DNA of 64,000 bases, from positions 2,480,001 to 2,544,000 of the forward strand of contig NZ_JAGIOI010000001.1 in the NCBI RefSeq assembly GCF_017876675.1, given 5' to 3'. The notes beneath the pieces are model-generated. The model did not search any database. It was not told the origin of the DNA and was given only the letters and a program-made list of their open reading frames with translations. Position 1 is the first letter of the stretch; each line of letters starts with the position of its first letter. The translations under genes were made by a program, and so were the position numbers. The stretch is from Arthrobacter stackebrandtii (GTDB lineage: Bacteria > Actinomycetota > Actinomycetes > Actinomycetales > Micrococcaceae). Below, piece by piece: positions 1-64,000 of the stretch.

Positions 1-335
1 TCGCCGGTCGCATGGCGTTCAAGGAAGCCGCTCGGTTGGCCAACCCGGTTCTGCTCGAACCGCTGATGGAAGTTGAAGTCCGCACCCCTGAGGAATACAT
101 GGGTGAAGTTATCGGTGACATCAACTCACGTCGCGGCCAGATGCAGTCCATGGAGGACGCAAGCGGTGTCAAGGTCATCAAGGCCCTGGTTCCCCTGTCC
201 GGCATGTTCGGTTACATCGGTGACCTGCGTTCCAAGACCCAGGGTCGCGCAGTTTACTCGATGAAGTTTGACAGCTACTCTGAGGTTCCGAAGGCAGTCG
301 CCGACGAAATCATCCAGAAGGCCCGCGGCGAATAG
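1..335 (+). CDS. fusA: Elongation factor G, C-terminal fragment (cut by window edge)
   Basis: This is the last ~110 codons of the translocation GTPase EF-G, which moves tRNAs and mRNA through the ribosome after peptide bond formation. The readable frame begins at base 3 and runs to a TAG. The sequence contains the domain IV/V signatures [19 protein letters not shown] and [12 protein letters not shown], typical of EF-G C-termini. The GTPase domain lies upstream of the window. It precedes tuf by 162 bp in the usual str-operon order. Identification is firm; the 5' end cannot be seen. Confidence 0.97.
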
Positions 336-497
336 TCGCAAAATTGCCCGGTGTGCGGGCAGGCCCCAGGCAGGCCCGCACACTTGGTTGCACGAAATTT
401 CTTAAATATCAAAAGCCCCCAGTAGACTTACTTTGGATTTCAGCAGCGAACAGCGCCGCTGAGAGTAAGTCATCTGAAAACGTTCTAGGAGGACCCC

Positions 498-1688
498 GTG
501 GCGAAGGCAAAGTTCGAGCGGACTAAGCCGCACGTTAACATCGGTACCATTGGTCACGTTGACCATGGTAAGACCACGTTGACGGCTGCCATTTCCAAGG
601 TACTGTACGACAAGTACCCCGATCTCAACGAAGCACGTGACTTCGCGACTATCGACTCGGCTCCCGAGGAGAAGCAGCGCGGTATCACGATCAACATCTC
701 GCACGTTGAGTACCAGACCGAGAAGCGCCACTACGCACACGTAGACGCCCCCGGTCACGCTGACTACATCAAGAACATGATCACCGGTGCTGCCCAGATG
801 GACGGCGCTATCCTGGTGGTTGCTGCGACTGACGGCCCGATGGCCCAGACCCGCGAGCACGTTCTGCTGGCCCGCCAGGTTGGCGTTCCCTACCTGCTGG
901 TCGCACTGAACAAGTCCGACATGGTTGATGACGAAGAACTCCTCGACCTGGTCGAAATGGAAGTTCGCGAACTCCTGTCCTCACAGGGCTTCGACGGCGA
1001 CGAGGCACCTGTTGTCCGCGTTTCCGGCCTGAAGGCCCTGGAAGGCGACCCCGTATGGGTCAAGTCCGTTGAGGACCTGATGGAAGCCGTTGACAACAAC
1101 GTTCCGGACCCGATCCGCGACAAGGACAAGCCGTTCCTGATGCCGGTTGAAGACGTCTTCACCATCACCGGCCGTGGCACCGTTGTTACGGGCCGCGCCG
1201 AGCGTGGCACGCTTCAGATCAACTCTGAAGTTGAAATCGTTGGTATCCGCCCGGTCCAGAAGACCACGGTTACCGGTATCGAAATGTTCCACAAGCAGCT
1301 CGACGAGGCATGGGCCGGCGAGAACTGTGGCCTGCTGCTCCGCGGCATCAAGCGCGAAGACGTAGAGCGTGGCCAGGTTATCGTGAAGCCGGGTTCCATC
1401 ACCCCGCACACCGATTTCGAAGCCAACGTCTACATCCTGGCCAAGGACGAAGGCGGGCGTCACAACCCGTTCTACTCCAACTACCGCCCGCAGTTCTACT
1501 TCCGCACCACGGATGTTACCGGCGTCATCACCCTGCCCGAGGGCACGGAAATGGTCATGCCTGGCGACAACACCGAAATGTCAGTCGTGCTGATCCAGCC
1601 GATCGCCATGGAAGAGGGCCTCGGCTTCGCTATCCGCGAAGGCGGCCGCACCGTTGGTTCAGGTCGTGTCACCAAGATCCTCAAGTAG
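498..1688 (+). CDS. tuf: Elongation factor Tu
   Basis: EF-Tu is the GTPase that delivers aminoacyl-tRNA to the ribosomal A site. The 396-residue length is normal. The P-loop GHVDHGKT is at residues 19-26, the effector segment RGITI at 61-65, DAPGH at 83-87 and NKSD at 138-141. The GTG start at 498 is preceded by AGGAGGA at good spacing. A TAGACT hexamer at 423-428 could be a -10 element for a separate tuf transcript, but its -35 is poor. A strong terminator follows the stop codon, so the str operon ends here rather than running into S10. Confidence 0.99.
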
Positions 1689-1717
1689 TCTTTAGACTTT
1701 CTTGATTTTCTAAAAGG

Positions 1718-1753
1718 AAGGGCCCCAGCTTCGGCTGGGGCCCTTCTGGTTTT
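1718..1753 (+). terminator. Rho-independent terminator of tuf
   Basis: A perfect 12-bp stem (AAGGGCCCCAGC at 1718-1729, complement at 1734-1745) carries a stable TTCG tetraloop and is followed by CTGGTTTT. It sits 30 bp after the tuf stop and separates the str operon from the next block. Confidence 0.92.
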
Positions 1754-1793
1754 AAATTGTTTCTTCAATGCCAGGCACGACGGCGCAGCCCGC

Positions 1794-1835
1794 CTCCCGG
1801 CAGGCCGGCGCCTTTGGTTGCCGGCCGGCCGGGAG
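1794..1835 (-). terminator. Hairpin downstream of the minus-strand gene at 1845
   Basis: A 16-bp stem with one mismatch (1794-1809 against 1820-1835) lies just past the minus-strand stop at 1845. There is no clear T-run directly after it on the minus strand. It probably ends the transcript of the 1845-3988 gene pair. The adjacent sequence at 1775-1786 contains GCACGACGGCGC, a motif shared with other intergenic hairpins in the window. Confidence 0.5.
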
Positions 1836-1844
1836 ACGGACCCG

Positions 1845-2291
1845 CTATTCGGTGACGGCCAGGCCGTCCACGAGCGACTGGACCAGCTGCACATCCAACG
1901 GCTGGCCAAGGTTGGTGGTCAGCAGGGTGATGCCGATGAACGCCCCGCCATCGAGCAGCGTGCCAATGAGCGTGGCTCGGCGGGGCCATTTTTCGTTGTC
2001 GGAGAAGGCCACGCTGTAGGCGAAGGCCTGCTTTCCGGGGCTCTGGATGGCACCCTGCATTTCTTCGGCGGCACCAAAGGAAGCCACATAGTGTTCAGCC
2101 ATCTGCTCGGTCCATCCGATGGCGTCTGCCAGGCTGGCGGCGGCGGCATCGTCGCGCACGACGGACACTATGCTCGCGTCTGCGAGGCTGAATTGGCGGC
2201 TTTGCGGCCCTGCACTGGATTCCTCAACGGGGGCGGCGCCGTCGGGCAGGGTGATCTCAAAGCCAAGGTCTGTGGTGAATTTCGTGCTCAA
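1845..2291 (-). CDS. Small hypothetical protein, partner of the WXG100-like gene
   Basis: A 148-residue soluble protein with no signal peptide or membrane segment. I do not recognise the family. It starts KFTTDLGFEITLPDG and alternates short hydrophobic strands with one helix-like stretch around residues 50-80. This loosely resembles the Mog1/PsbP-like fold of actinobacterial LpqN-type and DcrB-type proteins; that comparison is a guess. It begins 41 bp after the stop of the large WXG100-like gene on the same strand, so co-transcription is likely. A chaperone, immunity or accessory role for the upstream protein is inference only. Confidence 0.7.
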   Translation of the reverse strand: MSTKFTTDLGFEITLPDGAAPVEESSAGPQSRQFSLADASIVSVVRDDAAAASLADAIGWTEQMAEHYVASFGAAEEMQGAIQSPGKQAFAYSVAFSDNEKWPRRATLIGTLLDGGAFIGITLLTTNLGQPLDVQLVQSLVDGLAVTE

Positions 2292-2332
2292 GGTGTGGGC
2301 CTTTCAAGGTCGTTGGTCGGCGTGCTCACGGC

Positions 2333-3988
2333 TTACTGCTGTACTTCCGGGCGGCTCGGCCCCTGTACCCCGGTCACTGTCTCGAAGCCGTTTGCGTAGG
2401 GGGTCTTGTAGAGGGTCCCGCCATTGATGATGACTTCATTGGATCCGCCAATCTTTACGCTGGCAACGCCCGAGTCAAAGTCAACGAGGTTGGTCTCGGA
2501 TGATGCGACGGAGTTGGCCTGGAGGGTCACCGCCGAGGCGTCCATGATTTTGACCATGTCAACTGCCGCCGCCGCGTTGTTTCCGGTGGCGACGTTGCCC
2601 AGGTAGCTTTCCACGAGCTGCTTGTTGTCTGGGGTTACATACAATTCAAGCCGTGCCGTGCCTTGGACGCCCACGGTTGAGGATGCGCTGGGGCCTTCGC
2701 TGGGAACCCCTTCCGGCAGTTTCCCTGTGAAGGGGTCCACGGGGTTGGGGTTGTCCTGGAAACCGACGGAGCTGTCCACGGTGCCCTTCAGGTCAATTGT
2801 CAGCTTGCTGAGGTCGCCTTCGGGATCCATGTTGAGCGTGAACGCGCCTTCACCGCTGCCGCCGAACTTCAAGCCCTCACCCATGTCCAGGGAGCCGTCG
2901 AAACTCAAGGCGGCGCTGGCGGTTGATTCCTGGGTGTCCAGGTTCCTCTCGTAGGCGAGTTCCAGCTTCGCCGATGCTTCGGCGTCCTTTGTCAGGCCTC
3001 CGTGGGCACCGAGCGAGACGGTGCCCTTGGCGCTCATGGATTGGTGGGACGAGCCGTTGTCGTCTGCGGCACCGTCGAGGGTTCCTTCGATGTACTCGCC
3101 GGGGTTCTTGATGGCATCGGCAGCGCGGCCAAAGGTATCCGGCGGCAGGTCGTTGAGCATTTGCTCCCGGGCCGCCATGGCGTCCTCAATGCTGTCGAAG
3201 GTGTAGCTCTTGCTGAGCTCACCGGTCATCGTCGCATCTACACCGGCCTTGGTGCTGGGCGTGTTGACTCCGCCTCCCACGTCGCCGCTAACCTTCAAGG
3301 TCACGGAGCCGTCGGCGTTTTGGGTGATGACGCTCTGCAGGTGGGCGCCTCCGTGCACCCAGGCGACCTGGCCGTCAACACCCACCTTGTCGGTGATGGT
3401 GTAGATCGGAATCGTGCCGAGCCCGCTCTTGATGGCCATCGCGTGGACGAGCTTCTGCACGTCCTCGGGCAGCTTGTCCTCAAGCTGCGCCAGGTAGACC
3501 AGGTTGGGCACATCGTTGTCGTCCGTGCCGGCGAGCAGGGCCGCCTGTTCATCTTCGCTGAGGCTGTTCCACCATGCCTGGACTTCCTCGGCCGAGCGGT
3601 TGTTCATGTCCTCCAGGATTTCCTGGTTGGGGTCTTTGGCCGGGCAGAAGGGCAGCTCCGGCTTAGTCCCGCCGGTGCCGGGCCCCAAGATTTGCGGTCC
3701 GCCTCCGCCGGTATCGTTGGCGGCTGAGGCCTTCTCCTGCTCCACGGCCTGGGCATTCACCAGCTTCGAGGCGTCCACCAGCAGGCCGCTCACAGTGCGC
3801 AGCTGCGGGCGCATCCGGGCATTCCAGTCGTGGCGGAATCGTTCAGCGTCGGGACCGCCCCACCGTGCGTTGGTAATGGTGGGGTGGAGGTTGGTGGCGG
3901 CAAAGTCGAGCTTTCCTGAGGACTCGCTCAAGAGCTTCGCGAGATCCTTCAGCTGCTCCGGGTTGGCACCGAGCATTCCTTCGTTCAT
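2333..3988 (-). CDS. Large WXG100-like putative type VII secretion substrate
   Basis: A 551-residue protein. Residues 1-95 look like a WXG100 helical hairpin: two amphipathic helices joined by a turn containing WGG (ARWGGPDAERFRHDW, about residues 42-56). Residues 95-130 form a Gly/Pro-rich linker. Residues 130-190 are acidic-helical with EEVQAWWNSLSEDEQ, a segment often found after WXG domains in polymorphic-toxin-type proteins. The remaining ~350 residues are Gly/Ser/Thr-rich and beta-strand-like (SLGAHGGLT, SGEGAFTLNMD), with no nuclease or enzyme motif I recognise. There is no signal peptide, consistent with ESX-type export. No ESX machinery genes are in the window, so secretion is inferred from the N-terminal domain alone. 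Confidence 0.75.
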   Translation of the reverse strand: MNEGMLGANPEQLKDLAKLLSESSGKLDFAATNLHPTITNARWGGPDAERFRHDWNARMRPQLRTVSGLLVDASKLVNAQAVEQEKASAANDTGGGGPQILGPGTGGTKPELPFCPAKDPNQEILEDMNNRSAEEVQAWWNSLSEDEQAALLAGTDDNDVPNLVYLAQLEDKLPEDVQKLVHAMAIKSGLGTIPIYTITDKVGVDGQVAWVHGGAHLQSVITQNADGSVTLKVSGDVGGGVNTPSTKAGVDATMTGELSKSYTFDSIEDAMAAREQMLNDLPPDTFGRAADAIKNPGEYIEGTLDGAADDNGSSHQSMSAKGTVSLGAHGGLTKDAEASAKLELAYERNLDTQESTASAALSFDGSLDMGEGLKFGGSGEGAFTLNMDPEGDLSKLTIDLKGTVDSSVGFQDNPNPVDPFTGKLPEGVPSEGPSASSTVGVQGTARLELYVTPDNKQLVESYLGNVATGNNAAAAVDMVKIMDASAVTLQANSVASSETNLVDFDSGVASVKIGGSNEVIINGGTLYKTPYANGFETVTGVQGPSRPEVQQ

Positions 3989-4134
3989 GTCTATCCGTTC
4001 TTCAGGTGCCGGCCATCACCGGTGGCAGGGTTGTTTCTTGGCATGCGTGTCACGTGAGCTTACGGAAAGCGTAAGTGACAGGCGCCCATTTGCCGATGGG
4101 CAGCACTACCCATGGTACGAACTATGGACGCCGC

Positions 4135-4140
4135 TAGGGT
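4135..4140 (+). promoter_or_regulatory. Candidate -10 element of a leaderless transcript
   Basis: TAGGGT ends 6 nt before the ATG at 4147 and no Shine-Dalgarno sequence precedes that ATG. The spacing fits transcription starting at the A of the start codon. A convincing -35 was not found. Confidence 0.4.
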
Positions 4141-4146
4141 AGTTGT

Positions 4147-4710
4147 ATGACGCAACCCCGCCCTGCCCTGCCCGCCACAACCCTGCGGACGGCATCGATC
4201 GTCATTCTGCTGTTCGCGGCGATGCTGCTGCTGTTCGGCTACTCCACGTTCCGTGCCGGAAACAGCGATGCCAGCACGGCCCAGGAACTGCAATCCTCGG
4301 GCCTGCCCGGGATTGTAAACGATGCCAAGGTCAACGTGGGCCGTGGGTCCAGCCGTCAGTGGCATGCCTCGCACGTTGAGCTCACCTTCACGGGAACCGA
4401 CGGCAGCCAGCACACGATGCAAACGGACCATTTCCCCCACTTCACGCCGCCGGTCGATTCCACCGCCGGGTGGTTCAGCGACTTCCCCACAAAGAACGAA
4501 ATCGTCGGACAGCCGGTGCTTTACCGCCTGGGTGAGAGCCCCGCCGTTGAACTTTCCAGCGAAATCCCGGCTCTGGCCAGCACCGGCTGGAGCTTCCCCA
4601 ACTACCTTGGGCTGGCCATCATGGCCATGGGTGCCGCCGCCGCAATCGGCGGATCCGTCAGCCTGGTCCGCTCCGTCCGCAGACTCCGGGCTGGAAAGCC
4701 CCTGGGCTAA
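4147..4710 (+). CDS. Two-TM membrane protein, DUF3592-like
   Basis: A 187-residue protein with a membrane helix near residues 13-35 (VILLFAAMLLLFGYSTF) and a second near 152-175, with an extracytoplasmic domain of about 110 residues between them. The middle domain has a beta pattern (VELTFTGTDGSQHTM, then GQPVLYRLGESPAVELSSE) resembling DUF3592 proteins, whose function is unknown. A short basic tail (SVRRLRAGKPLG) should be cytoplasmic. The gene is divergent from the WXG100-like gene and 212 bp upstream of the large membrane protein. Translation probably starts without a leader. The family assignment is tentative; the membrane topology is clear. Confidence 0.75.
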   Translation: MTQPRPALPATTLRTASIVILLFAAMLLLFGYSTFRAGNSDASTAQELQSSGLPGIVNDAKVNVGRGSSRQWHASHVELTFTGTDGSQHTMQTDHFPHFTPPVDSTAGWFSDFPTKNEIVGQPVLYRLGESPAVELSSEIPALASTGWSFPNYLGLAIMAMGAAAAIGGSVSLVRSVRRLRAGKPLG

Positions 4711-4922
4711 TGCCTGGCCTGGCGGCAGCGCATGCCGCGCACGACGGCGATGCCCGGCTGGGGCTGGATCGGCAGGAGATTTGCGGGCCCTGAAAACGGA
4801 GGGCTGCGGCATACGGACCGGCACAGCGAATGTGACGCCGGCCTGTGGATAAGTTGCCCCATCTGAAGGGCAGACATAATTGCCGGCCCTAAGATGAGTA
4901 CACCAACTGGAGGGGGATTCGC

Positions 4923-7900
4923 ATGAGCCAGCACTGGGGGACCCCGGAGCGGTCTGGAGCGCCGGGTGCCGACGCACTTCAGGATGCCTACGGCAAGGGG
5001 TACCTTGACGGGCACCTTGCAGGATGGCGTGACGCCCAGGCCGCACAGGCCGCCATGGAGCAACAGCCTGCAGGGAGTGCCGGACCCCATGCGGGGCCCG
5101 CCGCCCCGTCCCGCCCGGAAACCCGTGAGAGGCAGCAAATGCAGCCCGGCACGGATGCCCGGCCACCCGCGACGGGAAACCCGCCCAACATCATGTCGCA
5201 ACCTGTGCAGCGACTGTCGGCGGGCACTCCCTGGAGCGCCCCTCCGCCACGGTTTTCCGGAGTGCACGCCGGGACTCCCTCCCCACCGCCAGCCGGGACG
5301 GTTCCAGACCTGCCGCCTGCGATGCCTGCCCCGCAAACGGGGACGGCTCCTGTCCCGCCGCATGCCATGGCTGCCGGGCCGGCAGCGCACCAGGCTGGAC
5401 CGGGGCCCTACCTTCCAGGGACGGTGTATCCGGACCCCGAAGCCCTGGCTGCCAGGAAGGCCCGGCGGGAGTCCCAGAACATCAACATCACCCTGTACGT
5501 GGCGAGCCTGCTTATGGTGGCAGCCGCAGCCCTGTTCATTGGCAGCAGCCAGCCGGTTCCTGTCCGGCTCGGCGGCGTTTGGCTTGCCACCGGACTGTTC
5601 TACGCCACGGGCCTGGTGCTGCACAGCCGTGTTGCAAGGCTCAGGCAGGCTGCCGTTGCCTTCACCGGCACAGCCCTTGCCATCATTCCCTTCGCCGGAC
5701 TGGCCACGTACAACCTTGGCTTCCCCGATGCGCCTGCCGTGTGGTTTGCCACGTCCCTGATTGGCACGGCAGCCTACATTGTCGCGGCACTCAGGCTGCA
5801 CAGCCGGCTCGTGGTGTACTTGTCGCTGGCCTTCGTCCTGTCCACGGCATGGTCGTCTGTTGCCGTGCTGGGCGCTGCACTCGCCTGGTACTTCGCCGCG
5901 CTCATCGTGGTCTCGGCACTGCTGTCGCTGGCTGGACACCTGCTGCGCCGGCAGGAAGGCGGCGACAGTCTCTACGCCAAGCCGCTGTCGGACCTGGGGC
6001 CGTGGTTTGCCCCCGTCGGCCTGGCCGGTTCGCTGGTCTTTTCACTCTCGCTCAACGCAGCCGACCACCTGTTGGTCCTGGTGGCAGGCACCATCTATTA
6101 CGCCGCCATGACCGCCCTGTGCGCCCCGGTATTGCGCCGCTGGAACTATTTGGGACTCAGGCTCTCGCTGACGCTGGCTGCTCCATTCCTGGGCTGGCTC
6201 GTCCAACCCGACCTGGCCGGGTGGGCTGGCGCCTTCACGGTTGTCCTGGCTGTGCAGGCCCTCGCCGTTGCCCACCGGCGCCGGCACCTGTCGGCGTTCC
6301 TGCGATCCGGGCGGTGGGTTGAATGGGATGTCACGGCTTCGGCCTGGCTTCTGTCGGCAGTCGCGCTGGCCTGGACCCTGGGCCGCGCAGAGAACGGGTC
6401 CGCGTTTGCCAGCCTGGGACTGGCTGTGGGGCTGGCCGCCACCATGGCCATGGTTCCGGCCCTGCTGCCCAAGGGGGAGTGGCTGCCGCTTCCATTGGCG
6501 GCGTTGGCTGTCGTGTGGGCACCGGCATTGTCGGCACTGGATGCGATGGTGCTGACCGCACTTGGCACGGCCTACTGCGTCCTGCGGCACATGCTCGCCC
6601 GAAACACGGCCGTGGGCCATGCCATGCTCGTTGCGGCGCGGGTGCTGGCCACGGCCTTTGTTGCCTCCACCCTGGTCCAAGCGCTGCCGCCGGAGCCGGG
6701 CAAGGCACACTTCGTCGTCGCAGCCATGGGCGTCGTTGCTGCGCTGCAGCTTCTGGCCGACACCCTGCTCGGCAGGTTGGGGGCCGCCAATGTCGCCACA
6801 AAGTACTCGGCGGCCAGCTGGGCGGCGGCTGGCACGGTGCTGGTCGTGCTGCTCGCCGGTGCGTATGCGGACCCGGCCAACTTTGCCCTCCTTGGCACGG
6901 GCGCCCAGGGCCATCCCGGCGCGGCCCCGCCTGCGCTGCTGCGCATGGAGTTCCTGGTGTCGGCGGCGGCCATGGGGCTTGCGACGGCAGCCTACTCCCT
7001 CTCGAAGCTGCACCGCGTCCGGGGATGGTCGCGCGCAGAAGCGGTGGCACCTGCGTACCTGGCCACTGGTGCGCTGTGCACGGGGGCTGTTTTTGGGGCT
7101 GGCGGCAGCAGCACGTCGTGGGGAATTGTTTTTGGCTATCTGGTGGTCGCCGGCGTCATGCTGCGCGGCCAGGAAGGCTTCCTTCACCGGTGGGTGTACT
7201 GGTGGGCGGCCCGTGCCGCATCCCTTCTGCTCGTGGCGGCACTTTTCACACTGTGGCACGGGCACGACCCAGCCACGGTCCTGCTCGGTTCCACAATGGG
7301 CGTCGGGTCGGTCCTGCTGTTGGCGCTGGTGCCGCAGCTGGTGGTCCTTGCCGTCGCCTCGGTGCGCCGTTGGGCTGTTCCGGGCTTGTCAGTGGATGTT
7401 GCCGTGACGCTGGCGGCCGCTGCCTTTGTGGCGGTGCCCGGGATTCTGGCGCCGGAATCCGGGCTTTGGACGGCGAGGGCCGCCGTTGTCCTGGCGGCAC
7501 TCGCCATTGCCGCCCTCGCCATTTGTGGAACACTGGGCAGCTCCGGCATGGTGCTGGCATCTTGGGCTGCGCCCGGCGCCCTCGCATTGGTGTCGCTGTT
7601 CCAGTGGGCCGACCGACCGCTGGCCGCGGTGGTGCTGGCGGTCCTGTCCGCCAGCTCGGCGTGGCTGGCGGCCAAGGCGGAGGGCGGACTGCTGCGGGCC
7701 ATGCACTTCCTGATTTCCCGGGCGGCCGTGACGCTGCTGGCCATTGCCGTGGTCCGCGAACTGAGCGCCAGCCCTGAGCTCAATTCACTGGCGCTGTGCG
7801 GGGTCCTTCTGCTTCAGCTGGCGCTGTCCCGGCTGGCAGCCCGGCCCGGGCGGCTGCAAGCCGCTGTGGGGGAGCCGGGACTGCTGAAGGTCGCGTTGTG

Positions 7901-9314
7901 GCTGGTCCTGGGGGCCCAGGTGTTGCTGCCGGTCACTTATGCCTCGATGGGAGGGGGCTTTGTCCCCGGCGGGCAGGCCCTGCGGTGGGTGGTTGCCGTG
8001 GAGCTTGTTGCGCTGGCCGGGTCGGCCGTGGCGGCGCAGTTGTGGATGGGGCAGCGCGGGGCGTCCTACCTGGCAATCCTCGCCGTTGCCGGCGGGGCCG
8101 CCGTCATCGCACCAGTGCTGCTGCCGGGAACCACGGCCCTGATTCTGCTGGGCCTGTCACTCGCCGTCATTGCATGGCGGTGCGTGCACGTACCGGCTGA
8201 GCCGGAGATGCGCTGGTACTGGCTGGTGGCGGGCGGCAGCTTCCTTGCCACCGCTGTCGTTGTGGACAGGGATGCGCCGGCGGCCGTCTTTGGCTCCGTG
8301 TGGCTGGTGGCGGGTGCGGCGTTCCTCGCAGCCGCGCATGTTGTCAAGGTGCCGCGCCTGACGTTGCCGGGTTCGCTCATGGTGCTGCTGTCGGCGTTCT
8401 TGTTCCGCATCCAGGTGCTGGACGCCGTGGCGCACGACGGCTACGCGAGCCTTGTGGGGTTCGTGGTGGTGGTTGGTGCCCTGTACCTGGTGCGGTTGTT
8501 CCTCGTGGGCCGTGTCGCGCAGCCATTTCTGCAGTGCAGGGTGCTGGCTGGCGTGGCCCTGGGCGGTGGCGCGTTGTTTGCCGTATGGGCCATGCTCGAC
8601 GACCACACGGTCTTCTGGGGAGCAGCGGCGTTCACGGCTGTGGCCGCATTGGCCTGCGTAGAGGCCCCTGCCCGGTACAGGGGAATCGCTATGGATGGTG
8701 GCGTGCTGGCCTGTGCACTGGTCTGGTACTGGGCATGCAGCCGCTACGTGGACCTGGGCGTGTACTGGTTTGTCCAGTGGTGCGCACTCGCCCTGGCCGG
8801 CCTTGCTGTCCGCCGCTACAGGGCCAGGCTCGGTGTTTCCGGCAAGCGACTGCTCATGGCGGCGGCAGCCGCAGCCAGCGTCGGCGGAATCCTGACCATT
8901 GCCAGCGGAGACACCGTCCAGCAGCTCGTGTCCCTGTTGGTCTTCGCGGCGCTGCTGGCCGTGGGCATGACGCTCGACGAACGGGTCTTCACCATCTGGG
9001 GAGCCGTGGGTGTTGCGACGGCCGTCATCTGGTATCTGCGCGGCTACACGTACATTCTGCTCGCGCTGCTGGCCCTGGGACTGATCGGCCTGGTGATCTG
9101 GCGGCTCAACCGCAAGAAGCCACAGGATGTTCCGGCATCCCCGCTTCCTGTGCCCCAAGCAGGGCCCCAAGCCCAGGCCCCGCAGCCAGGAGCACAGCAA
9201 CAGCCGGCGCCCATGGCGGGTCCGCGCCAGTGGGCCATGCCCGCACAGCCACAAAACCTGCCTCCGCAGCATCCAGGTGCACCGTCCCAGGATCCCCCGC
9301 CACCGCCGGTGTAG
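4923..9314 (+). CDS. Very large polytopic membrane protein (1463 aa)
   Basis: A single uninterrupted frame of 1463 residues. Residues 1-180 are hydrophilic and rich in Pro, Ala and Gln (many PPP, PAP and PQ runs). From about residue 185 (NITLYVASLLMVAAAALFIG) to about 1395 there is a near-continuous series of hydrophobic helices, probably more than 30. The last ~65 residues are again Pro/Gln-rich (PQAQAPQPGAQQQP, ending PPPPPV). The start is supported by GGAGGG a few bases before the ATG. I recognise no catalytic or transport signature. Actinobacterial 'hypothetical membrane protein' families of this size exist, but I cannot assign a function. The Pro-rich ends suggest interactions with cytoplasmic or wall partners (inference). 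Confidence 0.85.
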   Translation: MSQHWGTPERSGAPGADALQDAYGKGYLDGHLAGWRDAQAAQAAMEQQPAGSAGPHAGPAAPSRPETRERQQMQPGTDARPPATGNPPNIMSQPVQRLSAGTPWSAPPPRFSGVHAGTPSPPPAGTVPDLPPAMPAPQTGTAPVPPHAMAAGPAAHQAGPGPYLPGTVYPDPEALAARKARRESQNINITLYVASLLMVAAAALFIGSSQPVPVRLGGVWLATGLFYATGLVLHSRVARLRQAAVAFTGTALAIIPFAGLATYNLGFPDAPAVWFATSLIGTAAYIVAALRLHSRLVVYLSLAFVLSTAWSSVAVLGAALAWYFAALIVVSALLSLAGHLLRRQEGGDSLYAKPLSDLGPWFAPVGLAGSLVFSLSLNAADHLLVLVAGTIYYAAMTALCAPVLRRWNYLGLRLSLTLAAPFLGWLVQPDLAGWAGAFTVVLAVQALAVAHRRRHLSAFLRSGRWVEWDVTASAWLLSAVALAWTLGRAENGSAFASLGLAVGLAATMAMVPALLPKGEWLPLPLAALAVVWAPALSALDAMVLTALGTAYCVLRHMLARNTAVGHAMLVAARVLATAFVASTLVQALPPEPGKAHFVVAAMGVVAALQLLADTLLGRLGAANVATKYSAASWAAAGTVLVVLLAGAYADPANFALLGTGAQGHPGAAPPALLRMEFLVSAAAMGLATAAYSLSKLHRVRGWSRAEAVAPAYLATGALCTGAVFGAGGSSTSWGIVFGYLVVAGVMLRGQEGFLHRWVYWWAARAASLLLVAALFTLWHGHDPATVLLGSTMGVGSVLLLALVPQLVVLAVASVRRWAVPGLSVDVAVTLAAAAFVAVPGILAPESGLWTARAAVVLAALAIAALAICGTLGSSGMVLASWAAPGALALVSLFQWADRPLAAVVLAVLSASSAWLAAKAEGGLLRAMHFLISRAAVTLLAIAVVRELSASPELNSLALCGVLLLQLALSRLAARPGRLQAAVGEPGLLKVALWLVLGAQVLLPVTYASMGGGFVPGGQALRWVVAVELVALAGSAVAAQLWMGQRGASYLAILAVAGGAAVIAPVLLPGTTALILLGLSLAVIAWRCVHVPAEPEMRWYWLVAGGSFLATAVVVDRDAPAAVFGSVWLVAGAAFLAAAHVVKVPRLTLPGSLMVLLSAFLFRIQVLDAVAHDGYASLVGFVVVVGALYLVRLFLVGRVAQPFLQCRVLAGVALGGGALFAVWAMLDDHTVFWGAAAFTAVAALACVEAPARYRGIAMDGGVLACALVWYWACSRYVDLGVYWFVQWCALALAGLAVRRYRARLGVSGKRLLMAAAAAASVGGILTIASGDTVQQLVSLLVFAALLAVGMTLDERVFTIWGAVGVATAVIWYLRGYTYILLALLALGLIGLVIWRLNRKKPQDVPASPLPVPQAGPQAQAPQPGAQQQPAPMAGPRQWAMPAQPQNLPPQHPGAPSQDPPPPPV

Positions 9315-9487
9315 TCTCGGAGGGTCCACCGGAGATCGTCCGAATCTAAGGGACTAGGGCAACCGGGCCCACGGCAACTTTCGCGCACCATTGGTATTCG
9401 ATCGGCGGCTGCCAATGGGGGCCAGCTGCCCGGACAGTGTTCGAGGGTTGGGGCCGTGGCCCCGGACGGTGATGCAGGGGCGGCCAG
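9315..9487. other. Intergenic region between convergent genes, two hairpins
   Basis: The region contains a 7-bp inverted repeat CCATTGG (9388-9394) / CCAATGG (9412-9418) and a tight GGGGCC-GT-GGCCCC hairpin (9450-9463). Either could help end the converging transcripts, but neither has a T-tract. No small gene was seen. Confidence 0.4.
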
Positions 9488-10780
9488 CTACCGCACGCCC
9501 TTGACCTGGGCCACCGCGAGGGCGCCGGCCAGCGCCGTCGCCCCGGACACCAGAAACAGCAGCGTGAAGCCGCCCACGGCGCTGACCAGGAGCGCGCCCA
9601 GCATGGGCGCGAACGCCTGGGGCACGGTCAGGGCGATGTTCATGATCCCCAGGTCCTTGCCGCGGGAGAGCTGGTCTGGGAGAACTTCGGTGGCCAGTGC
9701 CTGGTCAACGGAAAGGAAGCAGCCGTAGCCCAGGCCCAGCAGCGCGGCACCGACGGTCGCGGCACCCATGGTGGGGATGAAGGCCAAGATCAGGGCAGCG
9801 GCGGCCTGCAGCACGGAGGCGCCAAAAACGAAGGCGCGGCGGCGGCCCAGCTTGTCGGAAAGCCGGCCCAGCCACAGCGAGGCGATGATGACAAACACCA
9901 TGTACACCAGGGTCAGCAGGATCAGCGAGTCCTCGGCGTTGGGCACCTGCAGCCCGTACATGAGGAAATAGAGCAGCAGGCTGGTGCCGAAGGCGTTGCC
10001 CAGGTTGACCAAGATGCGGCTCAGCAGGGTCCAGCCGAAATCGGGGAACTTGCGCGGGCTGATCCACAGGCCCTCGAGCAATGACCGCCAGGTGAGGGGC
10101 GGAACCACACCCGGCGGCAGCACGGCGTCGGGAATCAGCAACAGGAACGGCAGCCCCAGGACCACGAGAAGCCCGGCCATGAGCGCATATCCGCCAAAGG
10201 TGCTCAGGCCCAGGGTTGTCACAAGCACCAGCCCCGCAATGATGCCGATGGCCTGCGGGGCCGAGATCCAGCCGGACACGTAGCCGCGCTGGTTCACGGG
10301 GACCTGGTCGGAGATCGCTGCCGTGAGGGCTGCCGTCAGGACGCAGAAGAAGGTGCTGGCGGCGACCCAGCAGATGCCGATCCCCAGCAGCGAGGTTTGC
10401 AGGCCCAGGACCACCAACGATGCGGCGAATCCGGCCGTGCCTGCGGCAATCCATGGGCGACGGCGGCCGAAGCGCGATGTGGTGCGGTCGGAGAGGGCTC
10501 CGGTGAGCGGGTAGGCAACGAGTGCAAAGAGGCCGGCGACGCCCGAAATGTAACCGAACCCCAGGACGTTTTGAACCCAGTCGGTGGTGTTGAGGTACTT
10601 TTCGACTTGGAGCGGAAGCAGCAGCTGCACAGGCGTCAGCTGGGCAATCCATACGCCAAACCAGCTCAGTGCGAAGAAGAAGATCCAGCGCCCGCCCACC
10701 CGAACGGTGGGAACTGCGGCCAACGATTGAGTTGCCGGGGGAGTGGACACCCCGTTCGGTCCAGTGACTTTGCTCACCAC
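9488..10780 (-). CDS. MFS transporter, SLC45/sugar-type
   Basis: A 430-residue, 12-helix major facilitator. MFS loop motif A occurs twice in modified form: SDRTTSRFGRRRPWI between TM2 and TM3, and GRLSDKLGRRRAF in the second half. The RRRPWI variant is common in the SLC45/sucrose-type branch, so a sugar or drug/proton co-transporter is likely; the substrate is unknown. The start is one of two adjacent GTG codons (10780 or 10777). The gene is convergent with the large membrane protein and diverges from the S10 operon. Confidence 0.85.
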   Translation of the reverse strand: MVSKVTGPNGVSTPPATQSLAAVPTVRVGGRWIFFFALSWFGVWIAQLTPVQLLLPLQVEKYLNTTDWVQNVLGFGYISGVAGLFALVAYPLTGALSDRTTSRFGRRRPWIAAGTAGFAASLVVLGLQTSLLGIGICWVAASTFFCVLTAALTAAISDQVPVNQRGYVSGWISAPQAIGIIAGLVLVTTLGLSTFGGYALMAGLLVVLGLPFLLLIPDAVLPPGVVPPLTWRSLLEGLWISPRKFPDFGWTLLSRILVNLGNAFGTSLLLYFLMYGLQVPNAEDSLILLTLVYMVFVIIASLWLGRLSDKLGRRRAFVFGASVLQAAAALILAFIPTMGAATVGAALLGLGYGCFLSVDQALATEVLPDQLSRGKDLGIMNIALTVPQAFAPMLGALLVSAVGGFTLLFLVSGATALAGALAVAQVKGVR

Positions 10781-11204
10781 AAAAGCTTCTCACGACCGTC
10801 AAGAGGGGTGCCGAGTGCCGCCGCCGCGGCACATTGGGGCGCCCTGTTGGCAAGGCCACATGGAGGGGGATTGGTAATCAGGGGTGGAATCCGGCATACT
10901 TATTGAGTTGTTCAAGTGCTTTTTCGTGTCCCGGTCGAGATAATGCTCGATGCAGGGTCCAAGCTAAAGCCCAAACATAACCCAACCTTCCAAAAATGGA
11001 GCGGGTACGTGCGTGATTTATCGCGACACGCCCGACCGCGGGGGTCGGAGCTTCGATGGATTGAGGAACCCGGAAATATCCGGATTCAGTTCATTGGGAG
11101 CGTGGCTGTGAGTGCCACATTTGAACAGGAAAAGTAAACAGCGTTTACGTCAACAGCATCGCTCCTACAGGGTGCTTCGTTACAGGAAAGAGAGTCACGA
11201 CGCC
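10781..11204 (+). other. Leader/promoter region of the S10 operon
   Basis: About 420 bp without a credible gene. A GATAAT hexamer at 10939-10944 could be a -10 element but lacks a good -35 at 16-18 bp. A short hairpin (CGACC/GGTCG around 11033-11048) lies in the presumed long 5' leader. A 73-codon open frame at 10916-11137 has no family features and no good ribosome site. The leader is a reasonable place for ribosomal-protein feedback control, but no known r-leader fold was identified. Confidence 0.45.
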
Positions 11205-11513
11205 ATGGCGGGACAAAAAATCCGCATCCGGCTGAAGTCATATGACCACGAGGTCATTGATGTTTCAGCTCGGAAGATCGTTGAGACGGTCACGCGCGCA
11301 GGCGCAACGGTAGTCGGCCCCGTGCCGCTGCCCACCGAGAAGAACATTTACTGCGTAATTCGTTCACCTCACAAGTACAAGGACAGCCGCGAGCACTTTG
11401 AAATGCGCACGCACAAGCGTCTGATCGACATCATTGATCCCACGCCCAAGGCAGTTGATTCGCTCATGCGTCTCGACCTGCCGGCCGACGTGAACATCGA
11501 AATCAAACTGTAG
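11205..11513 (+). CDS. rpsJ: 30S ribosomal protein S10
   Basis: A 102-residue S10 (NusE), which sits in the 30S head and also joins NusB in antitermination. Hallmarks are [24 protein letters not shown] and [13 protein letters not shown]. The ATG at 11205 is chosen because it gives the family N-terminus [11 protein letters not shown] and follows GGAAAGAGAG; a longer upstream frame has no homology. It is the first gene of the S10 operon and 17 bp ahead of rplC. Confidence 0.98.
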
Positions 11514-11530
11514 GGAGGTGCTGAGAAACT

Positions 11531-12181
11531 ATGACCGCGACCCGAAACACTAAGGGCATCCTGGGCACGAAGCTCGGCATGACCCAGGTCTGGGACGAGA
11601 ACAACCTGCTTGTTCCCGTAACTGTTGTCCAGGCCGATTCCAATGTCATCACCCAGCTGCGCAACGCAGAGGTTGATGGCTACACCGCCGTTCAGATCGG
11701 CTACGGCCAGATCGATCCTCGCAAGGTGACCAAGCCCCTGGCTGGCCACTTCGAGAAGGCTGGTGTCACCCCCCGCCGCCACGTCGTCGAGCTGCGCACT
11801 GCAGACGCTGACAGCTACACCCTCGGCCAGGAGCTCTCCGTTGAGATCTTCGAAGCCGGCCAGAAGGTCGACGTCGTCGGCACTTCAAAGGGTAAGGGCT
11901 TCGCCGGTGTCATGAAGCGTCACGGCTTCCACGGCGCCCCGGCTTCGCACGGTGCTCACAAGAACCACCGCAAGCCCGGTTCCATCGGTGGCGCGTCCAC
12001 CCCTGGCCGCGTTTTCAAGGGTATGCGCATGGCAGGCCGTATGGGTGCCGAGCGCGTAACCACCGTGAACCTGACGGTCCACGGTGTTGACGCCGAGAAG
12101 TCGCTGCTGCTGATCAAGGGTGCCGTCCCCGGCGCCCGCGGCTCGGTCGTCCTGGTACGCACCGCCGTGAAGGGAGCATAA
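11531..12181 (+). CDS. rplC: 50S ribosomal protein L3
   Basis: A 216-residue L3, which binds 23S rRNA early in 50S assembly and extends a loop toward the peptidyl transferase centre. It shows [15 protein letters not shown] at the N-terminus and the loop region [39 protein letters not shown] precedes the ATG. It is followed 4 bp later by rplD, so the genes are probably translationally coupled. Confidence 0.98.
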
Positions 12182-12185
12182 GTAA

Positions 12186-13025
12186 ATGGCTACTGTAAAA
12201 GTTGACCTGCCTGCAGAGATCTTCGACGTACAGACCAACGTGCCCTTGCTGCACCAGGTTGTCGTTGCACAGCTCGCTGCTGCCCGCCAGGGCACGCACA
12301 AGACCAAGACCCGCGCCGAAGTATCCGGTGCCGGCCGCAAGCCGTTCGCACAGAAGGGCACCGGCCGCGCCCGTCAGGGTTCCATCCGCGCCCCTCACAT
12401 GACCGGCGGTGGCGTTGTCCACGGTCCGACCCCTCGTGACTACAGCCAGCGCACGCCCAAGAAGATGAAGGCTGCTGCACTGCGCGGCGCCCTGTCTGAC
12501 CGTGCACGCAACGGCCGCATCCACGTCATTGCTGAACTGGTTGCCGGCTCCACGCCGTCCACCAAGGCTGCAAAGGCCACCCTCGCCGCTGTCACCTCAC
12601 GCAAGAGCGTTTTGGTTGTCATCGAGCGCGCCAACGACGTTGCCGCACTGAGCGTTCGCAACATCGAGAACCTGCACGTCATCTACGTTGACCAGCTCAA
12701 CACCTATGACGTACTGATCTCCGACGACATCATTTTCACCCAGGCAGCCTACGAGATCTTCGTCTCCGGCCGTGCCGCTGCTGAAGCTTTCGCTTCCAGC
12801 CTCCTGGTTGTTGAAGAAGTCGTCGTTGCCGAAACCGCTGCTGCAGGTGCCGAAGGCTCCATCAAGGGCAACAAGGACTCCATGAAGTACCACGTGCCTG
12901 GTTCACGCTGGTACGAGGCCACTGAGGCCGAAGTTTGGTTTGCAACGGTAGAGGACGCCAAGGCCGCAGGCTTTGTTCCCGCCGGCGGCGAAGCTGCCCA
13001 GACCATTAAGGAGGACGGCAAGTGA
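12186..13025 (+). CDS. rplD: 50S ribosomal protein L4 with extra C-terminal domain
   Basis: Residues 1-205 are a normal L4, a 50S exit-tunnel protein and S10-operon autoregulator in some bacteria. The loop [20 protein letters not shown] and [17 protein letters not shown] are present. The protein does not stop there: a short Ala/Val/Glu linker (206-223) leads to about 56 extra residues with [22 protein letters not shown] and AAGFVPAGG. This pattern matches, from memory, a small actinobacterial domain ('sunset' type) usually found at the ends of secreted nucleases. The frame is intact and the stop overlaps the rplW start by 4 bp, so the tail is genuinely in the gene. Its role on the ribosome is unknown. 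Confidence 0.95.
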
Positions 13026-13327
13026 GCGCCGTTACCATCAAGGATCCGCGCGACGTAGTGCTTGCACCGGTCGTCTCGGAAAAGAGCTACGGCTTGATCG
13101 ACGAAGGCAAGTACACCTTCCTGGTTGACCCCCGCTCCAACAAGACCGAGATCAAGCTGGCCGTGGAGAAAATCTTCTCCGTCAAGGTCGACTCGATCAA
13201 CACCATCAACCGTGCCGGTAAGCGCAAGCGCACCCGTTTCGGCTGGGGACAGCGCAAGAACACCAAGCGCGCCATTGTCTCCCTGCGCGAAGGCACGATC
13301 GACATCTTCGGCGGTCCGCTTTCATAA
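13022..13327 (+). CDS. rplW: 50S ribosomal protein L23
   Basis: A 101-residue L23, located at the exit tunnel and a docking site for trigger factor and SRP. Motifs are [21 protein letters not shown] and [13 protein letters not shown]. The GTG start overlaps the rplD stop (GTGA), indicating translational coupling. Length and position are standard. Confidence 0.98.
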
Positions 13328-13357
13328 GCGGAGACCACTTTAACGAGGAAATAAACT

Positions 13358-14197
13358 ATGGCAATCCGTAAATACAAGCCGACAACCCCGGGCCGTCGTG
13401 GCTCGAGCGTTGCCGACTTCGCAGAAATCACGCGGTCGACTCCGGAGAAGTCTCTGGTCCGTCCCCTGCCCAAGAAGGGCGGCCGCAACAACACCGGTCG
13501 TATCACGACGCGTCACAAGGGTGGTGGCCACAAGCGCCAGTACCGCCTGATTGACTTCCGTCGCCACGACAAGGATGGCGTCAACGCCCGCGTAGCTGAG
13601 ATCGAGTACGATCCCAACCGCACGGCGCGCATTGCCCTCCTGCACTACGTTGATGGCACCAAGCGCTACATCATTGCCCCCAACAAGCTCAAGCAGGGCG
13701 ACTTCGTAGAAGCCGGCCCCGCAGCTGACATCAAGCCTGGCAACAACCTGCCGTTGCGCAACATCCCCGTGGGTACTGTTATCCACGCTGTGGAGCTGCG
13801 TCCCGGCGGCGGTGCCAAGATGGCCCGTTCAGCTGGTGCTTCGGTTCAGCTCGTCGCCAAGGAAGGCAAGTTCGCCCAGCTGCGTCTGCCCTCCGGCGAA
13901 ATCCGCAACGTCGATGCGCGCTGCCGCGCGACCGTCGGCGAAGTTGGCAACGCTGAGCAGTCCAACATCAACTGGGGCAAGGCTGGCCGCATGCGCTGGA
14001 AGGGCGTTCGCCCGACCGTCCGCGGTGTTGTCATGAACCCTGTTGATCACCCGCATGGTGGTGGTGAAGGCAAGACCTCCGGTGGACGTCACCCGGTCAA
14101 CCCGAACGGTAAGCGCGAAGGCCGCACCCGCCGTCCCAACAAAGAGAGCGACAAGCTGATTGTTCGTCGCCGCCGTTCTGGCAAGAACAAGCGATAG
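13358..14197 (+). CDS. rplB: 50S ribosomal protein L2
   Basis: A 279-residue L2, one of the proteins closest to the peptidyl transferase centre and needed for subunit association. It shows [19 protein letters not shown], the [19 protein letters not shown] region and the signature [14 protein letters not shown] with its conserved His. GAGGAA precedes the ATG. It lies 12 bp before rpsS. Confidence 0.99.
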
Positions 14198-14209
14198 GAG
14201 CCTGGAGAC

Positions 14210-14491
14210 ATGCCACGTAGCCTGAAGAAGGGTCCTTTCGTTGACCAGCACCTCTTTGTCAAGGTAGCTCGGGAGAACGAAAAGGGCACCAAGAACGTAA
14301 TTAAGACCTGGTCCCGCCGCTCGATGATCGTGCCCGATATGTTGGGTCACACGATTGCCGTGCATGACGGTCGCAAGCACATCCCCGTGTTTGTTACCGA
14401 GTCGATGGTCGGGCACAAGCTCGGCGAATTCGCCCCCACGCGGACATTCCGCGGCCATGTCAAGGACGACCGTAAGGGCAAGCGCCGCTAA
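14210..14491 (+). CDS. rpsS: 30S ribosomal protein S19
   Basis: A 93-residue S19, which pairs with S13 in the 30S head near the A-site tRNA. It begins [15 protein letters not shown] and carries [40 protein letters not shown] precedes the start. Confidence 0.98.
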
Positions 14492-14530
14492 GGCGCTTGA
14501 CTTTACGGCTAAGACGAGAGAGAGATAGCA

Positions 14531-14896
14531 ATGGAAGCCAAGGCAAGTGCGCGTCATCTGCGCGTAACGCCTATGAAGGCCCGGCGCGTCGTCAACCTGA
14601 TTCGTGGCAAGCAGGCGAATGAGGCATTGGCGATTCTGAAGTTTGCCCCCCAGGGCGCTTCTGAGCCGGTATTCAAGGTAGTCCAGTCCGCAGTGGCTAA
14701 CGCCCGCGTTCTGGCAGATCGCGACAGCATCGCGTTCAACGAAAATGATCTGTACATCAGCGAGATCTTCGTCGATGAAGGCCCCACCATGAAGCGGTTC
14801 CAGCCGCGGGCACAGGGCCGTGCATTCCAGATCAAGAAGCGCACCAGCCACGTCACCGTGGTTGTCGCTACACCCGAGAAAGAGGAGGTTCGCTAA
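14531..14896 (+). CDS. rplV: 50S ribosomal protein L22
   Basis: A 121-residue L22, whose beta-hairpin lines the exit tunnel and is a known site of macrolide resistance changes. It shows [21 protein letters not shown] and the hairpin region [16 protein letters not shown]. The sequence looks wild-type, with no hairpin insertion or deletion apparent. Its stop codon abuts the GTG of rpsC. Confidence 0.98.
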
Positions 14897-15739
14897 GTGG
14901 GACAGAAAGTAAACCCGCACGGATTCCGTCTCGGGATCACCACGGATCACCGTTCACACTGGTTCGCGGACAGCAACAAGCCGGGCCAGCGTTACAAGGA
15001 CTTCGTAAAAGAAGACATCCAGATCCGCGCACTCATGTCCACGGGCATGGACCGCGCCGGTATCTCCAAGGTTGAAATCGAGCGCACCCGCGACCGTGTT
15101 CGTGTGGACATCCACACGGCACGTCCGGGCATCGTGATCGGCCGCCGTGGAGCCGAAGCAGACCGCATCCGCGGCGAGCTCGAGAAGCTCACCGGCAAGC
15201 AGGTCCAGCTCAACATCCTGGAAGTCAAGAACCCGGAAGCTGATGCTCAGCTCGTTGCCCAGGGCATCGCCGAGCAGCTGACTTCACGTGTGGCATTCCG
15301 CCGCGCAATGAAGAAGGCCATGCAGTCCGCACAGCGCACCGGCAGCGTCAAGGGCATCCGTGTCGCTTGCGCCGGTCGCCTGGGTGGCGCTGAAATGTCG
15401 CGCACCGAGTTCTACCGTGAAGGTCGTGTGCCCCTGCACACCCTGCGCGCCAACATCGATTACGGCTTCTTCGAAGCCAAGACCGTGTTTGGCCGCATTG
15501 GTGTCAAGGTCTGGATCTACAAGGGCGATGTCACGAGCAAGGAACTGGCTGCCCAGGCAGCTGCTGCTCCTGCCCGTGGCCGTGGCCCGCGCCGTGACGG
15601 CGATGACCGCGGAAACCGCGGCCCTCGCGGTGGCGGACGTCGCAACGACCGCAACGAGCGCACCGAGGCAGCTGCCCCGGTTGAAGCTCCTGTAGCTGCA
15701 GAGGTTGCAGCTCCGGCAGTAGAAGGAGGAGAAGCGTAA
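14897..15739 (+). CDS. rpsC: 30S ribosomal protein S3 with RGG/Ala-rich tail
   Basis: A 280-residue S3, part of the mRNA entry site and helicase activity of the 30S. It has the KH domain ([18 protein letters not shown]) and the S3 C-domain ([31 protein letters not shown]). After about residue 215 a disordered tail follows: an Arg/Gly segment ([20 protein letters not shown]) and then Ala/Val/Glu repeats. E. coli S3 is 233 residues. The GTG at 14897 directly follows the rplV stop and uses GAGGAGG inside rplV. Confidence 0.98.
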
Positions 15740-16156
15740 ATGCTTATCCCACGTCGAGTAAAGCACCGTAAGCAGCACCACCCCGGCCGCTCGGGCCAGG
15801 CAACGGGCGGCACCACGGTATCGTTCGGCGAGTGGGGCATTCAGGCCCTCTCCCCGGCATACGTGACCAACCGCCAGATCGAGTCCGCTCGTATCGCCAT
15901 GACCCGTCACATCAAGCGTGGCGGTAAGGTGTGGATCAACATCTACCCTGACCGTCCCTTGACGAAGAAGCCGGCCGAAACCCGCATGGGTTCCGGTAAG
16001 GGTTCACCCGAGTGGTGGATCGCAAACGTCAAGCCGGGCCGTGTTCTCTTTGAACTCTCCGGTGTATCAGAAGAGGTAGCACGCGAGGCCCTGCGCCTGG
16101 CAATCCACAAGCTGCCGTTGAAAGCACGCATTGTGCGTCGCGAAGGTGGTGAGTAG
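15740..16156 (+). CDS. rplP: 50S ribosomal protein L16
   Basis: A 138-residue L16, located near the A-site tRNA elbow. It begins [17 protein letters not shown] and contains [27 protein letters not shown] and [13 protein letters not shown]. The start abuts the rpsC stop with AGGAGGAGAAG upstream, so coupling is likely. Confidence 0.99.
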
Positions 16157-16158
16157 AG

Positions 16159-16482
16159 ATGTCAGTTGGTTCCAAGGAACTTGCCCCTGCACAGCTTGAC
16201 GGGTTTGACAATGCACGTCTTGTTGAAGAACTCCGCAAGGCTAAGGAAGAACTGTTCAACCTGCGCTTCCAGTCGGCCACCGGCCAGCTGGAAAGCCACG
16301 GCCGTCTGCGCGTTGTAAAGCGCGACATCGCCCGCATCTACACGGTGCTGCGCGAACGCGAGCTGGGCATTCGCCCGGACGTGGTTGCCGCTGCACCCGT
16401 GGAGAAGGCCTCCAAGAAGGCTGACAAGGAAGCCAAGAAGGCCTCCAAGAAGGCTGAAACATCTGAGGAGGACGCCAAGTGA
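16159..16482 (+). CDS. rpmC: 50S ribosomal protein L29 with Lys/Ala tail
   Basis: A 107-residue L29, a small exit-site protein contacting L23 and nascent-chain factors. The core (residues 8-75) has [18 protein letters not shown] and [17 protein letters not shown]. About 35 extra residues form a Lys/Ala/Glu repeat tail ([20 protein letters not shown]), longer than the ~65-residue E. coli protein. Its stop overlaps the rpsQ start by 4 bp. Confidence 0.97.
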
Positions 16483-16775
16483 GCGATTCTGTAAACAACA
16501 CCGAAACTGGCGCTGAGACGACAGTACGCAACGAGCGCAAGAAGCTCCGTGGCTACGTTGTCTCCGACAAGATGGACAAGACCATCGTTGTTGAGGTTGA
16601 AGACCGCGTAAAGCACGCTCTTTACGGCAAGGTCCTGCGCCGCAACAAGAAGTACAAGGCTCACGATGAAGAGAACAGCGCCGGCATCGGCGACCTGGTC
16701 ATCATCTCCGAGACCCGCCCGCTCTCCGCAACCAAGCGCTTCCGCCTGGTTGAGATCGTTGAGAAGGCCAAGTAA
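16479..16775 (+). CDS. rpsQ: 30S ribosomal protein S17
   Basis: A 98-residue S17, an OB-fold primary 16S binder. It shows [20 protein letters not shown] and the S17 signature [23 protein letters not shown]. The GTG start overlaps rpmC (GTGA). It is the last gene of the S10 operon, closed by the hairpin at 16813. Confidence 0.98.
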
Positions 16776-16812
16776 GCATTCCCGCCCCACGGCTGGACTT
16801 GTGAACTGAAGC

Positions 16813-16855
16813 GTTGGGCCCGTTGCCACTTGTGGCGGCGGGCCCAACTGCTTTT
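16813..16855 (+). terminator. S10 operon terminator
   Basis: A 17-bp stem (16813-16829 against 16832-16848, with two G-U type pairs) is followed by TGCTTTT. It lies 37 bp after the rpsQ stop. Confidence 0.85.
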
Positions 16856-16856
16856 A

Positions 16857-16941
16857 AGCACGACGGCGGAGCCCGGCAATAGTGGGCGAGGTAACGCCCG
16901 CGGCGGGCCGGCAGCGCTCGGCGGGGCCACGCCGTCGTGCT
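16857..16941. repeat. Inverted repeat with AGCACGACGGCG ends
   Basis: AGCACGACGGCG at 16857-16868 is mirrored by CGCCGTCGTGCT near 16930-16941, enclosing GC-rich palindromic sequence. The same end motif recurs in hairpins at 1775, 41991-42035 and 59038-59076. It could be a second terminator or a small dispersed palindrome. Confidence 0.6.
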
Positions 16942-17218
16942 AAGATTATTTATTGCTGCGCTTTTTCTGTGCCACCAAACGGTTGGCTGCAGTGGGTGCG
17001 CAATTACCTCGTAAATGCTTCGTGCCACTACAAACTGCCGTCTGGCGCGTGATTCTTCACGCAATGGGCCGGAACGGAAAGTGCAGTTGGCATGAAATGT
17101 TTAGGCGCGTTGTGGCAAAATCCAGGCGCGTCGAGAGACATCCCGAACAATACGTTCCGCAAGGCTTGTCCACAGATGGCTTGTGTCCAAGAACCGGCGC
17201 GACGAACAGGAGATACTA
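16942..17218 (+). other. Promoter/leader region of the spc operon
   Basis: Together with the two hairpins before it, this makes a 443-bp gene-free interval between rpsQ and rplN. It is AT-richer than its surroundings, as expected of a promoter region, but I could not fix -35/-10 boxes with confidence. No small gene was seen. Confidence 0.4.
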
Positions 17219-17587
17219 GTGATTCAGCAGGAGTCGCGGCTTAAGGTCGCCGACAACACGGGTGCCAAGGAAATCTTGACCATCCGCGTTCTCGGTGGAT
17301 CCGGGCGCCGCTACGCAGGCATTGGCGACACCATTGTCGCAACCGTCAAGGATGCTATTCCCGGCGGTAACGTAAAGAAGGGTGACGTCGTCAAGGCTGT
17401 CATCGTTCGCACCAAGAAGGAACGCCGTCGTCCGGACGGTTCCTACATCAAGTTCGATGAGAATGCAGCTGTCATTCTCAAGGCTGACGGGGACCCCCGC
17501 GGTACCCGTATCTTCGGCCCGGTTGGACGTGAACTTCGCGACAAGAAGTTCATGAAGATCATCTCGTTGGCTCCGGAGGTGCTGTAA
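17219..17587 (+). CDS. rplN: 50S ribosomal protein L14
   Basis: A 122-residue L14, at the 50S interface and the binding site of the RsfS silencing factor. It begins with the family sequence [19 protein letters not shown]. The GTG at 17219 is chosen because it gives exactly that N-terminus and follows AGGAGA; a GTG 12 codons upstream gives an unmatched extension. It is the first gene of the spc operon. Confidence 0.98.
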
Positions 17588-17590
17588 CTT

Positions 17591-17953
17591 ATGGCAAAGA
17601 TCAAGAAGGGTGACCTGGTTCAGGTCATCACAGGCGCCAAGGCTGAGCGTGGCGGCGACCGTGGCAAGCAGGGCAAGGTCCTGAAGGTGTACACCGAAAC
17701 CAACCGCGTGTTGGTTGAGGGCGTAAACCGCGTCACCAAGCACACCAAGGCCGGCCAGACCGATCGTGGCACCAACACCGGTGGCATCGAGATCGTCGAG
17801 GCCCCGATTCACATCTCCAACGTTGCTGTAGTGGACCCGTCCACGAAGAAGCCGACCCGTGTTGGCTACCGCATCGAAACCGTTGAGCGCGATGGCCGCG
17901 AGCGTCAAGTACGCATCCGCGTTGCCAAGACCTCGGGGAAGGACCTGCCATGA
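17591..17953 (+). CDS. rplX: 50S ribosomal protein L24
   Basis: A 120-residue L24, a 50S assembly initiator with a KOW motif. It shows [27 protein letters not shown] and [10 protein letters not shown]. It starts 3 bp after rplN and overlaps rplE by 4 bp (ATGA). Confidence 0.98.
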
Positions 17954-18534
17954 GCGCCGTAGTTGCAGAGAACACACCGAAGATCACACCCCGCCTGAAG
18001 ACCCGCTACGCAGCGGAAATCAAGGCTACCCTGATCGAGGAGTTCAAGTACGCAAACGTCAACCAGGTTCCGCGCCTGGTGAAGGTTGTTGTCAACATGG
18101 GTGTTGGAGATGCCGCAAAGGACTCCAAGCTCATTGACGGCGCCGTTCGCGACCTCACCGCCATCACCGGCCAGAAGCCCCAGGTTTCCAAGGCCCGCAA
18201 GTCGATCGCACAGTTCAAGCTGCGCGAAGGCATGCCGATCGGCTGCCACGCAACCTTGCGCGGCGACCGCATGTGGGAATTCGTGGACCGCTTGGTCACC
18301 CTCGCACTGCCCCGTATCCGCGACTTCCGCGGCCTGAGCGGCAAGCAGTTCGACGGCAACGGCAACTACACCTTCGGTCTGACCGAGCAGGTTATGTTCC
18401 ACGAGATCGACCAGGATTCCATTGACCGCCCCCGCGGCATGGACATCACCGTCGTGACCACCGCCAAGACAGATGACGAAGGCCGCGCGCTGCTCAAGGC
18501 GCTTGGCTTCCCGTTCAAATCCGAAGATAAATAA
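17950..18534 (+). CDS. rplE: 50S ribosomal protein L5
   Basis: A 194-residue L5, which binds 5S rRNA and forms the intersubunit bridge to S13. It shows [39 protein letters not shown] and [20 protein letters not shown]. The next gene is rpsH, 103 bp away; no rpsN (S14) lies between them, unlike the classic E. coli order. Confidence 0.98.
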
Positions 18535-18637
18535 TCTACGTAAAAGGTCCGTTCTGCGGAGCCTGCACACTGGAAGTTGATTCCATGCTGCCGGCAGTCC
18601 GCGAAGGAAACCGTTACGAGGAAGGGCAAGCGCCCAA

Positions 18638-19036
18638 ATGACAATGACAGATCCTGTCGCAGACATGCTTACGCGTCTGCGCAACGCAAACTCGGCACAC
18701 CACGACACCGTGTCCATGCCGTTCAGCAAGCTCAAGGGCCACGTCGCCGACATCCTCAAGGCAGAGGGCTACATCTCCGCCTGGAAGGTTGAAGACGCCG
18801 AGGTTGGCAAGAAGCTGACCATCGACTTGAAGTACGGCCCCAGCCGCGAGCGTTCAATCGCCGGCCTGCGCCGCATCTCCAAGCCCGGACTGCGCGTTTA
18901 CGCAAAGTCCACCAACCTGCCCAGCGTTCTGGGTGGGCTGGGTGTCGCCATCCTGTCGACGTCTTCCGGTCTGCTGACCGACCGCCAGGCTGCCAAGAAG
19001 GGCGTGGGTGGGGAAGTCCTCGCCTACGTCTGGTAG
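18638..19036 (+). CDS. rpsH: 30S ribosomal protein S8
   Basis: A 132-residue S8, a primary 16S binder and the spc-operon regulator in E. coli. It shows [18 protein letters not shown] and the C-terminal signature [34 protein letters not shown] site precedes the ATG. Confidence 0.98.
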
Positions 19037-19058
19037 CAGAGAGAGAAGGGAAAGAACT

Positions 19059-19595
19059 ATGTCACGTATTGGACGTCTCCCCATCTCCGTGCCTGCCGGC
19101 GTCGAGGTCAAGGTTGAAGACAACCTGGTTTCCGTCAAGGGCCCGAAGGGAACGCTGCAGCACACTGTTGCCAGCCCCATCACGGTAGCTCTCGAAGAGA
19201 ACACCATCACCGTTAGCCGCCCCAACGATGAGCGCGAATCACGCTCACTCCACGGTCTGACCCGCACCCTCATTGACAACCTGATCATCGGTGTCACTGC
19301 GGGCTACGAGAAGAAGCTGGAAATCGTTGGAACCGGTTACCGCGTAGTTGCCAAGGGCTCCAGCCTTGAGTTCGCTCTCGGCTTCAGCCACCCGGTAGTC
19401 ATCGAGGCTCCCGAAGGCATCACACTGGCAGTTGAGAGCCCCACAAAGCTCTCCGTGTCAGGCATTGACAAGCAGCAGGTGGGCGAAGTTGCTGCCAACA
19501 TCCGCAAGCTGCGCAAGTCCGACCCGTACAAGGGTAAGGGCGTACGCTACGCCGGCGAAATCATCCGCCGCAAGGTCGGAAAGGCTGGTAAGTAA
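19059..19595 (+). CDS. rplF: 50S ribosomal protein L6
   Basis: A 178-residue L6, located near the factor-binding centre of the 50S. It begins [17 protein letters not shown] and carries GTGYRV in the middle and the signature [25 protein letters not shown] at the end. The ATG at 19059 follows GAGAAGGGAAAG and gives the family N-terminus; an upstream in-frame ATG at 19008 lies inside rpsH. Confidence 0.98.
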
Positions 19596-19597
19596 CC

Positions 19598-19969
19598 ATG
19601 GCACTGTCCGTAAGAGGAAAGTCCAAGGCCGCAGCACGCGGCCGTCGTCACCTGCGTGTGCGCAAGCGCATCAGCGGAACCACTGTGCGTCCGCGCCTGG
19701 TGGTCAACCGTTCGGCACGCCACGTATTCGTGCAGGTCATTGATGACACCCAGGGCCTGACCCTGGTGTCGGCATCAACCCTGGAAGCCGACCTGCGCGC
19801 ATTTGACGGTGACAAGACCGCCAAGGCCAAGCGCGTTGGCGAGCTCGTTGCAGAGCGCGCCAAGGCTGCAGGCATTGAAGCTGTTGTCTTCGACCGTGGC
19901 GGCAACCGCTACCACGGCCGTGTCGCAGCCATTGCCGACGGCGCACGTGAAGGCGGTCTGGCACTGTGA
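19598..19969 (+). CDS. rplR: 50S ribosomal protein L18
   Basis: A 123-residue L18, which binds 5S rRNA with L5. It shows [19 protein letters not shown] and [25 protein letters not shown]. It begins 2 bp after rplF. Confidence 0.98.
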
Positions 19970-19995
19970 CCGAAAACATCAACAAGGAGAACACT

Positions 19996-20676
19996 GTGTC
20001 AGAAGCAACTGCAGCTGACGGTGCAGCCGCGAAGACTGAGACTGCTGCAGGCGCCGACAGCGCCCGTGGCCGTGGCGGTCGCGACGGTGCTCGTGGAGGC
20101 CGCGAAGGCGGTCGCGACGGCGGCCGTGGCCGTGGTCGCGACGGTGGACGCGAGGCTGAGAAGAGCCAGTTCATCGAGCGCGTAGTCAACATCAACCGTG
20201 TTGCCAAGGTTGTCAAGGGTGGTCGTCGCTTCAGCTTCACTGCGCTCGTCATCGTTGGTGACGGCAACGGCATGGTTGGCGTCGGCTACGGCAAGGCAAA
20301 GGAAGTTCCTGCCGCAATCGCCAAGGGTGTTGAAGAAGCCAAGAAGTCCTTCTTCCGCGTCCCCATGATTGGCAAGACCATTCCGCACCGCGTGCAGGGC
20401 GAGGCCGCTGCCGGCGTCGTCATGCTCCGTCCGGCTGCTGCTGGTACCGGTGTTATTGCCGGTGGCCCGGTTCGCGCCATCCTGGAATGCGTTGGCATCC
20501 ACGACGTTCTGTCGAAGTCACTGGGTTCCTCCAACGCCATCAACATTGTTCACGCAACTGTTGCTGCCTTGAAGGGCCTGGAAGACCCCAAGGCTGTCGC
20601 GGCACGCCGCGGCCTGCCTTTGGATGAAGTTGCTCCGGCCGTCCTGTTGCGCAACATGCAGAAGGCAGGTCTGTAA
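19996..20676 (+). CDS. rpsE: 30S ribosomal protein S5 with Gly/Arg-rich N-terminus
   Basis: A 226-residue S5, a decoding-fidelity protein at the mRNA entry site. The core has [23 protein letters not shown] and [21 protein letters not shown]. It is preceded by a ~50-residue Arg/Gly/Asp-rich segment (repeats of [14 protein letters not shown]). The GTG at 19996 is preferred because AAGGAG lies 6 nt upstream. An in-frame GTG at 19966 overlapping the rplR stop would add ten residues. The last base of its stop is the first of the rpmD ATG. Confidence 0.95.
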
Positions 20677-20888
20677 TGACTACACCGAAGAACATTCAGC
20701 CTTCTGACAAGAAGCTGGAAATCACGCAGATCAAGGGCATCATCGGTGCCAAGCAGAACCAGAAGGACTGCCTTCGTTCACTCGGCCTCAAGCACATCGG
20801 CGACTCTGTTGTCCGTACGGCTGATGCAGTGACCGCCGGCATGATCAACACGGTTTCGCACCTGGTCAAGGTCGAGGAGGCGAAGTAA
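20676..20888 (+). CDS. rpmD: 50S ribosomal protein L30
   Basis: A 70-residue L30 with [28 protein letters not shown]. The TAATG overlap with rpsE implies coupling. Length is slightly above the usual ~60 because of a short polar N-terminus. Confidence 0.97.
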
Positions 20889-20889
20889 A

Positions 20890-21369
20890 GTGGCTGAAAA
20901 GAACACTGCCGAAACTGCTGAGAAGCAGAATGCACTGAAGGTCCACCACCTGCGTCCCGCACCGGGTGCCAAGACGGCTAAAACCCGTGTTGGCCGTGGT
21001 GAGGCATCCAAGGGTAAGACCGCCGGTCGCGGTACCAAGGGAACCAAGGCACGCTACCAGGTAAAGGCTGGCTTTGCCGGCGGCCAGCTGCCGCTGCACA
21101 TGCGCCTGCCCAAGCTGCGCGGCTTCAAGAACCCGTTCCGCGTCGAGTTCCAGGTTGTCAACCTGGACCGCATCAACGAACTGTTCCCCGAAGGTGGCGC
21201 TGTCACCGTTGAGGCACTCGTTGAGAAGGGCGCCGTTCGCAAGAACCAGCCCGTGAAGGTGCTCGGCACCGGCGACATCACCGTCAAGGTTGATGTTGCT
21301 GCCGACGCATTCTCCACAAGCGCAGTAGAGAAGATCACTGCTGCAGGTGGCACCACCACCGAACTGTAA
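20890..21369 (+). CDS. rplO: 50S ribosomal protein L15
   Basis: A 159-residue L15, a late 50S assembly protein. It shows [33 protein letters not shown]-type Gly-rich sequence and [19 protein letters not shown]. It begins with GTG one base after the rpmD stop. It is the last ribosomal gene before secY. Confidence 0.97.
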
Positions 21370-21407
21370 AAAGTTCATAAATGCGCACATCTAGCGACTA
21401 GACTCTT

Positions 21408-21452
21408 GGTGGGCGGAGCTCATGTTCCGCTCACCAGGGGTCTTTCGTTTTA
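21408..21452 (+). terminator. Hairpin after rplO
   Basis: A 10-bp stem (21408-21417 against 21426-21435, one G-U pair) with an 8-nt loop is followed by a T-rich run. It may attenuate read-through into secY. A TAGACT hexamer at 21529-21534 with TTTCAA 19 bp upstream could restart transcription for secY. Confidence 0.55.
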
Positions 21453-21590
21453 TGTGCACGGGTCCGTATCCACCCGCTCATTTGTTGTGGCCGTCCGTCA
21501 CAGTTTCAATGAGAGTGAGATCACCCATTAGACTCTGTCCTTGGGCTTCACTACGAAAGCCACTCCAATTACTACACTTCAGGAGGACGC

Positions 21591-22916
21591 TTGCTTTCCG
21601 CATTTGGCCGCGCCTTTCGCACGCCTGATCTGCGACGCAAGTTGTTGTTCACGCTGGGAATTATCGCCATCTTCCGCATGGGTGCCTTCATCCCATCGCC
21701 CGGTATTGATTACCGCAACGTTCAACAGTGTGTGAATGCTGCCGACACCAGTCAGGGCATCTACCAGCTTGTCAACTTGTTCAGCGGCGGCGCCTTGCTG
21801 CAGGTTTCCATCTTTGCGCTGGGAATCATGCCGTACATCACCGCGAGCATCATCGTCCAGCTGCTGCGTGTAGTCATTCCCCGCTTCCAGGAACTGCACC
21901 TCGAAGGTGCCCAGGGTCAGGGCCAGCTCACGCAATACACGCGCTACCTGACCATCGCCCTCGGCCTGCTCAACGCCACCACGCTGGTGACGCTGGCCCG
22001 TTCCGGGCAGCTCTTCGCCGGCTGTGGCGCCGCAGGCACCCCCGGCGCGCTGATCCCCAATGACAACCTGGTCACGATCCTGCTGCTCATCATCACCTTG
22101 ACGGCCGGTTCCGGCCTGATCATGTGGATGGGCGAGCTTGTCACCGAAAAGGGTGTCGGCAACGGCATGTCCCTGCTGATCTTCGTTGCCATTGCAGCAC
22201 AGTTCCCCACCTCCCTGGGCGCCATCCTGAAGACCCAGGGCTGGGGCACCTTCCTGATCGTCATGGTGGTCGGCCTGCTGGTTGTGGCACTCGTGGTGTT
22301 CGTTGAGCAGTCGCAGCGACGCATCCCCGTGCAGTATGCCAAGCGCATGGTCGGACGCCGCACCATGGGCGGCACCAGCACCTACATCCCCATCAAGGTC
22401 AACATGGCCGGCGTTATCCCGGTCATCTTTGCTTCCTCCATGCTTTACCTCCCGGCACTTATCGCCCAGTTCGCCACTCCGGCCAACGGAGCGGATGTGC
22501 CGCTGTGGATCGAATGGATCAACAACTACCTCACACGCGGCGATCACCCGATCTACATGCTGCTCTACTTCCTGTTGACCATTGGATTCACGTACTTCTA
22601 CGTTGCGATCACCTTCAACCCTGAAGAAGTCTCCGACAACATGAAGAAGTACGGCGGGTTCATTCCCGGCATCCGTGCCGGGCGGCCCACGCAGGATTAC
22701 CTGCAGTACGTCATTTCCCGCATCACGCTCCCGGGCTCCATGTACCTGGGTATCGTCGCCCTGATTCCGCTGATCGCCTTGGTGATGGTGGGTGCCAACC
22801 AGAACTTCCCGTTCGGCGGCACCTCGATCCTGATTGTGGTTGGCGTTGGCTTGGAGACGGTCAAGCAAATTGATGCACAACTCCAGCAGCGTCACTACGA
22901 AGGGCTATTGCGATGA
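21591..22916 (+). CDS. secY: Protein translocase subunit SecY
   Basis: A 441-residue, 10-helix SecY, the protein-conducting channel of the Sec pathway. It shows FRTPDLRRKLLFTLGIIAIFRMGAFIP-type start, ITASIIVQLL in TM2, GMSLLIF, and the cytoplasmic loop QRRIPVQYAKRMVGR. The start is a rare TTG at 21591, supported by CAGGAGGACGC just upstream. The stop overlaps the adk start by 4 bp (ATGA). Confidence 0.98.
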   Translation: MLSAFGRAFRTPDLRRKLLFTLGIIAIFRMGAFIPSPGIDYRNVQQCVNAADTSQGIYQLVNLFSGGALLQVSIFALGIMPYITASIIVQLLRVVIPRFQELHLEGAQGQGQLTQYTRYLTIALGLLNATTLVTLARSGQLFAGCGAAGTPGALIPNDNLVTILLLIITLTAGSGLIMWMGELVTEKGVGNGMSLLIFVAIAAQFPTSLGAILKTQGWGTFLIVMVVGLLVVALVVFVEQSQRRIPVQYAKRMVGRRTMGGTSTYIPIKVNMAGVIPVIFASSMLYLPALIAQFATPANGADVPLWIEWINNYLTRGDHPIYMLLYFLLTIGFTYFYVAITFNPEEVSDNMKKYGGFIPGIRAGRPTQDYLQYVISRITLPGSMYLGIVALIPLIALVMVGANQNFPFGGTSILIVVGVGLETVKQIDAQLQQRHYEGLLR

Positions 22917-23491
22917 CAAGAATGCTGATCATTGGACCCCCCGGGTCAGGCAAAGGAACACAGGCGGAACGCATCACGGCAGATCTGGGCATCGTAGCCA
23001 TCTCCACCGGCGATATTTTCCGTGCCAACGTCAAGGGTGAAACGCCCCTTGGCCTCGAGGCCAAGAAGTACATTGACAAGGGCGATTTCGTGCCGGATAG
23101 CGTCACCAACAACATGGTGCGCGCCCGCCTGGCCGAGAGCGACGTCGCGGACGGTTTCCTGCTTGACGGCTACCCGCGCACCTCTCCCCAGGTGGACGAG
23201 CTTGACGACATCCTGGCCTCGGCCGGCGTCGAACTCGACATTGTGGTCCAGCTGACGGCCGACGACGAGGAGCTCGTCAAGCGCCTGCTGGGCCGCGCCC
23301 TGGAAACCGGGCGCACGGATGACACCGAAGAGGTCATCCGCCACCGCCTGGACCTCTACCGGGAACAGACCGAGGTTGTGGTGGCCCGCTATGCGGAGCG
23401 CGGCATCCTGGCCAAGGTTGACGGACTCGGCGAGATGGACGATGTGACCGCCAGGGTCATGGACGCCATCAACAAGCGCAAGGCAGCCTAG
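22913..23491 (+). CDS. adk: Adenylate kinase
   Basis: A 192-residue kinase interconverting AMP + ATP and 2 ADP. The P-loop GPPGSGKGTQ is at residues 8-17; DGYPRT and the short lid (RALETGRTDDTEEVIRHRL) identify the short form, which lacks the zinc-binding lid of the ~214-residue enzymes. It overlaps secY and is followed by a terminator, so it closes the spc-secY transcript. Confidence 0.98.
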   Translation: MTRMLIIGPPGSGKGTQAERITADLGIVAISTGDIFRANVKGETPLGLEAKKYIDKGDFVPDSVTNNMVRARLAESDVADGFLLDGYPRTSPQVDELDDILASAGVELDIVVQLTADDEELVKRLLGRALETGRTDDTEEVIRHRLDLYREQTEVVVARYAERGILAKVDGLGEMDDVTARVMDAINKRKAA

Positions 23492-23544
23492 CCTCCAACC
23501 GGGCATTCAAGCAGGCGGGCCCACAGGTGCCGCCGCTTGTGAAG

Positions 23545-23592
23545 GAGGGCTCCTTCCCGCACCATGGGGAGGGGCCCTCAATTATTTTTAGG
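23545..23592 (+). terminator. Terminator after adk
   Basis: A G-U tolerant stem (23545-23558 against 23566-23579) is followed by AATTATTTTTA. It ends 15 bp before map, whose ribosome site lies just after it. Confidence 0.7.
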
Positions 23593-23606
23593 GAAAGGAT
23601 TCTTTC

Positions 23607-24443
23607 ATGGCATTCGGCCAGCAAAGAATTGAATACAAGACCATCGACCAGATGCGCATCATGCGCCGCAGCGGACTCATCCTCGATGCCGCACTGAAGA
23701 AGACGGTGGCCGCAGTAGCCCCCGGCGTCACCACTGGCGACCTCGACGCCATCTTCGCCGCCGAGCTGAAGAAGGCCGGCGCCACCTCCAACTTCCTGGG
23801 CTACCACGGCTTCCCGGCCACCATCTGCACCTCGGTCAACGAGGAGGTCGTCCACGGCATCCCGGGCAAGCGCGTCCTGGAGGCGGGCGACCTGATCTCC
23901 ATCGACGGCGGTGCCATCGTTGAAGGCTGGCACTCCGACTCCGCCCGCAGCGTGATCGTGGGCGGCCCCGCCGACGAGGACCCCGCCGACCGCCGCCTTT
24001 CCGACATCACGGAGGAGGCCATGTGGCGCGGCATTGCCGCCATGGCCTCCGCCAAGTACGTGGGCGACATCGGCGACGCCATCGACGAGTACGTCACCTC
24101 GCAGCCCGGGAAGGAACTGGGCATCCTGGAGGACTACGTGGGGCACGGCATCGGTTCGGCCATGCACATGCCGCCGGATGTGCTCAACTACTCATCCAAG
24201 CACCGTGGCCCCAAGCTCAAGCCCGGCATGTGCCTTGCCCTGGAGCCCATGCTGGTCCGCGGCGGCCTGGAAACGGTCACCCTGGAGGACGACTGGACAG
24301 TTGTCACCACCGACAAGGCCCGTGCCGCGCACTGGGAGCACTCGGTCGCCGTCCATGCCAAGGGCATTTGGGTGCTCACCGCGGACGACGGCGGTGCGGA
24401 GCGGCTTGCGCCGTGGGGCGTCACCCCGGTGCCGCTGGACTAG
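23607..24443 (+). CDS. map: Methionine aminopeptidase, type I
   Basis: A 278-residue enzyme removing the initiator methionine from new proteins; it uses two metal ions. The ligands lie in the motifs SIDGGAIVEGWHSDSARS (two Asp), GHGIGSAMHMPP (His), LALEPM (Glu) and AAHWEHSVAV (Glu). GGGAAAGGA precedes the ATG. It follows adk, as in many spc operons, but a terminator separates the two, so it may have extra control. Confidence 0.97.
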   Translation: MAFGQQRIEYKTIDQMRIMRRSGLILDAALKKTVAAVAPGVTTGDLDAIFAAELKKAGATSNFLGYHGFPATICTSVNEEVVHGIPGKRVLEAGDLISIDGGAIVEGWHSDSARSVIVGGPADEDPADRRLSDITEEAMWRGIAAMASAKYVGDIGDAIDEYVTSQPGKELGILEDYVGHGIGSAMHMPPDVLNYSSKHRGPKLKPGMCLALEPMLVRGGLETVTLEDDWTVVTTDKARAAHWEHSVAVHAKGIWVLTADDGGAERLAPWGVTPVPLD

Positions 24444-24796
24444 GATCCCGCACAACCCGCGCCACCCTGGCCGACCCGCCAGTGGCCTTGTAGGCCCGCA
24501 GCAGCGGCTGTGGAAACGACATGCTTTTTGCGTTTCCACAGCTGTTGCAGCGGGCCTTTTTTGTGTTCGCGGCCTTTCGGCAGCGGCCAGCCGGGAGACA
24601 TCCGGGACGCGGCCACCACCCTTGGTGTGGCCTGCTGCACAGGGGCGGAAACAGCCTTCGGCGGGAGTTTGCCTGGGGTACACCCAGAGGCCACGCATAG
24701 GGCAGATAGCCTCCGTAGCTTGGTGGTTGAAGGCGAGGGCCGGATCGTGAAGAACCGGCGGTGCCTGTAGACAACTGCCACAAGGAGTGCCGGAAC
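24444..24796. other. Intergenic region between map and the glycerophosphodiesterase gene
   Basis: Holds the map terminator (24492-24562), then about 230 bp with a GGCCACC...GGTGTGGCC hairpin near 24612 but no credible ORF and no promoter I can place with confidence. Confidence 0.5.
24492..24562 (+). terminator. Long-stem terminator after map
   Basis: An extended stem pairs GGCTGTGGAAACG (24506-24518) with CGTTTCCACAGCT, extended by AGGCCCGC pairing with GCGGGCCT, then a run of T (24556-24562). Confidence 0.9.
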
Positions 24797-25582
24797 ATGA
24801 AACTATTTGCCCACCGGGGCGTCTCAGCCCACCTGCCGGAGAACACCATGGCTGCGTTCGCGCGGGCCGTTGAACTCGGCGTCGCAGGCATTGAACTGGA
24901 TGTCCAGCTCTCGGGGGACAACGTGCCGGTCGTCATCCACGACGACAGCGTGGACCGCACCACCAACGGCACCGGCGCAACGGACGAATTCACCGCGCAC
25001 CAGCTGGGACTGCTGGATGCAGGATCCGGCGAAGGCGTGCCCACGCTCGCGCAGGTGCTGGGCCTGGCCGCCGGCAAGCTGCGCGTCAACATTGAACTCA
25101 AGGACGGGCAGGCAGTGGGCCCCGTCGCCGCTGTCGTGGCCGACATTCCGGGGCTCGACTGGTTTGCCTCCTCAGCCGACTGGAACGCCTTGGCGCAAAT
25201 GGTCCGGCAGGTGCCGGGCGCAAAGGTCTACCCGCTGTGTGTCGGCACCTTTGACAAGTTCCGGGCTGTGCTCTCCGACGGCGTGGACGGCGAGGACTTC
25301 GCCAGCCGCGACCTGCAGGCGGCGGTTGACTTTGCCGTGAGGCACGGGGGAGAGGGCGTGTCCGTCTGGGAGGCCGGACTGGATGCGGCCGACGTGGCGG
25401 CCATTCATGACGCCGGCCTGCAGGCATGGGTGTGGACGGTCAACGACTCAACCCGGGCCGCCGAGCTGCTGGCTCTGGGCGTGGACGGGATCTGCACGGA
25501 CGACCCCGAACTGCTCCGGGGCGCCTCCGGTGCGGGCCGGGCCGGGATTCCTGACGGCGCCTTGGCCGGCGTGGGCGGTTAG
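24797..25582 (+). CDS. ugpQ: Glycerophosphodiester phosphodiesterase
   Basis: A 261-residue cytoplasmic GDPD that hydrolyses deacylated phospholipids to glycerol-3-phosphate and an alcohol. The catalytic His-Arg pair is in LFAHRGVSAHLPENT; metal ligands lie in GIELDVQLSGDNVPVVIHDDSVDRTTNG. The ATG at 24797 is used because AAGGAG lies 9 nt upstream and the family N-terminus starts there. The next three genes encode a Ugp-like importer, so the cluster probably takes up and breaks down glycerophosphodiesters. Confidence 0.92.
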   Translation: MKLFAHRGVSAHLPENTMAAFARAVELGVAGIELDVQLSGDNVPVVIHDDSVDRTTNGTGATDEFTAHQLGLLDAGSGEGVPTLAQVLGLAAGKLRVNIELKDGQAVGPVAAVVADIPGLDWFASSADWNALAQMVRQVPGAKVYPLCVGTFDKFRAVLSDGVDGEDFASRDLQAAVDFAVRHGGEGVSVWEAGLDAADVAAIHDAGLQAWVWTVNDSTRAAELLALGVDGICTDDPELLRGASGAGRAGIPDGALAGVGG

Positions 25583-25586
25583 GCCC

Positions 25587-26546
25587 ATGCCGCAACTGGC
25601 TCACGCTGCCGTCCCCGTGGCGAGGACAGCACCCGCAGCACCCTCCGGGCACCCACCGGCCGGGCGCAGGCGCCGCGTGCCGTGGAAATCATGGCTGCTG
25701 TTCCTGCTCTTTGCCGGACCCAACGTGGTCCTGCTCCTCGTTTTCACCTACAAGCCTCTTGTGCAGTCACTGCAATATTCACTGCTGCAGTGGAACATCG
25801 GCTCCGCCACCGCGCGTTTCGTGGGGCTCGAGAACTATGCCAGCTGGCTTGCCGACCCCGCCACAGCCAACGTGGTGCGGGTGACCCTCGTGTTTACCCT
25901 CGCCACGGTGGCCGGCGGCATGGTCCTGGGCCTGTCCCTGGCACTGCTGCTGAACCGGAAGCTTCGCGGCACCGGCGCCGCCCGCACCGTGGTCGTCGCC
26001 CCCTACGTCCTGTCGGGAGTCGCCGTCGGCCTGCTCTGGCTCTTCGTTTTTGACCCGAACTTTGGCGTGATCGGTGCGCTCCTGAAGTTGGTGGGGGTCA
26101 AGTCCCCGGACTGGTACAACGATCCGGCCTGGGCGCTGCCCATGATCATCATCGTGTACCTGTGGAAAAACGTGGGTTATGTGGCGCTGATCTACCTCGC
26201 GGCGCTGCAGGCTGTACCCAGGGACCTGACCGAGGCGGCGACCCTGGACGGCGCCGGGCCGTTCGCATCCTTCCGCCACGTGGTGCTGCCGCTCCTGGGG
26301 CCCACCACCTTCTTCCTGTCCGTCACCACCCTGCTGAGCTCGCTGCAGTCCTTTGACATCATCCAGGCGATGACCCGGGGCGGGCCGTTGGAGGGAACCA
26401 CCACCATGATGTACCAGATATACCAGGAAGGCTTTGCCACCGGCCGGGCAGGGTACTCCTCCGCCATTGCAACAATCCTCTTCCTGGTCCTGCTGGTGGT
26501 CACCGCCGTGCAGATGCTGTTCATCCAAAAGAAGGTCCACTACTGA
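25587..26546 (+). CDS. ugpA: ABC transporter permease, UgpA-like
   Basis: A 319-residue inner-membrane permease with six helices. It has the EAA loop (EAATLDGAGPFASFRHVVLPLLGPT) that contacts the ATPase. The ATG at 25587 gives a 30-residue basic N-terminus before TM1 (SWLLFLLFAGPNVVLLLVF). It is 4 bp after the phosphodiesterase and overlaps the next permease by 1 bp. Substrate assignment to glycerol-3-phosphate diesters rests on the neighbour ugpQ; other sugars are possible. Confidence 0.85.
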   Translation: MPQLAHAAVPVARTAPAAPSGHPPAGRRRRVPWKSWLLFLLFAGPNVVLLLVFTYKPLVQSLQYSLLQWNIGSATARFVGLENYASWLADPATANVVRVTLVFTLATVAGGMVLGLSLALLLNRKLRGTGAARTVVVAPYVLSGVAVGLLWLFVFDPNFGVIGALLKLVGVKSPDWYNDPAWALPMIIIVYLWKNVGYVALIYLAALQAVPRDLTEAATLDGAGPFASFRHVVLPLLGPTTFFLSVTTLLSSLQSFDIIQAMTRGGPLEGTTTMMYQIYQEGFATGRAGYSSAIATILFLVLLVVTAVQMLFIQKKVHY

Positions 26547-27460
26547 TGAGCCTCGACGCCAAAAAACTCAGTCCCGTCAAGGTGGCGGAAATGCCGCCGT
26601 GGCCCGGCGGTGCGGCCGGCGGCACGCCGCAGGAACCTGCAAGGCGCAGGATACAGGCCGGCGGCTACCTGATGATGCTGGCGGCCGTGGCCGTCATGGT
26701 CCTGCCGTTGGTGTGGATGATGCTGGCCAGCTTCAAGGAACGCGACGAAATCTACACCGTCCCCATCCAGTGGCTGCCGGAATCCTTTGACCTGTCCAAC
26801 TATGCCGCCGCCCTGGCGGCGGTGCCATTCGGCAACTTTTTCATCAATTCCCTCATCACCACCCTGGTCGGGGCCACACTGAAGATCGCGCTCGGGCTGA
26901 CCACCGCCTACGCCGTCGTGTTCCTGGAGTTCCCCTTCAAGAACCTCATCTTCGGGCTGGTGGTGTTCGCGCTGCTGGTGCCGCAGCAGATTGTCATCAT
27001 CCCCAACTACACGCTCGTCTCCGACCTGGGCTGGATCAACACCTACCAGGGGCTCATCCTGCCGGGGCTCGCCAGCGCCTTTGGCACCTTCCTGTTCCGC
27101 CAGCATTTCCTCACACTGCCGGTTTCCGTCCTCGAGGCGGCGGCGCTGGACGGCGCGAGCCACTGGACCCGGCTCTGGCGGTTTGTTGTGCCCATCTCGG
27201 CGCCCACCATTGCCGCCGTGGCCCTGGTCTCCATCGTCTCCGAATGGAATGAGTACCTCTGGCCGCTGCTGGTGGTGGACAGGGCGGAGATGATGACCCT
27301 GCCGGTGGGGCTGACCCTGCTGCAGAACAACGACGGCGTCACCAACTGGGGCGTCCTGATGGCCGGCACCGTATTGATCACCGTGCCTGTGCTGCTCGTC
27401 TTCTTCCTGCTGCAGCGCAGGATCGTCTCCGGGCTCACCTCCGGCGCCGTCACCGGCTGA
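26546..27460 (+). CDS. ugpE: ABC transporter permease, UgpE-like
   Basis: A 304-residue partner permease with an EAA loop (EAAALDGASHWTRLWRFVVPI). N-terminal residues 1-35 are polar and Pro-rich. It has the MalG/UgpE-type FLFRQHFLTLP segment. TGATG overlap with ugpA. No ATP-binding subunit follows, so a shared MsiK/UgpC-type ATPase encoded elsewhere is expected. Confidence 0.85.
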   Translation: MSLDAKKLSPVKVAEMPPWPGGAAGGTPQEPARRRIQAGGYLMMLAAVAVMVLPLVWMMLASFKERDEIYTVPIQWLPESFDLSNYAAALAAVPFGNFFINSLITTLVGATLKIALGLTTAYAVVFLEFPFKNLIFGLVVFALLVPQQIVIIPNYTLVSDLGWINTYQGLILPGLASAFGTFLFRQHFLTLPVSVLEAAALDGASHWTRLWRFVVPISAPTIAAVALVSIVSEWNEYLWPLLVVDRAEMMTLPVGLTLLQNNDGVTNWGVLMAGTVLITVPVLLVFFLLQRRIVSGLTSGAVTG

Positions 27461-27546
27461 TCCCCACCACGTCAACAACCCAGTCCCACAAGTCCCCAGC
27501 AACCTCCGCCTGCCGCCGTGCAGGCACAAACAACCAGGAGTGAACC

Positions 27547-28896
27547 ATGAATGCCTCACCTTTTGCCACCATGAACCGCCGGCAGCTGCTCCAGCTCGCA
27601 GCCCTCCTTGGCGGGGCCGGTGCGCTGGCCGCCTGCGGGGGGCCCGCCGTCGGCGGTGCCGGCGGGGCCGCAAGCGATGCAGCCACCGACTGGGCGGCAG
27701 TGACCCCGGCCCAGGAGATCACCTGGTGGTCCAACCACCCCGGCACCTCCAAGGACATCGAGTCGGAGATCATCAAGCGATTCACCGCAGAGACCGGCAT
27801 CAAGGTCAACCTCGTCACTGCAGGCGCCAACTACGATGAAGTCGCACAGAAGTTCCAGGCCGCCTCCGGTTCCAGCAACGTCCCGGACCTGGTCATCGCC
27901 AGTGATGTCTGGTGGTTCCGCTACATGATCAACGGCCAGATCCTGCCGCTGGACCAGCTGGCGAAGCACCTGGAATTTGGCACCGACGACTTCAACACCA
28001 CCCTCTACAACGACTATGGGTTCGCCGACTCGCACTGGGCCGTCCCCTACGCGCGCTCGACCCCGCTGTTCTACTACAACCGTGCCGTGTGGGAAAAGGC
28101 CGGACTGCCCGACCGTGCACCGAAGACCTGGGCGGAGTTTGACGAGTGGGCACCCAAGATCGCGTCCGCAGGGGAGGTCATGCCGCTCGGCCTGGGCAAG
28201 GGCACGTCCTGGACGGCATGGTGGTTCTGCAACATGCTGTGGGGCGCCGGCGGCGCCTACTCCAGTGACTGGACCATGACGCTGGACACCCCCGAAGCGC
28301 TTGCCGCCGCCAACTACCTGCAAACCATCATCTACGACAACAAGACGGCGGCCGTCACCTCCAACGACCATGTGGCTGATTTTGGTGCGGGACTCACAGG
28401 CTGCACGATTGCCTCGACAGGCTCACTGACCGGCATCCTTGGCGCCGCGAAGTTTGAGGTGGGCACCGGCTTCCTGCCCGAAGGCGTCAAGGGCCCCGCC
28501 TGCCCGACGGGTGGCACCGGCCTGGCCATTCCGGCCGGCAAGTCACCCGAGCAGCAGCTGGCGGCGGGCATGTTCCTGAAGTTCCTCACGAATGCCGAGA
28601 ACACGGCCTACTTCTCCTCCAACACCGGATACATGCCGGTGCGGACCTCCGCAGTTGAAGGCGAAACCATGCAGGCCGTCTACGCAAAGATGCCCCAGTT
28701 CCGCACGGCCGTGGACCAGCTGGCCGGCACACGGGTGCAGGACTGGGGACGGGTGTTTGTGCCCAACGGCGACAAGGACCTGACCACGGCGCTGGAAAAG
28801 ATCATGCTGCAGCAAGGGGACCCGGCCGAGGCCTTCGCCACCGCATCGGCCTCCATCACCAAGTCGTACGAGGAAAACGTGAAGCCCTACCTGTAG
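27547..28896 (+). CDS. ugpB: Solute-binding lipoprotein, UgpB-like
   Basis: A 449-residue extracellular binding protein. The signal region has NRRQLLQLAALLGGAGALAAC with a lipobox cysteine at residue 30; the RR could allow Tat export. The mature part shows the family-1 binding protein pattern (ITWWSNHPGTSKDIESEIIKRF, WAVPYARSTPLFYYNRAVWEKAGL). It ends the four-gene cluster and is followed by a hairpin. Ligand inferred from context. Confidence 0.85.
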   Translation: MNASPFATMNRRQLLQLAALLGGAGALAACGGPAVGGAGGAASDAATDWAAVTPAQEITWWSNHPGTSKDIESEIIKRFTAETGIKVNLVTAGANYDEVAQKFQAASGSSNVPDLVIASDVWWFRYMINGQILPLDQLAKHLEFGTDDFNTTLYNDYGFADSHWAVPYARSTPLFYYNRAVWEKAGLPDRAPKTWAEFDEWAPKIASAGEVMPLGLGKGTSWTAWWFCNMLWGAGGAYSSDWTMTLDTPEALAAANYLQTIIYDNKTAAVTSNDHVADFGAGLTGCTIASTGSLTGILGAAKFEVGTGFLPEGVKGPACPTGGTGLAIPAGKSPEQQLAAGMFLKFLTNAENTAYFSSNTGYMPVRTSAVEGETMQAVYAKMPQFRTAVDQLAGTRVQDWGRVFVPNGDKDLTTALEKIMLQQGDPAEAFATASASITKSYEENVKPYL

Positions 28897-28915
28897 GCCA
28901 CTGCCCCGATATGAC

Positions 28916-28973
28916 GCCCGCGGCGGCGCCCGTGAAGTCCCAACGGAAGGGGTTCACGGGTGCTTCCGCGGGC
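28916..28973 (+). terminator. Two-part hairpin after the Ugp-like operon
   Basis: GCCCGCGG (28916-28923) pairs with CCGCGGGC (28966-28973) and inside it CCCGTGAA (28929-28936) pairs with TTCACGGG (28953-28960). No T-tract follows. Confidence 0.5.
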
Positions 28974-29056
28974 CGCCTGCGTTCAGGCGCAGTTTTGACC
29001 TGGTTGGGGAGACAATGGTTGGGAACCACACGTCAAGCGGCGAAGGAGCCCACACC

Positions 29057-30043
29057 GTGCCAGACAAGCAGGCAGCACCGAACGGGAGCCCGTCCGGTTC
29101 CATCACAGATGTCCCAGGGATCCGCGTGGGACAGGCCCAGCGGCGCACCGGCGGCTGGCTGAGCGGGGTCAGCGTGGTCCTGCCTCCGCCGGGCACGGTC
29201 GGATCCGTGGACGTGCGCGGCGGCGGTCCCGGCACACACGAGACCGACGCCCTGGACCCGACCACCATGGTGCCAACGGTGGACGCCGTCGCGCTGACGG
29301 GCGGCAGCGCCTACGGCCTCGCCGCGGCCGGGGGAGTGCAGCGCTGGTGCGAGGAGAACGGTCGCGGATTCGCGGTGCCGGGCGGGGTGGTGCCCATTGT
29401 TCCGGCCGCGGCCATCTTTGACCTGGGACGGGGCGGGGACTTTTCGGCCCGGCCCACCGCCGACATGGGTTATGAAGCGGCACTTGATGCCGCCGGCTCG
29501 GCGGAAGGGGCCGCCGTCGAGCGTGGAAATGCCGGTGCCGGTACGGGCGCAGCGATAGGTGCCGGCCAGTTCAAGGGCGGGTTGGGCAGTGCCTCGGTGC
29601 GGCTGTCGGGTGACAATGCCCATATTGTGGTCGGTGCGCTGGCGGTGGTCAATGCGGCCGGGGTGCCATGGACTCCGGGCGCGCCGGCGGCCATGCCGGG
29701 GGAGGGGCTGAACACGACCCTGGCCGTGGTGGCCACCAATGCGGTGCTCACCGTGGCCGAGGCCAAGCGCACCGCCACCGCAGCCCATGCGGGGATGGCC
29801 CGGGCCCTGAATCCCGTGCACACACTGGCCGACGGCGACACCATCTTCACGCTGGCGACATGCGCGGATGAGCTGGTGCCCCACCCGGTGGTGCCGGTAG
29901 CGTCGCTGATCGAACTGCAAAGTGCGGCAGCCGAGGCGGTCAGGCTGGCCATCCTCGACGGTGTGGCCGCGGCGCAGGCGGTGGAAACGCCGTCGGGCAT
30001 CCTCCCGGTGTTCCCGTCGGCGGGGGCGCAGGGGCCAATTTAA
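29057..30043 (+). CDS. P1 family self-processing peptidase (DmpA/NylC-like)
   Basis: A 328-residue member of the P1 family of N-terminal-nucleophile hydrolases (beta-aminopeptidases, nylon-oligomer hydrolase NylC). Features are SITDVPGIRVGQAQ, ALTGGSAYGLAAAGGV, AAAIFDLGRGGDF and GAGTGAAIGAGQFKGGLGSAS. The cleavage site is in GLNTTLAVVATNA: Asn219-Thr220 with this start, where autoproteolysis frees Thr as nucleophile. GTG 29057 is preferred for its AAGGAG 8 nt upstream; an in-frame ATG at 29015 would add 14 residues. Substrate is unknown. It lies alone between the Ugp cluster and infA. Confidence 0.88.
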   Translation: MPDKQAAPNGSPSGSITDVPGIRVGQAQRRTGGWLSGVSVVLPPPGTVGSVDVRGGGPGTHETDALDPTTMVPTVDAVALTGGSAYGLAAAGGVQRWCEENGRGFAVPGGVVPIVPAAAIFDLGRGGDFSARPTADMGYEAALDAAGSAEGAAVERGNAGAGTGAAIGAGQFKGGLGSASVRLSGDNAHIVVGALAVVNAAGVPWTPGAPAAMPGEGLNTTLAVVATNAVLTVAEAKRTATAAHAGMARALNPVHTLADGDTIFTLATCADELVPHPVVPVASLIELQSAAAEAVRLAILDGVAAAQAVETPSGILPVFPSAGAQGPI

Positions 30044-30199
30044 CATATTTGCCCATTTGCATTAGAGTAGGTTGTTGGTTGTCTATGCCTGCCCAATTGC
30101 GGCGCGCAGCAGACGAACAACAATCAGTAGTAAATCCAATGCCGAACCGCGACTGCCACGATGGCGGCCAGCGTCGGCGCAACAAAGTTAGCGGAGGAT
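30044..30199 (+). promoter_or_regulatory. Upstream region of infA with candidate promoter
   Basis: TTTAAC (30039-30044) and TAGAGT (30063-30068) are separated by 18 bp and would give a leader of about 125 nt before infA. The -35 match is weak. GGAGG lies only 2 nt before the ATG. Confidence 0.35.
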
Positions 30200-30421
30200 A
30201 TGGCCAAGAAAGACGGGGTCATTGAGATCGAGGGCGTTGTGACGGAAGCGCTGCCCAACGCGATGTTTCGTGTTGAGCTGACGAACAAGCACATCGTTCT
30301 TGCCCATATCTCAGGAAAAATGCGCCAGCACTACATTCGTATCCTTCCTGAGGACCGAGTTGTGGTGGAGCTGAGCCCGTACGACCTTACCCGTGGTCGT
30401 ATCGTCTACCGCTACAAGTAA
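30200..30421 (+). CDS. infA: Translation initiation factor IF-1
   Basis: A 73-residue OB-fold factor that blocks the 30S A site during initiation. [20 protein letters not shown] and [18 protein letters not shown] are diagnostic. The ATG at 30200 gives the exact family N-terminus; an in-frame ATG at 30161 would add 13 unmatched residues. It opens the alpha operon. Confidence 0.98.
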
Positions 30422-30450
30422 CCACAACTGCAATCACGCAAAGGAATGCC

Positions 30451-30564
30451 ATGAAGGTCAAGCCGAGCGTCAAGCAGATCTGCGATAAGTGCAAGGTGAT
30501 TCGCCGTAACGGTCGAGTCATGGTGATCTGCGAGAACCCGCGCCACAAGCAGCGCCAGGGCTAA
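30451..30564 (+). CDS. rpmJ: 50S ribosomal protein L36
   Basis: A 37-residue L36 reading [19 protein letters not shown] onward. It has the zinc-binding set Cys-x-x-Cys, a third Cys ([15 protein letters not shown]) and His, so it is the zinc-dependent (C+) form. AAAGGA precedes the ATG. It lies 29 bp after infA. Confidence 0.98.
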
Positions 30565-30752
30565 TTTCTCCCTCTGGAGAAAACCCGGGCTGTTGCTCAC
30601 GCAAGTAAATTAATAAGGCAGCACAAGTTGGACGAAGGCGGAAGCGATTCCGCAACCGGACAATGGACCCCTGGTCGGAGGCCAGGGCCGCATTCACAAA
30701 ATGTGCGGGTGTACTGTCTACGACCTCCGGTTTACACAAGGAGCAGCCAAAT

Positions 30753-31130
30753 ATGGCACGTCTCGCTGGCGTAGACCTTCCCCGCGAAAAGCGGCTGGAA
30801 GTAGCGCTTACATACATCTACGGCGTGGGCAAGACCCGTGCAAAGAAGGTCTTGGCAGACACGGGTATCTCCCCGGACGTCCGCGTTAAGGACCTTTCTG
30901 ACGCTGAACTCGTTCAGTTGCGTGACAACATCGAGGGTAACTACAAGGTTGAGGGTGACCTTCGCCGCGAAGTAGCAGCTGATATCCGCCGCAAGGTTGA
31001 AATCGGCAGCTACCAGGGTATCCGCCACCGCCGCGGCATGCCCGTGCACGGCCAGCGCACGAAGACCAACGCACGCACCCGCAAGGGTCCGAAGCGTACC
31101 GTCGCAGGCAAGAAGAAGGCCGGCCGCTAG
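30753..31130 (+). CDS. rpsM: 30S ribosomal protein S13
   Basis: A 125-residue S13 of the 30S head, contacting P-site tRNA and L5. It begins [21 protein letters not shown] and ends with the basic tail ([19 protein letters not shown]). The ATG at 30753 follows AAGGAG and matches the family start; an in-frame ATG at 30663 has no such support. Confidence 0.98.
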
Positions 31131-31176
31131 AAATAGCGTGTGCCGACCCCTTATCAAACTTTCGTAGGAGAATAAA

Positions 31177-31578
31177 ATGCCCCCAAAGACTCGTGGAGCG
31201 GTTCGTAAGCCGCGTCGCAAGGATAAAAAGAATATTGCGCTGGGCCAGGCGCACATCAAGAGCACCTTCAACAACACCATCGTGTCCATCACGGACCCGA
31301 ACGGTGCAGTCATCTCATGGGCATCTGCCGGTGAAGTTGGCTTCAAGGGCTCGCGCAAGTCGACTCCGTACGCTGCTCAGATGGCTGCTGAGGCAGCTGC
31401 CAAGCGCGCACAGGAGCACGGGCTGCGCAAGGTTGACGTTTTCGTGAAGGGTCCGGGCTCGGGCCGCGAAACGGCAATCCGTTCGCTGCAGGCTGCTGGT
31501 CTTGAGGTTGGCTCCATCTCGGATGTCACCCCCAGCGCCCACAACGGCTGCCGTCCGCCCAAGCGCCGTCGCGTCTAA
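31177..31578 (+). CDS. rpsK: 30S ribosomal protein S11
   Basis: A 133-residue S11 on the 30S platform. It shows [23 protein letters not shown] and [20 protein letters not shown], ending [16 protein letters not shown] precedes the ATG. rpsD (S4) is not between this gene and rpoA. Confidence 0.98.
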
Positions 31579-31712
31579 CAAGACTTGAGTGCAGCAGAAT
31601 TGGCCTTCACCGCAAGGTGGAGGCCAATTCCGCCGCCACTAGTACTTGTCAGTCGTCATTTCCACTACCTGTGTTGCGTCATATAGCGGATGCTCGCTGA
31701 AAGGAAAACCCA

Positions 31713-32723
31713 GTGCTCATTGCACAGCGCCCCACCCTATCTGAAGAAGTAGTTTCCGAGAATCGCTCACGGTTTGTTATCGAACCGCTGGAGCCGGGCT
31801 TCGGTTACACCCTGGGAAATTCCCTGCGTCGGACCCTGCTGTCCTCCATCCCTGGCGCTGCTGTCACCAGCATCCGCCTCGATGGCGTCCTGCATGAGTT
31901 CACCACGGTTCCCGGTGTCAAGGAAGATGTCACTGAGATCATCCTGAACATCAAGGGACTGTCCGTGTCATCGGAGCATGACGAGCCTGTCGTCGCCTAC
32001 CTGCGCAAGCAGGGTCCCGGCGTTGTCACGGCCGCCGACATCGCTCCTCCGGCCGGTGTGGAATTCCACAACCCTGACATGCACATTGCCACGCTGAACT
32101 CGAAGGGCAAGTTCGAACTCGAGCTGACCATCGAGCGCGGCCGCGGCTACGTTTCAGCAGCCCAGAACAAGAACGTTGACCAGGAGATCGGCCGCATTCC
32201 GGTTGACTCCATCTACTCTCCCGTTCTGAAGGTGACCTTCCGCGTGGAGGCAACCCGTGTTGAACAGCGCACTGACTTTGACAAGCTGATCGTCGATGTA
32301 GAGACAAAGCAGGCCATCTCCCCGCGGGATGCCATTGCCTCTGCCGGCACCACGCTGGTTGAACTGTTCGGATTGGCCCGCGAGCTCAACACCGCGGCTG
32401 AAGGCATTGAGATTGGCCCGTCCCCGACGGATGCAGCTCTTGCCGCAGACATGGCCCTGCCGATCGAGGACCTGGACCTGACGGTTCGTTCCTACAACTG
32501 CCTCAAGCGTGAGGGCATCCACTCCGTGGGTGAACTCGTTGCTCGCTCCGAGGCTGACCTGATGGACATTCGCAACTTCGGTGCAAAGTCCATCGACGAG
32601 GTAAAGGCAAAGCTGGTTGAGCTCGGTCTGTCCCTGAAGGATTCCCCTCCAGGATTTGACCTGGCCGCCCGTGCCGCAGCCCTTGATGAGAACGACGACG
32701 CATTTGGCGACGACGAACTCTAA
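31713..32723 (+). CDS. rpoA: RNA polymerase alpha subunit
   Basis: A 336-residue alpha subunit. The N-terminal assembly domain (about 1-235) shows [25 protein letters not shown]; the C-terminal domain (about 250-315) that contacts UP elements and activators has [33 protein letters not shown]-type sequence. An acidic tail ([12 protein letters not shown]) ends it. The GTG start follows GAAAGGAAAAC. Confidence 0.98.
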
Positions 32724-32754
32724 GTTCGAACAACAAATTTTTTAGCCGGCCCGG

Positions 32755-32775
32755 CGGGCACAGTTAATGTGCCCG
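32755..32775 (+). other. Hairpin between rpoA and rplQ
   Basis: CGGGCACA pairs with TGTGCCCG around a 5-nt loop. No T-run follows, so it is more likely an RNA-processing or stability element than a terminator. Confidence 0.45.
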
Positions 32776-32807
32776 TTCGGTGCGGCTGACACTTGAGGAG
32801 AAACACC

Positions 32808-33323
32808 ATGCCTACACCCGCCAAGGGTCCCCGCCTCGGAGGCGGAGCGGCTCACGAGCGCCTGATGCTCGCGAACCTGTCCGCTTCGCTCTTTGAGCAC
32901 AAGCGGATCACCACCACCCTGACCAAGGCAAAGCGCCTGAGCCCCTACGCAGAGCGACTGGTAACTTTCGCAAAGCGTGGCGACCTGGCCTCACGCCGCC
33001 GCGTCCTCGGCCTGATCAGCGACAAGGGCATTGTCCATGAGCTGTTCACCGACATCGCCAAGGCTGTGGAGAACCGCGAAGGCGGCTACACCCGCATCAC
33101 CAAGATCGGCAACCGCAAGGGCGACAACGCCCCCATGGCTGTCATCGAGCTTGTTCTGGAACCGGTCAGCCCCAAGCAGGCCGTCGTGAAGGAAGCAACC
33201 GCTGCCGCCGCCAAGGCTGCCCCGGTTGAAGAAGCTCCGGTTGAGGAAGTTGTCGAGACCGAGGTTGTGGCTGAAGAAGCCGCTGCCGAGGTTGAAGAAG
33301 CTGCCGCTGAAGAAGCCAAGTAA
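32808..33323 (+). CDS. rplQ: 50S ribosomal protein L17 with acidic tail
   Basis: A 171-residue L17. The core (1-~120) shows [28 protein letters not shown] and [32 protein letters not shown]. The last ~50 residues are Ala/Glu/Val repeats absent from the 127-residue E. coli protein. The ATG at 32808 follows GAGGAG; a TTG five codons upstream overlaps that site and is not used. Confidence 0.97.
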
Positions 33324-33355
33324 GGCCTAAGCCTCGCGCTTTGACTTACAGCAAG

Positions 33356-33390
33356 AGGCCCGCCGCCCCGCATGGGGAGGCGGGCCTTTC
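33356..33390 (+). terminator. Alpha operon terminator
   Basis: AGGCCCGCC (33356-33364) pairs with GGCGGGCCT (33379-33387), with a further CCCC/GGGG inner stem, followed by TTTCG. It separates rplQ from truA. Confidence 0.85.
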
Positions 33391-33490
33391 GCTTGCCCGG
33401 ATCCGGTGCCTTCATCGGGGCTCTGCCACATCCCATGATCGCGTTGGCCCGGTACCTGAATCCGCTCCGGCGGGCCGCACGACACACCCA

Positions 33491-33496
33491 TAGAAT
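33491..33496 (+). promoter_or_regulatory. Candidate -10 of a leaderless truA transcript
   Basis: TAGAAT ends 6 nt before the truA ATG (33503). No Shine-Dalgarno sequence is present, and a terminator lies upstream, so truA needs its own promoter. The -35 is not clear. Confidence 0.5.
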
Positions 33497-33502
33497 TGAG
33501 CC

Positions 33503-34411
33503 ATGCAGACACCCCACCTCTCCCCGGAAGAACGCGGCCTGGTGCGCATCCGCCTGGACATTGCCTACGACGGCGGTCCGTTCAGCGGGTGGGCCGTGCA
33601 GCCCGGGCGCCGCACCGTCCAGGGTGAGCTGGAAGCGGCACTGGCGCTCATCCTGCGCCGGCAGGCCCGCCTCACCGTTGCCGGCCGCACCGATGCGGGG
33701 GTGCACGCCCGCGGGCAGGTTGCCCATCTTGACCTCACACGGGAGGAGTGGGACGGGATCAGCCGGGGACACGCCGTCGAGCCTTCCCTTGCCCTCCATC
33801 GGCGCATCAACGGGGCCCTGGGCCGGATCCTGGGGGATCTCACCGGTGCCGTGCAGGTCCAGGCCGTGGCTGCGGCGCCCGAGGGGTTCGACGCCCGGTT
33901 CTCGGCCCTGTGGCGCCGCTACAGCTACCTGATTGCCGACGGTTCCACCCGCCGCGACCCGCTGGCCCGGGCACAGACGCTCTGGTTCAACCACGACCTG
34001 GACGTGGCGGCGATGAATGCCGGGGCTGCGGAACTGCTGGGCTTGGGCGATTTCAAGGCCTTCGCGAAGCCGCGGGAGGGGTCCACCACGATCCGCACGC
34101 TGCAGCGCTTTGATTTCACCCGGCAGGACGACGGTGTGATCAAGCTCAACATCAAGGCGGACGCCTTTTGCCACAACATGGTGCGTGCCTTGACGGGCGC
34201 GGCGCTGCGGGTGGGCCGCGGCGTGGAGGGACCGCACTGGATGCGCGAACGGCAGCTGGCTGGCGTTCGCGACGCAAAATCCGTGCTGGCAAGCGCACAT
34301 CCGCTGGTTTTCGAGGAAGTCCGCTACCCGGATGCGGCCGGCCTCCATGAACGAGCCGCCCTCACCAGGGCTCGCCGGGTGGCTGCAGATACCCCCGGAA
34401 CCCCGCTTTGA
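33503..34411 (+). CDS. truA: tRNA pseudouridine(38-40) synthase TruA
   Basis: A 302-residue enzyme that isomerises uridines 38-40 in the tRNA anticodon stem. The catalytic Asp64 is in the motif AGRTDAGVHARGQV. Other matches are IAYDGGPFSGWAVQPGRRTVQ at the N-terminus and CHNMVRALTGAALRVGRG. It is longer than the E. coli enzyme (270). It sits between the alpha operon and rplM-rpsI. Confidence 0.97.
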   Translation: MQTPHLSPEERGLVRIRLDIAYDGGPFSGWAVQPGRRTVQGELEAALALILRRQARLTVAGRTDAGVHARGQVAHLDLTREEWDGISRGHAVEPSLALHRRINGALGRILGDLTGAVQVQAVAAAPEGFDARFSALWRRYSYLIADGSTRRDPLARAQTLWFNHDLDVAAMNAGAAELLGLGDFKAFAKPREGSTTIRTLQRFDFTRQDDGVIKLNIKADAFCHNMVRALTGAALRVGRGVEGPHWMRERQLAGVRDAKSVLASAHPLVFEEVRYPDAAGLHERAALTRARRVAADTPGTPL

Positions 34412-34437
34412 CCGGAGGGGATTATTAAAGGTATCGT
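34408..34437 (+). promoter_or_regulatory. Candidate promoter of rplM-rpsI
   Basis: TTGACC (34408-34413, overlapping the truA stop) and TATCGT (34432-34437) are 18 bp apart. An alternative is TTGATA (34437-34442) with TATCTC (34459-34464), 16 bp apart. Either would give a leader of about 170-200 nt containing the hairpin GGTGTCA...TGACACC at 34586-34607, a possible L13 feedback site. Confidence 0.4.
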
Positions 34438-34637
34438 TGATAGTCGTTGTGCGTGTCCTATCTCGATACCACGCGCCCGTTACAGGTCCGGTTGCAGGAC
34501 TACCACTGAGCGGGCGTTATCGGGAAGTGTATGGATGACTGGTGTTAGAGCCCTCACCTCTGTTCCGGTAAACGCATAGATAGCAGGTGTCAACCATCTG
34601 TGACACCACCTAAGAACAAGAAACGAAGGCAAAAACC

Positions 34638-35081
34638 GTGCGTACGTATACCCCGAAGCCCGGCGATATCGACCGTCAGTGGCACATCATTGATGCCAAC
34701 GACGTTGTCTTGGGCCGTCTTGCCAGCCAGACCGCAACACTGCTGCGTGGAAAGCACAAGCCGACCTTCGCTCCCCATATGGACATGGGCGATTTCGTCA
34801 TCATCATCAACGCCGAGAAGGTTGCCCTGACCGGCGCCAAGCTCGAGCAGAAGCGCGCTTACCGCCACTCGGGTTTCCCGGGCGGCCTGTCAAGCGTCAA
34901 CTATGCAGAACTGCTGGAAAAGAACCCGGTTCGCGCCGTGGAGAAGGCCGTTGCCGGCATGCTCCCCAAGACCAAGCTGGGCAACGCCCAGATCAGCAAG
35001 CTGAAGGTCTACCGCGGTTCCGAGCACCCTCACGCAGCTCAGCAGCCCAAGACTTTCGAAATTACCCAGGTCGCCCAGTAG
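34638..35081 (+). CDS. rplM: 50S ribosomal protein L13
   Basis: A 147-residue L13, an early 50S assembly protein. It begins [20 protein letters not shown] and shows [19 protein letters not shown] and [17 protein letters not shown]. Start is GTG. It is co-directional with rpsI, 37 bp downstream, as in most bacteria. Confidence 0.98.
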
Positions 35082-35118
35082 TCCTGGCCACCGCCTAAAT
35101 CATTAACCAAGGAGAATC

Positions 35119-35631
35119 GTGGCTCAGAACACTGAAGAGCTGAACACCGAGGCCGTTGTGGCCGAGGAAGAAGTTTTGACCAGCTACACCAGCGAAAGCT
35201 CAGCTGCAGAAGCAGCTCCCAAGAAGGAGCGCCCGGCACTGACCGTTTCCGGCGCTGCTGTTGGCCGCCGCAAGCAGGCAATTGCCCGCGTTCGCGTCGT
35301 CCCCGGCACCGGCAAGTGGGTCGTCAACGGCCGCGAGCTGTCCGACTACTTCCCGAACAAGCTCCACCAGCAGGAAGTCAACGACCCGTTCACCGTCCTC
35401 GACCTCGAGGGCGCTTACGACGTCATTGCACGCATCCACGGTGGCGGCCCCTCCGGCCAGGCTGGCGCACTGCGTCTCGGCGTTGCTCGTTCCTTGAACG
35501 AAATCGACGTTGAGAACAACCGCCCCACGCTGAAGAAGGCAGGCTTCCTGACTCGTGACGCACGCGTCATCGAGCGCAAGAAGGCGGGTCTGAAGAAGGC
35601 TCGCAAGGCTTCGCAGTACTCGAAGCGTTAA
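35119..35631 (+). CDS. rpsI: 30S ribosomal protein S9 with acidic N-terminal extension
   Basis: A 170-residue S9, whose basic C-terminal tail ([12 protein letters not shown]) contacts P-site tRNA. The core begins near residue 45 ([21 protein letters not shown]) and has [20 protein letters not shown]. The first ~44 residues are acidic and Ser/Ala-rich ([16 protein letters not shown]), making it 40 residues longer than E. coli S9. The GTG start follows AAGGAGA. Confidence 0.98.
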
Positions 35632-35650
35632 TTTCAACGCTTTCACAGGA

Positions 35651-35685
35651 ATCCCCGGTTCGCTTTTGCGAACCGGGGATTTTTT
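35651..35685 (+). terminator. Terminator of rplM-rpsI
   Basis: A perfect 13-bp stem (35651-35663 against 35668-35680) with a TTTT loop is followed by TTTTT. It lies 20 bp after the rpsI stop. Confidence 0.95.
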
Positions 35686-35703
35686 GTGCCCTCTTCCGTC
35701 TCC

Positions 35704-35790
35704 GACGCTCTCGCACCAATGGTCGGGTTTTCCCGGACGCCAGCCCACCATTGGCCGGTTTTTCATGGGTCCTGTCGCACCACCCAACGT
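35704..35790 (-). repeat. 32-bp repeat array, reverse orientation (locus A left)
   Basis: Three degenerate copies spaced exactly 32 bp apart (anchor TCGCA or variant at 35711, 35743 and 35775). The outer copy reads GACGCTCTCGCACCAATGG. It faces the forward array at 35822, giving a head-to-head arrangement; CCTGTCGCACC (35771-35781) pairs with GGTGCGACAGG (35824-35834). Confidence 0.8.
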
Positions 35791-35821
35791 GAACGTCTGT
35801 TGAGATGGGGTGGAGCGCAGC

Positions 35822-35936
35822 CAGGTGCGACAGGGGCCAGCCGGAAGCGGTCATTGCTGCGACGGCGTTGGCTGGAAAGCGGTCATTGCTGCGATGGGAT
35901 CGGCTGGAAAGCGTTTCTTGCTGCGACAGGGTCGGG
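35822..35936 (+). repeat. 32-bp repeat array, forward orientation (locus A right)
   Basis: Four copies with the anchor TGCGA at 35826, 35858, 35890 and 35922, each 32 bp apart. The best copies read GTCATTGCTGCGA then GGCTGGAAAGCG. The last copy runs into the 18-G tract. Confidence 0.85.
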
Positions 35937-35951
35937 GGGGGGGGGGGGGGG
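35934..35951 (+). repeat. 18-nt G homopolymer
   Basis: Eighteen consecutive G lie 85 bp upstream of glmM, directly after the repeat array. Such a tract is prone to slippage and could also be a sequencing or assembly artefact. Confidence 0.8.
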
Positions 35952-36023
35952 TGAATAGCGTGCAGGAGGGGCCCTGTGGGGCAATGCATGACCCCTGCGG
36001 GCGGTTTTCCCGGGTAGATGATT

Positions 36024-36029
36024 TAGACT
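36024..36029 (+). promoter_or_regulatory. Candidate -10 of a leaderless glmM transcript
   Basis: TAGACT ends 7 nt before the glmM ATG (36037). There is no clear Shine-Dalgarno sequence; the -35 region would fall in GGCGGTTTTC. Confidence 0.45.
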
Positions 36030-36036
36030 GAACGGG

Positions 36037-37383
36037 ATGTCAAGATTATTTGGAACAGATGGTGTCCGTGGTTTGGCCAATGGCCTGCTGACGGCTGAGC
36101 TGGCGTTGTCGCTGGCCCAGGCCGCTGCAGTGGTTCTTGGGCATGATCAGATGAGTGAAGGCAAGCGGCCCCGCGCCGTAATTGCCCGCGACCCCCGTGC
36201 GAGCGGTGAATTTATTGGCGCCGCCGTGGAGGCGGGACTGGCAAGTGCCGGAGTGGATGTCTACGACGCGGGCGTCCTGCCGACGCCTGCCGCGGCATTC
36301 CTGATCGCGGATCTCGGTGCAGACTTTGGCGTGATGATCTCCGCCTCCCACAACCCGGCGCCGGACAACGGGATTAAGTTCTTCGCCCGCGGCGGCACCA
36401 AGCTGCCCGACGAGGTTGAGGACGCCATCGAGGCGCAGCTCGAGCGGGCAGCGTTCCGCCCCGTGGGCGTTGACGTCGGCCGCATCCAGCGCTTTGCCGA
36501 CGCCGAGGACCGTTACGTCCTCCACCTGCTGGGGACGCTGCCGCACCGCCTGGACGGGCTCAAGATCGTCCTGGACTGCGCCCACGGTGCAGCCAGCGGG
36601 TGCTCACCGCAGGTGTTCACGGATGCCGGTGCAGAGGTCACGGTGATCGGTGCCAACCCGGACGGCCTGAACATCAACGACGGCGTGGGATCCACCCACC
36701 TGGAACTGCTGCAGGAGACCGTCCTCTCCACAGGGGCGGACCTCGGCATTGCCCACGACGGTGACGCCGACCGCTGCCTGGCCGTGGACCACGAAGGCAA
36801 CATCATTGACGGCGACCAGATCATGGCCGTGCTGGCCCTGGCACAGAAGGCAGCCGGCGAGCTCAAGGACGACGTGCTGGTGGCGACCGTCATGAGCAAC
36901 CTCGGCCTGAAGATCGCCTTGCGTGAGGCCGGCATCACCATCCGGGAAACGGGGGTCGGCGACCGTTACGTGCTGGAGGAAATGCGGCGCGGGGACTACA
37001 CCCTGGGCGGCGAACAATCCGGCCACGTCATCTTCTCCAAGTACGCCACCACCGGTGACGGCCTGCTGACCGGCCTGCAGCTGGCAGCCCAGGTCGCCAA
37101 GACCGGCAAGCCGCTGAAGGAACTGGCCAAGGCCATGACCAAGCTGCCGCAGGTCATGATCAACGTGAAGAACGTTGACAAGAACCGCGCTTCCTCCGTC
37201 CCCGCCATCAACGCCGCCGTCGCGAAGGCAGAGGCGGAACTGGGTGACACCGGGAGGGTCCTCCTGCGACCGTCCGGCACCGAGGCGCTGGTGCGGGTCA
37301 TGGTTGAGGCCGGCGACACCGAGACCGCTGAGCGCATCTGCAACGACCTCGTGAGCGTGGTACGCGCAGAACTGTCGCTGTAG
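36037..37383 (+). CDS. glmM: Phosphoglucosamine mutase
   Basis: A 448-residue enzyme converting glucosamine-6-phosphate to glucosamine-1-phosphate for UDP-GlcNAc. The phosphorylated serine is Ser104 in [16 protein letters not shown]; the metal loop is [11 protein letters not shown], and the sugar loop GEQSGHVIF follows. The C-terminal phosphate-binding loop is [12 protein letters not shown]. It starts [12 protein letters not shown]. The product feeds peptidoglycan and, via MshA in this window, mycothiol. It is monocistronic between a terminator and a convergent gene. Confidence 0.98.
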
Positions 37384-37418
37384 CCGCACTCCGAGAACAA
37401 CGGCGCACGGCACGTGCC

Positions 37419-37461
37419 ATGAAGAAGGCGGCCTCCCCGGTGGGGAGGCCGCCTTCTTCAT
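37419..37461. terminator. Bidirectional terminator between glmM and mscL
   Basis: A perfect 20-bp stem (37419-37438 against 37442-37461) with a 3-nt loop. It lies between two convergent genes and can serve both. Confidence 0.9.
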
Positions 37462-37472
37462 GTAGTTTGGTG

Positions 37473-37880
37473 CTAGTGTTGGCCGCCCGTGGGCTGTGCC
37501 TTGAGCGCATCGCGGATTTCGGTCAGCAGCTCAATCTGGGGATCCACTGCGGGTTCTTCTTCCTTGATGCCCAGCTTGGCGTTGCGGCGGGCGATGATGT
37601 GGTTCATGGGAACCACCACCACAAAGTAGATGGCAGCGGCAACCAGGATGAAATTCACGAGCACGGTGAGGAACATGCCAAACTTGACGTCCACACCGTT
37701 GATGCTGAGGACAGCAAAGCTGTCAAAGTTGGGCGAGCCAACCAGTGCTGCAATAAGCGGCATCAGTATGTTTTCCACGAACGAGTTCACAACTGCCCCG
37801 AAAGCGGCACCGATGACGACGGCCACGGCAAGGTCTACGACGTTGCCCTTCATGATGAAATCTCTAAATCCCTTTAGCAT
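37473..37880 (-). CDS. mscL: Large-conductance mechanosensitive channel
   Basis: A 135-residue channel that opens on osmotic down-shock. TM1 has GNVVDLAVAVVIGAAFGAVVNSFVENILMP, TM2 has FILVAAAIYFVVVVPMN, and the C-terminal helix is charged (RNAKLGIKEEEPAVDPQIELLTEIRD). The ATG at 37880 gives the family start MLKGFRDFIMKGN; a GTG six codons upstream is also in frame and neither has a good ribosome site. Confidence 0.95.
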   Translation of the reverse strand: MLKGFRDFIMKGNVVDLAVAVVIGAAFGAVVNSFVENILMPLIAALVGSPNFDSFAVLSINGVDVKFGMFLTVLVNFILVAAAIYFVVVVPMNHIIARRNAKLGIKEEEPAVDPQIELLTEIRDALKAQPTGGQH

Positions 37881-37944
37881 GCACCCAAAGTACCGCACTC
37901 AGGTCGTTCATAGTGGATTTGGGCTCATCTTCTCGCTGAAGTTC

Positions 37945-38952
37945 TTAATAGTCAGGGGCGCCGGAGATGTCCAAAAATTCCTCATAGCTGTGATACCCCC
38001 GAACAGCCATCTCCTTCGCCACGGCAGGTCCCACGAAGCGAAGGTGCCACGGCTCGGGCAGGTATCCGGTCATGGGCTCCTGGCCGGGCTGGTACCTGAC
38101 AATGTATCCGTAGTCGGCGCCATGTTCCGCCACCCACTGTGCAGCCGCTGTGTCGGCAAAACATGAGTTAAAGTCGCAGGCCGTGCCCGCGTTGGCATCC
38201 CCGATGTCCACGGCGAGGCCGCTTTGGTGCTCCGAGTAGCCGGGCCGTGCCGAGGTGGTATCCGCCGCGGCCACGCCCTTGGTGGCCACATAGCCGTTGT
38301 AGACGCTGAACTGGGTGTCGTAGGAACGGTAGCTGCTCTTGAGCGAGATGGACACGCCCTCGGCGGCTGCATCGGTGAACATGCGCTCCAGCTCGGCTGC
38401 TGCTTCGGCCCGCAGCAGCATGGGTTCAGCCGATCCGGACTGCACAGCCGGGGTCACAAGGTCAGACGGGGCAAAGTCCGCCGGGACCAGCGGCCGCTGC
38501 TTGTTCACCAAGACCAAGGGGCTGGCCGCGTTGCCGATGTCCAATAAGGCAGGGTCGCCAACCCCGGTGGTTCCGGCAGCTGCCAGGCCCTGGATGGCGG
38601 AGTCGGCGCCTGCGCCCGCCACGGGCTGCGCCGAGGTTGCAGCTGCGGCAGTGGGTGTGGCGTCTGGCTGCGCAGGGGAGGCAGATGCGGTTGCGGGGGC
38701 AGGGGCGCCGCTGCCTGCTGTGGGAGTGGCGGGAGGCTGGACGGAAGCGCTGGCAGCGTTCGTCGTCGTCCACTCCTCAAAAAACGTGGTCCAGGGGTCT
38801 GCCTTCACCGGTGCAAAGTTCAATGCGGCGCTGAACACCAGCGCGGCACCGGCCAGCGACACGATGACCCCGCCGGGGCGGGGCCATGACAGGACCTGAA
38901 ACAGGCCGGAGGCAGTGGAGGGGCGGGGCCGGTGCCTTCTTGGGGCGGGCAC
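37945..38952 (-). CDS. D-alanyl-D-alanine carboxypeptidase, VanY/M15 family
   Basis: A 335-residue membrane-anchored peptidoglycan peptidase. A single TM near residues 27-46 is followed by a long Ala/Pro/Thr linker and a C-terminal M15B domain. Zinc ligands lie in YSEHQSGLAVDIGD (His, Asp) and PEPWHLRFVG (His). SSYRSYDTQ is also typical. The GTG at 38952 is chosen because it overlaps the coaA stop by one base (TAGTG) and follows GAGGAAGG; longer versions would run through coaA. It trims D-Ala from wall peptides. Confidence 0.9.
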   Translation of the reverse strand: MPAPRRHRPRPSTASGLFQVLSWPRPGGVIVSLAGAALVFSAALNFAPVKADPWTTFFEEWTTTNAASASVQPPATPTAGSGAPAPATASASPAQPDATPTAAAATSAQPVAGAGADSAIQGLAAAGTTGVGDPALLDIGNAASPLVLVNKQRPLVPADFAPSDLVTPAVQSGSAEPMLLRAEAAAELERMFTDAAAEGVSISLKSSYRSYDTQFSVYNGYVATKGVAAADTTSARPGYSEHQSGLAVDIGDANAGTACDFNSCFADTAAAQWVAEHGADYGYIVRYQPGQEPMTGYLPEPWHLRFVGPAVAKEMAVRGYHSYEEFLDISGAPDY

Positions 38953-39920
38953 TAGACCTTCCTCAGCAGCATCCGGCGGATGGAGTGGTCCGCATCCTTG
39001 GTCAGCACCAGCTGGGCGCGGCCGCGGGTTGGCAGGACATTTTGCAGGAGGTTGGGCTCGTTGATGTTTTTCCAGATCCGGGAGGCCGTGGCGGTGGCCT
39101 CCACATCGGAGAGGTCGGCGTAGCGGCGGAAGTAGGAGTCGGGGTCCGAGAATGCGCCAGAGCGCAGGGAGCGGAAGCGCTCGATGTACCACTGCTCGAT
39201 ATTGCTGGTTTTCGCGTCGACGTAGATGGAGAAGTCGAAGAAGTCGCTGACAGCCAGACCGGAGCGGCCGTCGGTGCGGGGGCGTGCGGCGGCCAGCACG
39301 TTCAGGCCCTCGACGATGAGCACGTCGGGGCGGCGCACGACGACTTCCTTGTCGGGCAGGATGTCGTACGTCAGGTGGGAGTACATGGGGGCGCGGACTT
39401 CCTCGGCACCGCTCTTAACCGCGCTGACAAAGCGAAGCAGGGCGCGGCGGTTGTAGGACTCGGGGAAGCCCTTGCGGCCCATGAGCCCCCGGCGTTCCAG
39501 TTCCGCATTGGGATAGAGGAAGCCGTCGGTGGTGACGAGCTCAACGTTGGGTGTGTCCGGCCAGCGGCGCAGCATCTCCCGGAGCACGCGGGCCGTTGTG
39601 GACTTGCCCACGGCCACGGAGCCAGCCACGCCGATGACGAAGGGGGTGCGCGAGCCGCGCTCGCCCAGGAACGTGGTGGTGGCGCTGTGCAGGTGGCCCG
39701 CGGCGGCGACATAAAGGTTCAGCAGCCTTGACAGGGGAAGGTAGACGTCGTGAATTTCACGCATGTTGAGTTGGTCACCCAGGCCACGGAGCCGCTGGAC
39801 GTCATCTTCGTTGAGTGGCTGTTCAATCTTGTTGGCCAGCCTGGACCATGTTTGCCGGTCCAGTTCCACGAAGGGGGAGGTGCTGGCGCCGTTGCCGGAC
39901 TCGATTCTTTGCGCTGTCAC
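38952..39920 (-). CDS. coaA: Pantothenate kinase, type I
   Basis: A 322-residue enzyme for the first step of CoA synthesis, normally feedback-inhibited by CoA. The P-loop [12 protein letters not shown] is at residues 97-108; [20 protein letters not shown] and GLNVLAA follow. GTG start. A CAGAAT hexamer lies 7 nt before it, so a leaderless transcript is possible. It is divergent from glmS and likely co-transcribed with the carboxypeptidase gene. Confidence 0.96.
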
Positions 39921-40062
39921 ACCTGCAATTCTGCCTTGTTTGGTGTGGAGAGCGAAACGAGGGCGTTTCAGGCTGCGGTGTTTTCTGACACTTTCTCACG
40001 GGCACTTCCGCGGGAAGACGTAGAACGTCCTCTCAATGGTGCGGGGTTTATGATTGTTTTTC

Positions 40063-41970
40063 ATGTGTGGAATTGTGGGATACGCCGGTACCGCCCCGGC
40101 TCAAGACGTAAATGCAGCTGCAGGCCAGCGTGCCCTCGAGGTGTTGGTGGAAGGCCTGCGCCGCCTCGAATACCGCGGCTACGACTCCGCCGGGATCGCC
40201 GTTGTTGCTGCGGACGGCATCGCCATGCGCAAGAAGAGCGGCAAGCTGGCTGAATTGCTGGACGAGCTCTCCCGCAACCCCGTGCCGGACTCGGTGACGG
40301 GCATTGGCCACACCCGTTGGGCCACGCACGGCGGACCCACGGACGTCAACGCCCACCCGCACATTGTGGACGGCGGCAGGCTGGCCGTGATCCACAACGG
40401 AATCATTGAAAATTACTCACCGCTGAAGGCCCGCCTGCTCGAGCGCGGCCACACCTTCCTTTCCGAAACCGACACCGAGGTGGCCGCAACCCTGCTGGGT
40501 GACATCTACCGCGGACTCGGCGATGGTGAAGGCTCGGGGTCCGGCGGCCGCCTGGCCCTTGCCATGCAGCAGCTTGCCCAGCAGCTTGAAGGGGCGTTCA
40601 CGCTCGTAGCCACCCATGCCGACCAGCCAGGCGTGGTGGTGGCCGCCCGCCGCAACTCGCCCCTCGTGGTAGGCCTGGGCGACGGCGAGAACTTCCTCGG
40701 CTCGGACGTCTCCGGCTTCATCGACTACACCCGCCGCGCGGTGGAACTGGGCCAGAACCAGGTTGTCACCATCACGGCCGACGCCGTCGAAATCACCGAC
40801 TTCCTCGGAGGTCCGGCCGAGGGCCGCGAGTACCTGGTGGACTGGGATGCTGCCGCAGCCAAGAAGGACGGCTTCGCCTCCTTCATGGAGAAGGAAATCA
40901 ACGACCAGCCGGACGCCGTGGCGCAGACCCTCCTGGGCCGCAACGACGGCAACGGCAACCTCACCCTCGATGAGCTGCGCGTCGACCCCGAGGTCCTGAA
41001 GACCATCAACAAGATCATCGTGCTCGCCTGCGGCACCTCCGCCTACGCCGGCCAGGTGGCCAAGTACGCCATCGAGCACTGGTGCCGCATCCCCACCGAG
41101 GTGGAGCTCTCCCACGAGTTCCGCTACCGGGACCCCATCGTGGACGAGAAGACGCTCATTGTTTCCATCTCCCAGTCCGGGGAAACCATGGACACGCTCA
41201 TGGCCGTGCGCTATGCGCGGGAGCAGGGCGCCAAGACGGTGTCCATCTGCAACACCAACGGCTCCACCATTCCGCGCGAATCCGACGCCGTGCTCTACAC
41301 GCACGCCGGACCCGAGATTGCCGTGGCTTCCACCAAGGCCTTCCTGGCCCAGATCACCGCAACGTACCTGCTGGGCCTTTATTTGGCACAGCTGCGCGGA
41401 AACCTGTTCCAGGGCCAGATCAAGGACATCCTGGCAGAACTGGCCAAGACTCCGGCCAAGATCGCCACCGTCATTGCCAATGCCGGCCAGATCAAGGACC
41501 TGGCGCACAGCATGGCCGAGACCCGCACCGTCCTGTTCCTGGGACGCCACGTGGGCTACCCTGTGGCCATGGAAGGGGCGCTCAAGCTCAAGGAGCTCGC
41601 CTACATCCATGCCGAGGGTTTTGCCGCCGGCGAACTCAAGCACGGCCCCATCGCCCTGATCGAGGAGGGCCAGGCCGTCATTGTGGTGGTCCCCTCGCCG
41701 CGCGGCCGCGACTCCCTCCACGCCAAGGTGGTCTCCAACATCCAGGAGGTCCGGGCCCGAGGCGCCAAGACCATCGTGATCGCCGAGGAAGGCGACGAGT
41801 CCGTGCGTGAATTTGCCGAGCACGTCTTTTACATTCCCGAGACCAGCACGCTGCTGGCGCCCCTGCTGGCCACTGTGCCGCTGCAGATCTTCGCCCTGGA
41901 GCTCGCCACGGCCAAGGGCTATGACGTTGACCAGCCGCGCAACCTGGCCAAGTCGGTGACGGTGGAGTAA
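40063..41970 (+). CDS. glmS: Glutamine-fructose-6-phosphate aminotransferase
   Basis: A 635-residue enzyme making glucosamine-6-phosphate from fructose-6-phosphate and glutamine. Cys2 of MCGIVGYAG is the amidotransferase nucleophile, so the start must be the ATG at 40063. The N-domain has GHTRWATHGGPTDVNAHPH; the two SIS sugar domains have GTSAYAGQ with SQSGETMDT, and ending YDVDQPRNLAKSVTVE. TATGAT lies 8 nt upstream, suggesting a leaderless or near-leaderless mRNA. No glmS ribozyme was seen. With glmM it feeds UDP-GlcNAc. Confidence 0.98.
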   Translation: MCGIVGYAGTAPAQDVNAAAGQRALEVLVEGLRRLEYRGYDSAGIAVVAADGIAMRKKSGKLAELLDELSRNPVPDSVTGIGHTRWATHGGPTDVNAHPHIVDGGRLAVIHNGIIENYSPLKARLLERGHTFLSETDTEVAATLLGDIYRGLGDGEGSGSGGRLALAMQQLAQQLEGAFTLVATHADQPGVVVAARRNSPLVVGLGDGENFLGSDVSGFIDYTRRAVELGQNQVVTITADAVEITDFLGGPAEGREYLVDWDAAAAKKDGFASFMEKEINDQPDAVAQTLLGRNDGNGNLTLDELRVDPEVLKTINKIIVLACGTSAYAGQVAKYAIEHWCRIPTEVELSHEFRYRDPIVDEKTLIVSISQSGETMDTLMAVRYAREQGAKTVSICNTNGSTIPRESDAVLYTHAGPEIAVASTKAFLAQITATYLLGLYLAQLRGNLFQGQIKDILAELAKTPAKIATVIANAGQIKDLAHSMAETRTVLFLGRHVGYPVAMEGALKLKELAYIHAEGFAAGELKHGPIALIEEGQAVIVVVPSPRGRDSLHAKVVSNIQEVRARGAKTIVIAEEGDESVREFAEHVFYIPETSTLLAPLLATVPLQIFALELATAKGYDVDQPRNLAKSVTVE

Positions 41971-41990
41971 TCCGTCCCCTGTCCCAAGCT

Positions 41991-42035
41991 CGACGGCGGC
42001 CGGCGCCTTCCCTGTGAAGGTGCCGGCCGCCGTCG
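41991..42035 (+). terminator. Hairpin after glmS
   Basis: A 14-bp GC stem (CGACGGCGGCCGGC at 41991-42004 against 42022-42035) lies 20 bp past the glmS stop. It lacks a T-tract. It carries the shared ACGACGGCGG-type motif. Confidence 0.7.
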
Positions 42036-42036
42036 T

Positions 42037-42120
42037 GCTTGCGGGGCGGGGGAGCGGCTGGGTGGGGCCACGGTCGCGAGGGTCCCCTCGGCGAGCTTGC
42101 GAGGCGGGGGAGCGGCTGGG
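42037..42120 (+). repeat. 26-bp direct repeat pair
   Basis: Two copies, 42037-42062 and 42095-42120, match at 25 of 26 positions (GCTTGCGGGGCGGGGG then AGCGGCTGGG) and are 58 bp apart in the glmS-acpS gap. Cause unknown; possibly local duplication. Confidence 0.75.
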
Positions 42121-42123
42121 GAA

Positions 42124-42129
42124 TAGGCT
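42124..42129 (+). promoter_or_regulatory. Candidate -10 of a leaderless acpS transcript
   Basis: TAGGCT ends 6 nt before the acpS ATG (42136), and no Shine-Dalgarno sequence is present. Confidence 0.45.
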
Positions 42130-42135
42130 GTAGGC

Positions 42136-42483
42136 ATGATCATTGGCATTGGTGTGGACGTTGTTGATATTGAGCGCTTCGGCCGGCAGCTGGAGCGCAC
42201 GCCCGGCCTGCGGGACCGGCTGTTTGTCCCGGCCGAGCGCGGCCTGAACACGCAGTCGCTCGCGGCCCGCTTTGCCGCCAAGGAGTCCGTTGCGAAGGCA
42301 CTCGGGGCGCCGGCAGGCATGAACTGGCAGGACTGCTGGATCGGTCTTGACGAGCACGGGCCCACCATCAACGTCAAGGGAACCGTGGCCGCCGTCGCCA
42401 AGTCCAAGGGCATCAAGCGCTGGCACCTGTCCATGAGCCACGACGGCGGGATTTCCACGGCCATGGTGATTGCCGAGAGCTGA
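42136..42483 (+). CDS. acpS: Holo-[acyl-carrier-protein] synthase
   Basis: A 115-residue phosphopantetheinyl transferase that activates ACP with CoA. Asp8 is in [14 protein letters not shown] and the conserved Glu in [14 protein letters not shown]; the C-terminal [18 protein letters not shown] is typical. Trimeric family, usual length ~120. Its stop is one base before the next gene's ATG. Confidence 0.97.
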
Positions 42484-42484
42484 C

Positions 42485-44047
42485 ATGCTCCGCGCCCACG
42501 CTGCCGCCGCCGTCCGCGCCGCCGAACAGCCGCTCCTGGCTGCCGGCCGGGGCCCGGATTTGATGCGCAAGGCTGCGCTGGGCCTGGCCCACGGCGTCGC
42601 AGGTGTCTTGCGCGCCCGGGGACGCGGAGTCTACGGCGCACGTGCGGTGCTGCTGGCGGGCTCCGGCAACAACGGCGGGGACGCGCTTTATGCGGGCGCC
42701 TGGCTGGCAGCCCGCGGAACACGCACGACGGCGCTGCTCGCCGGTGCGCGCACCCACCCCGAGGCGCTGGCCGCCTTTGTGCAGGCCGGCGGACGCTGCC
42801 TGGAGCTGGGAGCTACGACCGGGGCCGCTGGTTCCGATGGTGATGCAGTGGCGAGTTTTCTCGCCGAAGCCGGCCTGGCCGACGTCGTGGTTGACGGGCT
42901 GCTGGGAACCGGCGGGCGGGGCGGGCTGCGCGGGGTGGTGGCGGACGTGGTGGCCGCCCTTGACGCCTTGGCCGGTCCGGACAGGCCGGCCGTGGTGGCG
43001 TGCGACCTGCCCAGCGGCGTGGATGCCACCACCGGCGAGGTCCACGGCCCGGTGTTGCGGGCCGACCTCACCGTCACCTTTGGGGCCCTGAAGACCGGGC
43101 TGCTCGCCGCACCGGGCGAACAGTATTGCGGCGCCGTGACCTGCATCGACCTCGGGATCAGCGCGTTTCTGGGCGCACCCGACGTGCTTCGCCTGGAGCG
43201 GGACGACGTCGCAGCCCTTCTTCCCCGGCCCGGAGCCGCGGACCACAAATACACCCGCGGCGTGGCCGGGATCATCGCCGGCTCCGCCCAGTATCCCGGG
43301 GCCGGGCTGCTGGCCGTGGCGGCGGCGTCGGCCTGCGGGCCGGGCATGGTGCGGTACCTGGGGCCGGACCAGGTGGCGGCGGCCGTGCACGTGCGCAACC
43401 CCGAAGTGGTGTGCTCAACCGGGATGCCCGGTGACGTGCGGGTCCAGGCATGGCTTGCCGGGCCCGGGATCGACGGCGACGGCGCGGCCATGGCTCGTGC
43501 CGCCGCCGCCATGGCGGGCGGGGTCCCCACCGTGGTCGACGCCGCGGCCCTGGCCCTGGTGCGGCCGGCAGGTGGTTCCGGTGCGGAAGCCGGCAACTCC
43601 CGCCTGGTCCTGACCCCGCATGCCGGGGAGCTGTCGGCACTGTTCCGGCGGCACGGCCTGGACCTCGACCGAGCGGCCGTCGAGGCTGCGCCGCTGGCTG
43701 CCGCCCGCCGCGCAGCCGACCTATTTGGCGCAACCGTGCTGCTCAAGGGTGCCACCACGGTGGTGGCGTCGCCCGGCGGGCCCACGTATACACAGGCCAA
43801 CGGCACGCCCGCACTGGCCACGGCGGGAAGCGGGGACACGCTGGCCGGGATACTCGTGGCGCTGCTGGCCATGGGGGACGCCACGGCGGTGCCAAAACCT
43901 GGCGAGCTGGCCCGCACTGCCGCGCTCGCAGCCGCCCTGCACGGCGAACTGGCGCGACTGAGGCCGGGGGCGCCGCTCAGCGCCGGGCAGCTGGCAGGGC
44001 GGATCCCGCAAGCTTGGGCACGGTTGTGCCAAATAAAACCGGTGTAG
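42485..44047 (+). CDS. nnr: Bifunctional NAD(P)H-hydrate epimerase/dehydratase
   Basis: A 520-residue repair enzyme for damaged (hydrated) NAD(P)H. The N-terminal YjeF-N epimerase half (1-~220) has AVRAAEQPLLA, GSGNNGGDALYAGAWL and VACDLPSGVDATTGE. The C-terminal ADP-dependent dehydratase half (~235-510) has DHKYTRGVAGIIAGSAQYPGA, LTPHAGELSALF and the kinase-like TAGSGDTLAGIL. ATG at 42485 follows the acpS stop closely; a TTG at 42470 inside acpS is in frame. The usual neighbour alr is absent; glgX follows instead. Confidence 0.94.
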   Translation: MLRAHAAAAVRAAEQPLLAAGRGPDLMRKAALGLAHGVAGVLRARGRGVYGARAVLLAGSGNNGGDALYAGAWLAARGTRTTALLAGARTHPEALAAFVQAGGRCLELGATTGAAGSDGDAVASFLAEAGLADVVVDGLLGTGGRGGLRGVVADVVAALDALAGPDRPAVVACDLPSGVDATTGEVHGPVLRADLTVTFGALKTGLLAAPGEQYCGAVTCIDLGISAFLGAPDVLRLERDDVAALLPRPGAADHKYTRGVAGIIAGSAQYPGAGLLAVAAASACGPGMVRYLGPDQVAAAVHVRNPEVVCSTGMPGDVRVQAWLAGPGIDGDGAAMARAAAAMAGGVPTVVDAAALALVRPAGGSGAEAGNSRLVLTPHAGELSALFRRHGLDLDRAAVEAAPLAAARRAADLFGATVLLKGATTVVASPGGPTYTQANGTPALATAGSGDTLAGILVALLAMGDATAVPKPGELARTAALAAALHGELARLRPGAPLSAGQLAGRIPQAWARLCQIKPV

Positions 44048-44118
44048 GCCGTTCACAGCCGAGAACACGGCCGGCCCAGCCCGCACCACACGCCGCAACA
44101 ACAGACGCACAGGGGGAC

Positions 44119-46239
44119 ATGATGGAAGTTTGGCCGGGCAGGGACCACCCCCTGGGTGCGCACGTGGACGAAGGCGGCACGAATTTCGCACTGTTCAGCG
44201 ACGGGGCCCAATCCGTGACGTTGTGCCTCTTTGATGACGAGGGCCGGGAAACCCAGCTGCCGCTGACCGAGGTGGACGGCTATGTGTGGCACGGCTATGT
44301 GCCGGGCATCGGCGAGGGACAGAGGTACGGCTACCGCGTGGGCGGACCCTGGGACCCTGCAAACGGCCTGCGGTTCAATGCCGCCAAGCTGCTGCTGGAC
44401 CCCTATGCGAGAGGTGTCGACGGAAGCGTGGCCTGGGGACAGCCCGTGTACGGGCACCGGCAGAACGATCCGCTGGTGCGCAGCGACGAGGACTCCGCAC
44501 CCCACACCTTCAAGGGCGTGGTGGTGGACGGCCGCTTCGACTGGACCCATCCCGACGGCAGCACGGACGCCAAGCCGGACATTCCGTACTCCCACACCGT
44601 GATCTATGAGGCCCACGTCAAGGGCCTCACCGCCCTGCACCCGGACGTCCCGCCCGAACAGCGCGGGCGCTACGCCGCGGTGGCGCACCCCGCGGTCGTG
44701 GCCCACCTCAAAAAGGTGGGAGTGACCGCCGTCGAGCTGATGCCTGTGCACCAGTTTGTCCAGGACGAGCGGCTGCAGGGGATGGGGCTGCGGAACTATT
44801 GGGGCTACAACACCATTGGGTTTTTCGCCCCGCACAATGAATATGCGGCGGCGTCGGACCCGTGCGACCAGGTGCGCGAGTTCAAGGCCATGGTCAAGGA
44901 ACTGCACCGCAACGGGCTGGAGGTGATCTTGGACGTGGTGTACAACCACACGGCGGAGGGCAACCACCTGGGGCCCACGCTGTCTTTCCGCGGGATCGAC
45001 AACGACGCGTATTACCGGCTGCAGGAGGACAAATCGCTGTACCTGGACTACACCGGCACGGGAAACTCGCTCAACGTCCGACAGCCGCACGCACTCCAGC
45101 TGATCATGGACTCGCTGCGCTACTGGGTCACGGAAATGCATGTTGACGGCTTCCGCTTTGATTTGGCGGCCACCCTGGCGCGGGAGTTTTACGACGTCGA
45201 CAAGCTCTCCACGTTCTTTGAGATGGTGCAGCAGGATCCCGTGGTCTCACATGTGAAACTCATTGCGGAGCCGTGGGACCTGGGGCCGGGAGGCTACCAA
45301 GTGGGCAACTTTCCGCCGCAGTGGACGGAATGGAACGGGCAGTTCCGGGACACGGTCCGCGATTTCTGGCGCAGCGAGCCCTCCACACTGGGCGAATTTG
45401 CGTCCCGGCTTACAGGGTCATCGGACCTTTACGGCCATTCCGGGCGCCGGCCGGTGGCCTCGATCAACTTTGTCACGGCGCACGACGGCTTCACGCTGGC
45501 GGACCTGGTCAGCTACAACGACAAGCACAACGAGGCGAACGGGGAGGACAACCGCGACGGTGAATCGCACAACCGCTCCTGGAACTTCGGCATCGAAGGG
45601 CCCACGGACGATCCCGCCGTGCAGGAGCTGAGGGCCCGCCAGCAGCGCAATTTCCTCACCACGCTGATGCTCTCGCAGGGTGTCCCGATGCTGCTGCACG
45701 GCGACGAACTGGGCCGCAGCCAGCAGGGCAACAACAACGCCTACGCGCAGGATTCGCCGCTGAGCTGGATCGACTGGGGGCGCGCCGACGCGCAGCTCAT
45801 CGACTTTGTCTCCCGGCTGGCACGGCTGCGGGAAGCGCACCCGGTGTTCCGCCGTCGCCGGTACTTTGACGGGCACCCGGTGGAGCGCGGGGACGACGGC
45901 GCGCTGCCGGACATTGTGTGGCTGCGACCCGACGCTGCAGCCATGGCGCCGGCGGACTGGGACAGCGGATTCGGGCGCAGCATCGGGGTGTTCCTCAACG
46001 GCGGGGGCATCCAGGAACCGGATGTGCACGGGCGGGCCGTGGTGGACGACTGCTTCCTCCTGCTGTTCAACGGGGGTGCGGAGCCCGTCGGCTTCACACT
46101 GCCGGGCGACGACTACGCGGCCCGGTGGGTGGTGGAAATCCACACGGACGGGGTTGCTGCGGACGCCTTCGGTGCCGGGGAGGAAGTGGCGGTGGCTGCC
46201 CGGTCCGTGTTGGTGCTGCGGGCGCCGGGCCGGGACTAG
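44119..46239 (+). CDS. glgX: Glycogen debranching enzyme GlgX
   Basis: A 706-residue GH13_11 isoamylase-type debranching enzyme. The N-terminal beta domain (E-set/CBM48) covers ~1-150. Catalytic residues are Asp348 (HVDGFRFDLA), Glu384 (LIAEPWD) and Asp456 (FVTAHDG). The phrases NYWGYNTIGFFAPHNEYA and YNDKHNEANGEDNRDGESHN are GlgX/TreX hallmarks. AGGGGG precedes the first of two adjacent ATGs. It removes alpha-1,6 branches during glycogen breakdown. No other glycogen genes are adjacent. Confidence 0.96.
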   Translation: MMEVWPGRDHPLGAHVDEGGTNFALFSDGAQSVTLCLFDDEGRETQLPLTEVDGYVWHGYVPGIGEGQRYGYRVGGPWDPANGLRFNAAKLLLDPYARGVDGSVAWGQPVYGHRQNDPLVRSDEDSAPHTFKGVVVDGRFDWTHPDGSTDAKPDIPYSHTVIYEAHVKGLTALHPDVPPEQRGRYAAVAHPAVVAHLKKVGVTAVELMPVHQFVQDERLQGMGLRNYWGYNTIGFFAPHNEYAAASDPCDQVREFKAMVKELHRNGLEVILDVVYNHTAEGNHLGPTLSFRGIDNDAYYRLQEDKSLYLDYTGTGNSLNVRQPHALQLIMDSLRYWVTEMHVDGFRFDLAATLAREFYDVDKLSTFFEMVQQDPVVSHVKLIAEPWDLGPGGYQVGNFPPQWTEWNGQFRDTVRDFWRSEPSTLGEFASRLTGSSDLYGHSGRRPVASINFVTAHDGFTLADLVSYNDKHNEANGEDNRDGESHNRSWNFGIEGPTDDPAVQELRARQQRNFLTTLMLSQGVPMLLHGDELGRSQQGNNNAYAQDSPLSWIDWGRADAQLIDFVSRLARLREAHPVFRRRRYFDGHPVERGDDGALPDIVWLRPDAAAMAPADWDSGFGRSIGVFLNGGGIQEPDVHGRAVVDDCFLLLFNGGAEPVGFTLPGDDYAARWVVEIHTDGVAADAFGAGEEVAVAARSVLVLRAPGRD

Positions 46240-46276
46240 ATTTAGATCACAGTGAAAAAGTGGCAAGATGGCAGGT

Positions 46277-47314
46277 ATGACCTTTCACCCTGCGGAAAAC
46301 CGCTATGAAACCATGCCCTACCGCCGCGTCGGCCGCAGCGGGCTGAAACTGCCCGCGATTTCCCTGGGGCTGTGGCACAACTTTGGCGACGACAAGCCGT
46401 TCGACGTGCAGCGGGACATCCTGCGCCGCGCCTTTGACCTGGGTGTCACCCACTTTGACCTGGCCAACAACTACGGCCCGCCCGCCGGCAGTGCCGAGAC
46501 CAACTTTGGCCGCCATTTCAAGGACGACTTCCGCGCCCACCGCAACGAGCTGGTCATCTCCACCAAGGCCGGCTACCTCATGTGGCCGGGCCCGTACGGG
46601 GAGTGGGGTTCGCGCAAGAGCCTGCTGGGCAGCCTGGACGAGTCGCTGACCCGCATGGGCCTGGACTATGTGGACATCTTCTACAGCCACCGCCCCGACC
46701 CGGACACGCCCCTGGAAGAGACCATGGGTGCCCTGGACCACGCCGTCCGCTCCGGCAAGGCGCTCTACGCGGGCATCTCTTCCTACACCCCGGCCCAGAC
46801 CCTTGAAGCTGCCCGGATCCTGAAGGAAATGGGCACCCCGCTGCTCATCCACCAGCCCTCCTACTCCATGCTCAACCGCTGGACCGAGGACGGGGAACCG
46901 AACCTGTACGAGACGCTCGAGACCGTTGGTGCCGGCTCCATCGCCTTCTCCCCGTTGGCGCAGGGAGTGTTGACCGACCGTTACCTCAAGGGCGTGCCGT
47001 CCGATTCCCGCGCCGCCAAGGAACACTTCCTGCACGCGCACGACCTCACCGAAGAGAAGATGGCCCGGGTGCGGGGCCTGAACGACATCGCAGCCGGGCG
47101 CGGCCAGTCCCTCGCCCAGATGGCGATCGCCTGGATCCTCCGCGAGCAGGCCAAGGGCACTCCCGTCACCTCGGCCCTCGTGGGGGCGTCCAGTGTGTCC
47201 CAGCTGGAGAATAACGTCGCCGCCATCAACAACCTTGGGTTCAGCGACGGCGAGCTGGCCGCCATCGACGAGTTCGCCGTCGAATCCGACATCAACAGGT
47301 GGGCGCAGAAGTAG
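46277..47314 (+). CDS. Aldo/keto reductase, YghZ-like
   Basis: A 345-residue NADPH-dependent oxidoreductase of the TIM-barrel AKR family. The tetrad is visible: Asp and Tyr in FDLANNYGPPAGSAE, Lys in VISTKAGYLMWPGPYG and His in FYSHRPDP. MPYRRVGRSGLKLPAISLGLWHNFG and the LMWPGPYGEWGSRK segment match the L-glyceraldehyde-3-phosphate reductase (YghZ/AKR14) branch, active on methylglyoxal and similar aldehydes. The start could also be the ATG at 46268, three codons earlier. Confidence 0.92.
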   Translation: MTFHPAENRYETMPYRRVGRSGLKLPAISLGLWHNFGDDKPFDVQRDILRRAFDLGVTHFDLANNYGPPAGSAETNFGRHFKDDFRAHRNELVISTKAGYLMWPGPYGEWGSRKSLLGSLDESLTRMGLDYVDIFYSHRPDPDTPLEETMGALDHAVRSGKALYAGISSYTPAQTLEAARILKEMGTPLLIHQPSYSMLNRWTEDGEPNLYETLETVGAGSIAFSPLAQGVLTDRYLKGVPSDSRAAKEHFLHAHDLTEEKMARVRGLNDIAAGRGQSLAQMAIAWILREQAKGTPVTSALVGASSVSQLENNVAAINNLGFSDGELAAIDEFAVESDINRWAQK

Positions 47315-47325
47315 CGACAACCGTC

Positions 47326-47354
47326 CCCGGGGCGCCGTGAAACGGCGCCCCGGG
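47326..47354 (+). terminator. Hairpin after the aldo/keto reductase gene
   Basis: A perfect 13-bp GC stem (47326-47338 against 47342-47354) with a GAA loop, 11 bp past the stop. No T-tract. Confidence 0.75.
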
Positions 47355-47557
47355 CACAACTGCAGGAAGCTTTTGCCGGTCCCGGGAACAAAATCGGGAC
47401 GGTTGAAGTTGATTAGAATGGTTATAAGGGCGCCGTTGGGGCGTCAGGTCCGGCCGAAGAGCCGTACGTCGTGTCTTTTCCTCATGTGTGAAGGCGTGCG
47501 TCGACCCGTCACCGCAGAGTGAGCGTCGGACCCTTGTGAGTTTTATGAAGGAGTTCC

Positions 47558-48637
47558 GTGTCCAATCATCCTATTCGGGTTGCCATCGTCGGTGTCGGAA
47601 ACTGTGCCGCATCCTTGGTGCAGGGTGTCCAGTATTACCGGGATGCCGACCCCAGCGTCAAGGTCCCCGGCCTGATGCACGTCAAGTTCGGCCAGTACCA
47701 CGTCAACGACGTGCAGTTTGTTGCAGCGTTCGACGTGGACAGCAAGAAGGTTGGGCTGGATCTCTCCGAGGCCATTGGCGCCAGCGAGAACAACACCATC
47801 AAGATTGCCGACGTCCCGAAGCTGGACGTTCCCGTGCTCCGCGGCACCACCCTGGACGGCCTGGGCAAGTACTACCGCGAGACCATCGTGGAATCCGACG
47901 CCGATCCGGTTGACGTGGTTGCCGAGCTGAAGGCCGCCAAGGTCGACGTGCTGGTCTGCTACCTGCCCGTGGGCTCCGACGCCGCCGCCAAGTTCTACGC
48001 CCAGTGCGCCATCGACGCGGGCGTGGCCTTCGTCAACGCGCTGCCCGTGTTCATCGCCGGCACCAAGGAGTGGGCCGACAAGTTCACCGCCGCCGGTGTC
48101 CCGATCGTGGGCGACGACATCAAGTCCCAGATCGGTGCCACCATCACGCACCGTGTCATGGCGAAGCTGTTCGAAGACCGCGGCGTGGTTCTGGACCGCA
48201 CCTACCAGCTCAACGTTGGCGGCAACATGGACTTCAAGAACATGCTCGAGCGCGAGCGCCTGGAATCCAAGAAGATATCCAAGACCCAGGCTGTCACCTC
48301 CAACACCTCGGCCGTGCTGGGCGAGGACGACGTCCACATCGGGCCGTCGGACTACGTGGCCTGGCTGGACGACCGCAAGTGGGCATTTGTGCGCCTTGAG
48401 GGCCGCAACTTCGGCGACGCCCCGGTCTCCTTGGAGTACAAGCTGGAAGTGTGGGATTCGCCCAACTCCGCCGGTGTGATCATCGACGCCGTCCGCGCAG
48501 CGAAGATCGCCCTGGACCGCGGCATCGGCGGCCCCATCCTCTCCGCCTCGAGCTACTTCATGAAGTCCCCGCCGGAGCAGTACGCCGACGATATCGCGCA
48601 CGAGAAGGTTGAAGCCTTCATCCGGGGCGACATCTAA
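47558..48637 (+). CDS. ino1: Inositol-3-phosphate synthase
   Basis: A 359-residue NAD-dependent enzyme converting glucose-6-phosphate to inositol-3-phosphate. The Rossmann motif is [30 protein letters not shown] and [14 protein letters not shown] are typical of the short actinobacterial Ino1 type. GTG start with GAAGGAG upstream. The product is used for phosphatidylinositol and, with MshA at the end of this window, for mycothiol. A ~240-bp upstream region contains TAGAAT and TATAAG hexamers but no clear promoter. Confidence 0.97.
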
Positions 48638-48649
48638 CCTCCCCCTTTC

Positions 48650-48711
48650 GACGCTGTCGCAGCAATGGCTGGGTTTTCCCGAACGCCAGCGCAGCAATGG
48701 CTGAAAAACCG
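48650..48711 (-). repeat. 32-bp repeat array, reverse orientation (locus B)
   Basis: Two copies 32 bp apart (anchors TCGCA at 48657 and GCGCA at 48689). The outer 23 bp (48650-48672) match the inverse of 49827-49849 at 21 of 23 positions, so the array forms the left inverted end around the nuclease-like gene. Confidence 0.85.
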
Positions 48712-48713
48712 GA

Positions 48714-48744
48714 ACGCCCCCTCACTGCAGTGAGGGGGCGTTTT
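48714..48744. terminator. Terminator between ino1 and the convergent nuclease-like gene
   Basis: ACGCCCCCTCACTG and its exact complement form a 28-bp palindrome (48714-48741), followed by TTT on the plus strand. Confidence 0.88.
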
Positions 48745-48763
48745 GCGATGTTGGCGGCTGTTT

Positions 48764-49714
48764 CTAGGCCCCGGCCGCGAACCCGGAGGCAATGCTTGGA
48801 TCGACCCAGGCCTTCCGCAGCGCTGACCTGATCTGCCGCACCGCACCCTGAAAACCGTCAGCCAGGTCCTCGTCGGTGAACACCAGGACCATCCAGCCGG
48901 CTGCTTCGAAGGCCTTGTCCCGCCGCCGGTCGCTGTGCATCTGCTCCGGATCACGGTGGTGCGCGCCGTCGTACTGGAGCGCGATGCGCCGTTCCCTGTA
49001 CCCAGCATCGGCGGACGGGGAATTCCTGCTGCTCCAGAGCTTCAGCTGCAAATCCGGCTCCGGCAGGCCGGCGTTGAGCATTGCGAGGCGAAGCAGAGTT
49101 TCCGGGGCAGAATCAGAGCCGACGCGCATGAGCTCCAACGCCTCCCGGGCACGCACGATGCCCTGGAGGTTCTTGTGCCGCTCCAGCATGGCCCGGAGCT
49201 GGCCAATCGTGGCGTACGGTTTGCTGCGGCCATCAAACTCCGGACGGGGAATGCGGATGATCTGGTCTCCCATGCACACCAAGTCGGCCAGCGGGAGAAC
49301 CCTGGCCATGTCGAGCCACGTGCGGGCCCTCGTGCCCATGACGAGCTCGCCGTCGCTTTCAATTTCGCCCGGGAAAAACGTCATCTTGTGCCCAACGATT
49401 CCCTTCCGGCGGGCTTCAGCTGTTCCGGCAGCCTTGCTCAAGTGCAGGTCATTGGAGGTGCCAAGCCACGGAGGCAGGACCAAACCATGCAGCCTCGCCG
49501 CCGTGGAATGGGAAATCCAGGCCCCGGGTGAGGCCGCGCAGAGTGCCCGCGCGGCCTCACGAAGGTTGAAATCGCTGTCCGACAGGCGGTACAGGCGGTA
49601 ACTGACATGTTCCACGGACTTGCGCCTGAGCACACTCCGTGGGATGCCACGCGCCCGTGCCTCATCCAGCGTGAACGGGGACTCGGGGATGCTGAATGCT
49701 TCGGTGGATTCCAT
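48764..49714 (-). CDS. AbiEi/DUF559-like protein with Vsr-type nuclease fold
   Basis: A 316-residue soluble protein. Residues 10-80 resemble the AbiEi-type winged-helix start (FTLDEARARGIPRSVLRR, WISHSTAARLHGL). The C-terminal part (200-290) has the DUF559/Vsr PD-(D/E)XK layout: Glu205, Asp236, then LQYDGAHHRDPEQMHSDRRRD and GWMVLVFTDED. In the usual ExD pair the Glu is here Gln247 (QYD), so activity is uncertain. It lies between 32-bp repeat arrays in inverted orientation. Possible roles are defence, toxin-antitoxin or repeat mobilisation; none is shown. It is preceded by CAGAAT 6 nt before the ATG. Confidence 0.75.
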   Translation of the reverse strand: MESTEAFSIPESPFTLDEARARGIPRSVLRRKSVEHVSYRLYRLSDSDFNLREAARALCAASPGAWISHSTAARLHGLVLPPWLGTSNDLHLSKAAGTAEARRKGIVGHKMTFFPGEIESDGELVMGTRARTWLDMARVLPLADLVCMGDQIIRIPRPEFDGRSKPYATIGQLRAMLERHKNLQGIVRAREALELMRVGSDSAPETLLRLAMLNAGLPEPDLQLKLWSSRNSPSADAGYRERRIALQYDGAHHRDPEQMHSDRRRDKAFEAAGWMVLVFTDEDLADGFQGAVRQIRSALRKAWVDPSIASGFAAGA

Positions 49715-49720
49715 GTGGCC

Positions 49721-49726
49721 ATTCTG
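49721..49726 (-). promoter_or_regulatory. Candidate -10 of a leaderless transcript
   Basis: CAGAAT on the minus strand ends 6 nt before the ATG of the nuclease-like gene. No ribosome site is visible. Confidence 0.4.
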
Positions 49727-49766
49727 GCGGATTTGGCACTTTCGTGCTCAAAGTTATCCACAGGCA

Positions 49767-49854
49767 CGGCTGCTGCGACAGGGCTGCTCGAAAAGCCGTC
49801 ATTGCTGCGATGGCGTCACTGAAAAACCAGCCATTGCTGCGATGGCGTCGGGAA
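49767..49854 (+). repeat. 32-bp repeat array, forward orientation (locus C)
   Basis: Three copies with TGCGA anchors at 49774, 49806 and 49838, each 32 bp apart. The outer copy ends at 49849 with GCGATGGCGTC. It is the right inverted partner of locus B. Confidence 0.85.
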
Positions 49855-49870
49855 TGGGCGTTGGAGCTAT

Positions 49871-51640
49871 TTAGGGGGCGAGCCAGAGGGTTGTCTCCGC
49901 TGCAATCGTTGCTGATGTTCCCGTTGCTCCCGTCACCGTTCCTCCTGTTGCTCCCGTTGCAGCGCCTCCCGCTGTTGTGGTTTCGCCGGAGGTGATGACC
50001 AGCTTGGAAAGGTCGACGCCGGAGGGCAATTTCGCGGCTGCGGCACCAAAGTTGGTGATCACCTGCCAGCCGTTGGGCCGGCGGTAGTGCACCACCCCCG
50101 CGCCCGGTGCGCTGAGCCATTCCAGTGACTCTTCTGACTGCAGTTCGCGCCGCAGCTTCAGTGCCGCACGGTACATTTCCAGCGTGGACCCGGCTACGCC
50201 GTCCTGGGCGTCGGCCGCCAGCGGACCAAACCACTCCGGCTGGGGCAGCCACGGCGTGCCGCCAAAACCGAAGTTCGGCTCGGAGGATGACCATGGCAGC
50301 GGCACGCGGCAGCCGTCGCGGCCCTTGAGCGTGTTGCCGGTGCGGAACCACGTGGGGTCCTGCAGGGAATCGTGCGGCAGGTCCGCCACCTCGAAGAGCC
50401 CCAGCTCCTCGCCCTGGTACAGGTAGGCCGAGCCGGGCAGCCCGAGCATGAACAGCGTCGCCGCCCGCGCCCGGCGCAGGCCGCGCGCCAAATCCGGTTC
50501 GGGGGAGGCGCCGTCGTCCATCAGCCAGGCATTCAGGGTTTCCAGCGTGGTGCTGTCCGGCAGGGCGTAGCGGGAAGCGTGGCGGACGACGTCGTGGTTG
50601 GAAAAGACCCACGTCGACGAAGCACCCGACGCCTCGGCCTCCGAGAGGCACTTCTCGGCGATGGCGCGGAACTCGGCGCCGTCGAAGTGGGCCTGCAGGA
50701 GGTCGAAGTTGAAGGCCTGGCCCAATTCGGTGGGGCGGGCGTACTTCAGGCGGCGGTCGGTGAACGGCACCCAGGCCTCGGCCACGGCGGCCTTGGGCGG
50801 GTTGTACTCGTTGAGCACGTCCCGCCAGCCGGCAAAGATCTCGTGCACCTCGTCGCGGTCAAAGAGGGGGTCGGAGCCGTCGTCAACCAGGATTTCCAGC
50901 TCCGGCTTGGATCGCAGCGGCAGCGTCATGTCCTTGGCCAGGCCGTGCGCGACGTCCACGCGGAAACCGTCCACGCCGCGGTCGGCCCAGAAGCGCAGGG
51001 TGGTGTGGAAGTCCTCGCGCACCTCCGGGTTGTCCCAGTTGAAGTCCGGCTGTTCGGTGGCGAACAGGTGCAGGTACCACTGGCCCAACTGTCCGGCGCG
51101 GGGCCCGGCCTGCTCCACCACCCGCGTCCAGGCACCCCCGCCAAAGTGGGAGGGCCAATCGGAAGGCGGCAGGCCGCCGTCGTCCCCCAATCCGTCCGGC
51201 AGCCCGTCAAAGAATTGGTACCGGGCCCGCTCGGGGGAGCCTGGAGCAGCGGCGAGGGCGGCCTTGAACCACTCGTGCCGGTTGGAGGAGTGGTTCGGGA
51301 CAACGTCCACAATGATCCGGATGCCCGCAGCGTGCGCGGCGGAAACCATGGCGTCAAAGTCCGCCAGCGAGCCGAGGCGGGGATCGACGTTGCGGTAGTC
51401 ATCAACGTCGTAGCCTCCGTCGGCCAGCGCGGAGGGGTAGAACGGGCTGAGCCAGATCGCGTCGATGCCCAATGCGGAGAGATAGCCCATGCGGGCCGTG
51501 ACGCCGGGGAGGTCGCCCATGCCGTCGCCGTTGGCATCGGCAAACGACCTCGGGTAGATCTGGTAGACGGCGGCCTGGCGCCACCAGCCGGCGTCGGGGT
51601 GCGCAGGGGTGGCGTGGGCGGAAGATGCGGGGGCGGTCAT
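49871..51640 (-). CDS. GH13 alpha-glucosidase
   Basis: A 589-residue cytoplasmic alpha-amylase-family hydrolase. Catalytic residues are Asp229 (GFRVDVAHG), Glu288 (AVAEAWV) and Asp350 (FSNHDVVRH). VYQIYPRSFADANGDGMGDL and VDVVPNHSSNRHEWF are typical of oligo-1,6-/alpha-glucosidases. Near the C-terminus (~residues 551-580) is an unusual Gly/Thr/Ala repeat (TAGGAATGATGGTVTGATG). It ends the operon and its ATG shares one base with the preceding permease stop. Likely role: cleaving the glucosyl part of imported oligosaccharides such as sucrose or isomaltose units. Confidence 0.93.
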   Translation of the reverse strand: MTAPASSAHATPAHPDAGWWRQAAVYQIYPRSFADANGDGMGDLPGVTARMGYLSALGIDAIWLSPFYPSALADGGYDVDDYRNVDPRLGSLADFDAMVSAAHAAGIRIIVDVVPNHSSNRHEWFKAALAAAPGSPERARYQFFDGLPDGLGDDGGLPPSDWPSHFGGGAWTRVVEQAGPRAGQLGQWYLHLFATEQPDFNWDNPEVREDFHTTLRFWADRGVDGFRVDVAHGLAKDMTLPLRSKPELEILVDDGSDPLFDRDEVHEIFAGWRDVLNEYNPPKAAVAEAWVPFTDRRLKYARPTELGQAFNFDLLQAHFDGAEFRAIAEKCLSEAEASGASSTWVFSNHDVVRHASRYALPDSTTLETLNAWLMDDGASPEPDLARGLRRARAATLFMLGLPGSAYLYQGEELGLFEVADLPHDSLQDPTWFRTGNTLKGRDGCRVPLPWSSSEPNFGFGGTPWLPQPEWFGPLAADAQDGVAGSTLEMYRAALKLRRELQSEESLEWLSAPGAGVVHYRRPNGWQVITNFGAAAAKLPSGVDLSKLVITSGETTTAGGAATGATGGTVTGATGTSATIAAETTLWLAP

Positions 51641-52545
51641 TACTTGATGGATCCTCTCATGACGCCGGAGATGACCCAGCGCTGGGCGAACAGGTACACC
51701 AGCAACAGCGGCGCCAGGGCCATCAGGTACGAGGCGAACGCAGTGGTGTAGTCGGTGTTGAACTGGCCCTGGAAAACGTACTGGACCAGGGGCAGCGTGC
51801 GGGTGTTGGGATCGGAGAGGATCACCAACGGAAGCAGAAAATCATTCCATGCCCACATGCAGGTAAGAATACCCACTGTTGCGTTCATCGGGGTCAGGAT
51901 CGGGAAGATGACCTTCCGGAACGTGGTCCACACGCTGGCCCCGTCCATGATCGCGGCCTCTTCCAGCTCCGGCGGGATCGACTTGATGAACGCCGTGTAC
52001 ACAAACACGTTGAAGCTCAGCCCGTACACCGTGTACAGCAGGAACAGGCCCACGGGGTTGTCCAGGTGCAGCACCGCCATCTCCTTGGTTACCGGCAGCA
52101 TGATGATGGGGAACGGCACAAACAGGGCGGCGATGAAGAAGTAGTACAGCGCCTTGAAAAACGGCCGGTGCATGTTGCGGGCAATCGCGTACGCCACGAG
52201 CGAGTTCGTGATGAGTGTCAGAACCACCGCGCCCACGGTCACGATCCCGGAAATCAGCAGCGCGTGCGGGAAATTGGTCAGCTCCCACGCCTTGGAGAAG
52301 TTTTCGACGTGAATGCTGGTGGGCAGTTCAAAGCCTGTTCCGCCCAGCTGGTCGGGGGACTTCAGTGCCGTGACCACCGTGAAATACAGCGGGACCAGGA
52401 TGGTCAGGGACAGCACCGCGACGAGGGCCGTGAGAGGGATGTTGACTGAGGAACGACGCCGTTCCCTGTGTTGGGTGCCCAGTCCGCCGGGGGTGCCGGG
52501 CTGCGTTGGGTCCTTCGGGCTGGGATTGATTGTGGGTGCACTCAT
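51640..52545 (-). CDS. Sugar ABC transporter permease, MalG-like
   Basis: A 301-residue permease. It has six hydrophobic helices after a ~35-residue polar N-terminus, and the EAA loop EEAAIMDGASVWTTFRKVIFPILTP. It overlaps its neighbours by one base on each side, so expression is coupled. It forms the channel with the upstream permease. Confidence 0.92.
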   Translation of the reverse strand: MSAPTINPSPKDPTQPGTPGGLGTQHRERRRSSVNIPLTALVAVLSLTILVPLYFTVVTALKSPDQLGGTGFELPTSIHVENFSKAWELTNFPHALLISGIVTVGAVVLTLITNSLVAYAIARNMHRPFFKALYYFFIAALFVPFPIIMLPVTKEMAVLHLDNPVGLFLLYTVYGLSFNVFVYTAFIKSIPPELEEAAIMDGASVWTTFRKVIFPILTPMNATVGILTCMWAWNDFLLPLVILSDPNTRTLPLVQYVFQGQFNTDYTTAFASYLMALAPLLLVYLFAQRWVISGVMRGSIK

Positions 52546-53486
52546 CAGATATCAACTTCCTTGCGCTGGAGGACCCGCATTTGCAGGAGGGACAGCACCA
52601 CGATCACCACGAGGTACACGACGGAGTTGGCCATCTGGTAGCCGTACTCGCCGCCCTGGAAGCCGCCGCGGTAGATGACCATGGCCACCGATTCAGTGGA
52701 GGTGCCGGGGCCGCCGTTGGTCAGGGCCACGATCTGGTCGAAGGCCTGCAGCAGGCCCTTGAGCGCCAGCACCATGTTGATGGTGAAGAAGCCGGCGATC
52801 AGTGGGAAGGTGATGGACCAGAATTGCTTCCAGGCGCTGGCGCCGTCGAGGCTGGCCGCCTCATACAGTTCGCCGGGCACTGTTTGCAGCCCGGCCAGGT
52901 AGATGATGACGCTGAACGCGATTGACTGCCAGGCGGTGACGCCCACAATGCCGAGCCAGGCCAGGTCCGGGTTGGCCAGGATGGAGGTGGAGAGCCAGTC
53001 GATGCCCAGCCACTGGCCCACGAGCGGCAGGTTGTTGGAGAGCAGGTAGTTGAAGACGTAGCCAACAATCAGCACGGAGAGGATGTTGGGGATGAAGAAA
53101 ATGCCGCGGAAGGCCGTCTGGAACTTGATCTTTGCGTTGAGCAGGATGGCGATGAACAGTGCGCCGACGTTGACCACAATGGTGGTGGTGACGGCGAACA
53201 GGAAGGTGAACCCGTAGGAGGACAGGATCCGGTCATCCTTGAACAGGTTGGCGTAGTTCTTCAGGCCTACAAAGTCCCATTCGCCGTAGCCGGCGTAGTT
53301 GGTCAGACTGAAGAACATGCCGGTGAGGGTGGGCAGCGTGTGCAGGATCAGGAACAGAATGAGGGCCGGGACCACCATCCAGTAGAAGGTGCGGCTGGTC
53401 CGTGACACACTGTACTTTTTCTTGGCTCCGGCGTTCAGTCCCGGACGGGTCCTGTTGCGTTTGAGGATGTTGGTCGCCATGGTCAT
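52545..53486 (-). CDS. Sugar ABC transporter permease, MalF/UgpA-like
   Basis: A 313-residue permease with EAASLDGASAWKQFWSITFPLIAG as EAA loop and a basic N-terminus (NILKRNRTRPGLNAGAKKK) before TM1. Its ATG overlaps the binding-protein stop by 4 bp (ATGA); a second in-frame ATG lies two codons on. No ATPase gene is in the operon. Confidence 0.92.
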   Translation of the reverse strand: MTMATNILKRNRTRPGLNAGAKKKYSVSRTSRTFYWMVVPALILFLILHTLPTLTGMFFSLTNYAGYGEWDFVGLKNYANLFKDDRILSSYGFTFLFAVTTTIVVNVGALFIAILLNAKIKFQTAFRGIFFIPNILSVLIVGYVFNYLLSNNLPLVGQWLGIDWLSTSILANPDLAWLGIVGVTAWQSIAFSVIIYLAGLQTVPGELYEAASLDGASAWKQFWSITFPLIAGFFTINMVLALKGLLQAFDQIVALTNGGPGTSTESVAMVIYRGGFQGGEYGYQMANSVVYLVVIVVLSLLQMRVLQRKEVDI

Positions 53487-54790
53487 TTACCTTCCTTGGT
53501 CAATGTGCGGGCGGCGAGCTTTTCAAATTCGTGGTCCATCCGGGCCAGGTATGCATCCTGCTTGCCGTCAAGAATGAACTGCTGCAGGAGCGCCGGCAGG
53601 GGGATGCTCGGCGGGACGTGGTGGTCGAAATAGCCGATGACGCGCCCGTCGTTGAAGAAGTCCTGCATGCCGGCCAGGGCGGGATCGCTGCTGGGGGCGC
53701 CGTCCACCACGGGGGTCAGTGCTGACTGCGCCTTCGCGTAGCTGTCGATCACCTTCGGTGCCATGAGGAACTCGATGAACTTTCTGGCTTCCGCAGGGTG
53801 TTTGGTGTCCTTGCCCACGGCCAGCGCCACATCCACTCCGGAGACAAGGACGTTCTTGGCCGGGTCGTTGGTGGTGGGGTAGGGGAAGGATGCCACCTTG
53901 GCGTCAGGGTTCGAAGCGCGGATGGCCGGGATGGCGAAGCTGCCCTGCAGGTACATGGCCGACTTTCCGGCACCGAAGGCGGCGTTGCCGTCGTCGTACC
54001 CTGCACTTTCGGCACCCTTCTGGGCGTAGCTGAACAGTTTCTTCAGCTTGGTGGCGGCGTCGCCGCCGTTCTTTTCAAAACTGTATTCACCCGTGGCTGC
54101 GGTCCACCCGGCCGAGCGGACATCCTTGAAGAAGTCCTGGGGCATGAGGTTGCCGGCCAGGTTCACATAGGAGGGCAGCACCGTCCAGGCGTCCTTGAGC
54201 GTCATGTAGAACGGGTTTACGCCATTGGCCTTGAACTTATCCGCTGCGGCGATGAGTTCGTCCCAGGTCTGGGGCACCTTGACCCCGTTCGCGGCAAAGA
54301 TCTCCGGGTTGTACAGGATGCCGCTGGCGTTGTTGGCGAACGGCAGGCCGTTTGTTTCGCTGCCGTGGCAGGTGCCGAGCCCGTTCAGGATGTCCTGCAC
54401 GGCCGGGATGGTGCGCTTGGCCGCCGGGTAGTCCGAGAGGTCGGCAAATACGCAGGCCCCGGCCAGATCGCCAAAGTTCCCGTTGCCGTTGAGCGTGAGC
54501 ACGTCAGGGGTCTTGTCCTTGACCAGCAGGGTGCGGATGGCTGTGTCGGGGTCCGGGACGGTGTTGATGACCACCTTGATGGTGGGGTTCTCCGCCTCAA
54601 AGTCCTTCACGATCTGCGTGAACTGGGCCACCGCCTCGGGCTTGAACTGGAAAAAGTCCAAGGTGACGCGGCCGTCGTCGTTCGCTGAACAGCCGGTCAG
54701 GGACAGTCCCAGGGCCAGCGCGGCGGCGGTGCCGGCGGCCAGCAGGCGGCGGCGCCTGATGGGTGGATTTCTGCTTTTCTTGTGGTGCAT
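53483..54790 (-). CDS. Sugar-binding lipoprotein
   Basis: A 435-residue extracellular solute-binding protein (family 1). The signal peptide is basic (RRRRLLAAGTAAALALGLSLTGC) with the lipobox cysteine at residue 34. The mature part has DFEAENPTIKVVINTVPDPDTAIRTLL and LPFANNASGILYNPEIF. It follows the alpha-galactosidase gene by 9 bp with AAGGAGTTCC upstream. Ligand is probably an alpha-galactoside (raffinose, melibiose or similar), inferred from the two glycosidases. Confidence 0.92.
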   Translation of the reverse strand: MHHKKSRNPPIRRRRLLAAGTAAALALGLSLTGCSANDDGRVTLDFFQFKPEAVAQFTQIVKDFEAENPTIKVVINTVPDPDTAIRTLLVKDKTPDVLTLNGNGNFGDLAGACVFADLSDYPAAKRTIPAVQDILNGLGTCHGSETNGLPFANNASGILYNPEIFAANGVKVPQTWDELIAAADKFKANGVNPFYMTLKDAWTVLPSYVNLAGNLMPQDFFKDVRSAGWTAATGEYSFEKNGGDAATKLKKLFSYAQKGAESAGYDDGNAAFGAGKSAMYLQGSFAIPAIRASNPDAKVASFPYPTTNDPAKNVLVSGVDVALAVGKDTKHPAEARKFIEFLMAPKVIDSYAKAQSALTPVVDGAPSSDPALAGMQDFFNDGRVIGYFDHHVPPSIPLPALLQQFILDGKQDAYLARMDHEFEKLAARTLTKEGK

Positions 54791-54799
54791 TGGAACTCC

Positions 54800-56944
54800 T
54801 TAGTTGGCCTGATCAACGGTGATCAAAACGGCTTGTTCGGGGAAGAGCACGGGGGACGCCAGCCCGGTGGCGGCGAGCAGCCGGCCGGAGAGGATGGTTT
54901 CGGTGAGCGCCCAGTCAAGCGGTGACTGGCCGTTGCCGACGTCGTCGTTGAGCGGTTCGGAGAGCCGGACCCGGTACAGGGCGTCCGGGGTGAGGCCCGG
55001 CAGGGTGATGCGTCCGGAGGGGTAGGTGGTGGAGGCGGTGCGCTGGGTGAGGGAGTAGACGGCGCGGGTGCCGTCGCCGGCCACCACGCCGCGCAGGTCA
55101 AGGGCGGGGTCGGGCAGGTCCGCGTGGACGCTGGTCCCGGTGTGGAACAAGTCCCGGTTCGCCTTGTGGAACGCCACCCAGCCGGCCAGCTCTTCTGTTT
55201 GTTCAGCGGAGATGGCGGAGATGTCCCACTCGATGCCGAAGTGGCCAAAGATTGCGGTGCGGGCCATGAAGCCCAGGCTGTGCTGGCGGCGCGTGGAGTG
55301 CGACTTCGGCCCGCCAATGTGGGCGCCCATCAGCTCGTACGGGACCAGCAGGCCGGTGTTGGCCTGGTTGTCGAGGCGCTCGACGGGGTCGATGCAATCG
55401 CTGGTCCAGATCCTGTCCGTGCAGTCCAGGATGCCCAGGTCCACGCGGGCGCCGCCGGATGCGCAGCTTTCAATCTCCAGCTCCGGGTGGCGGCTCTTCA
55501 GTTCGGCCAGCAGCCGGTAGAGGGCCAGCGTTGAATCGCGGACCGATGCGTTGCCGGTGCGGGGGTCCGCCGCGTCGAGCAGGTCCCGGTTGTGGTCCCA
55601 CTTGATGTAGCTGATGGGGTACTCGGCCAGGATGGCGTCAATGCGGCCCAGCAGATAGTCAAAGCAGTCGGGGTGGGCCAGGTTCAGCACCTGCTGCTGG
55701 CGGGCGGACACCGGCCAGCGGCCTTCCGTGTGCAGTATCCAGTCGGGGTGGTTGCGGGCCAGCTCGCTGTCCGGGTTCACCATTTCCGGCTCGAACCACA
55801 GCCCGAACTCCATGCCGAGGCCGCGGACGTGGTCGATGATGGGACCCAGCCCGTCAGGCCACACCGCTGCGTCCACAAACCAGTCGCCCAGCCCGGCGGT
55901 GTCGTCGCGGCGGCCCAGGAACCAGCCGTCGTCCAGGACAAAGCGTTCGACGCCGACACCCGCTGCCTTGTCGGCAAGACTTTTCAGGGTGGCCAGGTCG
56001 TGGTCAAAGTACACGGCCTCCCAGGTGTTCAAGGTGACGGGGCGCGGGCGCTTGGGGTGCTGCGGACGGGCGCGCAGGTCCTCGTGGAACCGGGCCGAGA
56101 GCTGGTCCAGGCCGTGGCCCCAGGAGCCCAGGGCCCACGGGGTGGTGTGGCTCACGCCGGGTGCCAGGAGGACTTCGCCGGGCAGCAGGAGCTCGCCGGC
56201 GGTGAGGAAGCTGTCGCTGGTGATGGTGCGTTCGGCCGAGAGACTGTGGTTGCCGCTCCAGGCCGTGTGCACTCCGTGTACCAGGCCGCTGCGGAAGCCG
56301 AAGTTGTCCTCGCCTGCGAGCATGAGCAGTGTCGCGTCGGCGCCGGGGCGGCCGCGGCGGCTTTCGCGCACGTGGGCGCCCACTGTCAAAGGGCGGCGCT
56401 GGGCGGTGCGCTCCTTCAGGTGCCGGCCGGTGAAGTCCTGGACCGTGGCGGCGCTCGCCGGCAGCGGGAAGACTGCGGTGAGCCGGTGCAGCTGGTAGTC
56501 CGATGCGCCGGTGTTGGACAGGGTGTGGCGCTGGCGCAGGACGCCGGCCGCGGTGAGCTCGAGTTCGGTCACCAGGCGCAATTCGGCGCCCGGGTCTTCC
56601 GAGGTGATGGTGAGGGAGGAATCGGTGGCGAGTGCCGCCGTCGTGCTTAAGGCGCTGGCCCATCCGCCGCCGGCGCGCTGGCCGGTGAGTGCGGGGGAGC
56701 CCTGCCAGCCGAACACTTCCTGCGGCAGGATGCCCAGGCGTGCCGGGATGTCGATGCCTCCGGAGACTCGCTGCGGGCGGGCGGCGGTGGCCAGGGACGA
56801 CAGTTCGGCGGGGGAGAGGGTTCCCGTGGCCGGGCCCCAGTGGATGATGGCGGGCGTGCCTGCGGTGGTCAGGTCGACGATGACTGAGGTGCCGCCGCGG
56901 TGCAGTTGGACGTGGGCGGGGACCGGAAGGGATGCTGTGCTCAT
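54800..56944 (-). CDS. Alpha-galactosidase, GH36
   Basis: A 714-residue GH36 enzyme removing terminal alpha-galactose from raffinose-type sugars. It has an N-terminal beta-sandwich (1-~300), then a TIM barrel with FVLDDGWF (336-343), nucleophile Asp450 in KWDHNRD, ESCASGGARVDLG and acid/base Asp516 in WTSDCIDP. No signal peptide is present, so it acts on imported sugar. It is the first gene of the operon. The promoter TTGACA-18-TAAAAC places the RNA start at or beside the ATG. Confidence 0.96.
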   Translation of the reverse strand: MSTASLPVPAHVQLHRGGTSVIVDLTTAGTPAIIHWGPATGTLSPAELSSLATAARPQRVSGGIDIPARLGILPQEVFGWQGSPALTGQRAGGGWASALSTTAALATDSSLTITSEDPGAELRLVTELELTAAGVLRQRHTLSNTGASDYQLHRLTAVFPLPASAATVQDFTGRHLKERTAQRRPLTVGAHVRESRRGRPGADATLLMLAGEDNFGFRSGLVHGVHTAWSGNHSLSAERTITSDSFLTAGELLLPGEVLLAPGVSHTTPWALGSWGHGLDQLSARFHEDLRARPQHPKRPRPVTLNTWEAVYFDHDLATLKSLADKAAGVGVERFVLDDGWFLGRRDDTAGLGDWFVDAAVWPDGLGPIIDHVRGLGMEFGLWFEPEMVNPDSELARNHPDWILHTEGRWPVSARQQQVLNLAHPDCFDYLLGRIDAILAEYPISYIKWDHNRDLLDAADPRTGNASVRDSTLALYRLLAELKSRHPELEIESCASGGARVDLGILDCTDRIWTSDCIDPVERLDNQANTGLLVPYELMGAHIGGPKSHSTRRQHSLGFMARTAIFGHFGIEWDISAISAEQTEELAGWVAFHKANRDLFHTGTSVHADLPDPALDLRGVVAGDGTRAVYSLTQRTASTTYPSGRITLPGLTPDALYRVRLSEPLNDDVGNGQSPLDWALTETILSGRLLAATGLASPVLFPEQAVLITVDQAN

Positions 56945-56950
56945 TGAATA

Positions 56951-56980
56951 GTTTTACCGCAAAAGTAATTGCAGTGTCAA
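56951..56980 (-). promoter_or_regulatory. Promoter of the alpha-galactoside operon (leaderless)
   Basis: On the minus strand TTGACA (56980-56975) and TAAAAC (56956-56951) are separated by 18 bp. The -10 ends 6 nt before the ATG at 56944, so the transcript should be leaderless. Confidence 0.65.
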
Positions 56981-56993
56981 GGGTCACTGAATG

Positions 56994-57008
56994 TGGCACA
57001 TTGTGCCA
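56994..57008. promoter_or_regulatory. Palindromic operator candidate
   Basis: TGGCACA-T-TGTGCCA is a perfect 15-bp palindrome in the divergent gap between the GH36 gene and the ROK regulator, 13 bp upstream of the operon -35. It is a plausible site for the ROK protein or another regulator. Confidence 0.55.
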
Positions 57009-57048
57009 GATTGTTGACTGTCGGGCTGGAGTTATGTTCGATTTGCAA

Positions 57049-57054
57049 TAAACT
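57049..57054 (+). promoter_or_regulatory. Candidate -10 of the ROK regulator gene
   Basis: TAAACT ends 6 nt before the ATG at 57061. AGGGG is present but too close to the ATG to act as a normal ribosome site. The -35 is unclear; TTGACT at 57014 is too far away. Confidence 0.4.
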
Positions 57055-57060
57055 AGGGGC

Positions 57061-58236
57061 ATGAACACCGTCTATCCCTTGCCGGCACTGAATGCGGAGC
57101 AGCAACAGAATCCGGCCGTGCTGACAGATTCAGCCCTCGAGCTGGCCCGCAAGGTCCTGGTCCGCGGCCCCATTTCCAGGGGCGAGCTTGCCCTGGAAAT
57201 GAAGCTGAGCGTGGCGAGCCTGACCCGGCTGAGCAAGCCCCTGCTGGACTCCGGCATCCTGGTTGAAGGCGACCTTGTTGCCGACGGCACGGTGGGGCGG
57301 CCCGTACGGCTGCTTGATGTCAGCAGCGGCAGTGCCCATTTTCTGGGCGTCAAGGTGACGGGGGACAGCCTGCAGGCGGTGTTGACCGACCTTCGTGCAA
57401 CTGTCCTGGCCGATGCATCCCGGCCATTGGCCGACACCTCCGTGGATGCCGTGGTGGAGGGCATCGCGGGCCTTGCCGGGGAACTTGGTGCCGGTGCGGG
57501 CGTGGAACTGACGGGGCTTGGCGTGTCGCTGGGCGGGCAGGTCCGGCCCGACGGCGTGGTGCACCGGGCCCCGTTCCTCGCCTGGAGCGACGTTCCGCTG
57601 GGTGCACTGCTGGCGGACCGGCTTCAGTTGCCCGTCGTGGTGGACAACGATGTCACCGCTCTGGTTGCGGCGGAACAGTGGTTTGGGGCCGGGCGTGCAG
57701 CCGCAGACTTTGCCGTGATCACTGTGGGGGCCGGTGTCGGCTATGGGCTGGCCATGCGCAACCACGTGATACGCACCGCCGATACCGGGCTGGGCCTGGG
57801 CGGTCACTTCCCACTGGACCCCCGCGGACCCCTGTGCATGGAGGGCCATCGCGGATGCTCCACCGCCATGCTGTCCATCCCCAGCATATGTGCCCAGATT
57901 GCGGCGGCTCTGGGCGAACCCGTCTCCTATGACCGTGCCCTGGAGCTGGCGGCCGGGGGCAACCGGGTGGCGGGCGCTGTTTTCGACGCGGCGGGCACGG
58001 CCCTCGGCAAGTTGATTGCAGCGGCCGCGAACCTCGCCATGGTCAACACGGTGGTTCTGGGAGGTGAGGGGGTGGCCATGTTCGCAGCCACGGAAGCGGC
58101 TGTGCGCGCCGCTCTCGCTTCCGACAGGGATCCGGAGGCGGAACCCGTCACGCTGCGGGTTGCCTCCTCCGACTTCACCGAGTGGGCCCGCGGCGCGGCC
58201 GCTGTTGCCATCCAGGACCAGGCCTTCGTGGTGTAG
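57061..58236 (+). CDS. ROK family transcriptional regulator
   Basis: A 391-residue repressor-type ROK protein. A winged helix (~25-75; GPISRGELALEMKLSVASLTRLSKPLLDSGIL) precedes a sugar-kinase-like domain with VVVDNDVTALVAAEQWFGAG. The zinc motif is altered: His249, Cys259 and Cys266 are kept, but the middle cysteine is Glu261 (LCMEGHRGC). It is divergent from the alpha-galactoside operon and probably controls it in response to a sugar; the palindrome between them is a candidate operator. Confidence 0.92.
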   Translation: MNTVYPLPALNAEQQQNPAVLTDSALELARKVLVRGPISRGELALEMKLSVASLTRLSKPLLDSGILVEGDLVADGTVGRPVRLLDVSSGSAHFLGVKVTGDSLQAVLTDLRATVLADASRPLADTSVDAVVEGIAGLAGELGAGAGVELTGLGVSLGGQVRPDGVVHRAPFLAWSDVPLGALLADRLQLPVVVDNDVTALVAAEQWFGAGRAAADFAVITVGAGVGYGLAMRNHVIRTADTGLGLGGHFPLDPRGPLCMEGHRGCSTAMLSIPSICAQIAAALGEPVSYDRALELAAGGNRVAGAVFDAAGTALGKLIAAAANLAMVNTVVLGGEGVAMFAATEAAVRAALASDRDPEAEPVTLRVASSDFTEWARGAAAVAIQDQAFVV

Positions 58237-58253
58237 CCGCCGGCCCGCTTAGT

Positions 58254-58349
58254 GACGCCAGCGCAGCATTGGCTGAAGAATCTTCGACGCTGTCGCAGCA
58301 TTGGCTGGAATGTCTGCGACGTTTTCGCACCGTGTGCGCCGGCATCTGG
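58254..58349 (-). repeat. 32-bp repeat array, reverse orientation (locus D left)
   Basis: Three copies with anchors at 58261, 58293 and 58325, each 32 bp apart. The outer copy reads GACGCCAGCGCAGCATTGG. It faces the array at 58361. Confidence 0.85.
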
Positions 58350-58360
58350 TGCATGGCTGT

Positions 58361-58445
58361 CACTGCTGCTCCGGGGTTGGGTGGGAAGCCGTCATTGCTG
58401 CGCTGGCGTGGGGATGAAACCTGTCATTGCTGCGACAGCGTCGTA
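58361..58445 (+). repeat. 32-bp repeat array, forward orientation (locus D right)
   Basis: Three copies with anchors at 58367, 58399 and 58431, each 32 bp apart. The last copy reads GTCATTGCTGCGACAGCGTC. With the left array it makes a 189-bp head-to-head unit (58254-58442). Confidence 0.85.
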
Positions 58446-58509
58446 TTCGCGGGTGTCCTTTAACTCGGGAGGGGTGTTGCCGGAGGCGATGGGCTGCAAC
58501 ACTGGAGAA

Positions 58510-58998
58510 ATGAAGGCACACTTTCGCATTGCCGCAGCCGTCCTGCTGCTGCCCTTGTTGGCAGCCTGCGCGCAGGTCTCCGACTCCCCAGGCGGCACAC
58601 CGGCCAGCGGAACCGGCACGGCCCCGCCCGACACCACCATCGAGCTGACCATCACCCTGCTGGAATCGCCTGACGCGCAGCCCCACGAATTCCGGCTCGT
58701 CGCCGAGGTCCCGGACACAGGCGCGCCCAGCCCGGACCCGGCCTCAACGCTGCCCGACTCCGCCGCAGCGCTCGCCATAGTCCTGCTCAACGACGGTGAA
58801 ATCCTGTTCCCGGTCCCCGACCCCAAGCGCATGTGCACCGAGCAGTACGGCGGCCCGCAAACCGCGCAAGTCGCCGGCTGGTACCTGGGCCGCGCCGTCG
58901 ACACCGGCTTCAAGCGCACCAACGGCTGTGAAATCGCCCGCTGGCAGGCTGCCGCCCCGCTCCTGGGCGGCCTCGGCGGCGGCACCGGCGCCAGCTGA
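58510..58998 (+). CDS. Hypothetical lipoprotein
   Basis: A 162-residue putative lipoprotein. The signal MKAHFRIAAAVLLLPLLAAC has its lipobox cysteine at residue 20. A Gly/Thr/Pro linker leads to a small domain with IELTITLLESPDAQPHEFRLVAEVP, Cys in PKRMCTEQYGGPQTAQVAGW and Cys in KRTNGCEIARWQ, which may form a disulfide. This resembles the serine-protease-inhibitor-like (SSI) layout seen in actinobacteria (CTEQYGGPQ is close to the SSI core), so a secreted protease inhibitor is a fair inference. An in-frame ATG at 58489 is an alternative start. It is convergent with the subtilase gene. Confidence 0.8.
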   Translation: MKAHFRIAAAVLLLPLLAACAQVSDSPGGTPASGTGTAPPDTTIELTITLLESPDAQPHEFRLVAEVPDTGAPSPDPASTLPDSAAALAIVLLNDGEILFPVPDPKRMCTEQYGGPQTAQVAGWYLGRAVDTGFKRTNGCEIARWQAAAPLLGGLGGGTGAS

Positions 58999-59037
58999 CG
59001 CACCCGGCGTCCCGTCTCCCAGCCCGGCCAAAAGAGA

Positions 59038-59076
59038 ACGACGGCGGCACCCGCCAAAGGTGGGTGCCGCCGTCGT
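59038..59076. terminator. Bidirectional terminator between lipoprotein and subtilase genes
   Basis: A perfect 15-bp stem (ACGACGGCGGCACCC at 59038-59052 against 59062-59076) with a 9-nt loop lies between two converging genes. Confidence 0.8.
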
Positions 59077-59109
59077 GCGTGGAAAGGCCTGGCGCTGCCG
59101 GCCGCTGAG

Positions 59110-62100
59110 CTAGCTGCCGCCGCCCAGGGCCGGGGGCGCGCTGTTGGTGCCCGCCACCTTTCCGCTCTCCGGGACCACTGCCGCGCCTGCGCCCGTGACG
59201 ATGACCGAGACGAACGTTTCCGTGCCGGTGTCGCCGAATGCCACGCGGCCCAGGTAGTTCCCGGGGGCCAGCCCGGTCCAGCTCAGCTTCACGTTGCCGG
59301 ACTTGCCGTTGGCGAGCTTGAGCGGGTTGGGCGAGACACTCGCGTTGCCCACCGCGCCACCCAGGACGGCGGCGTCGATGGTGGCCTTGACCGGTGCGCC
59401 GTTGGTGCTGGAGTACAGGTTGGCCAGCACCGTGTACGTGCCCGGCGCCGGGTTGGCCAGCGACAGGGACTCGCTGGAGGCGCCGGTGCGGACGTCGTAG
59501 TACTGGCCCTGCGGGTTGAAGACGAGCATGTCGTAGTCAGCCGCGGGGTCGGAGGAGAGCAGCTGGAACTTGGCCAGCTCCGTGCCCTCCGGGACCACCA
59601 CTTCCTTCAGGAAGTTGGAGGCGTTGGTGGCCACCGCGATGGGGCCGGGCACCAATTCGATGTCCGAGGAGTCGGCCTTGGCCAGCCCGTTCAGTGACAG
59701 GTTGACCGGGGCGCTGCTGCCCGAGACGACGGGGATGTTGCCGCTGCCGGTGCCCTGGTCCGTGCTGAATGACAGCTCCGGATCCACCAGGACGGGCAAG
59801 GGGCGCACGGCCACCGGCGTGGTCACCGTGGTGCCGGGACCCTGCCATGACAGGTGGCCCATGGCGAATTCGCCCAGCGCCGCGTTCTTGTTCTCGAACG
59901 TGACCTTGAAGGTGCGCTGCTGGCCGGCCTTGGCAAAGTTCAGCGACGGTGGCACAACCTTCACGTTCACGCCGGGGACGTTGGCGGTGACCTTGTACAT
60001 GCCCGGCGTCACGGCGGTGACGGTGCGGGTGACGGTGACCTTGCCTGCCAGGGAGCCCACGGCAAACGAGGCGACGTTCATGTCTCGCGGCGCCGTGGCG
60101 CCCAGCCCGGGAATGCCCAGGTCCAGGCCGGTGCCTTGGATGTAGCGGAGGTAGTCGGCGTCGCCGGCATCAAACACGAAGCCCGGGTTCAGTGCGGCGG
60201 CGACGGCGGTCTGCCCTGCGCCGGTGGCGAAGAGGTCGGTGTTCTTGCTGCCGTCCTCGTTGACCACGTTGGTGGCTGTGGTCATCATGGCTGACTTGAC
60301 CACGGCCGGCGACCACGACGGGTTCTTGGCCATGATCAGGGCGGCGAACCCGGCAACGTGCGGCGAGGCCATGGACGTGCCCGAGAGCATGCCGAACTCC
60401 TGGCCGCCCGTGCCGATGGGGGACACCCCTGCCAAAACTGCCACGCCGGGTGCGGCGACGTCAGGCTTGAGGAGGTCCGAACCCACGGCGCCCAGCGGCC
60501 CGCGGGAGGAGAATCCGGCAATCTGCGGCTGGGGGTCGACCGGCAGGCCGGTCGTGTCGTGGTTGAGCAGACCCACCAGGATGTCCGGGTTGGCCGTGAC
60601 CTTGTCCTTGATTTCCTGTGTTGCAGGCGGGTTCACATGGACTGTGGGCACGGCATGCAGGTCCACGTCCTCGGAGGAGAAGGTGACGTTGGCCAGGATC
60701 ATGCCCACGCCGCCGGCACGCTTGACCTCGGCGCTCTTGGCCACGCGGTCAAACACGCCGCGGTCACAAACCACAACCTTGCCGGCAACCTTGGTGCCGT
60801 CCAGGGAGTTGGGCCCGCACAGTTCCGGGGTGGCTGCCCCGGCGGCGGCTGCGTTGGCCGCCAGGACCACGTGGCTCGGCGGAACCTCATGGCTCATCAG
60901 GCTTGCGCCGCGGAACTTGCTGCCGTCCGAGAACTCCGCCGTGCCCTGCAGCTCGGAGGAGAAGGAGGTTGCCGCGACGGTGGTCAGCCACGGTGCGCCG
61001 TGGTTGACGGTGCCCGCCGTGGGGCCTGAGTTGCCGGCAGAGGCGGCAACGAAAATGCCGGCCGAGGTTGCGGACAGGAACGCCAGCGAGACGGGGTCGG
61101 TGGTGGTGGAGGTGCTGCCGGAGATGGAGTAGTTCAGCACGTCCACGCCGTCGATGATGGCCTGGTTGATGGCCGCAACGGAGGCTGAGGAGTAGCAGCC
61201 ACCCGTGTTGGGGTCGTCATCCTCCCAGCACACCTTGTACACGGACAGCTTGGCTGCCGGTGCCACGCCCGAGGTGATGCCCAGGTCGCGCCCGGCCACG
61301 GTGGCCTCGATGCCGGAATTGCCCACCGCGGTGGAGCCGGTGTGCGTGCCGTGGCTGTCGACGTCGACCGGTGAGATCTGCTCCTGCGGCGCCCGGTGCT
61401 CGGGTGCCACATATTTCAGGAAGTCCTCCGCAAAGTAGTGGGCGGCGAGAACCTTGGAGTTGCAGGCCGTGCCGTCGAAGGCTGCGCCCGTGTCAACGCC
61501 CGCCTGGCATTCGCCGGAGAAGGTTTCCCCGTTGGCCTTGAGCATCGCGATCTTGCCGTCGGTGGTGCGGTAGGGCACGCCCACCTGGGGTTCGCCGGTC
61601 AGCGGCTTGACCTCGTCGCCGGCGAAGAACGCGCTCGACGGCGTGTACCCGGTGTCGATGACACCGACGACGACGCCTTCGCCCGCCTTGTCAACGCCGC
61701 CAAAGGCGGTGTTCCAGCTGCCGTTTTCCCCGCTCAGTCCCAGGAAGTCCGTGCTGGAGTAGTCGGGGGCGTTCTGGGTGTCGGGGGCAACCGTGAGGAC
61801 GTTCGGGTCCTTGGCCAGCTGCAGGGCCTGGTCGGCGGTGAGCTGCGCCGAGAAGCCGTTCAGGGCCACGGTGAAGCTGCGGTTGACCTTGACGTTTTCA
61901 GACTTGGCCACCTGGGCCTGCTTTTTCTCCAGGTGGGCCTGGTACTTCTTTACCTCGGCCTTTCCGGCATCCAGCTTCTTGCCCGGCTTGGGCTTGGTGG
62001 GCGCAAGTCCGGTTGTGCCGCCGTCGTAAGTGGCTGCAGGCGGCTCCGCCAGGACCACAATGTAGGGCCCGTCCTGGTAGGCCAGCGGGTCGAGGACCTT

Positions 62101-62253
62101 CTGGGGAATGGTGTTTTCTGCAAGGCTGGAAGCGGGGTCGTCCGCCGTTTCTGCCGATGCCGGCAAGGCCCCCACGGTGACCAGGAGCAGTGGCAGGCCC
62201 GCGCAGACCGCGGCCGCCTTCCGCATTCCCTGGCTCTGAAACAATCGTTTCAT
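59110..62253 (-). CDS. Secreted subtilisin-like serine protease (S8)
   Basis: A 1047-residue exported protease. A Sec signal (1-~34, ending PASA) is followed by an I9 inhibitor prodomain (~60-160). The catalytic triad is Asp200 (GVIDTG), His301 (DSHGTHTG) and Ser627 (SGTSMASPHVAG); the oxyanion Asn408 is in SAGNSGP. A protease-associated (PA) domain is inserted between ~440 and 560 (GKVVVCDRGVFDRV). The C-terminal ~350 residues contain a fibronectin-like domain and a PPC-like beta domain. No LPXTG or membrane anchor, so it is released. The layout matches plant-type/cucumisin-like subtilases. Confidence 0.94.
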   Translation of the reverse strand: MKRLFQSQGMRKAAAVCAGLPLLLVTVGALPASAETADDPASSLAENTIPQKVLDPLAYQDGPYIVVLAEPPAATYDGGTTGLAPTKPKPGKKLDAGKAEVKKYQAHLEKKQAQVAKSENVKVNRSFTVALNGFSAQLTADQALQLAKDPNVLTVAPDTQNAPDYSSTDFLGLSGENGSWNTAFGGVDKAGEGVVVGVIDTGYTPSSAFFAGDEVKPLTGEPQVGVPYRTTDGKIAMLKANGETFSGECQAGVDTGAAFDGTACNSKVLAAHYFAEDFLKYVAPEHRAPQEQISPVDVDSHGTHTGSTAVGNSGIEATVAGRDLGITSGVAPAAKLSVYKVCWEDDDPNTGGCYSSASVAAINQAIIDGVDVLNYSISGSTSTTTDPVSLAFLSATSAGIFVAASAGNSGPTAGTVNHGAPWLTTVAATSFSSELQGTAEFSDGSKFRGASLMSHEVPPSHVVLAANAAAAGAATPELCGPNSLDGTKVAGKVVVCDRGVFDRVAKSAEVKRAGGVGMILANVTFSSEDVDLHAVPTVHVNPPATQEIKDKVTANPDILVGLLNHDTTGLPVDPQPQIAGFSSRGPLGAVGSDLLKPDVAAPGVAVLAGVSPIGTGGQEFGMLSGTSMASPHVAGFAALIMAKNPSWSPAVVKSAMMTTATNVVNEDGSKNTDLFATGAGQTAVAAALNPGFVFDAGDADYLRYIQGTGLDLGIPGLGATAPRDMNVASFAVGSLAGKVTVTRTVTAVTPGMYKVTANVPGVNVKVVPPSLNFAKAGQQRTFKVTFENKNAALGEFAMGHLSWQGPGTTVTTPVAVRPLPVLVDPELSFSTDQGTGSGNIPVVSGSSAPVNLSLNGLAKADSSDIELVPGPIAVATNASNFLKEVVVPEGTELAKFQLLSSDPAADYDMLVFNPQGQYYDVRTGASSESLSLANPAPGTYTVLANLYSSTNGAPVKATIDAAVLGGAVGNASVSPNPLKLANGKSGNVKLSWTGLAPGNYLGRVAFGDTGTETFVSVIVTGAGAAVVPESGKVAGTNSAPPALGGGS

Positions 62254-62636
62254 GGTGCTGTAAACCTTTCAACGGGATCCGCCCTGCGTCATTGCAGGGC
62301 AGTTCATGCTTGGCTGGCCGGCCCGAAGTCCTTGGTGATGATCGGTCCTTGCGGTTTTGGCCATACTGCATCAGGTTAGCTACTGCCGGGTAGTTTGTGA
62401 CCCCCACGGCAGGGGCGGGGCGAAAGACTGTCCAAAAGGACAATTTTTGCATGGTTCCAAGTCCCGGGACCATGGGCATGTGGGCGCAGCCGGGGGAGGG
62501 TGGCGCATGCATGGTGCGAGAGCGTCGGGTGGGAAACGACCATTGGTGCGAGCGCGTCGGGTGGGAAACGGTCATTGGTGCGATGGCGTCGGGAAAAAGC
62601 GGCGCTTATGTGATGCGGCGTTGCATGGCGGAGGGG
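62254..62636. other. Region upstream of the subtilase gene
   Basis: A 383-bp gene-free interval holding the locus E repeat array (62510-62603) and the presumed subtilase promoter. A short TGTCC-AAAA-GGACA hairpin lies near 62429-62444 and is followed by ATTTTT on the plus strand. No clear promoter boxes were fixed. Confidence 0.5.
62510..62603 (+). repeat. 32-bp repeat array, forward orientation (locus E)
   Basis: Three copies with TGCGA anchors at 62515, 62547 and 62579, each 32 bp apart. Here the core reads CATTGGTGCGA with GTCGGGTGGGAAACG, a variant of the other loci. No reverse-oriented partner is visible to the left. Confidence 0.85.
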
Positions 62637-63923
62637 TCAGCAGCCCGGGGGAGCCACGTACTGGTACGTGACGGACAGGTCGTAGCTGGCCATGGTCTGC
62701 TGCGCCGTGTTTTCCCAGCCGAAGGACTGGGCGAAGACGGAGGCGGCGCGGCCCATGTCGAGCCGGGTTTGCGGGAAGTCGTGCAGCGAGGCGATGGCCT
62801 CGGCCCACAGCTTGGCGGATCGGCCCTGCACCAGCAGCCCGGTCCGGCCGTCGCTCACCGCGCGGGGCAGTCCGCCAACATCAGTGGCCACCACGGGCGT
62901 GCCGCAGGCCTGCGCCTCAAGCGCCACGAGGCCGAACGATTCGCTGGAGGACGGCACGGCAACAAGGTCCGCGCTGCGGTACCAGTCCGCCAGGGCATCT
63001 GGCCCCACGGGTGGGTACACCGCGGCAATCCCGCCAAGCCCGGCCTCGGCAATCATTTGCGGAAGGTCGTACTTTTCGCTGCCGCTGCTGGCACCGAGGA
63101 AGCTTATTCGCAGTGGGATGTCCGGGCGCGCGGCCTGCAGCAGTGCAGCGGCCTTGACCAGCACGTGCGGGCCTTTCAGTCGCTGGATGCGGCCGGCAAA
63201 CACCACATGGAAATCGGCGGGGTCGATGCCCAGCCGCAGGCGCGAGCGGTCCCGGAATGCGGGCTGGAACACTCGCAGGTCCACGCCGGGGGAGACCACG
63301 TCGATGCGCTGTTCACAGCCGTCGTAGTGGCCCTCGATCTCGGCGGCCTCGGCCGTGGTGTTGGCGATCAGGCGGGTGGCTCCGGCGACGATGTGCTGTT
63401 CGCCGTCCTCCCTGATGCCCGGTTCCGCATGCTGGCCGGGGCGCAGCAGGTGGTTTTTGACGCGGGCCATGGTGTGCATGGTGTGCACCAGGGGCAGGTC
63501 CAGCCGCTTCGCCACCAACAGCCCGGCCATGCCGGAAACCCAGTAGTGGGAATGGATGACGTTGACCGGAAGCGCGGCCCCGCCAGGCTGCCCGGCCGGG
63601 GACGGCGCGGAGCCGAGCCCGGAAATGTGGGCGGCAACGGCGTCGGCCATTTCATTCACCAGCTCCGGCAGCTCCTCCTTGGAAACCTTGCCGAAGGGCC
63701 CGGCCGTGATGTGGTGGACATTGGCGTGCGGGGCGAGGGGGACGGTGTCGGGCTGGGTGGCGGAGGTGCGGCGGGTGTAGATGTCCACGACCATGCCGGC
63801 CGCGGCCAGTTCCAGTGCCAGGGCGCGCACGTAGACGTTCATGCCGCCGGCATCGCCGCCGCCCGGCTGCTCCAGCGGGGATGTGTGCAGCGAGAGCATG
63901 GCCACGCGCCGTACCTGATGCAT
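62637..63923 (-). CDS. mshA: D-inositol-3-phosphate glycosyltransferase MshA
   Basis: A 428-residue GT4 enzyme. It joins GlcNAc from UDP-GlcNAc to inositol-3-phosphate, the first committed step of mycothiol synthesis. RVAMLSLHTSPLEQPGGGDAGGMNVYV, VIHSHYWVSGMAG and the nucleotide-sugar motif ESFGLVALEAQACGTPVVATDVGG are diagnostic. The ATG at 63923 follows GGGAGGA. The upstream ~75 bp to the window edge show no other gene. Confidence 0.96.
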   Translation of the reverse strand: MHQVRRVAMLSLHTSPLEQPGGGDAGGMNVYVRALALELAAAGMVVDIYTRRTSATQPDTVPLAPHANVHHITAGPFGKVSKEELPELVNEMADAVAAHISGLGSAPSPAGQPGGAALPVNVIHSHYWVSGMAGLLVAKRLDLPLVHTMHTMARVKNHLLRPGQHAEPGIREDGEQHIVAGATRLIANTTAEAAEIEGHYDGCEQRIDVVSPGVDLRVFQPAFRDRSRLRLGIDPADFHVVFAGRIQRLKGPHVLVKAAALLQAARPDIPLRISFLGASSGSEKYDLPQMIAEAGLGGIAAVYPPVGPDALADWYRSADLVAVPSSSESFGLVALEAQACGTPVVATDVGGLPRAVSDGRTGLLVQGRSAKLWAEAIASLHDFPQTRLDMGRAASVFAQSFGWENTAQQTMASYDLSVTYQYVAPPGC

Positions 63924-64000
63924 CCGCGTCCTCCCAGCCTGCCGCGGCGCCCGCCCGCCGGGCCGCCATTTGATGCTTCAATCTTGCCACTGCCGCGCCC

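Follow-up and report, generated by a model that had tools for sequence, protein, structure and literature searches.

A DUF559/AbiEi-like gene bracketed by inward-facing arrays of a gene-specific 32-bp repeat in Arthrobacter and related genera

Described systems and the window locus

Several described systems resemble parts of the locus analyzed here. Excerpts of PMC3733652 describe REP/RAYT systems, in which the repeats lie mostly downstream of genes and some repeat families are species-specific, and the CGTC REPs, palindromes without a dedicated transposase that occur mainly in alphaproteobacteria; the string 'actinobacter' does not occur in the main text of that paper. According to parts of PMC7319586, AbiEi binds two 23-bp inverted repeats that are 3 bp apart, the Rv2827c pairs are 13 bp apart, and known AbiEi proteins autoregulate via inverted repeats. 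I-Bth0305I is a homing endonuclease with a long target (PMC3943268, in part). The DNA uptake sequences of Neisseria and Pasteurellaceae form species dialects, occur as inverted pairs at gene ends and double as terminators (PMC1852404, in part). In the part of the literature that we covered, we found no description of the arrays reported below or of DUF559 genes with cognate repeats.

The window, a stretch of 64,000 nucleotides from 2,480,001 to 2,544,000 of the 4.43-Mb single-contig genome of Arthrobacter stackebrandtii, contains a gene for a 316-aa protein that lies between two inward-facing arrays of a 32-bp repeat, B and C (Table 1). The original prediction described a nuclease-like gene enclosed by inverted repeat arrays, and this observation is confirmed: the arrays bracket exactly one ORF, their outer 23 bases match in inverted orientation at 21 of 23 positions, and the link between gene and repeat holds. 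A pair of 51-nt arms is 84% complementary. The reverse-then-forward arrangement without cargo that had been noted at loci A and D is also present. The perfect hairpin beside array B runs at its end into GTTTTG, has an MFE of -28.9, and forms a terminator-like centre (P) of that array. An Rfam search gave no match at gathering scores. The genes that we call ino1, amylase, rpsI, glmM and fdhD presumably are what these names say; we assigned them by eye from the sequence.

Table 1. Positions of repeat arrays and associated features in the window.
Feature	Start	End	Strand	Remarks
Locus A, cargo-less inverted element	35704	35933		Between rpsI and glmM
Array B	48650	48713	+	Two 32-bp units (48650, 48682), 12 bp past ino1 stop, pointing toward gene
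Perfect hairpin, 15+15	48713	48742		Starts 31 bp past start of second unit of array B
Gene, 316-aa protein	48764	49714	-	Sole ORF between arrays B and C
TGTGGATAAC box	49753	49762	-	Upstream of gene, contains DnaA-box-like TTATCCACA
Degenerate third unit of array C	49754	49785	-	32-bp register kept, extends into TGTGGATAA box
Array C	49786	49849	-	Two 32-bp units (beginning at 49849 and 49817 in minus-strand sense), 21 bp past stop of amylase-family gene, pointing toward gene
Locus D, cargo-less inverted element	58254	58442		2 units + 2 units
Locus E, one-sided array	62533	62622	-	First-dialect part 62533-62590

As in REP/RAYT systems, the window gene has inverted copies of a repeat on its two sides, and further copies are scattered elsewhere without it. 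Unlike in those systems, the protein is of AbiEi-EDxHD type and not a Y1 tyrosine transposase, and the units are 32-bp tandem and helix-phased, with no GTAG and no stable hairpins. The Y1 transposase family (PF01797) has no match in the A. stackebrandtii genome and is present in 2 of 23 genomes of the genus (genes L315 in G016 and L314 in G019). Because its genome has no match to a Y1 transposase, we do not place the window system in the RAYT family; the analogy that the original prediction drew with REP elements and their RAYT enzyme fits in layout and fails on the transposase. A likeness to the CGTC REPs lies in the outer end, which in most units of this genome is GACG (CGTC on the other strand); our palindrome tag test found GTAG in none of them, and the hairpin of this genome's unit is weak.

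The N-terminal fold is like that of AbiEi (6y8q) from the type IV toxin-antitoxin system AbiE, and the 3- or 13-bp gaps of the published operators find a parallel in the 3- or 13-base loops of the window-type elements. Unlike AbiE, the window gene has no adjoining AbiEii (DUF1814) toxin, its product has a fused nuclease-like domain, and there are tens to hundreds of dispersed sites. The C-terminal fold resembles the EDxHD enzyme I-Bth0305I (3r3p) and the Vsr-like DUF559 proteins, but unlike the gene for I-Bth0305I the window gene is outside any intron or intein, and its presumed targets are dispersed tandem arrays. Compared with DNA uptake sequences, the window repeats are far fewer and 32-bp tandem, with dialects that belong to single genes and not to whole genomes; we set aside a reading as an uptake dialect because two dialects coexist in one genome.

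Structure and placement of the repeat

In sense-strand orientation the unit consensus in the A. stackebrandtii genome is approximately RACGCYRTCGCAGCAATGGCnGGTTTTTCC. Its core CATTGCTGCGAYGGC has 262 matches with at most 2 mismatches in the 4.43-Mb genome, versus 24 for a reversed-pattern control. The 690 kb that we examined contain 179 units in 101 arrays–densities that are not genome averages, because the pieces were partly picked for matches–and all 78 of 78 within-array spacings are 32 bp. The full form of the element is R-R-P-R'-R', where P is a palindrome built from bases 1-13 of the unit. Among elements with the commonest gap (41), 8 of 11 have at least 11 of 13 palindrome pairs, with 3-base loops; elements with a gap of 51 have a central palindrome with 13-base loops. 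Compared from locus to locus, the spacer (columns 29-32) is close to random, at 0.32 versus 0.27 expected.

Same-strand spacings in six genomes number 149; of these, 144 are 32 bp and four are 64. The 59 inverted gaps have their mode at 41, followed by 51, 61-62, 71-75, 82-84 and 102-105, with exceptions such as 35, 65 and 152. They favour a period of 10.5-10.75 bp (jitter test, p = 2e-4), which also holds for the 37 distinct genome-gap values; the 10.5-bp signal comes in part from the unit length itself, which at 32 bp makes about three helical turns, and since hidden units add 32 bp the independent part of the period is the 30/41/52 series. The combination of 32-bp units with gap steps of about 10.5 bp is a pattern pointing to a protein that would be bound to the DNA. 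G004, which was outside the period test, also has 31-bp spacings. A de novo tandem scan found 32 bp to be the commonest spacing in samples of six genomes of the genus, though weakly so in G021 (tied with 41) and G004 (3 versus 2), and found no 32-bp tandem spacing in G017 or in three other genera, sampled at 100 kb each.

Using our own simple gene caller, we placed 100 of the 101 arrays relative to genes. They occupy 68 intergenic regions, of which 38 are tandem, 30 convergent and none divergent. In an evenly spaced sample plus the window, arrays were present in 12 of 202 tandem, 4 of 40 convergent and 0 of 51 divergent regions (16/293 overall). Of the arrays in tandem regions, 37 run in the sense of the preceding gene and 16 antisense to it, 14 of these 16 being the inverted partner of another array; solo arrays there are 23 sense and 2 antisense. 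The overall total of 84 sense arrays in 100 overstates the bias because an array between convergent genes counts as sense on whichever strand it lies. The median distance of an array past the stop codon is 36 nt.

Locus A lies past a separate terminator-like hairpin of rpsI, and a run of 18 G (35934-35951 in the window) is found immediately outside it. Its element occurs at the same site in 3 of 6 genomes compared and is absent in the other 3; at the site in G005 (46086-46448, reoriented; L151-L154) a different inverted repeat, GGGGCCGTTGTGGTGATC, replaces the RACGC element. At locus E, the outermost unit (62591-62622) belongs to a second dialect (GCCGCATCACATAA) and keeps the 32-bp register; second-dialect units are likewise in register with first-dialect units at 260,643 and 2,370,125. 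Six inverted units in G022 (C11:774652-774959) and one in G001 (C1:2406155-2406302) possibly occupy the same locus, in which case the number of units differs in 32-bp steps.

Repeat cores among close homologues

Homologues of the gene are found in the named relatives Arthrobacter, Pseudarthrobacter and Paenarthrobacter, and 18 relatives have it between ino1 and amylase (19 syntenic loci). The case that the original prediction regarded as contrary to it, the gene being present in relatives without repeats, does not refute it: among the relatives only G012 and G020 have the window's exact core at this site, yet the same two spots have 32-bp arrays with different cores. Among loci with both arrays detected, and with duplicates removed, the cores of B and C agree at 14.07 of 15 positions within a genome versus 7.72 between genomes (n = 14, permutation p = 5e-5), and the partner from the same locus is the best match in 13 of 14. 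Columns 21-32 show no such agreement (5.79 of 12 within versus 5.00 between). Gene and arrays are both missing between ino1 and amylase in G010. In a survey of the family, 35 loci read at ino1 comprised 6 with array and gene, 1 with the array alone (L270), 2 with the gene alone (L247 and L248) and 26 with neither. The comparison with relatives that had been proposed for finding empty sites turned up absences, at locus A and in G010; the flanks of the compared loci are too diverged for a target duplication or a clean empty site to be read. One record in our data, titled Sporosarcina beigongshangi REN13 (L159, L162), has Arthrobacter gene order, and its title looks wrong.

In most of the 18 relatives the gene is kept but the exact core is not, and an initial reading therefore took B and C for separate elements at the 3' ends of ino1 and amylase, with the gene as a bystander. 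This was overturned by arrays at homologues away from ino1 and by the control. With a strict caller, we searched for inward-facing arrays around 95 close homologues and, as a control, in 848 nearby windows on either strand. An inward array was present upstream in 71/95, downstream in 64/95 and on both sides in 53/95, as against 28/848 control windows; 42/95 had no detected array on one side or more. Outward-facing arrays were upstream in 9/95 and downstream in 27/95. For homologues with ino1 in the locus the counts were 51/58 upstream, 46/58 downstream and 42/58 on both sides, for those linked to fdhD 1/4, 4/4 and 1/4, and for those away from both genes 19/33, 14/33 and 10/33, with at least one inward array in 23/33. 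A loose caller that accepted any orientation, applied to 80 named homologues, found arrays on both sides in 30 of 35 within 700 bp of ino1 and in 21 of 45 others. Homologues elsewhere are therefore bracketed above background, as the original prediction had proposed to check, and more weakly away from ino1.

The cores are specific to the gene, which upholds the inferred link between gene and repeat. Upstream and downstream cores of about 15 nt agree at 11.96 of 15 positions for the same gene versus 7.79 between genes (permutation p = 5e-5, n = 53), and different genes within one genome have different cores (G000, G012, G003, G016, G006 and G011). The second gene of the A. stackebrandtii genome, at 826,779, is bracketed by GCSGCATCAGATAA (core 2), and the second gene of G012 has a bracket of the same core. 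GCSGCATCAGATAA is dispersed, with 70 matches in the A. stackebrandtii genome, 66 in G012, 20 in G006, 12 in G014 and at most 8 elsewhere; its controls gave 0-6 across genomes and 1 in A. stackebrandtii. Other cores are similarly concentrated: GCSGTATCACYTTTGG has 118, 83 and 47 matches in G005, G013 and G004 and 2-18 in the other 20 genomes, GCTCGCTCACTCCACGTCG has 70 and 61 in G022 and G001 and 0-1 in 21 others, and GCTCGGTTGCAACCGGGG has 73, 47, 45 and 8 in G009, G003, G018 and G021 and 0-3 in 19 others. The genomes rich in a core (G005/G013/G004, G001/G022, G009/G003/G018 and G021) have a gene bracketed by that core or by a variant of 1-2 bases. Our prediction that the second gene of G016 would carry that genome's common dispersed core, TCCTGCAGATAAGGG, failed.

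All 95 close homologues have the TGTGGATAAC box (with at most 1 mismatch) upstream, as do 15 of 21 distant paralogues; none of 311 random genes does. An exact TGTGGATAA is found in 93 of those close homologues and 13 of those distant ones. The box contains TTATCCACA, a DnaA-box-like sequence that is perfect in the window copy.

The protein, its possible roles and its distant paralogues

The genomes of the genus have 4-15 matches each to DUF559/AbiEi-like genes; we know of no named function for the Pfam family DUF559. A structure model of the 316-aa protein (pLDDT 89.4) has only one match below 0.001, to AbiEi (6y8q; E = 3.5e-4, TMt 0.49), and matches the catalytic domain of I-Bth0305I (3r3p) with E = 0.012, probability 1.0 and TMt 0.71. 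PADLOC models of AbiEi match the N-terminal half (E = 7e-9). Pfam finds DUF559 in 39 and AbiEi_4 in 3 of 41 members. All 41 sequences share E205, D236, H253 and D262, and Q247 is nearly invariant; the four invariant residues are putatively the E, D, H and D of an EDxHD motif. On the modelled fold, the protein looks like an AbiEi-type DNA-binding N-terminal half joined to an EDxHD/Vsr-like (DUF559) C-terminal domain.

Together, gene and dialect suggest that protein and repeat are partners in a system that had gone unnoticed and that may be self-spreading. Our preferred reading, to which we give a probability of roughly 0.55, is a single-gene element with dispersed partners, a REP/RAYT-like partnership built on an unrelated AbiEi-EDxHD protein. 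The AbiEi-type half would recognize the 32-bp unit, and the C-terminal EDxHD (Vsr/homing-endonuclease-like) domain would be the nuclease. The protein would bind its cognate arrays cooperatively and repress its own promoter, where the final half-unit can extend into the conserved TGTGGATAAC box. A cut or nick at arrays, repaired from another array, would spread the repeats and re-standardize them, so that repeats and reader would change together. A bolder version, which strikes us as possible and rather doubtful, is a new class of self-spreading element in which AbiEi-EDxHD proteins, whose annotation until now is DUF559 or antitoxin-like, would each have a private dialect, bind it as helix-phased arrays, and both disperse it and keep it uniform through copying driven by their nuclease, possibly timed by DnaA via TTATCCACA. 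Points against spread are the position between ino1 and amylase, kept in 18 relatives unlike that of an active transposon, and the near-random spacers, which count against copying of whole elements unless it is old, because copying would not give them; the same grounds led us to reject gene conversion and any recent whole-unit copying. The preferred reading is further weakened by the failed G016 prediction, by the homologues with an array missing on one side or facing outward downstream, by the loci at ino1 with gene or array alone and, as described below, by the small share of phylum-wide DUF559 loci with inverted repeats and the scarcity of dispersed copies of distant paralogues' repeats. 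That the locus is a 1.2-kb mobile or defence unit, as had been suggested, stays a conjecture: gene order is kept in those relatives, no target duplication is readable, and we found no sign of defence beyond the similarity to AbiEi. If the preferred reading is correct, the pairing of gene to dialect gives DUF559/AbiEi-like genes a testable role, with a DNA target that is predictable from a gene's own flanks, and nature provides in these pairs of protein and site a series whose specificity shifts. A parallel to REP/RAYT with an unrelated protein would also bear on the origin and uniformity of dispersed repeats.

The main rival is a regulatory, non-mobile role, which we think unlikely while giving it more weight than the other alternatives. 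The protein, possibly non-cutting in vivo, would bind the 3'-end arrays as a roadblock, insulator or nucleoid organizer, the flanking arrays would be the gene's own operators, and the dialects would come from site-by-site co-evolution of reader and sites. The absence of divergent regions among the 68 that bear arrays, the mostly sense orientation of the arrays a short way past stop codons, and the autoregulation of known AbiEi proteins (PMC7319586, in part) all suit such a role, as do array positions at ino1 and amylase that are kept while the cores change and a spacer that is not homogenized. Locus A sits badly with it: that element is missing in half of the genomes compared and, with a separate terminator-like hairpin at rpsI, is not needed for termination there. 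A pure binder would also have no use for invariant residues at the putative catalytic positions. That the arrays act at the RNA level, as tandem intrinsic terminators or 3'-UTR hairpins with the gene as a bystander, we consider improbable. The 48 nt at the centre position do fold better than random intergenic DNA (median MFE -16.8, n = 101, versus -12.9, n = 566), and some dialects fold as unit hairpins (z = -3.6 for L045, -4.6 for L051 and -4.1 for L182), but unit folds are weak overall (mean z -1.06 over 39 first units, -0.2 in A. stackebrandtii), fewer than a third of the units (57 of 179) form a 5-bp stem, the RNA level offers no reason for the exact spacing or for gaps in helical steps, and the tie to one gene family is left unexplained. 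We rejected tandem terminators in particular because unit folding is weak and inconsistent, without a stable hairpin and U tract in each unit; the central hairpin of array B does fit them.

Comparably little weight goes to a defence or toxin-antitoxin unit of AbiE-like, abortive-infection type, with the arrays as self-marks or operators: the PADLOC matches to the N-terminal half favour it, but no partner toxin adjoins the gene, whose immediate neighbours in 19 loci are ino1 and the amylase-family gene. Least probable of all, by a wide distance from the preferred reading, is that common 3'-end repeats flank the gene by coincidence. Arrays are frequent in the A. stackebrandtii genome, and the 3' ends of ino1 and amylase both face the gene; against this, homologues distant from both ino1 and fdhD are still bracketed, and the core goes with the gene rather than with the genome.

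Should the bolder version, a self-spreading element, be real, distant paralogues flanked by unrelated inverted repeats would make it a large, unrecognized family. At 21 loci of paralogues with 28-44% identity, the RACGC-anchored caller flagged only L333 and L335, the latter being a true 32-bp tandem of another sequence. An anchor-free search found inverted repeats on both sides (at least 20 of 24 matches) in 16 of 22 unique distant paralogues, versus 1 of 283 random genes from genomes of the genus and family. Dispersed copies of these flanking repeats are few: L332 has 4 in 200 kb and L329 has 3 in 690 kb, each with a control of 0, L335 has 7 (control 3) and L327 has 1, with none for L325, L330, L334 and L321. 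The 38% paralogue L332 has its own repeat, TCCATTACGCAGTTGTTRGACC, which in the sample stretches of G016 also forms a dispersed +,+,- cluster with 29-bp spacing. In a phylum-wide sample of 30 PF04480 loci, 5 of the 24 that were readable beat shuffles for inverted repeats. The strongest versus shuffles were L349 and L360, DUF559 genes from distant actinobacterial genomes, with flanking inverted repeats that match at 23/24 and 24/24 positions.
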